NCBI GenBank assembly: GCA_951812785.1
Contig: OX638335.1
Span: 1 to 64,000 of the forward strand
Length of the DNA stretch: 64,000 nucleotides
Direction: 5' to 3'
From: an uncultured Gammaproteobacteria bacterium
GTDB lineage: Bacteria > Pseudomonadota > Gammaproteobacteria > UBA4575
A program made the translations under genes and the position numbers. This document shows positions 1-64,000 of the stretch, piece by piece. Within the stretch, counting starts at the first letter, position 1; the number at the start of each line of letters is the position of its first letter. Under the pieces are notes generated by a model. The model had not been told where the DNA came from. It was given only the letters and a program-made list of their open reading frames with translations, and searched no databases.

Positions 1-22
1 CCAGGTTAAGCGGACAGATTAG

Positions 23-853
23 TTAAGCATACGCATGATTATTTTCATATTCAAACGGTGTTTGATAATTCAACGTTTGATGAATGCGTTTACGATTATA
101 AAAACATTCGATGTATTCAAAGATATCACTTTTTGCTTGTTCTCTTGTCGTGTAATTTCTCCCATGAATGAGTTCATTCTTTAATGTGCTAAAAAATGTT
201 TCTGACACCGCATTATCATAGCAATCTCCCTTGCGACTCATACTCGGGATAATATGGTGTTGTTGCATCAATGCACGATATTGATCAGCCGCATAGAGTC
301 GGCCGCGATCAGTATGATGAATGAGACCAGCACCAGGTTGCCGTTGTATGATCGCCATCTGTAGTGCATTCAGCACAAGCGGTTGATTGTTGCGACGCGA
401 CATCGACCAACCAATGATTTTACGTGAATACATGTCGAGCAGAATGGCGAGATATAACCATCCCTGCCGTGTCGGCACACAGGTGACATCACCTGCCCAG
501 ACTTGATTTAGCTGTGCTGCTGTAAACATCCGCTTAACATGATCTGGTGCAATCCAATGACGGTGCTTAGAACGTGTTGTGATGTTAAAATGCTTGCTGC
601 GTTTAGTTTCGATTTGATGTTGCCTGCGTAATCTGGCCACGCGATGTTTCCCGCATTGAATACCTTGAGTGTGCAAGGCCTTCCAAGTTTTCACGTAACC
701 ATAGGCATGTTTGGACTGAACATGGATCTTCTGAATCTTCGCTAAGAGCACTTGATCTTCCTGAGCACGTAGACTTTCATTACGATCACGCCAGTCGTAA
801 TAGCCACTGCTACCCACATTCAGCACACGGCACATCGCACTAATACTAAACAC
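23..853 (-). CDS. IS3-family transposase OrfB (DDE integrase domain)
   Basis: This is the catalytic subunit of an IS3-family transposase. The 276-residue protein has an N-terminal HTH_21-like segment (about residues 20-90) followed by an rve integrase core. The DDE residues are seen in WAGDVTCV (D1), HHTDRGRLYA (D2) and NAVSETFFSTLKNE (E), and the C-terminal YNRKRIHQTLNYQTP tail is typical. OrfB is normally made as an OrfAB fusion by a programmed -1 frameshift. The OrfB frame is exactly -1 from the restored orfA frame at the A6G run (922 down to 916). The reading frame is intact, but upstream orfA carries a lesion, so this copy may not mobilise by itself. Confidence 0.93.
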   Translation of the reverse strand: MFSISAMCRVLNVGSSGYYDWRDRNESLRAQEDQVLLAKIQKIHVQSKHAYGYVKTWKALHTQGIQCGKHRVARLRRQHQIETKRSKHFNITTRSKHRHWIAPDHVKRMFTAAQLNQVWAGDVTCVPTRQGWLYLAILLDMYSRKIIGWSMSRRNNQPLVLNALQMAIIQRQPGAGLIHHTDRGRLYAADQYRALMQQHHIIPSMSRKGDCYDNAVSETFFSTLKNELIHGRNYTTREQAKSDIFEYIECFYNRKRIHQTLNYQTPFEYENNHAYA

Positions 854-920
854 AAAGCGATGAGTTTGAATAAAGCCATATTTTACTCGAGTTCCTTGGC
901 AAAGAACTGTGCGGCCTTTT

Positions 921-1166
921 TTAGAATGTCGCGTTCCTCACACGCTTAAGTGCGCGCCGCAGCTGGACAACTTCACTTTCTTCACGGCGCCCTGAACCTG
1001 GAAAAGCATCCACACCATGCTTGTTGACTTCTTCTTGCCATTTACAGAGCTGGTTGCGACGAACGCCTAAATGAATGGCCAATTCAGCAGTGGTTTGATC
1101 ACTTTGCTCAAGAAGCCGTACCGCTTCTCGTTTAAACTCTCGGGTATACGTTTGACGTTTTGACAT
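921..1166 (-). pseudogene. IS3-family OrfA, frameshifted near its end
   Basis: This is the helix-turn-helix DNA-binding subunit of the same element. It begins MSKRQTYTREFKREAVRLL, with the usual HTH_Tnp_1 domain. The last residues read KRVRNATF and then a TAA stop that overlaps the slippery A6G run. One extra G near 936 would restore the expected tail RERDILKKAAQFFAKELE and put the A6G run in the correct frame for a -1 shift into OrfB. I therefore read a single-base deletion (or a sequencing error) that uncouples orfA from orfB. Confidence 0.72.
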
Positions 1167-1213
1167 AGATCACCTCTAAAAGTATTGTCTCTTTTTTGAA
1201 CTGTCCGTTAAAC

Positions 1214-1621
1214 CCAGGCTGCCTTAAGGTTGAAGTAGAGAGAATTGTTAAAAACCTAGAAAAACACCGTCTCAAGTTAGAAACTGAGATTGAAGAAATT
1301 TCTCGATTACTTCTTGAAAATCAGCAACAAAGGCGATGGGTGGATTGGGTAAAGGAATTTGGTAATCGGATCGATAAATTGAAAGATCCTGATTTCACAA
1401 TCGAAGATCGTAAGAAGTTTCTAGAAGGAGTTGTGAATAAGATAGTAGTCACAAACAAGGATGTTAGAAAACATGAGTTAAAGATTGAGTTTCGTCTACC
1501 TTATGTTGGTGACAAGTTTGGCTATAACGACCCATCAAACAAGTCAAAGAGGTACACCATCAAGAAAGGCCGAAAAACCAAGAAAATGGTGTTAGATTTT
1601 TTAAAAAAAACAATAGGTTAG
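1214..1621 (+). pseudogene. C-terminal fragment of a serine site-specific recombinase
   Basis: About 135 residues of coiled coil plus the C-terminal region of a large serine recombinase. The segment has repeated Glu/Lys heptads, then EDRKKFLEGVVNKIVV and HELKIEFRLPYVGDKF, which resemble the end of phage or ICE-type resolvases. The open frame begins inside the IS3 end (at 1196), so the first residues are IS-derived and the catalytic N-terminus is missing. The insertion at about 1213 is the likely cause. The family assignment rests on the look of the tail motifs and is moderately certain. Confidence 0.6.
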
Positions 1622-1741
1622 GGATGAATAGATGTAAATATATAACGAAATTTATTCCATTACCGTGGAATAAATCCCAACGGGCGCACTTTCATAGGGG
1701 GTTATCTCTATTTTACAGTGACTTTGAGGGCATCCCACCTC

Positions 1742-2014
1742 TGGCATACACGCTACTCTGATTACCAAGAAACTCTGTATCAAATCATCAAAGATAAACC
1801 TGATTCAGGCATGGGTTGTCGCAAGACTGCCTTCTAGCTGAATAAACATGGATATAAAACACCTAGAGGATACGAGTTTAAGAACACTCATGTCTTTTCT
1901 ATTTTGAAAAAGAAGCGAGAGCGTGATAACAGACTGAATCAAAATCATAAATTTGAAATTCAAAATTTAAGGATGTATATCCTCAATATCCCTATCCTGT
2001 TGGACAAAAAATAA
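1742..2014 (+). pseudogene. Recombinase-like fragment with an in-frame stop
   Basis: Translation in one frame gives a segment with DSGMGCRKTAF, a TAG stop near 1837, then LNKHGYKTPRGYEFKNTHV and ILKKKRERD. This looks like the DNA-binding recombinase segment that usually carries a KxLNxxGxxTxRG motif. The frame runs to a TAA whose last A starts the ATG of the next gene. I see no start codon for it, and the internal stop makes it a remnant. The stretch 1622-1741 shows no coding signal. Confidence 0.5.
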
Positions 2015-2544
2015 TGAAGATTAAAATTGCTCAAGAAACAAACTTGAATTCAATCCAGAAGGTTATTGAAACTGCGTTTTCTGAGGGTGAGAATAAAGTC
2101 ATCATGAACCTAGTTGCTGGACTCTCTAACGAAACCACCAATCCTCCAATCAAGTCATTGATCGCTGAAGTTGATAATCAAGTGGTTGGTTATGTTTCAT
2201 ATAGTCCAATATTTTTGAGATTAGACGCCAATATCTCTGGATACATTCTTGCACCTCTTGCTATTTCACCAGTACATCAGAAACAGGGTGTTGGAACAAA
2301 ACTCATAAAATCTGGAATAGATATGCTCGTCAAAGATGGTGTCGATGTTCTTCTGGTGTATGGGGATCCCGATTATTATGGGCGGTTTGGTTTTGAAAAA
2401 GAAAACGCTCGTTCATTCGTGCCGCCATACCCATTAGAGTATCCGTTTGGATGGCTGGGAATGATGCTGAACGAGATTGCTATTCCCAATATAACAGTCG
2501 AGTTTGAGTGCGTTGCCGCACTATCAAAACCAGATTTGTGGTAA
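2014..2544 (+). CDS. GNAT-family N-acetyltransferase
   Basis: This 176-residue protein belongs to the Gcn5-related N-acetyltransferases (YhbS-like, COG3153 type). The acetyl-CoA binding motif A is seen as APLAISPVHQKQGVGTKLI (about residues 81-99), with the Q-x-x-G-x-G pyrophosphate loop. The later GDPDYYGRFGF segment (about residues 117-127) is typical of this subgroup. The substrate cannot be deduced. The ATG overlaps the stop of the recombinase remnant (TAATG). It sits in the mobile-element debris upstream of aceE and may be acquired cargo. Confidence 0.85.
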   Translation: MKIKIAQETNLNSIQKVIETAFSEGENKVIMNLVAGLSNETTNPPIKSLIAEVDNQVVGYVSYSPIFLRLDANISGYILAPLAISPVHQKQGVGTKLIKSGIDMLVKDGVDVLLVYGDPDYYGRFGFEKENARSFVPPYPLEYPFGWLGMMLNEIAIPNITVEFECVAALSKPDLW

Positions 2545-2925
2545 AAGTCAGCGATTAAAGACGAAATTGCAATCTCAGAGGGCGAATTTAGACTCCCTTA
2601 TCTGTTTTTTAATGGCCTTGACCTAATGAAAGATCAGCGTTGCAACTTGAATATTACTGTGGCTGTGGAATAAGACTGACTGTAAATATTGTTTTATTTA
2701 CTTTTGCGTAAGAGTGGGGTCTGTTCTTAATTTCATATAAGTGTTAGCAATGTCTATTGGAAAACTGAGTATCTAGCCCGATTTTATGGATGGCGAGTAT
2801 GAATTTCATTTACAGACTTAGTGCAAAACTTACTTATAGGAAGCCAGTTTAGTCACTATAATAAACTTCTAGAAAGTAGTATAAGTTAAGTCAACGTAAT
2901 TTCATCTGCTGTTTAAAAGGAGCAT
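2545..2925 (+). promoter_or_regulatory. Intergenic region upstream of aceE
   Basis: No convincing gene lies in these 381 bases. A TATAAT hexamer at 2857-2862 is a candidate -10 element for aceE, but the -35 position (TTATAG, 17 bases upstream) is poor. A strong ribosome-binding site, AAAGGAG, lies at 2916-2922. I see no palindrome resembling the enterobacterial PdhR operator and no pdhR gene nearby. Confidence 0.4.
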
Positions 2926-2928
2926 TTG

Positions 2929-5586
2929 TTGGCAAAGCGACTAGAAATTGAAGATGAGGAAACTCAGGAATGGGTGCAGGCATTACATGATGTAATAGAA
3001 CATGCCGGCGGACATCAAGCCCATCAAATAATAGAGACTTTAATTACTGAAGCGCGCCGCACTGGTGTTAATCTTCCTTTTAAAACCACTACGCCATATA
3101 TCAATACTATCGATACTGCTGATGAAGAGCGTCTGCCTGGCGATCCATCTTTAGAACACCGAGTACGCTCACTAGAACGTTGGAATGCTTTGGCAATGGT
3201 TGTACAAGCAGCTAAAGTAACAGCTGAATTAGGTGGGCATATATCTTCTTATGCGTCTGCAGCCACACTATATAGTATTGGATTCAATCATTTCTTTAGA
3301 GGGGCGAGTGACCAAAACAATGGTGACGTAGTCTACTTCCAGGGTCATGCAGCACCAGGTGTGTATGCACGCGCATATTTAGAAGGTCGTCTTAGTGAAC
3401 AACAGTTAAAAAATTTCCGCAGGGATGTCGATGGCAATGGTTTAACCTCTTATCCACACCCTTGGCTGATGCCAGACTTTTGGCAGTTTCCGACTGTGTC
3501 TATGGGATTGGGGCCAATTACTGGTATTTATCAAGCCAGATTTATGAAGTATTTAAATGACCGCAGCCTTAAGGATGAGGAGGGGCGTAAAGTATGGGTG
3601 TTTATTGGTGATGGCGAAATGGATGAACCAGAATCATTGGGCGCAATTTCTTTAGCTGCGCGTGAAAATTTAGACAACTTGATATTTGTTGTTAATTGTA
3701 ATCTGCAACGTTTAGATGGTCCGGTGCGAGGTAACGGAAAAATAATTCAGGAATTAGAGGGCGTTTTCCGTGGTGCTGGTTGGAATGTTATAAAATTAGT
3801 CTGGGGTTCAAATTGGGACTCTCTATTCGAAAACGATGATACAGGTATCTTATTAAAACGCATGGAAGAAGCGGTAGATGGAGATTATCAAAACTATCGA
3901 GCAAAAGGTGGAGCGTATACTAGAAAGCACTTCTTCGGTAAGTATCCAGAGCTAGAAAAGCTTGTGTCGAAAATGACAGATGAAGATTTATGGCGTTTAA
4001 ATCGCGGTGGCCATGATCAGCAAAAAGTATATGCCGCTTATGCATCAGCAGTGAAGCACAAGGGCCAGCCTACAGTTATTTTGGCTAAAACAGTTAAAGG
4101 TTATGGCCTTGGTAAAAGTGGCGAGAGTCTTAATATTGCTCACCAATTAAAAAAGCCTACGAGAGAATCCATAAAAGAATTTCGAGATCGTTATCAGATT
4201 CCTATATCAGATGATGACCTTGATAAGGTTCCTTTTTATAAGCCTGCTGACAATAGCCCAGAAATACAATTTATAAAACAATGCCGAAAAAAACTCGGTG
4301 GGCCGATTCCGCAAAGGAAATCGTATCTTGCATTTAATCCTGTCAAGATACCAGCGTTTGAAATATTTGCAAAACTCATTACTGATAGCGGCGAACGTGA
4401 ATATTCAACCACTATGACATTCGTTCGTATACTGACCGCACTGACAAGAGAAAAAAGCATTAGTAAATATATTGTGCCAATTGTTCCTGATGAAGCGCGT
4501 ACGTTTGGCATGGAAGGGATGTTTCGTACCATGGGAATTTACTCGCGCAAAGGCCAGCTGTACGACCCAGTTGATGCTGATGAGCTTATGTATTACCGCG
4601 AAGATAAGGCCGGACAAATTCTACAGGAAGGGATTAATGAAGCAGGCGCAATGTCGTCATGGATAGCAGCTGCAACCTCCTATAGTAATCACGGAATGAC
4701 AATGATTCCTTTTTATATCTTTTACTCTATGTTTGGTTTTCAGCGAATAGGTGATCTAGCATGGTTGGCAGCAGATAGTCATTCACGAGGATTCTTGCTA
4801 GGTGGAACAGCGGGAAGGACTACTTTGGCAGGAGAAGGACTTCAACACCAGGATGGGCAAAGCCATATTATGGCTAATTTCATTCCCAACTGTCGTAGTT
4901 ATGATCCAGCATTCGGCTATGAGCTGGCAGTCATTATGCATGATGGTTTAGTGCGCATGTATCAGAAGCAGGAAGACTGTTTCTATTACATCACTGTGAT
5001 GAATGAAAACTACAAACATCCAGCTATGCCTGAGGGAGCGCAAAATGGAATCATTAAAGGTATGTACTTATATAAGCTAGCCACTAATAGTTATGATGTG
5101 CAGTTGCTAGGAAGTGGAACCATTCTACGTGAAGTAATTAAGGCAGCAGAAATATTAGAAAGCGAATTTAGCATTGCTGCAAATATATGGAGCGTTACTA
5201 GTTTTAACGAGCTATACCGAGATGGTGTAGAAGTGAATCGTTGGAATATGTTGCATCCTGAACAAGAGCCAAAGCAGTCCTATGTGGCAGAATGTTTACA
5301 AGCAGGGCAGCAACCAGTAATCGCCGCAACCGATTACGTTAAACTTTATGCAGATCAAATTAGATCTCTAGTGCCTAGCAAGTATCGAGTACTCGGCACA
5401 GATGGATTTGGGCGTAGTGATACACGCGAAAAGCTGCGCGAATATTTTGAAGTGGATTATCGGTATGTGGTTATTGCTGCATTAGGTGAATTGGCCGATC
5501 AAAATAAAATAGAGGGGAACGTAGTAAAACAGGCGATAGATAAATTCCAGCTGGATCCTGACAGGGTCAATCCAATGTTTGGTTAA
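2929..5586 (+). CDS. aceE: Pyruvate dehydrogenase E1 component
   Basis: This is the thiamine-diphosphate-dependent E1 of the pyruvate dehydrogenase complex. It decarboxylates pyruvate and passes the acetyl group to the E2 lipoyl arm. The product is about 885 residues, against 887 in E. coli, and is the homodimeric alpha-2 type. The ThDP/Mg motif is seen as FIGDGEMDEPES and, about 30 residues on, VVNCNLQRLDG (roughly residues 225-265). Two TTG codons, at 2926 and 2929, are possible starts. I prefer 2929, which is six bases after AAAGGAG. aceF follows after 7 bases in the same operon. No lpd gene follows aceF, so E3 must be encoded elsewhere. Confidence 0.96.
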   Translation: MAKRLEIEDEETQEWVQALHDVIEHAGGHQAHQIIETLITEARRTGVNLPFKTTTPYINTIDTADEERLPGDPSLEHRVRSLERWNALAMVVQAAKVTAELGGHISSYASAATLYSIGFNHFFRGASDQNNGDVVYFQGHAAPGVYARAYLEGRLSEQQLKNFRRDVDGNGLTSYPHPWLMPDFWQFPTVSMGLGPITGIYQARFMKYLNDRSLKDEEGRKVWVFIGDGEMDEPESLGAISLAARENLDNLIFVVNCNLQRLDGPVRGNGKIIQELEGVFRGAGWNVIKLVWGSNWDSLFENDDTGILLKRMEEAVDGDYQNYRAKGGAYTRKHFFGKYPELEKLVSKMTDEDLWRLNRGGHDQQKVYAAYASAVKHKGQPTVILAKTVKGYGLGKSGESLNIAHQLKKPTRESIKEFRDRYQIPISDDDLDKVPFYKPADNSPEIQFIKQCRKKLGGPIPQRKSYLAFNPVKIPAFEIFAKLITDSGEREYSTTMTFVRILTALTREKSISKYIVPIVPDEARTFGMEGMFRTMGIYSRKGQLYDPVDADELMYYREDKAGQILQEGINEAGAMSSWIAAATSYSNHGMTMIPFYIFYSMFGFQRIGDLAWLAADSHSRGFLLGGTAGRTTLAGEGLQHQDGQSHIMANFIPNCRSYDPAFGYELAVIMHDGLVRMYQKQEDCFYYITVMNENYKHPAMPEGAQNGIIKGMYLYKLATNSYDVQLLGSGTILREVIKAAEILESEFSIAANIWSVTSFNELYRDGVEVNRWNMLHPEQEPKQSYVAECLQAGQQPVIAATDYVKLYADQIRSLVPSKYRVLGTDGFGRSDTREKLREYFEVDYRYVVIAALGELADQNKIEGNVVKQAIDKFQLDPDRVNPMFG

Positions 5587-5593
5587 ATGATTT

Positions 5594-6853
5594 ATGAGTG
5601 AAGAAAAAATAATAGTTGCAACTGATTTAGAAGATTTTGCTGAGGTTGATGTTATAGAGGTGCTTGTGTCACCCGGTGATTCGGTAGAGCCTAACCAACC
5701 TATAGTTACACTGGAAAGTGATAAGGCCATGATGAATTTTCCTGCGTCTGATACAGGCGTGGTAAAAAGTATAAGTGTCTCAGTCGGTGATAAAATAAAA
5801 CAAGGTGATGTGCTACTTGTCCTAAAGGTAGAACAACAAGCTAACGATACTCCAGATGAAATAAAAGCAGAGACTATAAATCAAGAAGAACTTGAAGCTA
5901 AGTTAAGTGATGGAGTACAGAATAATATAAAAGGCAACGCTACAAATGAAATCATTAATACAGACAGTGCTTATGCAAGTCCAGCAGTACGAAAGTATGC
6001 TAGTGAGCTTGGCATCGACTTAGAAAAGGTTGTAGGTAGTGCGCAAAATGGGCGAATAATGAAACAAGATGTACAGAGTCACGTACAAAAGTGCATATCA
6101 GGTGCAAGTGATAAACGAATTAGTAGTCAGCATTCTTTTCCAGATTTTAGTAAATATGGAGAGATTGAAGAAACACCACTTAATAAACTTAGGCGGATAT
6201 CCGCAAAACATCTTCATCATTCGTGGGATGTTGTTCCGCACGTCACACAATTCGATGATGCAGACATCACCGAATTAGAGTTAGCACGTAAACAACTTAA
6301 AGAAAGAGTTAAATCTCAAGGTTCTAAACTAACGTTGCTGCCATTCATAATGAAAGCCATGGTTAAATGCTTACAGGAACACCCAGACTTTAACAGTTCT
6401 ATTAATCAGAGTGTCACAAGTTTAACACACAAAAAATATTTTCATATAGGAGTTGCTGTTGATACTCCACGCGGTTTAGTTGTCCCAGTGATTAGAAATG
6501 TTGATCAAAAGAAAATAATTGAATTGGCTAAGGAGTTAATTGAGATTAGTTCGCGTGCGCGTGAAAATAAATTAACAGCAAAAGATATACAGGGTGGATG
6601 TATGACCATTACTAGTTTAGGCGGAATTGGTGGCCAGCACTTTACGCCTATTATTAATTTCCCAGAAGTGGCTATTTTAGGTGTATCTAGAAGCTATACT
6701 AAGTTGATTAAAAAAGAACAAGGAATTGTTGAACGTTTAATGTTGCCATTGTCATTAACTTATGATCACCGGGCAATTGATGGTGTTGCGGGAGCAAAAT
6801 TTACTACTAGTCTAAAGAATAAACTAAGCGACGTTTGGGCGCTGATGATATAG
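5594..6853 (+). CDS. aceF: Dihydrolipoamide acetyltransferase (PDH E2)
   Basis: This is the core acetyltransferase of the pyruvate dehydrogenase complex. At 419 residues it is short for the family in gammaproteobacteria because it has one lipoyl domain (residues 1-77, lipoyl lysine K44 in ESDKAMMNF) where E. coli has three. A glutamate/asparagine-rich linker follows, then the peripheral-subunit binding domain (128-165, ASPAVRKYASELGID). The catalytic domain (about 190-419) carries the DHRAIDG motif with H392 and D396. It lies just downstream of aceE and is presumably co-transcribed. Confidence 0.95.
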   Translation: MSEEKIIVATDLEDFAEVDVIEVLVSPGDSVEPNQPIVTLESDKAMMNFPASDTGVVKSISVSVGDKIKQGDVLLVLKVEQQANDTPDEIKAETINQEELEAKLSDGVQNNIKGNATNEIINTDSAYASPAVRKYASELGIDLEKVVGSAQNGRIMKQDVQSHVQKCISGASDKRISSQHSFPDFSKYGEIEETPLNKLRRISAKHLHHSWDVVPHVTQFDDADITELELARKQLKERVKSQGSKLTLLPFIMKAMVKCLQEHPDFNSSINQSVTSLTHKKYFHIGVAVDTPRGLVVPVIRNVDQKKIIELAKELIEISSRARENKLTAKDIQGGCMTITSLGGIGGQHFTPIINFPEVAILGVSRSYTKLIKKEQGIVERLMLPLSLTYDHRAIDGVAGAKFTTSLKNKLSDVWALMI

Positions 6854-6932
6854 CTGCGAATTTATAAAATAACAGCGATTTGATACAGTTAGTATCTAAA
6901 ATAGAGTTTAATGTTCCGAGAAACTAAATACG

Positions 6933-6963
6933 TTTAATATTGGAGCTTAGATCCGATATTAAA
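6933..6963. terminator. Hairpin between convergent aceF and the Fur-family gene
   Basis: Perfect 8-base arms TTTAATAT and ATATTAAA flank a further three-base pairing (GGA/TCC) around a short loop. It sits between two convergent genes, where a shared terminator is expected. There is no clear T run on either side, so a factor-independent terminator is only possible. Confidence 0.35.
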
Positions 6964-7018
6964 TCACCAGGAATTAATCTGGGATAGAGGCGGAAATAAA
7001 AAGTTGGATTTGAAAAGA

Positions 7019-7447
7019 TTAAGGTTGGCGTAAACGGACAATAACCTCTACGTCTTCTAATACAGTACCTACTGGTAATTCTGGTAGCTGCTCAATTCTG
7101 ATTTGGTCCGCTGGAATATCTTCTAGCATCCCTGTGTCCATATGATATAGATGGTGATGTTTATCTAGATTTGTATCATAGAACACTTTGTTGGGCTCGA
7201 TAATGACTTCATGCAGTAGGCCCTTTTTAGCAAAAAGGCCTAGGGTGTTATAGACCGTTGCTTTAGAGACTTCTTCGTTATCTTTATTGACCATTAACAG
7301 CACCTGCTCTGCGGACACGTGTTGCGCTTTAACAAAAAGAGCTTCGCCTATACGCACTCGTTGTTGAGTTGGGGTAATACCATAGGCACGCAAGCGCGCT
7401 GCAACATGCACGCTATCTGTACTGAATTTTCTCGGCGCTGAATTCAT
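7019..7447 (-). CDS. Fur-family transcriptional regulator, Irr-like
   Basis: This 142-residue protein has the Fur-family winged helix (SKATVYNTLGLF, residues 61-72) and the metal-binding middle with a DKHHHLYH motif (HHH at 97-99). It contains no cysteine at all, so the structural CxxC zinc sites of Fur and Zur are absent. The HHH run is the feature that alphaproteobacterial Irr uses for heme or metal sensing. It is convergent with aceF and co-oriented with thiO. Target genes cannot be inferred from this context. The family assignment is firm, but the Irr-like function is inference. Confidence 0.88.
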   Translation of the reverse strand: MNSAPRKFSTDSVHVAARLRAYGITPTQQRVRIGEALFVKAQHVSAEQVLLMVNKDNEEVSKATVYNTLGLFAKKGLLHEVIIEPNKVFYDTNLDKHHHLYHMDTGMLEDIPADQIRIEQLPELPVGTVLEDVEVIVRLRQP

Positions 7448-7549
7448 GGCGGCATTATAACCAGAATTTAGAATAAGTCTATTTTGCAGCCCATGTTTTC
7501 ATCAGAGGATTTGTCTATTTTATAAAGCAGTCACAATAATGGCCCGATA

Positions 7550-8614
7550 TCAGGTGAAATTGCTACTAGCATAACTGCGATCCTGAGTGCTTAGAGAATC
7601 ACCATTATCTAAAATCCATCCGCTAATAATATAAGCAGATTTTGGCGCCATGGCAACGCCGTATCTAAAATGTCCGCAATTTAAATATAAGCCTTTAATA
7701 TCGGGGTGAGGGCCAATGGTTGGTATATTTGCTGGAGATCCAGGTCTTAACCCTGCCCATTGGTGGGTAATTTCATAATCGTTTAATTCTGGAAGCATTG
7801 ATAGTGAGTTTTGCCACAAGATATTACGCGCAGAATCTGTAATGTGTTTGTTATAGCCGACATCTTCTAATGTGCTTCCCGCAATAATTAATCCATCTTT
7901 TCTAGGTATTAGGTAGTGTCCATCTTTATAGATTATATGATTGAGTAATCCTGGTACCGTTTGTATAGCAATGATTTGCCCTTGAATTGGTGTGATTAAG
8001 GGTGTGCGAATAAAATTAGTGGAATTTGCCAATCGTGGTAGCCAAGCACCGCTTGCCCATAAAACACTATTCGTTTGAATATCACCAATAGAAGTATTAA
8101 TGGTAGTGACTTGCTGCCCTGCAAACTGACAACTATGTACCGAGGTATTGTTGATTAAAGTGACATTGTTTTGTTGGAGATATTTTATAAGTGCCTTAAT
8201 TACGTTAGGCATTCTCACTTGTGCTATATCAGGAAGATGAAAGTGGGTTTTATGCAGACTGCTAATTCGTTGGTATGCGAGTTTATGGCTATTACACCAG
8301 CGCTTAATAGTGTCGTTACAATTATCTAAAACGGTTAAGCCACATTTCCAGTATTCAATATCAATATTCGTCAAGGGAAATAAATGCTTGGATAAATTAT
8401 AATAATCCTCGGATGAAGTAGCAGTGAGGGATAGTACCTCTTTGTTATAATTCCACGGTAGCAGTGGAGTAAGTATGCCGCCAGCTGCCCAAGAGCTTTC
8501 CTGACCAAAATCACTCCTATCTATTAGCGTTATATTTATGCCACGCTGCGTCAATAGATAGGCGCTATACAAACCTATTATTCCGCCGCCTACAATAACC
8601 AGATCTGGCTTCAT
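7550..8614 (-). CDS. thiO: Glycine oxidase ThiO (FAD-dependent)
   Basis: The 354-residue FAD-dependent amine oxidase makes dehydroglycine (iminoglycine) from glycine for the thiazole moiety of thiamine. The Rossmann dinucleotide motif VIVGGGIIGLYSA lies at residues 6-18. The family motifs SSWAAGGILTPL, QWAGLRPGSPANIPTIG and CGHFRYGVAMAP (C-terminal, flavin contact) are present. ThiS and ThiG lie about 850 bp away, divergently oriented beyond a MarR gene, which supports the thiamine role. Confidence 0.92.
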   Translation of the reverse strand: MKPDLVIVGGGIIGLYSAYLLTQRGINITLIDRSDFGQESSWAAGGILTPLLPWNYNKEVLSLTATSSEDYYNLSKHLFPLTNIDIEYWKCGLTVLDNCNDTIKRWCNSHKLAYQRISSLHKTHFHLPDIAQVRMPNVIKALIKYLQQNNVTLINNTSVHSCQFAGQQVTTINTSIGDIQTNSVLWASGAWLPRLANSTNFIRTPLITPIQGQIIAIQTVPGLLNHIIYKDGHYLIPRKDGLIIAGSTLEDVGYNKHITDSARNILWQNSLSMLPELNDYEITHQWAGLRPGSPANIPTIGPHPDIKGLYLNCGHFRYGVAMAPKSAYIISGWILDNGDSLSTQDRSYASSNFT

Positions 8615-8648
8615 TAAATTAGGTTGTTAGTTATTTGAATAAGTGAAC

Positions 8649-8718
8649 TGATAGTGCCGATTACTATCATATGAGGTAATGATTACGATTCGTAAAACAT
8701 TGTTAAATATCATTAACA
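8649..8718. promoter_or_regulatory. Two palindromes in the thiO/marR divergent promoter region
   Basis: At 8649-8669 the arms TGATAGT and ACTATCA flank seven bases. At 8701-8718 the arms TGTTAA and TTAACA flank ATATCA. MarR proteins bind palindromes of this size, so either could be the operator of the adjacent MarR-family gene. Binding is inferred from position and symmetry only. Confidence 0.35.
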
Positions 8719-8796
8719 TTTAATGCGTTCAAGTAATAACACGGTGATAATAAATCAGTTTAACAATAGATTAATGAATCAGGGGGGGTATAACAA

Positions 8797-9210
8797 ATGA
8801 TTACAGCTCGTGAGTTTAATAAAGAAATTGTACCTAAAAAATTGACTGATTTACGGTCGCCAGCAAAAGATCAAGCTAATTTATTAGTAGATTTAACGGT
8901 CATGTCTCGACAAGTAGGGTACTCCATAAGTAAAAAAATATCCCGTTTTGGTATCAACTATAACCTGTGGCAAGTATTAGTGACGCTTTGGAGCGAGCAT
9001 GCCGTTACACCAGCAGCAGTTGCTAAACACCTGCAAGTGGAACCGGCAACGATTAGTCGTTATTTAGACCAGTTAGAGTCACTTGAATACATTACTCGAG
9101 AGCGCAGCAAGACAGATCGGCGTGTGGTTGATGTTGTTTTGACGATTAAAGGAAATAAAGTTGTAAAAGCAGGTTTAAATGAATTAGATGAACTAAGTAA
9201 AATTTTATAA
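8797..9210 (+). CDS. MarR-family transcriptional regulator
   Basis: This 137-residue winged-helix protein has the MarR layout: an alpha-helical N-terminus, the HTH segment VTPAAVAKHLQVEPATISRYLDQLESLEYI (about residues 69-98) and the wing residues RSKTDRRVVDVVLT (104-117), the D-x-R signature of the family. A G-rich ribosome-binding stretch (GGGGGG) lies about 10 bases before the ATG. It is divergent from thiO and upstream of thiS-thiG, so control of thiamine genes is conceivable but not shown. There is no ligand-site evidence. Confidence 0.88.
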   Translation: MITAREFNKEIVPKKLTDLRSPAKDQANLLVDLTVMSRQVGYSISKKISRFGINYNLWQVLVTLWSEHAVTPAAVAKHLQVEPATISRYLDQLESLEYITRERSKTDRRVVDVVLTIKGNKVVKAGLNELDELSKIL

Positions 9211-9227
9211 AAATTTCCGATGAAATC

Positions 9228-9257
9228 ACCAATACCTGCAATGGATATTGGTTTTAT
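9228..9257 (+). terminator. Probable terminator after the MarR gene
   Basis: ACCAATA and TATTGGT arms, extended by CC/GG with one bulged A, close a six-base loop and are followed by a T-rich tail. It lies 18 bases after the marR stop. The same nine bases, gatgaaatc, occur on both sides of the hairpin (about 9219 and 9261). Confidence 0.5.
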
Positions 9258-9457
9258 TGCGATGAAATCAAAATTTTTCTATATAAGAGGGTATAGCTGA
9301 ATGATTATTGACCCGAAATATACCTCCTTATAACGCAAGTCAGGGCTTTGGGGCCTAATCTTGATACCACTATCAACCTTCTAAGGTTAAAATAGCTTTA
9401 GTAAGTACACAGACTTATCCTGTAAAATCATTAGCCGTCAAGGCGAGTAAAACTAAT

Positions 9458-9658
9458 ATGCAGATCGTATTGAATGGTCAGAATAGGGAAGTTATAGACC
9501 AATGCTCAATAGCTAAGGTATTAGAGATATTAGAGCTACAGAATCGAAAAGTAGCTGTAGAGGTTAACCAAGAGGTTATCCCGCGTACGCAACATAAGTT
9601 TTTTGTCTTGTCACGCGGCGATCAAGTTGAGATTATTCAGGCGGTAGGTGGTGGATAA
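9458..9658 (+). CDS. thiS: Sulfur carrier protein ThiS
   Basis: The 66-residue ubiquitin-like protein ends in the required Gly-Gly (AVGGG at the C-terminus). ThiF adenylates this end and converts it to a thiocarboxylate, which donates sulfur to ThiG. The start [12 protein letters not shown] and the length are typical. It precedes thiG by 44 bases. I looked for a TPP riboswitch in the 247 bases upstream and found none of its conserved THI-box blocks. Confidence 0.92.
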
Positions 9659-9702
9659 AGAGTCTTTATAAAATATACCCAATAATAGAAGAAACTAATC
9701 GA

Positions 9703-10500
9703 GTGGAAATTACACAAACTGCTTGGAGGCTTGGTGAACGAAGCTTTAATTCGCGATTACTGGTAGGTACGGGTAAATATCGAGATTTTGATCAGACCAG
9801 AGAAGCTATTATTGCTAGCGGGGCTGAGATTGTCACTGTCGCATTGCGGCGGACTAATATTGGCCAAGAAGCTGGGCAGCCGAACTTATTAGATTTTATT
9901 CCAGCAGATGAATTTACTATTCTTCCAAATACTGCTGGATGTTTTAGCTGCGAGGATGCGGTACGAGTGTGTAAGTTAGGTCGTGAGTTATTAGACGGGC
10001 ATTCTTTAGTAAAATTAGAGGTGCTGGCAGATAAAACCACATTATTGCCAAATGTAATTGACACCATTAAAGCTGCGGAGATTTTAGTTAAGGACGGCTT
10101 CGAGGTGATGGTCTATACCAACGATGATCCCATCATTGCTAAAAACTTAGAAGATACCGGCTGTGCCTCCATTATGCCGCTTGCTGCACCTATTGGTTCA
10201 GGCTTAGGTATCCGTAACCCATATAACATCGTTACCATTATTGAAAATGCCAAGGTCCCTGTCATTGTTGATGCAGGCGTCGGGACCGCATCCGATGCCG
10301 CGATTGCAATGGAGCTAGGTTGTGATGGCGTACTAATGAATACTGCTATAGCTGAAGCAACGCATCCAGTGACTATGGCTACAGCAATGAATCATGCAAT
10401 AGTCGCTGGCCGCTTAGCCTATCTTGCTGGCCGCATGCCTAAACGAAGATTTGCATCTGCTTCTTCTCCGATTGAAGACACGATCACAGCTAAACCTTGA
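9703..10500 (+). CDS. thiG: Thiazole synthase ThiG
   Basis: The 265-residue TIM-barrel enzyme condenses deoxyxylulose 5-phosphate, dehydroglycine and ThiS-thiocarboxylate into the thiazole phosphate of thiamine. Recognisable motifs are [24 protein letters not shown], the Schiff-base lysine in LVKLEVLAD (K104), the phosphate loop PIGSGLGI and [11 protein letters not shown]. Translation starts at GTG 9703. The stop overlaps the TTG start of trmB (TTGA), indicating translational coupling. Confidence 0.95.
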
Positions 10501-11213
10501 GCACACAAGAAACACCCCCGTTACGTACCAATCGCAGCTTCGTTATTCGCGAAGGACGATTCACTAGTGCTCAAAAAAAAGCATTTGGGGATTTGTGGCC
10601 GAAATACGGCATACCTACGGATGACATTGAAACACTTATTCCACACGACTGGTTTGTGAACAACCAGCCACTTATACTGGATGTCGGTTTTGGTAGCGGC
10701 GATTCATTGGTATCACTAGCTCAGCAACGACCAGACTTAAATTTCATCGGGGTTGAAGTGTATCGTCCTGGTATAGGAGCAGTACTAAGAAAGATAGATC
10801 AGCAAGAATTAGAAAATGTGCGTGTCATTAATGCTGATGCAATGCAGTTATTACGATCAAAATTCACAGCAGATTGTTTGATGGGTGTAATGGTTTGGTT
10901 TCCAGACCCATGGCCAAAGACAAAACATCACAAGCGCAGGTTGGTTCAGGAAGAGTTTTTACAAGCACTGGTGCGAGTTATGCAACTTAATGGAATTCTA
11001 CATTTGGCTAGCGATTGGCAGCCCTATGTAAAATTCATGTTGAAGCATGTGAGCAAGGTAAAAAACTTTACCCCAATAAACCCAGCAAAAAATCCATTAA
11101 AGCTTGAACGTCCGCCCACACGTTTTGAACAGCGTGGGTTACGCATTGGCCATCAGGTGACAGATTTAATTTATAAGCTACAAAAAGGCCAGAATAGTAG
11201 ACTAGTAAGGTAA
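10497..11213 (+). CDS. trmB: tRNA (guanine46-N7)-methyltransferase
   Basis: This class I SAM-dependent methyltransferase forms m7G at position 46 of tRNA. In the 238 residues the SAM loop [11 protein letters not shown] (about residues 60-70), the [10 protein letters not shown] motif and the family signature [15 protein letters not shown] are visible, plus the C-terminal [14 protein letters not shown] tail. It starts with TTG overlapping the thiG stop. The thiS-thiG-trmB order is common in gammaproteobacteria. Confidence 0.94.
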
Positions 11214-11250
11214 GCCAGAAGAATCAGCTAAAAAACTACTGGCTTTATTT
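11212..11250 (+). terminator. Candidate terminator between trmB and the SulP gene
   Basis: Seven-base arms AAGCCAG and CTGGCTT overlap the trmB stop and are followed by TTATTT. The loop is long (20 bases), which weakens the case. It could serve either of the two convergent genes. Confidence 0.4.
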
Positions 11251-11252
11251 GA

Positions 11253-13028
11253 CTAACTTTTCATTGTGCAAGCGGGGCAGCTTTCTTGAGTTGATAAAGG
11301 ACAACTTTCTTCCTCGCAGCCCTCAATTTTATTCCATGCATATTCAATCGCTTGCTGCTCAGTATGAAGGAAGTGGTCCATCCATGCTTCACTAGCAAAT
11401 CCAGTACGTAAAAATACATCCATGACTTGCTTTTTGGTGCGACAGAATAGGAACTCAATGCCTAGGCTGTGTAATCGGACAGCAAGATGGTGCAGCATTT
11501 CCTCGCCAGTTGCGTCTATTTCATTGATCCCTTCCGCATCAATAATAATGAACTTTAAATCAGGTTTAGAAGCAACCCGTTCTAGCATCTTTTCTTCGAA
11601 ATAGCCGGTATTAGCAAAGTACAATGGACCATCAAAACGCAATATAGCTATCTTAGGACAAGTCTTAAGGATGTGTGCTTCAGCATCGCCCAAGCTGCCA
11701 TCACTTTGCATAGCTAGAACGGCAATTCTTGGGCGCATAGTGCGATACATGAATAGCCCCATAGAGAGGACCACGCCAACTAAGATACTTTGCTCTAAGT
11801 GAGGCGCTAAAATTAAGGTCAAAATAAATGTGATCATTGCAACAATGGCGTCATGCTTTTGTACGCGCCAAGCATATTTGATTGGCTTGAACTTAATTAA
11901 ATTGAATACTGCGAGAATAATTACCGCAGCTAAGGTTGGCTGTGGAAGGTGATAAAGTAATGGCGTCAAAAATAGTAGCGTGAGCATGACTAGTAGACCA
12001 CTGGCAATCGCAGCGAATCCTGTTTTTGCTCCGGAGCTTAAATTAACCGCAGAGCGAGAGAATGAGCCAGACACTGCATAGCCACTGAACAAGCTAGACG
12101 TTATATTGGCAAGGCCTTGTCCTATTAACCCCTGGTCAGCATCCAAACGTTGGCGAGTTTGTGCGGCGATGGCCTTGGCCACCGAAATGGCTTCAGTGAA
12201 TCCAATTAGGCCAATGGCGCTGGCGCTGGCAAGAAGCTGCACGGCCACTTGTATATCAATTTCTGGAAATGAGAATGCAGGTAAGCCTTGAGGAACTACA
12301 CCAACCACTTTTCCGCCAAGTTGCTCGTAATTTAATAACCAAGACGCAACGGTTGTAATGACCACTGCAGCGAGTACGCCTGGAATTTTAGGCGAGAATT
12401 TCTTAAGCAGAATCATAATTGCTAATGCCGCAATACTGAAATTGACTGTGGGCCAATGTGTATGGTGATATGCCTGTTCAATAATACGCCAGACGGTTTC
12501 ATAATGATGTTCAGCTCTTTCAGCGGTGACGCCAAACAATTTGCCTAATTGTGAGGTAGCAATAATGATCGCTGCACCGTTAGTAAAGCCCACCACTACC
12601 GGGTGAGAGAGGAAATCCACAAAAAAACCGAGCTGTAATAAACCCAGAGATAACTGAAATACACCCACCATTAAGGCTAACATGATGGCATAGGCAGCGT
12701 ACTGAGCAGGGTCGCCAGAAGCGAAAGGTGCTAGTGCCGCAGCAGTCAATAGTGACACTACTGCTACCGGGCCAGTATGTACTTGTCGTGATGAGCCCAT
12801 TAATGAAGCAATCATTACCGGCAAGAAAGAAGCGTATAAACCGTAATACGGTGGAAGGCCAGCTAATTGTGCATAAGCCATTGATTGAGGGATTAATACT
12901 AAGGCTACCGTAATACCAGCAAGTAAATCCGCTTTAAGGATCTGTGGATCCTTCAATTCATGGATCCATCCACGAAATGGCGTAAATCGTTTAATTAGTT
13001 TTTGTGATACGACATTTAATAAGTTCAA
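11253..13028 (-). CDS. SulP-family anion transporter with STAS domain
   Basis: This 591-residue inner-membrane protein belongs to the SLC26/SulP family (sulfate, bicarbonate or other anions). After an amphipathic N-terminus come about 10-14 hydrophobic segments, including the conserved VALVLIPQSMAYAQLAGLPPYYGLYAS. A STAS domain occupies roughly residues 435-550 (ILRFDGPLYFANTGYFEE, then DAEGINEIDATGEEML). The substrate cannot be told from sequence. The last about 25 residues add an unusual cysteine cluster (C-x4-C-x7-C-x2-C), discussed as a finding. It is divergent from tas and convergent with trmB. Confidence 0.92.
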   Translation of the reverse strand: MNLLNVVSQKLIKRFTPFRGWIHELKDPQILKADLLAGITVALVLIPQSMAYAQLAGLPPYYGLYASFLPVMIASLMGSSRQVHTGPVAVVSLLTAAALAPFASGDPAQYAAYAIMLALMVGVFQLSLGLLQLGFFVDFLSHPVVVGFTNGAAIIIATSQLGKLFGVTAERAEHHYETVWRIIEQAYHHTHWPTVNFSIAALAIMILLKKFSPKIPGVLAAVVITTVASWLLNYEQLGGKVVGVVPQGLPAFSFPEIDIQVAVQLLASASAIGLIGFTEAISVAKAIAAQTRQRLDADQGLIGQGLANITSSLFSGYAVSGSFSRSAVNLSSGAKTGFAAIASGLLVMLTLLFLTPLLYHLPQPTLAAVIILAVFNLIKFKPIKYAWRVQKHDAIVAMITFILTLILAPHLEQSILVGVVLSMGLFMYRTMRPRIAVLAMQSDGSLGDAEAHILKTCPKIAILRFDGPLYFANTGYFEEKMLERVASKPDLKFIIIDAEGINEIDATGEEMLHHLAVRLHSLGIEFLFCRTKKQVMDVFLRTGFASEAWMDHFLHTEQQAIEYAWNKIEGCEEESCPLSTQESCPACTMKS

Positions 13029-13262
13029 CGAAAATCCTTCTTACTGACTTAGTTTGTAACTGTTCTGAGGGTGTTGCGAATTTGGCTGTAGAATTTAGGC
13101 AATACTCGTAAATTGAGGTACTGTCTATTTCTAGAACGGTAAACTCTAGCATATTCAAGGCACATTATGGATTTGTATATACAGCTGCTCAAGCTATTCT
13201 TTAAAGCGTTTAGTCTGCTGGGGTTAAGCGAGTAGTGTTTTAAAATTAAAGCAGGGTTATCT

Positions 13263-14294
13263 ATGAAGTACGTAAATCTCGGCAATTCCGACCTTAGGGT
13301 AAGTAAGATTTGTTTGGGTACCATGACCTTTGGTGAACAGAACACAGAGTTGCAAGCTCATGATCAGCTGGATTTCGCAGCGGCTAATGGCGTTAACTTT
13401 ATTGATACTGCGGAAATGTATCCTGTGCCACCGCGTCAACAAATCCAAGGAGCAACCGAAATTCATATTGGTGCTTGGCTAGAGAAGCGTAAATGTAGAG
13501 ATAAGGTGGTCATCGCAAGCAAAGTTGCTGGGCCTGGGATGATGGACTATTTGCGAAATGGTGCGCAATTAATTCTCAGCCAAATGCAACAGGCCCTGGA
13601 TGAAAGTTTGCAACGATTACAAACTGATTATATCGATTTATATCAAATCCATTGGCCAGCACGGCAAACAAATTTTTTTGGTAAGCTTGGCTATCAATAT
13701 GATGAAGAGAGCTCAACACCCATAGCAGAAACGTTAGAAGTGTTAAGTGACTTTGTGCGTTCAGGCCAGGTGCGTTATATCGGCATATCAAACGAGACCC
13801 CCTGGGGTGTCACGCAATACTTAAGCCTATTTCTACAACATGGTTGGCCGCGTATAATCTCAATTCAAAATCCATATAGTTTGTTAAATCGGACATATGA
13901 AGTTGGTTTAGCTGAGTTTTCCCAGAGAGAAGGTATTAGTTTGCTGGCATATTCACCATTGGGATTTGGTGTGTTAACTGGCAAGTATCTTGAAGGCAGA
14001 AATATAGAAAAAGCACGTTTGACACTGTTTGAAAATTATAATCGATATAGTAATGAACAAGCGCAAACGGCAACAAAACTATATGTACAATTAGCACAAC
14101 AACATGGGTTGTCTGCTACTCAGTTAGCTTTAGCATTCGTCAATAGTCGTCCATTCTTGGGCGCTAATATTATTGGTGCTACCAATATGGAGCAGCTTAA
14201 AGAGAATATTGAAAGTACCCATGTCACGTTAACGCAAGAGGTGATAGAGCAAGTCGAAAACATTCATCGAGCAATACCAAACCCTAGCCCGTAG
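13263..14294 (+). CDS. tas: Aldo/keto reductase, Tas family
   Basis: This NADPH-dependent oxidoreductase has the AKR (beta/alpha)8 barrel. The 343 residues match the length of E. coli Tas (346). Motifs are LGTMTFGEQN, the catalytic D/Y region FIDTAEMYPVPPR, the K region VVIASKVAGP, DYIDLYQIHWP, and the cofactor region QLALAFVNSRPFLGANIIGATN. The physiological substrate is unknown even in E. coli. The gene stands alone between the divergent SulP gene and the convergent plsC. Confidence 0.9.
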   Translation: MKYVNLGNSDLRVSKICLGTMTFGEQNTELQAHDQLDFAAANGVNFIDTAEMYPVPPRQQIQGATEIHIGAWLEKRKCRDKVVIASKVAGPGMMDYLRNGAQLILSQMQQALDESLQRLQTDYIDLYQIHWPARQTNFFGKLGYQYDEESSTPIAETLEVLSDFVRSGQVRYIGISNETPWGVTQYLSLFLQHGWPRIISIQNPYSLLNRTYEVGLAEFSQREGISLLAYSPLGFGVLTGKYLEGRNIEKARLTLFENYNRYSNEQAQTATKLYVQLAQQHGLSATQLALAFVNSRPFLGANIIGATNMEQLKENIESTHVTLTQEVIEQVENIHRAIPNPSP

Positions 14295-14303
14295 AGCGCT
14301 AAG

Positions 14304-15023
14304 TCAGGAATTAATATTTTGCTTTATCTCGGCGCGAGTTTTTTGTAACCACTCAGCATATTGCTCACGAATTTCTTCAGCACTATGATCAGAAGTTGAA
14401 ATAGGCTTGCCAATTCGCAAGTGAATAGTTCCAGGTGATTTAAGAAAACTGTTACGTGGCCATAAGCGCCCGGCATCATGTGCAACAGGTAAAATATCTG
14501 CTTTTGATTTCTTAGCAAGTACAAATCCGCCCACTTTAAGTGGCCTATCTTCTTCATAAGGAATGCGTGTCCCTTCTGGGAATATCACAATAAATCTGCC
14601 TAAGGCTAACTTGTCTTGACCATCTTTAATTAATTGCAAAAATGCTTTTTTGCCTTGCTTGCGGTTAAGTGCAATCGGTTGTGTAGAAGCTATGCCCCAG
14701 CCAAAAAATGGTACAAATAACAACTCTCTTTTTATCACCCAAGTTAAGGTTGGAAATATTGATGGATAAGCTAAAGTCTCCCACGTTGATTGGTGGTTAG
14801 ACATGATTACGCAGGCTTTATTCGGGACATTCTCTAAACCAGAAATTTCATATCGAATACCACAAGTGATGCGTGCCCAATAAACGTTGAACGTGCACCA
14901 ACTAGAGACAATGGCAAAGCATATTCTATAAGGGAAAATGCGAGCTATTACGCAAGGGATCACCCATAAGCATATAGAGATAATCATACCTGACATGAAT
15001 ATTGTTGATCGGATTAAGCGCAT
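14304..15023 (-). CDS. plsC: 1-acylglycerol-3-phosphate O-acyltransferase family
   Basis: This inner-membrane acyltransferase makes phosphatidic acid or performs related acyl transfers. In the 239 residues there is one N-terminal hydrophobic segment (residues 5-30), the catalytic NHQSTWE motif (the H-x4-D/E signature, here with E) near residue 75, FPEGTR near residue 150, and LPVAHDAG. Its ATG overlaps the end of gmhB by 10 bases. In this operon position (glyQ-glyS-gmhB-plsC) the gene is widely found in pseudomonads and relatives. Confidence 0.9.
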   Translation of the reverse strand: MRLIRSTIFMSGMIISICLWVIPCVIARIFPYRICFAIVSSWCTFNVYWARITCGIRYEISGLENVPNKACVIMSNHQSTWETLAYPSIFPTLTWVIKRELLFVPFFGWGIASTQPIALNRKQGKKAFLQLIKDGQDKLALGRFIVIFPEGTRIPYEEDRPLKVGGFVLAKKSKADILPVAHDAGRLWPRNSFLKSPGTIHLRIGKPISTSDHSAEEIREQYAEWLQKTRAEIKQNINS

Positions 15024-15562
15024 TTATTTGTCGTATGTTTTTTAAGTAAAGAATCCACTGCATCATACAAATTTGCATGAACTTGAATATGATCTGGAAC
15101 TTCGCCACTGTCTAATGTTGGTGTCCCTTTGCCGGTTTTAACAAGTACTGGTATTGCATCAATTGCCATTGCGGCTTCTAAATCACGCATGGCATCACCA
15201 ATGAAGGGTGTTGTCTCTAAATTGATGCGCGCGCGGTTTGCGATGTCAACTAATAACCCCGGGTTAGGTTTGCGGCAAGGACCTGTTAAAAAGGGACAAA
15301 AGAAAAATCCACTGACTCGGCCACCTAAGCTTTCTGCCTCATGTAATAGCTTTTTATGCATTGAATATAAGGTGTTGTAGTCAAATAAGCCACGTGCAAT
15401 TCCAGATTGGTTGCTGGCAATAAATACTCTGATGCCTGCCTTGGTTAATCTTGCTATCGCTTCTAGACTGCCTTCAATGGCGTGCCACTCTTCAGGAGAC
15501 TTTATGTAATCGGGACTGTCATGGTTGATGACTCCATCGCGGTCAAGAATTACGGCTTCCAT
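15014..15562 (-). CDS. gmhB: D-glycero-beta-D-manno-heptose-1,7-bisphosphate 7-phosphatase
   Basis: This HAD-superfamily phosphatase removes the 7-phosphate in ADP-heptose synthesis for lipopolysaccharide inner core. In the 182 residues HAD motif I is LDRDGVIN (nucleophile D7, acid/base D9). Motif II is ASNQSG. A shortened zinc loop FFFCPFLTGPCRKPNPG holds two cysteines. Motif IV is FIGDAMRDLEAA. The shortened loop is a variation on the four-ligand zinc site of E. coli GmhB. It lies 16 bases downstream of glyS and overlaps plsC. Confidence 0.9.
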   Translation of the reverse strand: MEAVILDRDGVINHDSPDYIKSPEEWHAIEGSLEAIARLTKAGIRVFIASNQSGIARGLFDYNTLYSMHKKLLHEAESLGGRVSGFFFCPFLTGPCRKPNPGLLVDIANRARINLETTPFIGDAMRDLEAAMAIDAIPVLVKTGKGTPTLDSGEVPDHIQVHANLYDAVDSLLKKHTTNKCA

Positions 15563-15578
15563 TGCATGGGCGCTCTAA

Positions 15579-17648
15579 TTAACTTTGTAGTAAAGATATA
15601 TCGGCGACAGTTGAAAACAACTGATTAACTGAAGCGATTAAAGCAATGCGATTATTACGTATCTGCTCGTTTTCATCCATCACCATCACGTCATCAAAAA
15701 ACTGATCGATAGTTGGCCGCAACTGTGCAAGGTCAGTCAAGGCATTGCTATACCGTCTTGCTGCAAATTTTGGGGCGACATCTTTTGCAAGGTTAGTGAT
15801 TTGATTAAATAATTCTTGCTCAGCAATTTCTGTTAATAAGCTCTCATTAACTGTACTGTTTACTGACGTGGTTTTCTTTAGGATATTACTAATACGCTTG
15901 TTGGCAGCCGCCAAGCTTTCAGATTCTGGAAGAGTGCGAAATTTTTGTACGGCATGAATTCGCTTTGCGAAATCTAATAATCTCGTTGGTTTAACGCTAC
16001 GCACGGCCTCGAAAGTATCGGGCTCAATATCTTGATCAACAAAATAACCGCGTAATCTTTCTAAAATAAAATCAAATACTTCATGTTCCGCTACTGAAGT
16101 ATCCAACTTGTTTTTTAATAGCTGCGAAGACTGTTTGAGTAATGCCGGCAGATCAAAATCAACTTTGCCATCAATTGAGATTCGTACCACACCTAATGCA
16201 GCACGTCGTAAAGCATAGGGGTCTTTTACACCACTGGGTTTCTTGCCAGTGGCGAAAATACCGATCATGGTGTCAATGCGATCACAAATGGCAACGATTT
16301 TTCCAGCATCGCTTAATGGCAATGCACTTCCAGACTGCAATGGCTGATAATGTTCCTCAATCGCCATAGCAACTTCCATCGGCTCATTATCATGCTGTGC
16401 ACAATAGCGCCCCATTATTCCTTGCAACTTAGGAAATTCATTCACCATGTCGGTGAGTAAGTCTGCTTTACAAAGTTGCGCGGCACGCACTGAATGCACA
16501 CTATCGATGTTAATTTGCTTGCAAAGAGACTTTGCCAATTCGGCGACTCTTTGGGTTTTTTCTAACAAAGAACCTAATTGTTTCTCAAATAAAATACCTT
16601 GTAAATCTTTTGCCCGATCCTCCAGTCTTGTCTGTTTGTCGCGAGTCCAGAAAAATCCGGCATCGTCAAAGCGTGGCTTGATGACTCTTTCGTTGCCGCG
16701 TTTGACAGTGTCTGGGTTAGTGCTTTCTATGTTTGCAATAGTAATAAAAAGAGGGAGTAATTTTTGGTCTTGTTTAGAAAACATGGGGAAGTAACGCTGC
16801 GCATCTTGCATGGTAACCACTAATGCTTCTTGTGGAATATCAAGAAAGGACTTGGAAAATTCTCCAACGATAATACTGGGCCACTCTACTAGATTGGTTA
16901 CTTCTTCTAGTAAGGAGTCACTGTAATTTAAACTAGCATTATTCTTTGTTGCACACTCCTCTAGTAATATTCGAATTTTATTTTGACGTTGAGTAAAATC
17001 AGCAATCACTTTTGCAGATAATAACAATGCTTGATATTCATCAGCGTGCGAGAGTGAAATTGGTTCTGGCGCATGGAATCTGTGTCCATAAGTAATATTG
17101 GAGGCGGCAATATTTTTAATAGTACAGGGAACAACATCGCTACCATACATGACAACAACCCAATGGATTGGACGCACAAATTCAACATCACTACTTCCCC
17201 AGCGCATTGATTTTGGAATCGGTAATTTACTTAAGCCTTGTTCAATGATTTCTGGTAGTACTTGCTGTAGAGATTTTCCAGCACAGAGAGACTTGAAATA
17301 TAGCCACGCGCCTTTACCAGACTCCAGAGTTTCTAAATCTTTTATGTCAACACCGCAAGACTTGGCAAATCCTAAGGCTGCTTTTGTCGGTTCACCTTTG
17401 TCGTCATAGGCAGCTTTTATCGCGGGACCTTTGCGTTCAATATTTTGGCCGGGTTGCTGATGACTGATTTCTGAAATTGTTAACGCCAACCTGCGAGGTG
17501 TGACATAAGGTGAGACATCGGTAAATGTAAAACCAGACTCGGATAACTGAGTAGATATAAAAGAGCTCAAAGTGTCAGTTAATTTTTTAGCAGCGGTAGG
17601 AGGTAATTCCTCAGTGCCGATTTCAATTAATAATGTATTTGTGCTCAT
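15579..17648 (-). CDS. glyS: Glycyl-tRNA synthetase beta subunit
   Basis: This is the large subunit of the alpha2-beta2 bacterial glycyl-tRNA synthetase. The product is 689 residues (E. coli 689). The N-terminus LLIEIGTEELPPTAAKKL, the GHRFHAPEPISLSHADEYQALL region, the HD-like segment RAAQLCKADLLTDMVNEFPKLQGIMGRYCA and the C-terminal anticodon-binding DALR-like part (FFDDVMVMDENEQIRNNR) are all present. It follows glyQ by 11 bases, giving an operon glyQ-glyS-gmhB-plsC. Confidence 0.96.
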   Translation of the reverse strand: MSTNTLLIEIGTEELPPTAAKKLTDTLSSFISTQLSESGFTFTDVSPYVTPRRLALTISEISHQQPGQNIERKGPAIKAAYDDKGEPTKAALGFAKSCGVDIKDLETLESGKGAWLYFKSLCAGKSLQQVLPEIIEQGLSKLPIPKSMRWGSSDVEFVRPIHWVVVMYGSDVVPCTIKNIAASNITYGHRFHAPEPISLSHADEYQALLLSAKVIADFTQRQNKIRILLEECATKNNASLNYSDSLLEEVTNLVEWPSIIVGEFSKSFLDIPQEALVVTMQDAQRYFPMFSKQDQKLLPLFITIANIESTNPDTVKRGNERVIKPRFDDAGFFWTRDKQTRLEDRAKDLQGILFEKQLGSLLEKTQRVAELAKSLCKQINIDSVHSVRAAQLCKADLLTDMVNEFPKLQGIMGRYCAQHDNEPMEVAMAIEEHYQPLQSGSALPLSDAGKIVAICDRIDTMIGIFATGKKPSGVKDPYALRRAALGVVRISIDGKVDFDLPALLKQSSQLLKNKLDTSVAEHEVFDFILERLRGYFVDQDIEPDTFEAVRSVKPTRLLDFAKRIHAVQKFRTLPESESLAAANKRISNILKKTTSVNSTVNESLLTEIAEQELFNQITNLAKDVAPKFAARRYSNALTDLAQLRPTIDQFFDDVMVMDENEQIRNNRIALIASVNQLFSTVADISLLQS

Positions 17649-17659
17649 TTTATAGTTAA

Positions 17660-18550
17660 CTACTTTTTGAGTAGAGGAAAATCCACGCTTTCTCGTGACT
17701 CAAGATAAGTTGTCGCAACTAATCTTGCTAGGGTGCGAATGCGTAAAATGTATTGCTGTCGTTCGGTCACAGAGATGACTTGGCGTGCATCTAACAAATT
17801 GAAAACATGCGAGGCTTTTAATATCTGCTCATAAGCGGGTAGAGGTAACGCATTTTCAATTAAGCGATTGCATTCCAATTCGCTAGCATCAAAGCCACTA
17901 AATAAATGGCTTGTATCCGCATGCTCAAAATTATATTTGGACTGTTCAACTTCATTCTGATGGAAGATATCGCCATAGCTAATTTCATCATTCCAGTTTA
18001 ATTGGTAGATGTTATCTTTGCCTTGCAGGTACATCGCCAATCTTTCTAAGCCGTAAGTAATCTCACCAGTGACAGGTTGACAGTTAATGCCACCTACCTG
18101 TTGGAAGTAGGTAAATTGAGACACCTCCATTCCATTTAACCAAACTTCCCAGCCAAGCCCCCAAGCGCCTAATGTGGGTGATTCCCAATTGTCTTCGACA
18201 AATCGAATGTCATGTTCTAAAGGGTTGATGCCTAACTGCTGCAAAGATTGCAGATATAATTCTTGAATATTATCCGGTGAAGGTTTTAGTGTTACCTGGA
18301 ATTGATAGTAGTGCTGTAGACGGTTTGGGTTATCCCCATAACGTCCATCAGTAGGTCTTCGACATGGTTGTGGGTAAGCTGCTTTCCATGGCTCAGGTCC
18401 AATTGAATGAAGGAATGTACCGGGATGAAATGTGCCTGCTCCCATCTCCTTATCAAACGGCTGTAGTAATACGCATCCTTGGTCTGCCCAATATTGCTGC
18501 AGAGTTAAGATTAACGTTTGGAAATTGACTGGATTGTTCACCGGGCTCAT
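17660..18550 (-). CDS. glyQ: Glycyl-tRNA synthetase alpha subunit
   Basis: This class II synthetase catalytic subunit activates glycine and charges tRNA-Gly together with GlyS. The protein has 296 residues, as expected (about 300). Motifs are [24 protein letters not shown] at the N-terminus (as in all bacterial alpha subunits), [28 protein letters not shown] and the C-terminal [18 protein letters not shown]. It is the first gene of the minus-strand operon. The region upstream is shared with the divergent glnA. Confidence 0.96.
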
Positions 18551-18671
18551 GTGTTCATAATCTTGAGAGGCGGGGATTGTACCGCGTACATATATGAATG
18601 AATACGAGTATTATTTTGTTGAGGTGTGACTGGAATAGGGTATTAAGCAGATCTAACTCTAAGTTTAAAAG

Positions 18672-18707
18672 ATCTGTCGTAAGACATCCATGTCTTGCAG
18701 ATTTTTT
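18672..18707 (+). terminator. Terminator-like hairpin, possible end of a small RNA
   Basis: ATCTG and CAGAT form the outer stem and AAGACA/TGTCTT the inner stem around a four-base loop, with an asymmetric internal bulge. The hairpin is followed directly by six T residues. No plus-strand gene lies upstream, since glyQ points away, so the structure would terminate an unannotated transcript starting in 18560-18660. Confidence 0.45.
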
Positions 18708-19028
18708 ACAATCCCGAAACAAAAGATCACCCGTGAAATTCCAAACTTTGCACGTAATCTGCCGCCCTGAGCTTGAGGCATTCCTTATTTTGTAAGTCAC
18801 CGAATAAAAAAAGATGATGATATCGAAAGGTTTGATAATTTTGATAGACGTAATTGAAAGAGTCACTTTGTCTTGAAGGTGAAACTAGTTTACCTTTGAG
18901 TATTTTCCGGCGTTTGTTGACAAATTATGGCCGTAAAGATGACAGCGTTGGTAATTTACTTTATAAGACATCTAAGGGAGAGAGTCGGTCGATTTCACAC
19001 TATGAAAACCGATCAGCAATATGTTGAT

Positions 19029-19076
19029 CGCACCAAAAATGTGCATTCTGATATTCCTATGCCCTAAAATAGGGCA
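19029..19076 (+). promoter_or_regulatory. Two NtrC (GlnG) binding sites upstream of glnA
   Basis: The family consensus is TGCACC-N5-GGTGCA. At 19029-19045 the sequence reads CGCACC, AAAAA, TGTGCA. At 19060-19076 it reads TGCCCT, AAAAT, AGGGCA, a perfect 17-base palindrome. Their centres are 31 bases apart, about three helical turns, which suits cooperative binding of two NtrC dimers. They lie about 95 and 126 bases upstream of the start expected from the sigma-54 promoter, as in the enteric glnA enhancer. Confidence 0.82.
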
Positions 19077-19135
19077 AAATTGTTTATTTGCTTGTAATAG
19101 GGTCTACTAAGTTCTTGTTTTTAATGATTAATCAC

Positions 19136-19153
19136 CTGGCACGTATCATGCTT
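19136..19153 (+). promoter_or_regulatory. Sigma-54 (RpoN) promoter of glnA
   Basis: TGGCAC at 19137-19142 and ATGCTT at 19148-19153 give the invariant GG (19138-19139) and GC (19150-19151) separated by exactly ten bases, matching the -24/-12 consensus. Transcription would begin near 19163, leaving a leader of about 75 bases before the glnA ATG. The two NtrC sites upstream complete the arrangement. Confidence 0.85.
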
Positions 19154-19238
19154 TGTGCCAATGAGAATGCAAAACTACAATTAAAGTCGACCATAACTAT
19201 CGGTTAACTAATTTTTTAAAAAATATAGGAGTTTCTAG

Positions 19239-20648
19239 ATGTCCGCAGGTGATGTTTTAAAAATGATGAAAGATAACGACGTACGTTACGTCGATTTCCG
19301 CTTTACTGATACACGTGGCAAAGAGCAGCACGTGTCAGTTCCTGCTCATAGTATTGATGAGAGTGTATTCGAAGTTGGTAAAATGTTTGATGGCTCATCA
19401 ATTGCGGGTTGGAAAGGAATTAACGAGTCAGACATGATTTTAATGCCGGATGCGGACTCAGCGACGATGGACCCCTTCTTCAGTGACCCTACTTTGATCT
19501 TACGTTGCGATATTTTAGAGCCGACAACAATGCAAGGCTATGGGCGTGATCCACGATCTGTTGCTAAACGTGCCGAAGAGCATTTGAAATCAACTGGAAT
19601 TGCTGATACGGCTTATTTTGGTCCTGAGCCTGAGTTTTTTGTATTTGATGATGTGCGTTGGAAGACTGAAATGATGGGTGCTTCATTTGGAATACACTCT
19701 GACGAAGCTGCTTGGAGCTCTAATCGAGTATTCGAAGAAGGTAATACAGGCCATCGTCCAGGAATTAAGGGCGGATATTTCCCAGTACCCCCTGTTGATT
19801 CATTGCAAGATGTGCGTTCAGCAATGTGCCAAGTAATGGAAGAAATGGGTGTAGAAACTGAAGTTCATCATCATGAAGTCGGTACAGCGGGCCAGTGTGA
19901 GATTGGATCAAAATTCAATACATTGACGACACGTGCTGACCACAACCAAATCTTAAAGTATGTGGTATTAAATGTAGCGCATAATTACGGCAAGACAGCG
20001 ACCTTCATGCCAAAGCCGCTAGTAGGCGACAATGGTAATGGTATGCACGTACATATGTCTTTAGCAAAAGATGGTGAAAACCTATTTGCCGGTGATAAGT
20101 ACGGAAACCTTTCCCAAACAGCACTTTATTACATTGGTGGAATTCTTAAGCACGCAAAAGCAATTAACGCATTTGCTAATGCTTCAACTAACAGCTACAA
20201 GCGTTTAGTGCCAGGCTTTGAAGCGCCTGTGATGCTGGCCTATTCAGCACGAAATCGTTCAGCCTCAATTCGAATACCTTATGAATCAAACCCAAAAGGT
20301 AGAAGAGTTGAAGTCCGCTTTGGTGATCCTACGGGCAACCCATATCTTACATTTGCAGCTATGCTTATGGCGGGTCTAGACGGTATTCAAAACCAAATTG
20401 ATCCAGGTCCAGCGAATGATAAAGACCTATATGACTTGCCTCCAGAAGAAGATTCCGCCATTCCTAAGGTTTGCGCATCATTAGATGAAGCCTTAGATGC
20501 ATTAGATAAGGACCGTGAGTTCTTAAAAGCTGGCGGAGTATTTACTGATGATGCTATTGATGGCTACATCGAGCTTAAGATGGAAGAGGTAACGGCGCTA
20601 CGTCAGGCAACTCACCCAATTGAATTCGAAATGTACTACAGCTGCTAA
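19239..20648 (+). CDS. glnA: Glutamine synthetase type I
   Basis: This dodecameric enzyme makes glutamine from glutamate, ammonia and ATP. It has 469 residues, as in E. coli. Motifs are [24 protein letters not shown], the ATP/metal region [24 protein letters not shown] and the class I signature [21 protein letters not shown]. The adenylylation tyrosine is Y398 in DLYDLPPEE, so activity is probably tuned by GlnE. Transcription is predicted to be sigma-54 and NtrC dependent. glnL and glnG follow downstream. Confidence 0.97.
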
Positions 20649-20673
20649 TTGAGCTTAAAACCCTTCATTACTA

Positions 20674-21186
20674 GTGTTTACACCTTGTCTGTTTACTCTC
20701 AGTGTTAATGCTGAGCTGTTCAAATGGAAAGATGCAGATGGAAATATAATATTTTCAGATCAGCCTCCAGCAGATATTGGTAAGGTTGAAAGTGAAGTTA
20801 AACAGGAATCTCTTCCGTATATCAATACTGTGCCTGCTCCAGATCTAACCAAGAGTCGCGTAGCTAGCTCGTCCAAATTTAAAACCAATAAGGTTAGTTA
20901 TAAAAGTTTCGCTATTGTATCGCCATTGCATGATTCGGAAGTTCGTGAAAATTCGGGGAAAGTACAGATAACTGTCCGTGCAGAGTCGGTAATCTTCGTT
21001 GAACGTGGCCACCAACTGATTATTTATATGGATGGCGTTGAGGTATATAAGGAGAAAAAACCTCCGTAATAGTCGACAATGTAGATCGCGGAACGCATAA
21101 CCTCAAAGCCAGTATCGTCAACAATCAGGGATTCGTACTGAGAGAAACGAGAGTTACAACCTTTACTTTGCATCGTTTCCATATCT
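20674..21186 (+). pseudogene. DUF4124-domain exported protein, frameshifted
   Basis: A small protein with the DUF4124 motif LFKWKDADGNIIFSDQPP near its N-terminus, preceded by a short hydrophobic stretch that looks like a damaged signal peptide. The frame stops at 21069 after EKKPP. Adding one A to the A run at 21055-21060 opens the rest: VDNVDRGTHNLKASIVNNQG followed by ETRVTTFTLHRFHI, the normal C-terminal Ig-like part of these proteins. DUF4124 genes often follow glnA in gammaproteobacteria. Function is unknown. The lesion could be a real frameshift or a homopolymer sequencing error. Confidence 0.68.
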
Positions 21187-21210
21187 AAACGCACTTCTGA
21201 AATTAACTAT

Positions 21211-21227
21211 TGCACCATTATTGTGCA
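21211..21227 (+). promoter_or_regulatory. NtrC operator upstream of glnL
   Basis: The 17 bases read TGCACC, ATTAT, TGTGCA, an almost perfect NtrC site. It lies about 140 bases before the glnL ATG, in the position where enteric bacteria use an NtrC site to repress the separate glnL promoter. The match to consensus is direct observation. The repressor role is by analogy. Confidence 0.75.
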
Positions 21228-21365
21228 AGAGTATTCTAAGCTATACCGAACAATAGCCTTTACTAGCCTGCAAAATTGACGCAGATACATCATTCTGCGG
21301 TAAATAGCTTAGTGCTAGTAATAAATGACATAGCTTGGTTCAAAACTTGCAAGAAAGAATATCTT

Positions 21366-22439
21366 ATGAAGGACAGTTTTTATTCATCAATAGTTGATTA
21401 TCAGGCAACAGCAATTTTATTGTTAAACAAACAGTGCGAGTTGGAATACATGAATTCTGCGGCAGAGGCTATTTTTAGTGTAAGCAGCAAACGTGCTAAA
21501 GGCATTGCATTCTCATCTCTGCTGAAAGATGGGGGCGATGATTTTTATGTGCGCATGCAAAGCTCAATTGATAAAGGGCAATCATGGACCGAGCACGAAT
21601 GCTTATTGCGTGTCTCAGATAACAAAGAAGTCACGGCCAATTGCACGATCAATCCGGTTGAGCTTGATGGTGATGAAAAAGTATTGGTAGAAATAATCAC
21701 TTTAGATCGGCAACTAAAAATTCTTAAAGAAAGCCATTTATTAAAAGAGCATCAAGCGACACGCAGTATGTTGCGTGGTATGGCGCATGAAATTAAAAAT
21801 CCATTAGGTGGGTTGCATGGAGCAGCACAATTATTAGAAGCAGAATTAGAAAATAATGAGCTAACAGAATACACCGGAATTATTATCAAAGAGGCTGATC
21901 GACTACATAAATTAGTTGATCGTATGTTAGGGCCGAATATGGTGCCAAATAAAATTCCTCATAACATCCATGAAGTGTTGCACCATGTTTATAGCTTAGT
22001 GTCTGCTGAAGAAAGTAAAAATATACAATTTAGAATTGATTATGACCCCAGTATTCCGGTGATTAATTTTGATCGAGATTTACTAGTCCAGGCAATTTTA
22101 AATATCACGCGCAACGCCATTCGTGCCGTTGAAAAAAATGGGGAAATTGTTTTTAAAACCAGAGTGCTAAGACGTTACACCATCAATGGAACAGCTCATA
22201 AGCTGGTTGCATGCATTAGCATTATTGATAACGGCCCAGGTATACCAGATGACATTGCTGCAAAAATATTTTTCCCGATGGTGTCTGGACAAACTGATGG
22301 AACAGGTTTGGGGCTAGCAATATCACAAATGCTGATAAACCAGCACGATGGTCTTATCGAATTTGATTCGGTTGCGGGGCGAACAGAATTTAGAGTGATG
22401 TTACCTGTAGAAAATGATCCGAATGAAAAGCCAAAGTAG
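21366..22439 (+). CDS. glnL: Nitrogen regulation sensor histidine kinase NtrB
   Basis: This cytoplasmic kinase/phosphatase phosphorylates NtrC under nitrogen limitation and is controlled by PII proteins. The product has about 357 residues from ATG 21366. An upstream TTG at 21276 extends the frame, but the extra 30 residues are not family-like. Domains: PAS (about 1-110, NKQCELEYMNSAAEAIF), the H box RGMAHEIKNPLGGLHGAAQLL with the phosphoacceptor His, the N box ILNITRNAIRAVEKNGE, G1 DNGPGIP and G2 GTGLGLAISQML. It sits between glnA and glnG. Confidence 0.94.
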   Translation: MKDSFYSSIVDYQATAILLLNKQCELEYMNSAAEAIFSVSSKRAKGIAFSSLLKDGGDDFYVRMQSSIDKGQSWTEHECLLRVSDNKEVTANCTINPVELDGDEKVLVEIITLDRQLKILKESHLLKEHQATRSMLRGMAHEIKNPLGGLHGAAQLLEAELENNELTEYTGIIIKEADRLHKLVDRMLGPNMVPNKIPHNIHEVLHHVYSLVSAEESKNIQFRIDYDPSIPVINFDRDLLVQAILNITRNAIRAVEKNGEIVFKTRVLRRYTINGTAHKLVACISIIDNGPGIPDDIAAKIFFPMVSGQTDGTGLGLAISQMLINQHDGLIEFDSVAGRTEFRVMLPVENDPNEKPK

Positions 22440-22474
22440 AAATATGAAAATTAATATAAGTAGAGAACATTGAT

Positions 22475-23887
22475 ATGAAAAGTGATGTGTGGGTAATCGA
22501 CGATGATAAGTCTATACGCTGGGTTTTAGAACGTGCGTTAAAAAAAGCGGACCTTAATGTCACATTATTTGAATCTGCATCCAATGCCGTAAAGGCATTA
22601 AAAATAAACACTCCTCAAGTGATTATTACCGATGTGCGCATGCAGGGTATGGATGGATTCGAGTTTCTTGAAAAAGTACAAACCCAGCATCCTGAATTAC
22701 CAGTGATTGTTATGACAGCACATTCAGACCTGGATAATGCAGTGCATGCTTATCAAGGTGGTGCATTTGAGTATTTAGCAAAACCATTCGACATAGATGA
22801 AGCCGTAGACCTCACGAAGCGTGCATGTCAGTTTAGGGAAAAAGCTGACCTACCTGATGTGATCGTTGAAGAAGTGCCAGAAATCATTGGTGAGTCGCAA
22901 GCGATGCAAGAAGTGTTTCGCGCCATAGGGCGACTATCAAGATCAAGTATTACCGTGTTAATTAATGGTGAAACAGGAACAGGCAAAGAATTAGTCGCAC
23001 ACGCATTACATAAACATTCTCAGCGAAGTTCAAAACCATTTATTGCCTTGAACATGGCTGCCATTCCTAAAGACTTGCTTGAGTCTGAATTATTTGGACA
23101 TGAGAAAGGATCTTTCACCGGTGCGCAAGGTCAACGCCGAGGACGCTTCGAACAAGCTAATATGGGCACCTTGTTTTTGGATGAAATTGGCGACATGCCA
23201 GCAGACCTACAAACACGATTATTGCGCGTACTTTCAGACGGAGAATTTTATCGAGTCGGCGGGCACGAGCCGGTCAAAGCCGACGTAAGAATTATTGCAG
23301 CGACACACCAAAATTTACAGGGGCTTGTTGAGAGTGGTGCATTTCGTGAAGATTTAATGCATCGATTAAATGTTATTCGCATACAAGTACCCGCATTACG
23401 AGAACGAAGACAAGATATTCCAATTTTACTTAAACATTTCTTAGCCGCTGCCGCGAGCGAGTTAGAAGTAGAGACTAAGCAGTTAGAAAGCGAAGTAGTA
23501 ACTTATTTAAGTAGCTTGGAATGGTCTGGTAATGTACGACAAATAGAAAATTTATGTCGTTGGTTGACAGTCATGGCTTCTGGGAAAAAAATATATATGG
23601 AAGATCTGCCGCGGGAATTAACAGAGGGAGAAGCTGGCTCTGAAACTGTTTCTAACTGGCAGTCTATGCTAGCAAGCTGGGCAGAGCAAAAACTCGAAAA
23701 CGGCGATGCTGAAATACTCCAAGATGCAACCCCTCAATTTGAAAGGGTGTTAATTGAAGTGGCCATGAAAAAAACCGGCGGCAAAAGACAACGTGCAGCT
23801 AAATTATTAGGTTGGGGAAGAAATACACTTACGCGCAAAATTCAAGAACTACATATGCATGAATATAGTGGGAGCACAGTGGAGTAG
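22475..23887 (+). CDS. glnG: Nitrogen regulation response regulator NtrC
   Basis: This sigma-54 activator of nitrogen-responsive genes has 470 residues. The receiver domain (1-120) has the phosphoacceptor D53 in ITDVRM. The AAA+ domain (about 140-380) has Walker A GETGTGKE, the sigma-54 contact loop GSFTGA, Walker B LFLDEIGDMP and the arginine-finger region. The C-terminal Fis-type HTH reads GGKRQRAAKLLGWGRNTLTRKI. It starts 35 bases after glnL and would bind the sites described upstream of glnA and glnL. Confidence 0.96.
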   Translation: MKSDVWVIDDDKSIRWVLERALKKADLNVTLFESASNAVKALKINTPQVIITDVRMQGMDGFEFLEKVQTQHPELPVIVMTAHSDLDNAVHAYQGGAFEYLAKPFDIDEAVDLTKRACQFREKADLPDVIVEEVPEIIGESQAMQEVFRAIGRLSRSSITVLINGETGTGKELVAHALHKHSQRSSKPFIALNMAAIPKDLLESELFGHEKGSFTGAQGQRRGRFEQANMGTLFLDEIGDMPADLQTRLLRVLSDGEFYRVGGHEPVKADVRIIAATHQNLQGLVESGAFREDLMHRLNVIRIQVPALRERRQDIPILLKHFLAAAASELEVETKQLESEVVTYLSSLEWSGNVRQIENLCRWLTVMASGKKIYMEDLPRELTEGEAGSETVSNWQSMLASWAEQKLENGDAEILQDATPQFERVLIEVAMKKTGGKRQRAAKLLGWGRNTLTRKIQELHMHEYSGSTVE

Positions 23888-23950
23888 TGGTTGAGATAAT
23901 AGCCGCTGTATAGCAGTGATTTGTATGGATAATTTTGTTCAACAAGTCGA

Positions 23951-24115
23951 ATGAATACATTAAATTCGTCCCACATTCTGTCAATAATTTTTGTCCTTGC
24001 CTTGATCATGAAAAAGAAGATATATACATCAAAAGATTTAGGCGAAATATGGGATTGGGCAAATATAGATCCCGTTATCAAGATTAATCAAATGTCTGCT
24101 TTGAATCGAATATAG
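23951..24115 (+). CDS. Small hypothetical protein
   Basis: A 54-codon frame begins with a hydrophobic stretch (LSIIFVLALIM) and continues with KKKIYTSKDLGEIWDW. I do not recognise it. It lies in the 326-base gap between the end of glnG and the convergent pyrD. There is no clear ribosome-binding site, so it could be a chance frame or the remnant of a membrane or exported protein. The rest of this gap (23888-23950 and 24116-24213) shows nothing. Confidence 0.22.
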   Translation: MNTLNSSHILSIIFVLALIMKKKIYTSKDLGEIWDWANIDPVIKINQMSALNRI

Positions 24116-24213
24116 CAACCTACTAATCAATTACGAAAAGGATTTAAGAGATTGGTGCCGCAGACGTCTTTAGGTTTATGCTAATAAATGTGTAAATTAA
24201 AAGCTATTAGCGG

Positions 24214-25152
24214 TTAATTTAAAGTAAGGCTGCCTACTAATTCTGAAATATGGGAAAGTTTGTTTTCGTCCAGGTAATCACAAATAGTTTGATTGATGCC
24301 TGCACAAATTAAGGGGTCGTAATAAAGTCCAGTGCCAATTCCAACAGCGCTCGCACCTGCAATAATAAATTCTAGGGCGTCTTCTCCAGAGCAAACACCG
24401 CCTTGGCCAATAATAGGGATGTTATGGTGTTTGCAGACTTGATAGACCTGATGCACTTTTAATAATGCAATGGGTTTGATGGCTGGGCCCGATAATCCAC
24501 CTTGGTTGTTGCCAATCACAGGCTTGCGTGATTTGATATCTATCGCCATGCCCATCAATGTGTTGATGACTGCAAAGCCATTGGTGCCTGCTTCAATGCA
24601 ACGTTTGGTGTTGTAAGCAATATCGGTTTGATTGGGTGATAGTTTTGTAATTAGGGGTTTATCTGTTACCGCGCGACAAGCTTCAACGACGCGTGCCGAC
24701 ATATCTGGGTCGTTACCAAACGCGACGCCGCCTTCTTTGACGTTAGGGCATGAAATATTTATCTCAATGGCATCAATTGGTGAATCATCAAATATGCGAG
24801 TTACTTGTGAATATTCTTCAATTGTAGAACCTGATACGTTGGCGACATAACGCGTTTCATTGAAATCAAGCTTAGGTAAATAATCATTAACGACGGCATT
24901 TGCTCCTGGATTTTGCAAACCGATGGCATTGAGCATGCCCGCCGGAGTTTCGTAGACACGGTGAGCAGGGTTGCCAAGGCGATTTTCGAGTGTGGTGCCT
25001 TTTAAGCAGATAGCACCGATTTCTTGATTAGAATATCCCACCACGCGCGTGTATTCTTGGCCGAAGCCGACGCAGCCAGAAAGTAGCACCAAAGGTGTTT
25101 GAAATTCTAAGCCGCAAAATTTGTTATCTAATTGTTTATATTTAGAGCTCAT
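24214..25152 (-). CDS. pyrD: Dihydroorotate dehydrogenase, class 1B (PyrD catalytic subunit)
   Basis: This FMN enzyme oxidises dihydroorotate to orotate in pyrimidine synthesis. The 312-residue protein is the soluble class 1 form: the catalytic base is a cysteine (C135 in INISCPNVKEGG), where class 2 has a serine, and there is no N-terminal membrane helix. Other motifs are GLQNPG, KLSPN, AVINTLMGMAID, GGLSGPAIKP and IIGQGGVCSGEDALEFI. Class 1B enzymes normally pair with the Fe-S/FAD protein PyrK and use NAD. No pyrK is adjacent here. Its start codon overlaps that of the divergent trmL. Confidence 0.9.
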   Translation of the reverse strand: MSSKYKQLDNKFCGLEFQTPLVLLSGCVGFGQEYTRVVGYSNQEIGAICLKGTTLENRLGNPAHRVYETPAGMLNAIGLQNPGANAVVNDYLPKLDFNETRYVANVSGSTIEEYSQVTRIFDDSPIDAIEINISCPNVKEGGVAFGNDPDMSARVVEACRAVTDKPLITKLSPNQTDIAYNTKRCIEAGTNGFAVINTLMGMAIDIKSRKPVIGNNQGGLSGPAIKPIALLKVHQVYQVCKHHNIPIIGQGGVCSGEDALEFIIAGASAVGIGTGLYYDPLICAGINQTICDYLDENKLSHISELVGSLTLN

Positions 25153-25615
25153 GTTTCATATCGTTTTATATCAACCGGAAATACCACCCAATACTGGCAA
25201 TATTATGCGCTTATGCGCAAATAGCGGCTGCCAGTTGCATTTAATTCATCCTCTCGGCTTTGAGTTGGATGATAAACGCATGCGTCGTGCTGGCTTAGAT
25301 TATATAGATAAGAGTTTAGTACAAGAATATCCTGATTACGCTAGTTGTTTAGAAAATTTGTCAGGTAGCCGGATATTCGCATGTTCCACGAAAGGAACGA
25401 AAAATTATAGCGAGATCAGTTACCAAGCGGGTGATGCGTTAATATTCGGCCCAGAAACACGCGGCTTGCCTGAAGGGGTGTTAGATGCGTTTGATGAAAA
25501 TAATGTTTTGCGTATCCCAATGTTAGAAAATAGTCGCAGTATTAATTTATCTAATACAGTGTCGATTTTTATCTTTGAGGCTTGGCGACAAAATAGTTTT
25601 ACTGGCGCAATTTAG
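25151..25615 (+). CDS. trmL: tRNA (cytidine/uridine-34-2'-O)-methyltransferase
   Basis: This SPOUT-fold methyltransferase modifies the wobble ribose of tRNA-Leu. The protein has 154 residues from ATG 25151. The longer frame from 25121 adds residues foreign to the family, whose proteins start MFHIVLYQPEIPPNTGNI. SPOUT knot motifs are seen: IFACSTKGTKNY, LIFGPETRGLP and the C-terminal IPMLENSRSINLSNTVSI. It overlaps the end of convergent gpsA by four bases and shares overlapping start codons with pyrD. Confidence 0.94.
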   Translation: MFHIVLYQPEIPPNTGNIMRLCANSGCQLHLIHPLGFELDDKRMRRAGLDYIDKSLVQEYPDYASCLENLSGSRIFACSTKGTKNYSEISYQAGDALIFGPETRGLPEGVLDAFDENNVLRIPMLENSRSINLSNTVSIFIFEAWRQNSFTGAI

Positions 25616-26619
25616 TCGGTTTCGTTTTTTAATGAGCGAGATAATAACTCTTCAACCGCTTCACGTGCCGGTTTGTTATTGTATAAAACTTCATATACCT
25701 GAGTACTAATAGGTAACTCGATATCAAGTTGCTGCGCTAATTCATATACAATTTTAGCTGCATATTTGCCTTCAATCACTTGGCCTATCTCTTGTTCGAC
25801 TTGCTGTGGAGATTTGCCTGCACCCAACCCTAGTCCAAAACGACGATTACGAGACATATTTTCGGTGCAGGTTAAAACAATATCACCGATACCTGATAGT
25901 CCAGAGAAGGTGTCGGTGTTTACATTCAGCCTTTTACCGAAGCGCGTCATCTCAGCGACACCGCGAGTGATTAGAGCAGCACGGGCATTTGCTCCAAATT
26001 GCAAACCATCGATAATGCCTGCAGCAATTGCTAAGATATTTTTAAAGGTGCCGCCAATTTCAACGCCGGTGACATCAGTACTGATGTAGGTACGAAATAA
26101 TGGGTGATGAAATAACTGAGCAACTTCTTTTGCGAATGCTTCGTTAGTTGATGCAATAGTAACAGCAGTAGGTAAACCCTTAGCTACTTCTTGCGCAAAT
26201 GAAGGGCCCGAAAGAATCGCGGTGTTAATGTTGCTTGTTAATTCTTCCTCAGCGACTTGATGTAAAAATTTTCCAGTGTTCTGTTCTAAACCTTTACACG
26301 CCCAAATAATGCCGCGTAATTTTCCTGAGGCATGAGTGTTAATGCGTTGCATCATGTCCCGCATGGTGGTGCTAGGTGCGGCGACTAACACATGAGTACA
26401 ACTAGCAACAAGTGCTGAGAAGTCTATATTGGCAATAATATTATTAGGCAGCGTTGACCCTGGAAGATAACGTTTGTTTTCTCTTGCGGAAATTATTTCT
26501 TGTAAGGCTTGAGGACTTCTAGCCCAAAGCTGTATTTGAGGATGTAGCTTTGCAAGATGTATCGCTAACGCAGTGCCCCATGCACCGGCACCTAGTACGC
26601 CAATTATTGGTTCTGTCAT
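25612..26619 (-). CDS. gpsA: Glycerol-3-phosphate dehydrogenase [NAD(P)+]
   Basis: It supplies sn-glycerol 3-phosphate for phospholipid synthesis. The protein has 335 residues. The Rossmann motif is IGVLGAGAWGTALA. The family signature is GTFKNILAIAAGIIDGLQFGANARAALITRG, with the catalytic lysine in KNILAIA. GLSGIGDIVLTC follows. It is the last gene of the block yibN-grxC-secB-gpsA, the same order as in E. coli. It starts 35 bases after secB. Confidence 0.96.
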   Translation of the reverse strand: MTEPIIGVLGAGAWGTALAIHLAKLHPQIQLWARSPQALQEIISARENKRYLPGSTLPNNIIANIDFSALVASCTHVLVAAPSTTMRDMMQRINTHASGKLRGIIWACKGLEQNTGKFLHQVAEEELTSNINTAILSGPSFAQEVAKGLPTAVTIASTNEAFAKEVAQLFHHPLFRTYISTDVTGVEIGGTFKNILAIAAGIIDGLQFGANARAALITRGVAEMTRFGKRLNVNTDTFSGLSGIGDIVLTCTENMSRNRRFGLGLGAGKSPQQVEQEIGQVIEGKYAAKIVYELAQQLDIELPISTQVYEVLYNNKPAREAVEELLSRSLKNETD

Positions 26620-26654
26620 GCTCTGCGTATCTCCTGCAATATTTGCTAGAGAGC

Positions 26655-27116
26655 TTAGTGCTTGGTCTCTTCGCTTGTTGGTTGTTCTTGTGCTAGCTTT
26701 GCTAGTTGTTGTGAATACAAAGCATCAAAATTTACCGGCGATAGCAGTAATGGAGGAAAGCCACCTTTACCCGTTAGATCAGAAACCGCTTCGCGTGCGA
26801 ACGGAAATAATGTGTGCGGGCAATAACTACCGAGCAAGTGGTTTCGTTGATCTTCAGGGAAATCCTTAATCAGGAATACACCTGACTGTTTTAATTCAAC
26901 TAGGAAGGCTGTTTTTTCATTTTGAGATGAAGTCACGTTTACATTGAGGGTGACTTCATGAAGTTCATCAGATAGTTTTACATTCTGTGCAGTTAAATGA
27001 ATGCCTGTTTTTGGCTGCCATTTTTCTCGAAAAATTTCTGGAGAGTTAGGTGATTCAAATGATGCGTCCTTAAGGAAGATTTTTTGAATTTCAAATTTTT
27101 GTTCATTATCAGCCAT
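26655..27116 (-). CDS. secB: Protein-export chaperone SecB
   Basis: This tetrameric cytosolic chaperone keeps preproteins unfolded and hands them to SecA. In the 153 residues the family N-terminus FEIQKIFLKDASFESPNSPEIF and the core QSGVFLIKDF and LLGSYCPHTLFPFAREAVSDLTGKGGFPPLLLSPVNFDALY are unmistakable. The C-terminal tail is polar, as expected. It lies between grxC and gpsA in the conserved block. Confidence 0.96.
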   Translation of the reverse strand: MADNEQKFEIQKIFLKDASFESPNSPEIFREKWQPKTGIHLTAQNVKLSDELHEVTLNVNVTSSQNEKTAFLVELKQSGVFLIKDFPEDQRNHLLGSYCPHTLFPFAREAVSDLTGKGGFPPLLLSPVNFDALYSQQLAKLAQEQPTSEETKH

Positions 27117-27156
27117 TGTGATGTTTTATTTGCGATAGATTTAAAAATGCTTTTAA

Positions 27157-27420
27157 TTACTCAAGGCCTAACATGGCATTGAGTTTGCCTTCACGGTTCA
27201 GTTCGGCCAGGTCATCAAAGCCACCTACATGCGTATCACCAATAAAAATTTGTGGGACACTGGTGCGTCCACTAAGCTTCTCCATTTCCTCGCGCACGTT
27301 TTGGTCATCATCGATTAGTACTTCTTGGTACTTGACGCCTTTGCTATCGAGCAATCGTTTTGCCGCATTACAATATGTGCATAAACGGCCACTGTATACT
27401 TTTACATTAGGAGTAGTCAC
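27157..27420 (-). CDS. grxC: Glutaredoxin 3
   Basis: This is a small glutathione-dependent disulfide reductase. From the GTG at 27420 it has 87 residues, and the G of that GTG is the last base of the upstream yibN TAG stop. A longer frame adds 11 residues read from within yibN. The thioredoxin fold motifs are VKVYSGRLCTYCNAAKRLLD, TSVPQIFIG and HVGGFDDLAELNREGKL. The active site is CTYC, not the usual CPYC, a substitution seen in some Grx3 proteins that should still be dithiol-active. Confidence 0.93.
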   Translation of the reverse strand: MTTPNVKVYSGRLCTYCNAAKRLLDSKGVKYQEVLIDDDQNVREEMEKLSGRTSVPQIFIGDTHVGGFDDLAELNREGKLNAMLGLE

Positions 27421-27842
27421 TATTTCACCACCGGTAAGTTTGCAGTTTTCCAACCCTCAATTCCACCTTTGAGGGACATTACATTAGCGAAGTTATTTTT
27501 CTTTAATATTTCACATGCAGCAGAGGAGCGAGTTCCTGCTTTGCAGTAAGCAATAACTGGTTGTTCTGTGTGTGTCTTTATTTCATCAACACGTTGCTTT
27601 AATACGCTTAGCGCTAAATGTTTAGAGTCTCTAATAGACCCATGCGCGAGTTCATTGCTTTCACGTACATCAAGTAAAACCGCATTTTCTTTATTGATTA
27701 ATAGTACGGCTTCAGCGGGAGTGATATCTTTAAACCCGCGCATGGCGCGTTTAATTTCCATGCGTATGATCAGCGCAATGATAATGCCTAATGCGATGAA
27801 TAAAATTATATTATTGGTAAAAAATTCTGAATCAGGAATCAT
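27420..27842 (-). CDS. yibN: Membrane-anchored rhodanese-like protein (YibN)
   Basis: One N-terminal transmembrane helix (about residues 8-28, NIILFIALGIIIALIIRM) is followed by a rhodanese domain with LLDVRESNELAHGSI and the active-site loop YCKAGTRS (catalytic cysteine). The total length of 140 matches E. coli YibN. The likely role is sulfane-sulfur transfer or handling at the inner membrane. It heads the yibN-grxC-secB-gpsA block. An ArsR regulator lies just upstream on the same strand, which suggests a link to sulfur sensing. Confidence 0.92.
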   Translation of the reverse strand: MIPDSEFFTNNIILFIALGIIIALIIRMEIKRAMRGFKDITPAEAVLLINKENAVLLDVRESNELAHGSIRDSKHLALSVLKQRVDEIKTHTEQPVIAYCKAGTRSSAACEILKKNNFANVMSLKGGIEGWKTANLPVVK

Positions 27843-27901
27843 AATTAAGTCGCCCGTTATTGTGGGCTGTATTATACGAATTAATTAAGGGCGCTCTATT
27901 T

Positions 27902-28249
27902 TTAATGTACAGAACAGAAAACGTGTTGCATCATTTCAATAAGTTTTAGAGTACGGTCGTCGCCGACTTTATAAAATACCCGGTTTGCGTCTTTGCGAGA
28001 TTTAAGTATGCCTTTATCTCGGAGTATCGCGAGGTGTTGTGAGATGTTACTTTGAGAGGTGCCTACATTTTCAACGATGTCTTGTACGCTGACCTCTTGG
28101 TTGCCTAGCACGCATAGTATCTTTAGACGTAAGGGGTGGGACATCGCCTTTAAAGAGCGAGAGGCTCTTTCTATGTCATCCTCTTTTGCCATGAGGTCTG
28201 AGTGATTGAGTGACACAAAGCCTGTTTCAGTCATTTTGTTCGCTTCCAT
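27902..28249 (-). CDS. ArsR-family regulator, BigR/SqrR-like
   Basis: This 115-residue winged-helix repressor has the ArsR HTH VQDIVENVGTSQSNISQHLAILRDKGIL. It lacks the alpha3N metal-site motif (ELCVCD) of ArsR/SmtB metal sensors. Two cysteines are present: C46 in LRLKILCVLG and C112 in VFCSVH, 66 residues apart. The persulfide sensors BigR and SqrR use a cysteine pair with the same separation and location, as I recall (about C41/C107). The gene neighbours a rhodanese and a glutaredoxin. I infer sensing of persulfide or reactive sulfur. Confidence 0.85.
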   Translation of the reverse strand: MEANKMTETGFVSLNHSDLMAKEDDIERASRSLKAMSHPLRLKILCVLGNQEVSVQDIVENVGTSQSNISQHLAILRDKGILKSRKDANRVFYKVGDDRTLKLIEMMQHVFCSVH

Positions 28250-28415
28250 TCATATCCTGATAATTTAATAATGGCATTACCTAATATTCTAAACCATTAA
28301 TACGCTAATAATAATTGGGAATTTGCCTGTTGAATAGCCTTTTCCTCCATTTTTATAACAAAATCATTAATCTGCTGCTGTTCTTATTATATACTTATTT
28401 TTCAATCAGTTAGTA

Positions 28416-29501
28416 ATGAATTCGGCAATTGGCGGGAATAATTTAAGTCAAACTCAGCAACAATTGGATGCCATAATAAAAATTATTGATTAAATAGAGA
28501 ACAATCTCGCAAAAAATTATAAGAATCATGATGTTGTGCGTAAAGAGATGAATCAACTCGAGCGTGAGATTGGTAAACTTCATCAGAGAGTAAAAAGTTC
28601 AAAAATAAAAATAGCTAATAGTAAGCAGAGATACCAACAACTGCAGAAGGAAAAAGCCCACCTTGACGAGATTTTGGTTGGTCAGGGAGAATTGTTTAAG
28701 CAGCAAATTCGAAGTACATACAGCACTCGTTCGCAGAGTAAGTGGAAGTTACTGTTGAGCCGGAATAGCTTGCAAGATGCGGGCAGGAATTCAGTTATTT
28801 ACGACTACATCCATCAAGCAAGAGCTGAGCAGATTAATCATATTAGTAATTTGGCTGATAACATAAAAAATAATCAGCTCACTCTAAAGCGACAGCAAGA
28901 AACTCTGCAAAATTTGCTCAATAACTAATCAAACGAGCAGTCTGGGCTGGAGAGAGTAAGGATTAGAAAGGAGAAAGCTCAACGCGAACTTGAGGAAAGC
29001 ATTCAGAGTAATCAAAACAATTTAAAACAGGAGCAAAGAAACAAAAAGAAACTACAAGATTTGCTCAATAAATTAACCACTAAAAAGTCGAAAGGGCAAT
29101 TTTTAGCGAATATTGAAAAATTGCACCGGCCAACCAAGGGGAAGCTAAAACACCGTTTTGGAGAAAATAGACAGGGATCTGCTGGTTTGCAACGGAACGG
29201 AGTGTCTATTCAGGCAGATCGCGGCAGTGAAATACATGCAATTTATCCCGGGACTGTGGTGTTTTCAGATTGGTTTGACCATTATGGATAGTTGGTGATT
29301 ATTGATCATGGTGATGGATTTATGAGTTTATATGCGCATGCAGAGGGTCTATATAAAAATGTAGATGATTATGTTACACAGGGTGAATTGATTGCAGTAG
29401 TAGGTGATTCAGGGGATGTAGATCAAACTAGCCTATATTTTGAGATTCGTCGCCAAGGAACACCAGTAGACCCAGCAAACTGGTGCGTTACCCCAAGATG
29501 A
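28416..29501 (+). pseudogene. envC: EnvC murein hydrolase activator, inactivated by three stops
   Basis: A single frame from ATG 28416 to 29501 reads as EnvC. A long coiled coil (QQQLDAIIKIID, EMNQLEREIGKLHQRVKS and onward) is followed by the C-terminal degenerate LytM domain (GVSIQADRGSEIHAIYPGTVVFSDWF, then VIIDHGDGFMSLYAHAEGL). In-frame stops lie at 28491 (TAA), 28926 (TAA) and 29289 (TAG), the last inside LytM. The signal peptide appears to be in another frame just upstream (LLLFLLYTYFSIS). EnvC activates the amidases AmiA/B at the septum. ctpA follows intact. Confidence 0.88.
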
Positions 29502-29580
29502 CTATTCTCCAAAAATAGAAAGACTAAACAACCAGTGGCAGCCAACTCTTAGGAGCACTATCGCCACAAGGAGCAAATTG

Positions 29581-30912
29581 ATGAAAAGCGTAAGACCCCT
29601 CAGTTTAGGATTAACCGTCGGTTTACTTATAGGCGTGTTATTGGCGGGAAGCCACCAGGTATTTGCTAAGCGTAATAGCGCGATGCTAGAACTGCCGTTA
29701 TCAGATATTCGATTGTTCACGGATATCTACGCACGCATTAAAAAAGATTATGTCGAGGAAGTCGGTGGTCAGGCTCTTTTAGAGGGCGCGATTCGCGGTA
29801 TGCTCAGCAGCCTAGATCCGCATTCCACATATTTAAGCCAGGAAGAATTTAAAGAATTACAAATCGGCACTACTGGTGAGTTTGGTGGTTTAGGTATTGA
29901 GGTTGGCATGGAGAATGGTTTTGTGCGCGTCATTTCTCCAATTGAAGATACACCTGCAGATAAAGCAGGTGTTCATGCCGGCGATATTATTATCAAGTTG
30001 GATGAGACCCAAGTAAAAGGCTTAACCCTGAATGAAGCTGTTAAGTTAATGCGCGGAAAGCGCGGCTCAAAAATATTGCTAACCATTGTTCGTGAGGGCG
30101 AAGCAAAACCATTAGAGATCACGGTGACGCGTGATGTGATTAGAGTAAAAAGTGTACGTAGCCGAGTTCTAGAGCCCGGTTATGGTTATATCCGTATTTC
30201 AAGTTTTCAGTCTAAAACAACACGCAATGTGATTGCTGCAGTAGAAAAATTACTGGGGAAAGAGAATCAAAAAAACCTTAAAGGATTGGTATTAGATTTG
30301 CGCAACAACCCTGGGGGAGTGCTTACAGGTGCGGTTGGTGTGTCTGATATATTTCTTAGGGATGGCGAGCTAATTGTTTTCACCAAGGGTCGCGTGGAAG
30401 ATGCTGAATTAAAATATAGTGCCAATACTAATGATTCGGTAAATGGTATTCCAATAATCGTGCTTATTAATGAAGGGTCTGCTTCAGCTTCTGAAATTGT
30501 TGCGGGTGCTTTGCAGGATCATAAACGTGCAGTGATTATGGGTCAGAAATCTTTTGGCAAAGGTTCAGTTCAAACAATACTACCGCTTAAAGAGAATGCC
30601 GCACTAAAATTAACAACTGCTCGATACTACACGCCATCTGGGAAATCTATCCAGGGTGAAGGTATCAATCCAGATATCCTAGTTGAAGAGATACGCGGTG
30701 AGGAAGGTAAAGAAAATAAGAGATTTAAGTTTGTGCGCGAGGCTGACTTAAAAGGGCATTTAGAAAATAACCAAGAAAAAAGTCAAGGCAAGCTAAAAAA
30801 AGAGGTAAAACATATTACAATCTCAGTAGACAGTGAGGCTGATGCTGTGCTGAATGAAGCGCTGGGCATCCTTAAAGATTTAGTTAAAGGCAATAATTCG
30901 ACGAGTGTATAA
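29581..30912 (+). CDS. ctpA: Carboxy-terminal processing protease (S41)
   Basis: This periplasmic tail-specific serine protease has about 443 residues. Start ATG 29581 follows AAGGAG by seven bases (a TTG at 29578 is too close). An N-terminal signal or anchor segment (LGLTVGLLIGVLLAGSHQVFA) is present. Next come the PDZ domain (about 90-170, TTGEFGGLGIEVGMENGFVRVI) and the S41 domain with the nucleophile in NEGSASASEIVAGAL and the general-base lysine in SFGKGSVQ. In gammaproteobacteria the order envC-ctpA-yibQ is common. Here envC is broken and yibQ has been cut off by a 17-kb island. Confidence 0.95.
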   Translation: MKSVRPLSLGLTVGLLIGVLLAGSHQVFAKRNSAMLELPLSDIRLFTDIYARIKKDYVEEVGGQALLEGAIRGMLSSLDPHSTYLSQEEFKELQIGTTGEFGGLGIEVGMENGFVRVISPIEDTPADKAGVHAGDIIIKLDETQVKGLTLNEAVKLMRGKRGSKILLTIVREGEAKPLEITVTRDVIRVKSVRSRVLEPGYGYIRISSFQSKTTRNVIAAVEKLLGKENQKNLKGLVLDLRNNPGGVLTGAVGVSDIFLRDGELIVFTKGRVEDAELKYSANTNDSVNGIPIIVLINEGSASASEIVAGALQDHKRAVIMGQKSFGKGSVQTILPLKENAALKLTTARYYTPSGKSIQGEGINPDILVEEIRGEEGKENKRFKFVREADLKGHLENNQEKSQGKLKKEVKHITISVDSEADAVLNEALGILKDLVKGNNSTSV

Positions 30913-30928
30913 ATTTTTTAGTATAAAA

Positions 30929-32070
30929 TGTAGTAGCTCAGACCTGATCGTACCGTTACCGGTTATTGATAGGAGTCTGTCAGTTTAGATGTGAGCTAAA
31001 TTCTTTTCAGCCCAAATCAATTTACCATCCATTAACCTGTCCATGGGTATTCTACCATCGCCCATGTTGCCTTGATGAGTGCGTTCATTGTGATCAGTTT
31101 CTATCCAGTTGTCTTGATCTTTTGGTCAATCCTCCCTGGTTGAGTACCGTTTTTTCCTGAAGGTAATTTGATAAAACTCATTCAGAGATGCCATGGGTTT
31201 GCGGTGATCAATGTCGTTAATGGCCAGGTATCACCGATCGTCATGATGCTCCACGTGCCCACAATATTCTGTGCCTCTGTCCGTTAAACTACGTAGCATC
31301 GGCAAGGCATGCTTTTCAAAAAACGGTAGCACCTCATCAAAGAGTAGGTCTGCGGCGGTAATCGGCGTCTTAGTCGTGTAGAGTGCCGCAAAGGCGATCT
31401 TGCTGTAGGTGTCTACGAACGTTTGCGGGTATAGCCGACCAACACCTTTGAGGTGGCCTAAGTCACCAGGATGTGCCGTGTCAATCTCACCACAGGCCTC
31501 GTCATCCTGTTTCTCAAGGGCGGCGATCTGTGCATCGCTTAAGATAATGCCCTCCTTGGCAATTTCTTCTTCGAGTGCTTTGAGTCGTTTCTTGAAGTGC
31601 TCTAGAGTATGGCGCAGCCAAACGGAACGCACACCGCTACCAGCGATAAACACACCTCTCTTACGGAGTTCATTGCTGCTTCGATGTCGCCCAACCGCGG
31701 GCTGTTCAATCGCTGACGTAACCACTGCATGTGCTGTGGGTTCATCCACACGGTTTTTACTATTGGCTGTTCTACGACTCTTGTCAATCCGTGAGTCAAT
31801 GCCACCTTCTTCAACCCGCTGTTGATAACGATAGAATGTGTCTCGCGACACCCCCATGACTTGACAGGCGCTAGATACGTTGCCCAGTTCTTCTGCTAAG
31901 TTGAGCAAGCCCGCCTTGTGTTTAATGATTGGATTGTTAGTATGAAGCATGAGAGTTACCTGCCTTTTTGGTTTGATTTAAAGATTTCAACACCTTTATC
32001 AAAACGGGTAACTCTCGCTTTTGCAACCCTTGTGGATTGCTAATTGTCAGATCGGGTCTGAACTATTACA
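30929..32070 (-). mobile_element. IS481-family element, degenerate
   Basis: Both ends match as inverted repeats that start with TGT. The left end reads TGTAGTAGCTCAGACC, and the right end read inward is TGTAATAGTTCAGACC, with about 20 of the first 24 bases shared. The size, 1.14 kb, fits the IS481 family. No target-site duplication is obvious. A partial copy of the right end recurs at 40229-40253, beyond the restriction operon. The element marks the left edge of the accessory island, 16 bases after ctpA. Confidence 0.72.
30990..31950 (-). pseudogene. IS481-family transposase, broken
   Basis: The N-terminal HTH part (AGLLNLAEELGNVSSACQVMGVSRDTFYRYQQ) and the integrase core with IDTAHPGDLGHLKGVGR, FVDTYSKIAFAALY and SLTDRGTEYCG are clear. 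The frame stops near 31231 (DDR then TGA). The C-terminus continues recognisably to about 30990 in the same direction, with a further stop: YLAINDIDHRKPMAS, NEFYQITFRKKRY, WIETDHNERTHQGNMG. With at least two stops, this copy is inactive. Confidence 0.82.
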
Positions 32071-32076
32071 AATTAT
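32046..32076 (+). repeat. 31-bp direct repeat, left copy (IS481 right end)
   Basis: The segment beginning GTCAGATCGGGTCTGAACTA spans the right terminus of the IS481 element and six bases beyond. It matches 40229-40259 at 29 of 31 positions by my count. The two copies bracket the hsdM-hsdR operon. Confidence 0.75.
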
Positions 32077-32153
32077 CGCTTGCTAAACATTAAAAATCAG
32101 TCGATAAGACAGCTAGGGACAGGTATCAAACGTCTTCAAACAGGAATAACAGT

Positions 32154-33701
32154 ATGACCAGTATGCAACAACGCGCCGAACTGCAACGCCAAATCTGGCA
32201 AATTGCCAACGATGTGCGCGGCTCTGTGGATGGCTGGGACTTTAAACAATATGTTCTCGGCACGCTGTTTTATCGCTTTATCAGTGAAAACTTTGCCAAC
32301 TATATAGAAGGTGGAGATGAAGGCATTAACTATGCTGAGCTTGAAAACCATGTAATCACCGGTGACATCAAAGACGACGCCATCAAAACCAAAGGCTATT
32401 TTATTTACCCAGGCGAACTGTTCAGCAATGTATCCGCAAATGCCAACAACAACGAAAATCTAAACACCGACTTAGCCGCTATTTTTGCCGCCATCGAAAG
32501 TTCGGCCAGTGGCTATCCATCTGAAGTCGATATTAAAGGGCTGTTTGCGGATTTCGACACCACCAGCAACCGTTTAGGTAATACCGTAAAAGATAAAAAC
32601 ACCCGTTTAGCGGCTGTATTAAAAGGCGTAGAAGGTCTTAATATTGAACAGTTTGAAGAGAATGAAAACGACCTGTTTGGTGATGCCTACGAATTTTTAA
32701 TCTCAAATTATGCCGCCAATGCCGGTAAATCCGGGGGCGAGTTTTTCACCCCGCAACACGTCTCTAAGCTTATCGCCCAGCTTGCCATGCACGGGCAAAC
32801 CAGCGTCAATAAAATTTATGATCCCGCCGCCGGTTCTGGCTCGCTGTTGCTGCAAGCCAAAAAGCACTTTGATGCCCATATCATCGAAGACGGCTTCTTT
32901 GGCCAGGAAATCAACCACACCACCTACAACCTTGCCCGTATGAATATGTTTTTGCACAACATCAACTACGACAAGTTTAATATGATGTTAGGTAACACGC
33001 TAATAGCCCCTCACTTTGGCGATGATAAGCCCTTTGATGCCATTGTCTCTAACCCGCCGTACTCGGTAAAATGGATTGGCTTAGACGACCCAACCCTGAT
33101 TAACGATGATCGTTTTGCACCCGCCGGTGTACTAGCCCCTAAATCAAAGGCCGACTTTGCTTTTGTGCTGCATGCTTTGAGTTACCTATCCAGCAAAGGC
33201 CGCGCAGCGATAGTCTGCTTCCCCGGTATTTTTTACCGTGGCGGTGCCGAGCAAAAGATCCGCAAATACCTTATCGATAACAACTATGTTGAAACGGTGA
33301 TATCTCTGGCGCCTAACTTGTTTTTTGGCACCACCATCGCGGTGAATATTCTGGTGCTGTCCAAACACAAAACCGATACGACGACCCAGTTTATTGATGC
33401 CAGCGGTGAGGGGTTCTTTAAAAAAGAAACCAACAATAACGTCATGCTCGATAAACACATCGAAACCATTGTGGCCATGTTCGATAGCAAAGACAATGTC
33501 GAGCACGTTGCCCAATCAGTGGCCTATGAAAAGATAGCCGAGAACGATTACAACTTATCCGTAAGCTCTTATGTGGAGGCTAAAGATACCCGTGAGGTGA
33601 TTGATATTACTCAGCTTAATGCCGAGCTTAAAACGACTGTTGCGAAAATCGATCAACTGCGTATGGATATTGATGCCATTGTTGCGGAGATTGAAGCATG
33701 A
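32154..33701 (+). CDS. hsdM: Type I restriction-modification methyltransferase subunit
   Basis: This N6-adenine methyltransferase of a type I R-M complex has 515 residues. The N-terminal HsdM_N domain ([33 protein letters not shown]) is followed by the N6_Mtase domain with SAM motif [15 protein letters not shown] (about residue 222) and catalytic motif IV NPPY (about residue 300). It resembles the type IC group, as do its neighbours. It is the first gene of a five-gene operon and overlaps hsdS by ATGA. Confidence 0.95.
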
Positions 33702-34858
33702 GGGAGCTGAGTTACATGGAAAGGCTGCTGGGTGGTGCTGAGGTTAGTTGGCTACCATTAGGTGAAGTGACACAATATGAACAGCCCACTAAATACCTTG
33801 TAAAAACAAAAAACTATGATGATGCGTTCGAAACGCCTGTTCTGACGGCAGGTAAAACTTTTATTCTTGGATACACAGATGAAACTAACGGAATTAACAA
33901 GGCATCAGAGGCACCTGTAATCATTTTTGATGATTTTACAACGGCTAGTAAATGGGTTGATTTTGACTTCAAAGCCAAATCATCAGCAATGAAAATGATC
34001 ACGTCAAGTGATGATACTAGGTGCATTCTAAAATATGCTTATTATTGGATGAATGCTCTACCTAGTGATCTAATTGATGGCGACCATAAGCGTCAATGGA
34101 TTAGCAATTATTGCAACAAAGAAATCCCAATCCCATGCCCAGAAAACCCAAAAAAATCACTGGAAATCCAAGCCGAAATCGTCCGTATTTTGGACGCATT
34201 TACTGCGCTTACCACCGAGCTTACCACCGAGCTTACCACCGAGCTTACCGCACGTAAAAAACAATACAACTACTATCGCGACCAGTTGTTGAGTTTTGAA
34301 GAAGGGGATGTAGAGTGGAAAACGTTGGGGGAGGTGGCCGTAATTGGTACGGGTAAACATGATACGAAGGATGCCATGGAGGACGGTGATTTCATCTTTT
34401 ATGCCCGCGGTCGTGATCCGTTAAAGCTAAGCGTATATGATTTTGATGAAACTGCAATTATCACCGCGGGAGATGGCGCTGGGGTAGGTAAAGTTTATCA
34501 CTATGCCCAAGGGAAGTATGCACTGCATCAGCGAGCATATCGTATCGTCCCAAGCGAAGTTATGAATCCTAGATATGTATTTCACTATATATCTGCATTT
34601 TTCTACGCTTACATCCAAAAAGCATCTGTGAGTTCATCGGTTACCTCACTTCGTCGGCCAATGTTTATTAATTTCCCGATACCAGTTCCATCACTCGATG
34701 AACAAACCCGCATGGTCACCATTCTAGATAAATTCGATACCTTAACCACCTCCATCAGCGAAGGCCTGCCCCGCGAAATTGAATTACGCCAAAAGCAATA
34801 CGCCTATTATCGTGATTTTCTATTGAGCTTCCCTAAGACAGAAGAGGTAGCGGTTTAA
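33698..34858 (+). CDS. hsdS: Type I restriction-modification specificity subunit
   Basis: This subunit determines the bipartite DNA target. In the 386 residues there are two target-recognition domains: TRD1 (about 15-150) ends with [12 protein letters not shown], and TRD2 (about 205-345) ends with [18 protein letters not shown]. The central conserved region holds LTTE three times (residues 171-182), followed by [16 protein letters not shown]. The second conserved region ends with [16 protein letters not shown]. This repeat position is where type IC enzymes such as EcoR124 vary TAEL copy number and so the spacer length. It starts inside hsdM (ATGA). Confidence 0.94.
34208..34243 (+). repeat. 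Three tandem 12-bp units in hsdS
   Basis: CTTACCACCGAG is repeated exactly three times in frame, followed by a partial fourth unit CTTACC. Each unit encodes Leu-Thr-Thr-Glu. Slippage by one unit would keep the frame and change the distance between the two recognition domains. Confidence 0.92.
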
Positions 34859-34859
34859 G

Positions 34860-36029
34860 ATGAGTAATACGCTAACGGAAATAGCCCAACAGTTAAAAGC
34901 TAAAAATAAGAAAGTTCAGTTGATATATGCCTTTAACGGTACCGGTAAAACGCGCCTTTCACGTGAGTTTAAACAGCTCATTGCGCCAGGAGATGATACT
35001 GGTGCTAGTGATAGGGAACAGTTAGAGTCGTCACGTCATAAAATCCTCTATTACAACGCCTTTACTGAAGACTTGTTTTATTGGGATAACGACTTGTCAC
35101 TGGATGTCGAGCCCAAGCTAAAGATTCAACCTAATTCATTTACCGATTGGGTATTACAAGAGCAAGGGCAAGATAGGAATGTTATTGCCAACTTTCAACA
35201 ATATGCAGATGATAAGTTAACTCCTCGTTTTAATCCGGAGTACACGGTTAAAGACGAGGATGGGAAAGAGGTTAAGGTCAAGGCATTTTCAGAAGTGACT
35301 TTTTCGCAAGAGCGCGGCAGCGATGAAATTTCAGAAAATATAAAAATATCCAAAGGTGAAGAGAGTAATTTTATTTGGAGTATTTTCTATACGCTACTCG
35401 ATCAAGTCATTGGCGTATTAAGTGTTGCTGAAGAGAATGACCGTGAGACAGATCAGTTTAATCAGTTGGAATATGTGTTTATCGATGACCCGGTTAGCTC
35501 TCTAGATGAGAATCACTTAATCCAGTTGGCGGTAAATCTGGGGAAAATGATTAAGGATAGCGAGTCTGGCCTAAAGTTTATTATCTCTACCCATAACCCA
35601 CTCTTTTACAATGTACTTTACAATGAGGTTAATGCGAAGACGGGCTATATTCTAAGCCGGTTTGACAATGGCACTTTTGAACTTGAAGAAAAGAAAGGTG
35701 ACTCCAACAAAAGTTTTTCGTATCACTTGCATATTAAAAGGTTAATTGAACAAGCCGTAGAAAAAAATAATGTGCAGCGCTACCATTTTGCACTGCTTCG
35801 TAACCTGTATGAGAAAACGGCTAATTTTCTTGGGTATAAGCGCTGGTCTGAATTATTGCCGGGTGATCAAAAGGCTTATGCCAATCGAGTTATGAACTTT
35901 TACCCTCATAATACTTTGTCAAATGAAGAGGTTTCAGAACCAACAGCGCCAGAGAAAGAGATGGTTGGGCTTTTACTTAGAAATCTGAATGAGTTTGGTT
36001 ACTGGCAACAAGGAGGAGGTAATGATTGA
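34860..36029 (+). CDS. prrC: PrrC-like anticodon nuclease (restriction-linked toxin)
   Basis: An ABC-type ATPase of 389 residues with a C-terminal nuclease region. Walker A is FNGTGKT (25-31), the ABC signature-like segment is SKGEES (164-169), Walker B is YVFIDD (205-210) followed by PVSSLDE, and the switch histidine is H245 in ISTHNP. Near the C-terminus R314, E318 and H350 (RNLYE, then YPH) have spacings of 4 and 36 residues, the same as the Arg320/Glu324/His356 triad I recall for E. coli PrrC (396 residues). Its place between hsdS and hsdR is also that of prrC. PrrC cuts tRNA-Lys at the anticodon when phage disables the R-M enzyme. The tRNA target here is inference. The gene starts two bases after the hsdS stop codon. 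Confidence 0.87.
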   Translation: MSNTLTEIAQQLKAKNKKVQLIYAFNGTGKTRLSREFKQLIAPGDDTGASDREQLESSRHKILYYNAFTEDLFYWDNDLSLDVEPKLKIQPNSFTDWVLQEQGQDRNVIANFQQYADDKLTPRFNPEYTVKDEDGKEVKVKAFSEVTFSQERGSDEISENIKISKGEESNFIWSIFYTLLDQVIGVLSVAEENDRETDQFNQLEYVFIDDPVSSLDENHLIQLAVNLGKMIKDSESGLKFIISTHNPLFYNVLYNEVNAKTGYILSRFDNGTFELEEKKGDSNKSFSYHLHIKRLIEQAVEKNNVQRYHFALLRNLYEKTANFLGYKRWSELLPGDQKAYANRVMNFYPHNTLSNEEVSEPTAPEKEMVGLLLRNLNEFGYWQQGGGND

Positions 36030-37074
36030 TTTCACGACACCTCATTTAAGCCTGCAAGACCAAACCACGGAATTTCTGCTGTATACCGCGCCCAATGGCG
36101 AGGTAAAGGTTGAGGTGCTGTTAAGCAATGAAACCCTTTGGTTGACTCAGGCGCGCATGGCGGAGCTGTTTGGTGTGCAGCGGCCAGCGATTACCAAACA
36201 CTTAAAAAATATCTTTGAAAGCAATGAGTTAAAAGAAGATATGGTGTGTTCCATTTTGGAACATACCACTGAGCACGGGGCCATTCCGGGGAAAAAACAA
36301 ACTCAAAACGTAAAATACTACAATCTGGATGCGGTAATCTCAGTGGGGTATCGCGTCAATTCTGCACAGGCAACCCAGTTCCGTATTTGGGCGACCCAGC
36401 TAATCAAAGAATATATCATCAAAGGCTTTGCCATGGATGATGAGCGCCTTAAAAACGGTCAGTACTTTGGTAAGGATTACTTTAACGAGCTGCTGGAGCG
36501 GGTGCGCTCTATTCGCGCCAGTGAACGGCGAATTTATCAACAGATTACCGATATTTTTGCTGAATGCAGTATTGATTACGACCCCAAATCTGAAACCACT
36601 CGTTTGTTTTACGCCCATGTGCAAGATAAGTTTCATTTTGCCATTACCGGCCATACCGCGGCAGAAATTATTTCACTGAAGGCCGATGCCAGTAAACCCT
36701 TGATGGGCATGACGACCTATAAAAATGCACCTGATGGTCGAGTGCTGAAGTCAGATTCAACCATTGCCAAAAATTATCTGGCTGAGGCGAATATTAAAAA
36801 GTTGGAACGTGCTGTGTCGGCTTACTTTGACTATATCGAAGGGATTGTTGAGCGCCGTCACATCTTTACCTCAGAGAGCTTTGCCGATAGCGTGAATAAG
36901 TTCCTGAACTTTAATGAATATCAGGTTCTGGAAGGCTACGGAACCGTGACCAGCAGGCACGCAAAGCAAAAAGCCATTGCTGAATATGACAAATTCAACA
37001 AGCAACAACGCATCGAATCTGATTTTGACCGAGTGATCAGAAAGCGGTTACTAAAAAAGGACACAGAGGAATGA
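36022..37074 (+). CDS. RhuM-family protein
   Basis: This 350-residue protein belongs to the Virulence_RhuM family (named from Salmonella SPI-3). It was found repeatedly in R-M and accessory loci, and its biochemical role is not established. The N-terminal part has an HTH-like segment ([26 protein letters not shown]) followed by [26 protein letters not shown]. The C-terminal part is helical and charged. ATG 36022 follows a strong GGAGGT site and lies inside the end of prrC (8-base overlap). It ends with ATGA overlapping hsdR. Its position between a toxin and the restriction subunit suggests a modulator, but that is speculation. Confidence 0.88.
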
Positions 37075-48296: not shown

Positions 48297-48723
48297 GCTA
48301 TCTCACAATAATATTGAAGCGTATTTATGGACAATGAAATTACTGTAAAACGTATTATCTAATCGAGACGATAATCTTTACTTTGTAGACAGTAAGACCA
48401 CCATACTAACGGTGGCCAGTCAAATGGCAAAAGAGCATTACATTCCCAATATAAGCAGAGATGTGTTTATCGACAGCAGTGAAAATGGACAAGATATAAA
48501 GCGTCAGCTGAAATATTTGAAGAAGATAGCCATGCGTAAAGGTTTTGCAGTGGCTATAGGACACCCTTACCCGTCAACCATTAAACTGCTAAGTGACTAT
48601 CTGCCTACCCTGCTAGAACACAATATTGAGGTCGTACCAGTTACTAAGCTGATTGAATTGCATACACAACAGCAACAAAGGCTTAAGTTAACTTCTCGTT
48701 TCCTAATAAAAGTAAATAACTAG
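48297..48723 (+). pseudogene. yibQ: Divergent polysaccharide deacetylase (YibQ) 3' remnant
   Basis: The frame reads NNIEAYLWTMKLL, a TAA stop near 48346, then NRDDNLYFVDSKTTILTVASQ, ISRDVFIDSSE, FAVAIGHPYPSTIKLLSDYLP and VEVVP-type residues, the C-terminal half of the YibQ/DUF610 divergent polysaccharide deacetylases. The 5' half is missing. Homology begins right after the helicase stop codon, so the island joint is here. In related genomes yibQ directly follows ctpA, which here ends 17.4 kb to the left. Confidence 0.8.
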
Positions 48724-48976
48724 TTGCAATGCCTTAGAGCAGAAATCTGTATAACTTCACTTCTATAAAGCAAATCTATTTTTCATAATCTAGCTGCGGT
48801 TCACTTGAGCTGTAAAATCATGGAAAACTCACAACTATCCATAATGATGAATTAAACAGTCAAGGTAATTCGTTTAAATAAGTGCGTACATTGGGTCTTT
48901 TTAGTTGAACACATTACTCTATACTTTAAAAATCTACACAACACTAGTTGTCTACAAACAGACACTGGATTTATAG

Positions 48977-49204
48977 ATGAATCGAACCGTTTTAAGGCAT
49001 AAGTACTTAACCGGCTTTACCATGGTAGAGCTGATGCTCACAATTGCAGTAGCCGCCGTGGTTCTATCGATTGGTGTGTCGTCTTTCCAGAGCTTGATTG
49101 AGAGGAATCAATTAACTAGTGGCATTAACCAATTTATATCTTCTATGTCTCTTGCTAGGAATGAAGCTATTACTAGATGTAAGTCAACAACTTCTGTTGA
49201 ATAA
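48977..49204 (+). pseudogene. FimT/GspH-like minor pilin, truncated
   Basis: It starts MNRTVLRHKYLTGFTMVEL, with a type IV prepilin cleavage site (G/F followed by E at +5), and a hydrophobic N-terminal helix (MLTIAVAAVVLSIGVSSFQ). The FimT pattern INQFISSMSLARNEAITR is intact to about residue 68, then the frame ends. Beyond about 49190 the DNA is pilY1 in another frame. The globular C-terminal domain is therefore lost through a deletion. The 253 bases upstream, between yibQ and this gene, show nothing notable. Confidence 0.82.
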
Positions 49205-51019
49205 TCCGCAGCCTAATCCAGGTGTAAATCTTGCTGAAGATCGTTTAATTTATTTAAGGGGTGGCCTTAGCGAAAGAGAGGGGACAAGTTTTAAAAATGG
49301 TGAATTCAGAATTCGCCCAGAAACAGAAAGTATTCAAGGGACAAATACAGCGGGTAATCAGATTATTCATAACGCAAAGCTGGGAACAATTGTAAATGCT
49401 GCCCCTGTATTTGTTGGGCAACCACAGGCAGTGGGTAGATTCGGGGGCGCTTGGCCAAGTGGTGATGGGCAAACTTACTTTGATTTTCAAGCGAGCCAAG
49501 CTGGTCGAGCCGCATCAGTAGTAGTTGCTGCTAATGACGGTATGTAAACGTGTTCAACGCAAGCACTGGTAATGAACGTTTTGCATATATTCCAGGCTTT
49601 GTATTTGAAAATTTATCTCAACTGACATTGCCAGAGTATAAGCATCAATTTTTTGTAGATTCTACTCCTAGCGTTGAAGACGTTTACATACGGGCAAACG
49701 GTGGCAGTCTATCTTGGAATACAATAGTAGTCGGAGGATTAGGTGCTGGTGGCCGTGGTTATTATGCGCTTAATATCACTAATCCAAACCCCGAGAGTGA
49801 TCCTGCAAACCAAGTGTTATGGGAATTTGGTCCTGAGGATGACCCAGATGCGAATGTTGATGGCTCAATTAGTGATATGGGTTTTTCTTTCGCGCGCCCA
49901 CTTATTGCTATGAGTAATGCTAACGATGTAGGCGAACAAAGATGGGTGGCTATATTTGGCAATGGCTATAACAGCACAAGTCCAAATGGAGAGGCGGTCA
50001 TATATGCACTTTTCATTGATCGTGGCATTGATGGTAGCTGGGAACAGAATGGTGACTTAGTAAAAATAAACACCGGTATTGGTGGTGTAGATAGACCTAA
50101 TGGTATTGCTGATGTGAGAGCTATTGATACTGATGGTAATGGAACAATTGATCGACTTTATGCGGGAGACCTAGAAGGTAATTTACACGTTATAGATATA
50201 ACAAGTTCTACACCGAGTGATTGGTCTTTAAATAGTAAACGATTTATTTTGCTGCGAGCTATAGGCCTAGATGGTAATTGGCAACCAATAACAACACGGC
50301 CCATAGTGGTAAACCACCAAAGTGGTAATGGTGTAATAGTCATCGTTGCAACAGGAAGTTACTTTACTAAAAGTGATGCAATAGCTACTAATATTCAATC
50401 ACTTTACGCTGTAGTCGATAGTACAGCCTTAGCAAGGCCGCCTGAGAATACAGTTGGTGTCGAAGTGAGTGTTGATGATTTAACAGAGCAAACATTAGAA
50501 AATAATTTGTTTGCAGATGTAGTTGCGGGGATTTCGTTAGATGTTAGGACAGTTAGTGCAAATGCTCCAGATCCTGGTGATCAAGGTTGGGTTATTAATT
50601 TTAATGTGAGGCGTAGAGACGGTACTGGAGTAGAGTTTCCAGGAGAGAAAGCCGTACGTGAACTTCAACTTAGAAATGACACATTGTTTGTTAACACCTT
50701 AATTCCGCAAGATTTGAGCTGTAATCCAGCACCTGGGGGGTTTTCACTAGCACTGGATTCGCAAGATGGTACCGCAGGAGACCAGGTAATATTTGATATT
50801 AATGTTGATAACGTATTTGATGAAAAAGATAACATCTCAACATTAGGTACTGCGGGTATTATTGTAGGTACACGACTGGGATCAACACTAACAAGCTCGA
50901 CTTTTTTTGGGGACTACCGTATTACTCAGCTATCAAATGCAGGTATTGTATCAGTAAAGACTAACCTAGCTAAGTTAGAACTTGTGGGTAGGCAAGCTTG
51001 GCGTGAGGTGGAATTCTAA
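49190..51019 (+). pseudogene. pilY1: PilY1 C-terminal part, 5'-deleted and frameshifted
   Basis: The beta-propeller half of the pilus tip protein PilY1 is present. The first piece reads GVNLAEDRLIYLRGG, LGTIVNAAPVFVG and SVVVAANDGM, and ends at 49547. A frameshift follows, and the second piece (49550-51019) continues VFNASTGNERFAYIPG, VGGLGAGGRGYYALNI and a calcium-binding loop DTDGNGTIDRLYAGDLEG. The N-terminal adhesin half is deleted, joining pilY1 to fimT. The cluster genes expected in between (pilV, pilW, pilX) are gone. Confidence 0.85.
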
Positions 51020-51405
51020 TGTTAAGAGTGATTACTATTTCAATAGTTACCATATATATCACAATTGCTTCTGCAGATGAATGTATTTTAAGCCAGGCTG
51101 ACTTTCCTAGTAGCGCGTGTAGTTTTAATGACCCATTATCTAACGTTAATGTAAAAGCGTTAGAATTTGGTAAGATTGATGCAGTATCAGCAGGAGAAAT
51201 ATTCCTTGGGTCAGCACGATATAGGTTTGTTGCTGAAGAGATAACTATTTTAGATGCAGGCAATATAACTGCGTGTAACTTTGATGCTAGTGTACTAAGT
51301 GATGCAGAGGTCGGCGAGGATATTGTATTTACTATTGATCATGAAGATCCACGTAAAATTACAAGGTTATGGTTGCTACGTTGTAGCTCCTACAAAGCTA
51401 GGTAA
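51019..51405 (+). CDS. Small exported protein between pilY1 and pilE
   Basis: This 128-residue protein has a likely Sec signal peptide (MLRVITISIVTIYITIASA, cleavage before DECIL) and four cysteines in the mature part. I do not recognise a domain. It occupies the position of PilY2 in the Pseudomonas minor-pilin cluster, but similarity is not demonstrable by eye. The ATG overlaps the pilY1 stop (TAATG). With its neighbours broken, it may no longer be useful. Confidence 0.5.
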   Translation: MLRVITISIVTIYITIASADECILSQADFPSSACSFNDPLSNVNVKALEFGKIDAVSAGEIFLGSARYRFVAEEITILDAGNITACNFDASVLSDAEVGEDIVFTIDHEDPRKITRLWLLRCSSYKAR

Positions 51406-51433
51406 CTTGAAGCTATTAAAGCCACAATAACTT

Positions 51434-51823
51434 GGTATTACTCTTATTAAATTGATGATAGTAGTGGCGCTTGTCGCAAGTATCGCTTATCCATCTTATA
51501 CACGTCATATAACTAAAACTCGTAATGCAGAAGCGCAGATAAAGCTATTAGAGGTCATGCTGCAGCAAAGAGTGTTTTTTACCAGTAATAGTCGGTACTC
51601 AGATGACTTGATTGGAGATTTAAAAAACACTAAAGCGGCTGGAGAAGAGGGGGTTATTGAATCAGAAAATGGATATTACCTAATATCAGCAGGTCGATGT
51701 GAGCCTGAGGTGCTTTTGAGTGATTGTGTGCTACTAACAGCGGCACCAAATTTTATATCAGTTAATGCACCTACGTTTACATATAACTCCAAAAATCAAA
51801 AAAACCCGCCAGAATACTGGTAA
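51434..51823 (+). pseudogene. pilE: PilE-like minor pilin, leader disrupted
   Basis: A type IV pilin of the PilE/ComP minor group. The hydrophobic helix LIKLMIVVALVASIAYPSY is followed by the globular part with ARG-like alpha-helix QIKLLEVMLQQRVFFTSNSRY and two cysteines (CEPEVLLSDC) that would form the D-loop. Upstream in frame, KPQ is followed by a TAA, so the prepilin leader cannot be translated through. The cleavage region reads GITLIKLM, where GFTLIELM is expected, so both F1 and the essential E5 are replaced. An internal ATG at 51452 would give a protein with no cleavage site. Confidence 0.75.
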
Positions 51824-51828
51824 AAGAA

Positions 51829-52779
51829 TTAAGAGTTACTGCGAAGTTCTTTCGGCACAGCAAATGTTATGTTTTCCTCAACGCCCTCTATTTCAACCAC
51901 GCTGGCTTTAGTTGATGCGGTGAGTTTTTCAACTACCTGTCTAACTAAAATTTCCGGGGCAGAAGCACCGGCAGTGACTCCGATATTGATTTTATTATTC
52001 AGCCAGGAATCTGAAATCTGATCGGCATCATCTATAAGGTAAGACTCAATACCATTTTTTTCTGCAATCTCCCGAAGGCGATTCGAATTCGAACTTGTCA
52101 CTGAGCCAATCACTAGTAATAAGTCACAGTCGTGAACTAAGTTTTTAACTGCATCTTGTCGATTTTGTGTGGCATAACAAATGTCGTCACGTTTAGGTGA
52201 TTGAATGCTAGGGAAGCGTGATCGCAATCTTTCAATAGTTTCTTTTGTATCGTCTACCGATAGTGTGGTCTGTGTGACATAAGAGATATCATTAGGTTTC
52301 TCAACAATAATTTTGTCGACATCTTCAGGTGATTCAATAAGAAAAATCTTGCCGCCATGTTCTTCACTATATTGGCCCATAGTGCCTTCGACTTCGGGGT
52401 GGCCTTTATGGCCGATTAAAATAGTATCCCTACCATTTTTACAATTACGTACAACTTCAATATGGACCTTGGTCACTAGCGGACAGGTTGCATCAAATAC
52501 AGTTAACTTACGTCTATCTGCCTCGCTGCGCACAGCTTTAGAAACGCCATGAGCACTAAATATAACAGTAGATTGATCTGGTACTTGGTCTAATTCTTCT
52601 ACAAATACCGCACCTTTGCTACGCAATGAATCTACCACAAATCGATTATGAACAACTTCATGTCGAACATAAATTGGCGCGCCAAACTGTTGTAATGCAC
52701 GTTCAACAATCTCAATGGCGCGATCAACGCCGGCACAAAAACCTCTTGGATTAGCGAGTTTAATTTGTATGGGTATCAT
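51829..52779 (-). CDS. ispH: 4-hydroxy-3-methylbut-2-enyl diphosphate reductase
   Basis: This is the last enzyme of the MEP isoprenoid pathway, an Fe-S protein. From ATG 52779 it has 316 residues beginning [23 protein letters not shown] frame reading from 52809 adds ten residues not seen in the family. The three cluster cysteines lie in GFCAGV, DATCPLV and [20 protein letters not shown] and [11 protein letters not shown] are also present. The start lies inside the 3' end of lspA. The FKBP-type gene fkpB, often between lspA and ispH, is absent. Confidence 0.95.
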
Positions 52780-53281
52780 TGGCGGAATTGTCTTTGAAAA
52801 TCTGCACAATCAATAAGCAAGTACCTAGTGTAATTAAAATATCTGCGATGTTAAATGTTGGCCAGTGGCATCGGTTATTGGACAAGTAAAAGAAAAAATA
52901 AACACACTCGTCGGCTTGATAATAAAAGTCTATAAAATCAGTAACCTTGCCGTAGATAGCGCGATCAATTAAGTTTCCTAAAGCGCCACTAAGAATAAAG
53001 CTAAGGCTAATACCGAGCAATATTTCTGTACTTGAAAGTTTGCGTAACCAATTAAGAATATATGCGCAGACACCTATCGCAAGAGCAACAAAAAACCAAC
53101 GTTGCCAACCACCAGCTTCACTTAGAAAGCTAAATGCAGCGCCTTCATTATAAACAAGCATCCAATTAAACATTGGTATTACTGGGATAGGCTGTGCAAA
53201 CTCAAGAGTTGCTTCAGCAAAGCGTTTTGTAAACTGATCAATAACGGTTGAAGCTATAATCAGGATGGCCCACTTACGCAT
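52760..53281 (-). CDS. lspA: Prolipoprotein signal peptidase
   Basis: This inner-membrane aspartyl peptidase cleaves lipoprotein signal peptides. From ATG 53281 it has 173 residues. The ATG lies inside the last codons of ileS. It has four hydrophobic segments, and the catalytic aspartates are in [13 protein letters not shown] and [25 protein letters not shown] is conserved. A small cysteine-containing insertion ([19 protein letters not shown]) between the two active-site motifs is longer than usual. Confidence 0.93.
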
Positions 53282-56108
53282 ATTTCCTAACCTCACCAGT
53301 GCCGTCTACATTGTCAACGCAGCGAGCGCATAGTTCTGGGTGATCTTGGTGGCTACCAACATCCTCTCGAAGATGCCAGCAACGAACACACTTATCGTTT
53401 GTAGACTTCCGAATTGCAACTTTGATTTTATCGCCACTGATCAAAAACAACTCTTGACTATCTGTTGGAGCATTCGAGAAAGGCTCAAGTAATGCAGATG
53501 ATGTGATGAGTACAAATCGAAGTTCATCCTCTAGCAAAGATAAGGCATTGTGGATTGCATTATCACAATAGATAGTCACATCAGCATCTAAGCCAGAACC
53601 AATTTCTCCTTTTTCCCTGAATTCTTCTAATGTCTTTAACGTTAGTTGGCGCACTTCAAATATCAGATTCCAAGCATCCATGTTTAGCTCTTCATCTTTA
53701 TTAAGGCCCGTTAAATTTTTATACCAAGTTTTAGTAAAGATGGTGGTCTCTTTATTTCCAGGTATATGAGAGAAAGCTTCTTCTGCCGTGAAATTCAATA
53801 TGGGTGCTAATAGGCGCAATAAAGATTGGGCAATATGATAGGTTGCGGTTTGTGCTGATTTACGAGCAAGGCTGTCAGTTTGGGTGGTATAGACCCGGTC
53901 TTTAATAATGTCTAAATACAGACTGCCTAGATCTAAACTGCAAAAATTATGTAGTGTTTGGTACAGCTGATGAAATTCATAACGCTCGTAATGTTCAAGT
54001 GCTTGTTTTTGTAAGCAGGCTGTTTTATCTACAATCCACCTATCAAGAGCAATCATTTCATTAGTAGCAATTAAATCTTTGCTTGGATCAAAGCCGTGCA
54101 AGTTTGAGAGCAAGTAGCGTACGGTATTACGCATTCTTCTATAGGAATCTGCAGTGCGTTTTAGTATCTCATCAGACACATTCATCTCGCTGCTGAAATC
54201 GCTAGATGCAACCCATAAACGCAAGATGTCTGCGCCTAGTGATTTGAATATTTTTTGCGGCGCGACTACATTGCCTAATGACTTAGACATTTTTCGACCA
54301 CTAGCGTCGACTGTAAAGCCATGAGTTAATACAGTTTTATAAGGCACACAATTATTGATGGCTACGCTGGTCTTTAATGACGACTGGAACCAACCACGAT
54401 GTTGATCAGAACCTTCTAAATACAAGTCTGCTGGAAAATCAAGGTGCTGTTGACGTTGTACCACCGACTCATGAGTAACGCCTGAATCAAACCATACATC
54501 TAAAGTATCAGAGACCTTGGTATAATCTTTAGCTTCATCGCCAAGTAGCTCGGCAGGTTCTAAATCAAACCAAGCCTGAATGCCTTGTTTTTCTATACGT
54601 TGTGCAACTTTCTCCATAAGAGCAACAGTGTCAGGGTGTAACTCCTGTGTTTCTGAATGTACAAATAATGTGATGGGCACGCCCCAAGTGCGCTGTCTTG
54701 AAATACACCAATCAGGACTATTCCCAAGCATGCTAATGATTCTCGCTTTGCCCCAATCAGGTAACCACTCAACATTGTCTACTTCTTCGAGTGAACGTTT
54801 AAGCAGATTGTTTTTGTTCATGCTGATGAACCACTGCGGCGTTGCTCTAAAAATGAGTGGGGTCTTTGTGCGCCAGCAATGAGGGAAACTATGAGTAATT
54901 TGGTGTTGATGAACAAGCTTAGAGTTTTCTTCTAGCTTTTCAATGACAGGCTTATCAACCTTATGCACATGTTGGCCAGCGAATATTTCTACATTGTCAC
55001 GATAAACGCCATTACCATTAACGATATTAATCGTGCCTAGCTGGTATTTTTTACCAACAATGAAATCGTCCGCACCATGATCTGGGGCTGTGTGTACAGC
55101 GCCGGTACCTGTTTCGGTCGTTACATGTTCGCCTAAAATAATCGGGACGTGTTTATCATAAAAGGGGTGTTGTAATTGCGTGTGCTCAAGATCCCGCCCT
55201 ATGCAGGTTCCGATGACTTTATGATTTTCGATAGCATAACGTTCTAAACAGGGTGCAATTAAATCTGAAGCTAATAATAAGTATTCGCTTGAGTTATTAT
55301 GGGGAACTTCTAGCAATGAGTATTCAAACTCAGGGTGCAAGCTAACTGCTTGGTTAGCAGGTAACGTCCATGGTGTTGTGGTCCAAATCACTATGTGAGC
55401 AGTAGTATCTTCAGCAGCACCGGCGAACAATTTTTTGAAAGCTACTTGATCTGCTGGTGTAAATTTAACATCGATAGCGTAAGAAGTTTTATCCTTATAT
55501 TCAACCTCAGCTTCTGCTAAGGCTGAGCCACTGGCAACACTCCAATAGACAGGCTTAAAGCCTTTTTCTAAATGGCCATTGGCGATGACTTTACTCAGCG
55601 CACGTACTATATCGGCCTCTACTTGGAAGTCCATTGTTAGATAAGGATTTTGCCAATCAGCAAACACACCTAGGCGAATAAAGTCTTCGCGTTGACGGTC
55701 TACTTGCTTTTTCGCGTATTCACGGCAGGCCTGGCGAAATTCTTTCTCAGATATCTTGTGACCAGGCTTGCCTTTTTTCTTTTCAACCATGACCTCGATA
55801 GGTAAGCCGTGGCAATCCCAACCTGGAATAAAAGGCACGTCATAGCCACTCAAAGTCTTGCTTTTAACAATAATGTCTTTGAGAATTTTATTAACTGCAT
55901 GACCAATATGAATGTCTCCATTCGCATAAGGAGGACCATCATGGAGTATAAATTTCTTTTCGTGATCAGCACAGGCTTCGCGGATGTGTTGATACATACC
56001 TAACTCTTCCCAGCGTTTTAACATTTCTGGTTCGCGTTGCGCCAAGTTACCTTTCATTGGGAAACTGGTTTTTGGCAGATTTAGAGTGTGCTTGTAATCC
56101 TGAGTCAC
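53274..56108 (-). CDS. ileS: Isoleucyl-tRNA synthetase
   Basis: This class I synthetase has 944 residues (E. coli 938). The HIGH signature is in [16 protein letters not shown] (about residue 70). The CP1 editing domain includes [14 protein letters not shown]. The KMSKS motif is in [12 protein letters not shown] (about residue 604). A C-terminal zinc ribbon has C-x2-C pairs (CVRCWH and CARC). It is in the ribF-ileS-lspA-ispH operon, with lspA overlapping its end by eight bases. Confidence 0.97.
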
Positions 56109-56127
56109 TAACTGTTACGTCCTTTCA

Positions 56128-57045
56128 CTAAAATATTTGTTGTGCCTTTGTAACATCAATGCTTATTTGATGTTTCAGTGCTTCAAATGATGGGAATTTT
56201 ATTTCATCTCTTAACTTGGTATGAAATTCAACAACCAACCTTTTGCCATATAAATCTTGTTGGCAATTAAATAAATGTACTTCTAATTGTTGACGCTTGC
56301 CATTCACGGTAGGTCTGTTGCCAACATTGGCAACGCCTTGCCACTTATTATTCTTTTGGCTTACGCTGACTGTGAAAACTCCATTTATAGGTGAGACTTT
56401 TCGCCCAATTAAAATATTCGCTGTGGGGAACCCAATGGTTCGACCTTTTTTGTCGCCGTGGAAAACACGCCCCGATATTTCGAATGGACGACCCAATAAA
56501 GTAGCAACTTCAGCAAACGCACCTTGAGACAATTTTTCTCTAATCAGTGTGCTGCTGACGCGCATATTTTTATGCAAAATAGGATTTTTAACATGGACCT
56601 GAAATCCAAGTTTTTTGCCCATGCTGCAGAGTAGATCAGTAGTACCACTTCCGTGGTGGCCAAATTTGAAATCATACCCAACGACTAATGTTTTAACATT
56701 CAGTGAATCGTGCAAGATCTTCTGTACAAAGTCCACTGGTGGCATTGTCGCTAATAGTTGATTGAAATGTAAACATGCAAAGTAGTCGTATCCAAATTCG
56801 CGGGCTAATTCTATTTTTTTGCGAATAGGATAAATACGTGCAGGCCCCTTAGAACCACAGAAGAACTCTTTTGGGGTTGGCTCAAAGCTAATTAATACTG
56901 ATTTTGCTTTTTGTTGCATCGATTCGTTAATGACGAAGCTAATGATCTCTTGATGGCCTAGATGGAATCCATCAAAGTTACCAATCGTGGCCACAGTAGG
57001 CCGGTGAATTCTAGTAAGTTTATTGCTGCCTCGAAGCAAGATCAT
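56128..57045 (-). CDS. ribF: Bifunctional riboflavin kinase/FAD synthetase
   Basis: It converts riboflavin to FMN and then FAD. In the 305 residues the N-terminal adenylyltransferase has TIGNFDGFHLGHQEII (about 20-35) and VVGYDFKFGHHGSGTTDLL. The C-terminal kinase has GDKKGRTIGFPTANI and GVFTVSV, ending with the LRDEIKFPSFEALKHQI region. It precedes ileS by 19 bases and follows murJ, the usual order. Confidence 0.95.
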   Translation of the reverse strand: MILLRGSNKLTRIHRPTVATIGNFDGFHLGHQEIISFVINESMQQKAKSVLISFEPTPKEFFCGSKGPARIYPIRKKIELAREFGYDYFACLHFNQLLATMPPVDFVQKILHDSLNVKTLVVGYDFKFGHHGSGTTDLLCSMGKKLGFQVHVKNPILHKNMRVSSTLIREKLSQGAFAEVATLLGRPFEISGRVFHGDKKGRTIGFPTANILIGRKVSPINGVFTVSVSQKNNKWQGVANVGNRPTVNGKRQQLEVHLFNCQQDLYGKRLVVEFHTKLRDEIKFPSFEALKHQISIDVTKAQQIF

Positions 57046-57057
57046 ATTAAACCTGCG

Positions 57058-58614
57058 CTAGTGCGACTCAAGACGAAATTGGTTTGGACGTAAGCCAAGG
57101 ATCATTAGTAGGCCGACATAGATGGATACGCCAACAATGATTAAACCGGTCAGTGAGCCGAATCTCGTAATAATGCTCCAGTCAGACCAAACCTCTGTTG
57201 CAGGATTAATCCACCGTAAGCATATCAACATAACGGCGGAACTAAAAAATGATTTTAACCCTATCAATGATCTATCTGAGCTGGCATGTAAAACATTAGC
57301 TCTTCTAAGCAGGATAAATAATAAGGTTGCATTGACATAAGCAGACAAAGAAGTAGCTAAAGCAAGACCAGCATGGGTGCCGGGTAACCCTAGCTTTGAC
57401 CATAGCCATACAAATAAAAGATTTAGCACAATGTTAATAATGATGACTAGTACGCCAATTTTAACTGGTGTTTTTGTATCTTGGCGTGAGTAGAAGCCGG
57501 GTGCTAATACTTTGATAAAAATAAAAGCCGGCAATCCAAGTGAGTAGGCCATTAAACTGAGTGTTGCCATCTGTGTGTCAAATAAGCTGAATTCTCGATA
57601 TTGGACAAGAGTAAATAGGATGGGAGCAGATAATACTATTAAGCCCAATGTGGCAGGAATTGAAATTATTAATGAAATTTTTAATGCCCATTGTAGGGTC
57701 TGATTAAATTCTTGTTGTTGATTTGACACAAAATGTTTAGATAACCGTGGCAAGATAACCGTGGCTATGGCAATTCCAAATAAAGCCAAAGGAAGTTCAA
57801 CAAATCTGTCTGAGATGTATAGCCAGCTAATGCTCCCAGCAACCAAGTAGGAAGCAATGATGGTATTGATAAGCAAATTAATCTGCACGATAGAGCTACC
57901 AAAGAGAGCTGGTAACATTAATTTTAGAATTCTATCGACACCTTCTTTAGCGCCAGATAACTTGGGTAACGGTAATGAGTGAGCCTTGATTAAAAATGGA
58001 ATTTGGAATAACAATTGCGTTACACCCGCAATGAAAACCCCCCATGCTAATGCGGTCACTGGATTTTCCATATGGGGAGATAGCCAGACAGCAGCACCTA
58101 TTAATGACATATTAAGTAATACAGGTGTTAGAGCAGGGACTGCAAATTTTTGGCGAATATTTAAAATACTGCCCGAAAGAGCCGTCAGTGAAATAAACAA
58201 CGCATAAGGGAAGGTGATCTTAAGCATGTCGCTAGCTAGTAATTCTTGCGTTGGATCGTCAAATCCCGGCGCGAATATGCGTATTAACCAGGGCGAGCAT
58301 AAAATTCCAAGTGTTGTGATTATCAGTAAAATGATGGATAACAAGCCGCTAACATGGTCGATTAGGCGCTTAAAATCATTTTCACTATTATGTAAGTGAG
58401 CCGTCATTACGGGGACGAATGCCTGTGAAAAAGCGCCTTCTGCGAATAGTCGCCGTAGAAAATTTGGAATACGAAATGCTACGAAAAAAGCATCTGTGCC
58501 GGCATGGGCGCCGAACACGATAAATATAATGGCATCACGAGCATAGCCAAATATGCGAGAGACTAGGGTAGCGCCACCAATGACTAAGGTGGATTTAACA
58601 GGCTTCTTGCTCAC
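57058..58614 (-). CDS. murJ: Lipid II flippase MurJ
   Basis: This MOP-superfamily inner-membrane protein moves lipid II across the membrane for peptidoglycan synthesis. The 518 residues contain about 14 hydrophobic segments. Family motifs are GYARDAIIFIVFGAHAGTDAFFVAFRIPNFLRRLFAEGAFSQAFVPV at the N-terminus, with the functional arginines in DAFFVAFRIPN, and GSISWLYISDRFVELPLALFGIAI in the middle. It starts the murJ-ribF-ileS-lspA-ispH operon and is divergent from rpsT. Confidence 0.95.
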   Translation of the reverse strand: MSKKPVKSTLVIGGATLVSRIFGYARDAIIFIVFGAHAGTDAFFVAFRIPNFLRRLFAEGAFSQAFVPVMTAHLHNSENDFKRLIDHVSGLLSIILLIITTLGILCSPWLIRIFAPGFDDPTQELLASDMLKITFPYALFISLTALSGSILNIRQKFAVPALTPVLLNMSLIGAAVWLSPHMENPVTALAWGVFIAGVTQLLFQIPFLIKAHSLPLPKLSGAKEGVDRILKLMLPALFGSSIVQINLLINTIIASYLVAGSISWLYISDRFVELPLALFGIAIATVILPRLSKHFVSNQQQEFNQTLQWALKISLIISIPATLGLIVLSAPILFTLVQYREFSLFDTQMATLSLMAYSLGLPAFIFIKVLAPGFYSRQDTKTPVKIGVLVIIINIVLNLLFVWLWSKLGLPGTHAGLALATSLSAYVNATLLFILLRRANVLHASSDRSLIGLKSFFSSAVMLICLRWINPATEVWSDWSIITRFGSLTGLIIVGVSIYVGLLMILGLRPNQFRLESH

Positions 58615-58859
58615 GTGGTGTTAAATAGGGGATATTTGATTGATTTGTAAAGAAAAACTCTAACCTATTAGCGCTGAATTTGCATCACTGTTGCGAACAT
58701 GATTTGTTGCTTATCTATCTCCGCTTAGCTAAATTCAAGCTTATCCAGTATTGATAGTAATAGATGAGGGTTTAGACACGTATTTTGTTGACATTTTACA
58801 GTGAAAAACGCATAGTTCGACGCCCTAAAACACTAAGCTCAGATTTAAGAGGACAGATT

Positions 58860-59120
58860 TTGGCAAATATAGCTTCAGCTCGTAAAAGAGCACGCACTTC
58901 AGAGAAATCTAGACAACGTAATGTTGCAATGAGGTCAAAACTTCGCACATTTATTAGAAATGTGGTTAAAGCGATCGACTCTGGCAATAAAGAAGAAGCT
59001 CAACAGCTATATACAACCTCTGTTCCAATTATCGACTCGTCTGCGCGTAAAGGTATTATTCATACCAACAAAGCAGCGAGACATAAGCAACGTTTGAATT
59101 CGCGCATTCGCGCAATGTAA
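58860..59120 (+). CDS. rpsT: 30S ribosomal protein S20
   Basis: From TTG 58860 the protein has 86 residues beginning MANIASARKRARTSEKSRQRN, the standard S20 start. An earlier in-frame start at 58785 would add 25 unrelated residues. An AGAGGA ribosome-binding site precedes the TTG. E. coli rpsT also uses a UUG start, linked to autoregulation, so the weak start is probably a conserved control device. It is divergent from murJ and convergent with proB. Confidence 0.95.
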   Translation: MANIASARKRARTSEKSRQRNVAMRSKLRTFIRNVVKAIDSGNKEEAQQLYTTSVPIIDSSARKGIIHTNKAARHKQRLNSRIRAM

Positions 59121-59135
59121 TTTAGCTGTCAATGT

Positions 59136-59150
59136 CGATATTTAATATCG
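59136..59150. terminator. Palindrome between convergent rpsT and proB
   Basis: CGATAT and ATATCG flank TTA, 15 bases after the rpsT stop and just outside the proB stop. It may act as a shared transcription end, but no T run follows. Confidence 0.3.
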
Positions 59151-59155
59151 CACGT

Positions 59156-61641
<2,486 letters not shown>

Positions 61642-61658
61642 TGCGTATTATTCCGTGT

Positions 61659-61970
61659 TTACTGACTAATTTCTTTAATAACTAATTCTGTATAGGACTG
61701 TCTGTGCCCCATTTGCTTGCGATGATGCTTGCGACGCTTGAATTTAATGATTTCGATCTTCTTAGCGCGACCGTGAGCGCGGACTTCAGCGCTGACCTTG
61801 CCTCCATCAATGTAGGGTGCGCCTATGTTCACGCTGTCACCTGAGCCCATCATCAGTACTTGGTCAAAGTCGACGGTTTCGCCTTCTTCAGCATTTAACT
61901 TTTCGACGCGAAGGATATCTCCCTGCTCGACTCGATATTGCTTTCCGCCTGTAGCGATTACTGCATACAT
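61659..61970 (-). CDS. rplU: 50S ribosomal protein L21
   Basis: The 103-residue protein begins [18 protein letters not shown] and ends with [23 protein letters not shown], diagnostic of L21. It heads rplU-rpmA-obgE-proB and is divergent from ispB. A TATAAT hexamer lies on the minus strand only about six bases before the ATG, and no Shine-Dalgarno sequence is visible. Confidence 0.97.
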
Positions 61971-62203
61971 AATATTATTATAGTGACTTCGTGTATCTTT
62001 AAGAAAAAGAGCGCGGCATTCTAACGACTAAGTACTGGCAGGTCAATCGCCTTGCCTACTAGAGTTTGACCGTTCATTATTATGACGACAGAATAAATAT
62101 ACACCCAATAATGCCAAGAAGGTATTGATGAATGAGACTATCTAATAATATATATGCGATCGCTTTGCGATGGTGTATTTCTAGCAAAACCCCATAAATC
62201 TAC

Positions 62204-63172
62204 ATGCGACTTAATGAAATTCAGGCGCTTGTTGCCAAAGACATGGATGGCGTCAACGCCAGTATTCGAGCCCAGCTACATTCTGATGTGGTGCTTATTG
62301 AGCAAATGGGAGAATACATCGTCAACAGTGGCGGTAAAAGACTGCGCCCAGTGATCGCGGTGCTGGCGGCAAGAGCCTGCGGTTATAAGGGCGAAAAACA
62401 TTATTTAACCGCGGCGATTATTGAATTTATTCATACGGCAACCTTACTACATGATGATGTGGTGGATTCTTCGGAGCTTCGCCGTGGTAAAGAAACCGCA
62501 AATTCCATATGGGGAAATGAGGCAAGTGTGCTGGTGGGTGATTTCATTTTCTCGCGCGCGTTCGAAATGATGGTCAAAGTGGGTGATATGCGAGTGATGG
62601 ATATTCTCTCAACCACCTCCAATACCATTGCCGAAGGTGAAGTGTTGCAGTTAATGAATTGTAATGAACCGGGCACTACCGAAGACCAATATATGCAGGT
62701 TATTAAATGTAAGACGGCAAAATTATTCGGTGCGGCTGCACAGATTGGAGCCTTATTGGCTGGAAGATCTTTAAAGGAGGAACAGGCATTAGAAAATTAC
62801 GGTAAACATTTAGGGACAGCATTCCAATTAATTGATGATGTTTTGGATTATCGAGCAGATGCAGAAACTATGGGGAAAAATGTCGGTGATGATTTAGCCG
62901 AAGGAAAACCAACTCTACCGACTATTTATGCATTAAAAAATGCTTCAGCAGAGCAAGCAAAACAACTTGCAGAAATAATAGAGAAGGGTGATCGAGATAG
63001 CTTCAAATTTGTTATGGGGGTTATCCAGCAAACTAAAGCGTTAGATTACACGGAGAATATGGCTAGGCAAAAAGCTGAAAAGGCTAAGCAAGCGTTACAG
63101 TGTTTGCCAGATAGCGAATATAAAACAGCATTAAGTAGTTTGGTAGAATTTTCTGTATCTAGAGTATATTAA
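62204..63172 (+). CDS. ispB: Octaprenyl (polyprenyl) diphosphate synthase
   Basis: This trans-prenyltransferase makes the side chain of ubiquinone. In the 322 residues the first aspartate-rich motif is LLHDDVVDSSELRRG and the second is LIDDVLDYRAD; GGKRLRPVIAVLAARA is also typical. Divergent placement next to rplU is conserved across gammaproteobacteria. Chain length cannot be read reliably from sequence. Confidence 0.95.
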   Translation: MRLNEIQALVAKDMDGVNASIRAQLHSDVVLIEQMGEYIVNSGGKRLRPVIAVLAARACGYKGEKHYLTAAIIEFIHTATLLHDDVVDSSELRRGKETANSIWGNEASVLVGDFIFSRAFEMMVKVGDMRVMDILSTTSNTIAEGEVLQLMNCNEPGTTEDQYMQVIKCKTAKLFGAAAQIGALLAGRSLKEEQALENYGKHLGTAFQLIDDVLDYRADAETMGKNVGDDLAEGKPTLPTIYALKNASAEQAKQLAEIIEKGDRDSFKFVMGVIQQTKALDYTENMARQKAEKAKQALQCLPDSEYKTALSSLVEFSVSRVY

Positions 63173-63211
63173 TTTATGCTTGCTTAAAATTATTAAACGT
63201 ACATAAATAAT

Positions 63212-64000
63212 ATGACGATCAAACTTTACAATACACTTACTAAAAAAAAGCAGGAATTCGAGCCTTTAAATCCTGATTGCGTGACCATGTATGTGTGCGG
63301 GCCAACAGTATATAGCTATGCACATATTGGTAATGCGCGACCTGCAGTTGTGTTTGATGTATTGGTTAAGTTGCTACGTAAGCAGTATAAAAAAGTTATA
63401 TACGCAAGAAACTTAACGGATGTTGATGACAAGATTAATGCCGCTGCTAATGAGCAAGGGGTAGAGATAGATGTGGTGACTAAAAAGTTTACTGACATTT
63501 ATCATCAAGATATGGACGCGTTGGGTGTTGATATGCCAGACATAGAACCGCGTGCAACAGGTCATATTGACCAAATTATCTCTATGATCGAACAACTCAT
63601 TAGCAAAGGGTTTGCCTACGAGGCTGAGCAACACGTGATATTTAATGTACCTGCATATAAAGCGTATGGCGAACTTTCTGGCCGTAACCGCGATGACATG
63701 ATTGCCGGGGCGCGTGTTGAAATTGCACCATATAAAAGAGACCCTGCTGATTTCGTTTTATGGAAACCCTCAACACCAGAGCAACCCGCTTGGGAAAGTC
63801 CTTGGGGTGCTGGTCGCCCTGGTTGGCATATTGAATGTTCTGCGATGATTGAAAAGCATTTGGGGAGCACTATTGATATTCATGGTGGTGGACAAGATCT
63901 AATTTTTCCGCATCATGAAAATGAAATTGCCCAAAGCAATTGTGTGCATGATCATGAGCAGTTATCTCGATACTGGATACATAATGGTTTTGTCAATGTT
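63212..64000 (+). CDS. cysS: Cysteinyl-tRNA synthetase, 5' part
   Basis: The first 263 codons of this class I synthetase run off the right edge of the window. Zinc-site and HIGH-type motifs are seen: [41 protein letters not shown] and [22 protein letters not shown]. The frame is open throughout. It starts 39 bases after ispB on the same strand. Confidence 0.95.

Follow-up and report, generated by a model that had tools for sequence, protein, structure and literature searches.

The anticodon nuclease PrrC of Escherichia coli carries a triad of Arg320, Glu324 and His356, besides Asp287 and Asp222 (residue numbers as given in PMC2610378 and PMC3014915). As described in the latter source, which also names a PrrC box of 15 residues, it recognises the sequence of the anticodon, the modification of the wobble base (via D287) and the anticodon stem, a stable stem being inhibitory; the tRNA-recognition sequence varies among PrrC proteins and, because it does so, their targets may vary too (PMC3014915). 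PrrC170 of Klebsiella quasipneumoniae is described as protecting against T1 and T7, arresting growth and targeting tRNA-Lys (PMC11555353). PrrC-like genes accompanied by restriction-modification (R-M) genes and RhuM have also been reported, RhuM being proposed as a toxin (Anantharaman 2013, PMC3710099); the link between prrC and rhuM has thus been in print since 2013.

The window, that is, the whole stretch of 64,000 nucleotides which was analysed, contains at 34860..36029 on the plus strand an open reading frame without internal stop. It specifies a protein of 389 amino acids which we consider, with a probability of about 0.87, to be an anticodon nuclease of the PrrC family, set within its type IC R-M operon. 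A sequence-only reading of this DNA had proposed a profile search and an alignment to PrrC as checks. The former gave a match to the PADLOC PrrC model over residues 3–384 [483 bits, 1.3e-145], together with PHROG 23661 [565 bits] and Pfam AAA_13 [58 bits]; NCBIfam profiles gave no match at E 0.001, and searches by sequence for relatives of solved structure returned none that was convincing (best E 0.77 in one and 0.08 in another, with Rad50 at 0.096). Since the PHROG family matches strongly, the PHROG library must include copies that are counted as viral. A phage source of the gene was nevertheless rejected, as a search of 50,697 phage records with this protein gave zero matches.

The same reading had seen an ABC-type ATPase with Walker A, a signature-like SKGEES, Walker B and a switch His, and all of these were recovered on the plus strand by alignment. 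Walker A (NGTGKT, residues 26–31, with K30) lies at 34935..34952, the signature-like SKGEES (residues 164–169) at 35349..35366, Walker B with the D-loop (IDDPVSSLD, residues 208–216, D216 corresponding to D222 of the E. coli homologue) at 35481..35507, and the switch or linchpin His245 at 35592..35594. They are followed by a putative tRNA-recognition segment, KKGDSN (residues 278–283, 35691..35708), and by R314 and E318 of the putative anticodon nuclease triad (35799..35813). The third triad residue, H350, ends the stretch R343-x6-H350 (35886..35909), which fits the HEPN motif Rx4-6H (PMC3710099). Pfam searched with residues 291–389 gave one unrelated match only [E 0.17].

Alignment was made to P0002, a 396-residue "anticodon nuclease" from an E. 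coli plasmid, which shares 61% identity with the window protein over the full length; P0002 serves as a stand-in for the PrrC of the original prr strain. It carries R320, E324, H356, D287 and D222, that is, the numbering published for E. coli PrrC, with the triad and the spacing that the sequence-only reading had named. R314, E318 and H350 of the window protein align with R320, E324 and H356, and D281 aligns with D287; Walker A is closer to the N-terminus in the window protein (K30 versus K46). Of 5426 E. coli genomes six carry the P0002 gene at 99–100% identity, four of them on the chromosome and two on a plasmid. The spacing of the triad (E318 at +4 and H350 at +36 relative to R314) is weak evidence when taken alone, since 473 of 20,000 shuffles of the protein contain an R/E/H trio so spaced. 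It is homology that carries the assignment to PrrC, as judged from sequence comparison, and not the spacing.

Conservation was followed among the best 80 of 513 confirmed loci (genome contigs, 60–77% identity); since only these were taken, the counts describe close relatives. The alignment has 81 rows, namely the best 80 loci plus P0002, and the window makes 82. In these 81 rows E318 and H350 are present throughout and R314 in 80 (Cys in L053). Among the same best 80 loci and P0002, N26, G29, K30 and T31 occur in 81/81 and G27 in 78, S164, E167 and E168 in 81, S169 in 80, K165 and G166 in 79, and D209, D210, P211, D216 and His245 in every row; R343 occurs in 80. Position 281 is Asp in 76 of the 81 and Gly in five. 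Just before the catalytic His the window has P349 where Ser is commoner, as do 14 of these 81 relatives. Among the 82 sequences (best 80 of 513, P0002 and the window), 76 have the triad residues spaced at +4/+36, two at +4/+38 and four at +4/+39.

Matches to the window protein were found in 113 plasmid records, 105 of them with at least 80% query coverage. The six plasmid loci which were inspected all have hsdM and hsdS before the gene and hsdR after it, a Salinivibrio plasmid having in addition a small HTH gene within the run between hsdM/hsdS and hsdR; the gene is labelled anticodon nuclease in two of the six and AAA family ATPase in four. A seven-sequence alignment took in plasmid copies that are more distant; here R314, E318 and H350 were invariant and D281 was variable, one of the distant copies (L007) being without the tRNA-recognition segment.

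An AlphaFold2 model of the window protein [pLDDT 77, pTM 0.71] was built from 71 sequences, namely 70 of the best 80 loci plus the window (L019, L030, L032, L046, L057, L058, L059, L066, L069 and L073 being omitted by choice); all 71 match the PADLOC PrrC model. The model shows a Rad50/SMC-like ATPase head, residues 1 to about 285, and then a helical C-terminal region. Rad50 heads are its best PDB matches [5da9_B, Z 12.3, rmsd 5.1, 231 aligned], and the structure matches span mainly residues 1–290, the ATPase part. R314 and E318 are placed within helix 307–324, and H350 follows helix 337–345 in a weak stretch (block mean pLDDT 63 and 57). Of what a prediction of the C-terminal region had been expected to give, the position of the triad in a helical region outside the ATPase head was obtained; a HEPN match was not, no HEPN protein being named among the 50 matches listed in either whole-model search, in which the ATPase part dominates. 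The predicted position of the triad agrees with a HEPN nuclease, although it is no proof of one.

The gene is part of an operon with the order hsdM-hsdS-prrC-rhuM-hsdR, all five genes being open and on the plus strand. HsdM (32154..33701, 515 aa) possesses NPPY and DPAAGSG motifs [TIGR00497, 639 bits]. HsdS (33698..34858, 386 aa) matches Pfam Methylase_S in two stretches [94.8 bits], and its central region holds three exact 12-bp repeats (34211..34246) which specify TTEL three times. RhuM (36022..37074, 350 aa) matches PF13310 [335 bits, scanned with a longer start at 35989] and PADLOC PDC-S05 [485 bits]. HsdR (37071..40187, 1038 aa) possesses TGSGKT, DEAH and ELKK [TIGR00348, 687 bits; PF12008, 245 bits], and its EcoR124_C domain marks the system as type IC, the kind to which PrrC is tied. 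In keeping with the description of the R-M operon as active-looking, the three hsd genes are open with their motifs. Overlaps are of 4 nt (hsdM/hsdS), 8 nt (prrC/rhuM) and 4 nt (rhuM/hsdR), with a gap of 1 nt between hsdS and prrC. The gene had been placed between hsdS and hsdR; it does adjoin hsdS, but rhuM intervenes before hsdR. Just downstream of hsdR a 120-aa ORF (40464–40826) resembles the middle of HsdS [best E 1.3e-7] and is perhaps a leftover specificity cassette.

Of the best 80 of the 513 loci, 74 gave a match to hsdM, 79 to hsdS, 77 to hsdR and 71 to all three. The other nine lack one or two hsd genes, and in each of them the contig stops short of a complete copy of what is missing; in one of the nine, L041, a further ORF that by eye is like a Bro-N protein lies in the last 856 bases. 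These subunits were counted by presence, and in L012, L019, L030 and L065 the matches to hsdM or hsdR are split or partial. Upstream of prrC, a TxEL-type run of three units was recognised in 24 of the best 80 loci and one of two units in 37, the remaining 19 showing none.

The host genome, a single contig of 2,158,385 bp, yielded two further pieces of the operon. One (L110, G000:C1:1251000-1270000, about 5797–8089) comprises a second hsdM and the first half of hsdS. It is identical in DNA to window positions 32034–34338 except for one 12-bp unit, TTEL being present twice as opposed to three times in the window. The second half of this hsdS is different and has an in-frame stop, with no prrC or hsdR after it. 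One chromosome thus holds two hsdS copies which differ by one spacer repeat, and in EcoR124 such a change of repeat number alters the recognition gap by 1 bp (PMC3874165). The other piece (L109, G000:C1:677000-696000, 8154–9846) consists of 76 hsdM codons at 97% followed by a copy of rhuM, and adjoins a different type I R-M system. Upstream of hsdM in the window there is a short IS481-like transposase ORF (31231–31950, minus strand; its 146 bits fall short of the family cut-off, 224), which lies within the duplicated segment. Near the second hsdM copy (L110, 16795–18928) are ORFs which are candidates for type I-C Cas7 and Cas8 genes.

The operon most likely came on a defence island (30913–48411), flanked on one side by ctpA and on the other by what is left of a polysaccharide-deacetylase gene. 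We conclude this because the relatives searched gave no PrrC match and because ctpA and the deacetylase gene, adjacent in same-genus relatives, are split in the window. At E 0.001 none of 54 relatives (4 of the same genus, 14 of the same family and 36 of the same class) matched PrrC, the window locus adding an open PrrC system to this genome. In three of the four same-genus relatives ctpA adjoins the deacetylase gene, the fourth giving no match; one of the three (L113) has a deacetylase of 288 aa which overlaps ctpA, and in the other two the open frame runs to 270 and 299 aa. A distance of 17.5 kb separates ctpA in the window from a 103-aa remnant of the deacetylase gene.

The island also specifies, at 42497–48283, a helicase/nuclease-like protein of 1928 aa [PADLOC PDC-S37, 1116 bits; Hhe, 543 bits], which from these profile matches is a further candidate defence gene. 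Elsewhere in the genome (L002, 7–2190, near G000:C1:802530) there is an RloC-like protein [AAA_13, 529 bits] with a CLFC zinc-hook-like motif, its gene being followed by that of a calcineurin-like phosphoesterase which presumably resembles SbcD. The host thus holds both PrrC and RloC-like genes; two RloC strains among 73 are likewise described as having PrrC (PMC2610378).

Genes of the rhuM type were found in 24 of the best 80 of 513 prrC loci, in three different slots, three of the 24 being partial or divergent; the counts refer to the best rhuM match per locus, and L038 carries a second one. The slot between prrC and hsdR holds a full-length rhuM in 10 of these best 80 loci (one of the ten being L050, whose contig stops behind rhuM); in three more the rhuM in this slot is partial or divergent. 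A more distant rhuM (37–62% identity) lies between hsdM and hsdS in eight of the 80, and one of 44–45% identity after hsdR in three. Other occupants of the prrC-hsdR slot are a Bro-N protein (L022), a DUF1016/YhcG protein (L012, L038, L058) and, in L048, a DUF4143 ATPase beside a 37-residue rhuM remnant. The presence of rhuM with prrC in 24 of the best 80 loci offers a tractable operon in which to test what RhuM does.

By analogy with E. coli PrrC, the window protein would be made together with the HsdMSR complex and kept silent by it. Should a phage product disable restriction while the complex sits on unmodified DNA, the ATPase domain would then drive a conformational change and the C-terminal domain would cut the anticodon loop of tRNA-Lys, whereupon translation would stop and the phage be blocked. 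A latent tRNA-Lys anticodon nuclease of this kind, released when restriction is disabled, is well supported by homology, and the two-layer defence that had been proposed for this strain gains support from the full-length homology, the ABC motifs, the triad, the recognition residue, the type IC operon and a host tRNA-Lys(UUU). A gene for the latter, with the anticodon loop CTTTTAA (RNA CUUUUAA), was found by a looser pattern search; the pattern GACTTTTAATC had one match in the host genome, at a place where ARAGORN called no tRNA. That the protein would cut tRNA, and be set free when restriction fails, is inferred from what is described for E. coli PrrC and for PrrC170, a distant relative. As PrrC170, at 35% identity to EcoPrrC, targets tRNA-Lys (PMC11555353), such a step across 61% identity seems reasonable. 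The additional rhuM gene could change how the PrrC system is regulated.

This last point might be carried further, RhuM being a working third part of the system, either a DNA-binding regulator or a second effector, which alters the timing of PrrC release. We regard this as unlikely. rhuM is coupled between prrC and hsdR, and the same slot recurs as counted above among the best 80 of 513 loci; the N-terminal half of RhuM weakly resembles phage antirepressors [PHROG 463, 21 bits], and its model has a weak likeness to DdrC, a DNA-binding protein from Deinococcus [Z 7.7, rmsd 16.4, 183 aligned; Foldseek E 2.3e-3]. However, prrC abuts hsdR directly (at most 60 nt) in 55 of the 77 loci with hsdR in reach (best 80 of 513), so rhuM is not needed; rhuM occupies other slots and leaves remnants, as a passenger would, and the model is poor [pLDDT 69, pTM 0.47], values of Z 7–8 being common without a clear relative. 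The likeness to DdrC and the antirepressor match are a hint of DNA binding over protein modification. More doubtful still is a fuller version, by which RhuM is a third layer, a DNA-binding protein on or near the restriction complex that tunes or replaces PrrC release, the prrC-hsdR junction being a swap site for accessory factors (RhuM, Bro-N, DUF1016/YhcG).

A target other than tRNA-Lys appears improbable for this PrrC-family nuclease. Such a target might be suggested by the variation in recognition sequence between PrrC proteins and by the host tRNA-Lys itself, whose anticodon stem ends in G31-C39, a stable stem being inhibitory to the E. coli enzyme (PMC3014915); yet the K-x-G-D-S-N segment is retained in the window protein, including D281 (D287 in E. 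coli), and the distant PrrC170 still targets tRNA-Lys (PMC11555353). Least probable of all, and scarcely to be expected, is a silent or decaying copy, in which the genes read as open and yet either PrrC or the R-M enzyme does not work. The locus does lie on an island beside the short IS481-like ORF, and the operon has two partial copies at other places in the genome, both of them broken. Those copies, however, lack prrC and the window hsdR (the only close match of hsdR in the genome is itself), and in the window the five genes are open with every R-M and PrrC motif that was looked for. We therefore return to the reading of a PrrC-family anticodon nuclease within its type IC operon. The prrC gene had been rated striking, a judgement we do not share: it is an intact-looking, ordinary copy of a known and experimentally tested defence family, PrrC systems being common and already described. 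RhuM and the pair of hsdS repeats are of moderate interest, that of prrC itself being low.

Compared with the described systems, the window shares with EcoprrI PrrC of E. coli the order M-S-PrrC-R, the ABC motifs, the R320/E324/H356 triad, D287 and a type IC HsdR. The HsdS of EcoprrI has three TAEL repeats (PMC3874165) where that of the window has three TTEL repeats; the window differs in the insertion of rhuM before hsdR, and the 61% identity was measured to the plasmid stand-in P0002. The gene of PrrC170, like that of the window protein, accompanies a type I R-M system, but as described PrrC170 is 35% identical to EcoPrrC and its four named genes include no rhuM (PMC11555353). RloC shares the ABC-ATPase and the R-x3-E...H nuclease, and differs in a coiled-coil/zinc-hook (CXXC) insert, a length of 658–897 aa and a rare linkage to R-M genes (PMC2610378). 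The window protein, at 389 aa, has no cysteine and therefore no zinc hook, on which grounds identity with RloC was rejected; in a profile comparison with the RloC-like protein of the same genome only the Walker B region aligned (49 columns, probability 88). Lastly, the neighbourhoods of PrrC, R-M and RhuM already reported (PMC3710099) show the same combination, of which the window is one more case, with slot counts now added.
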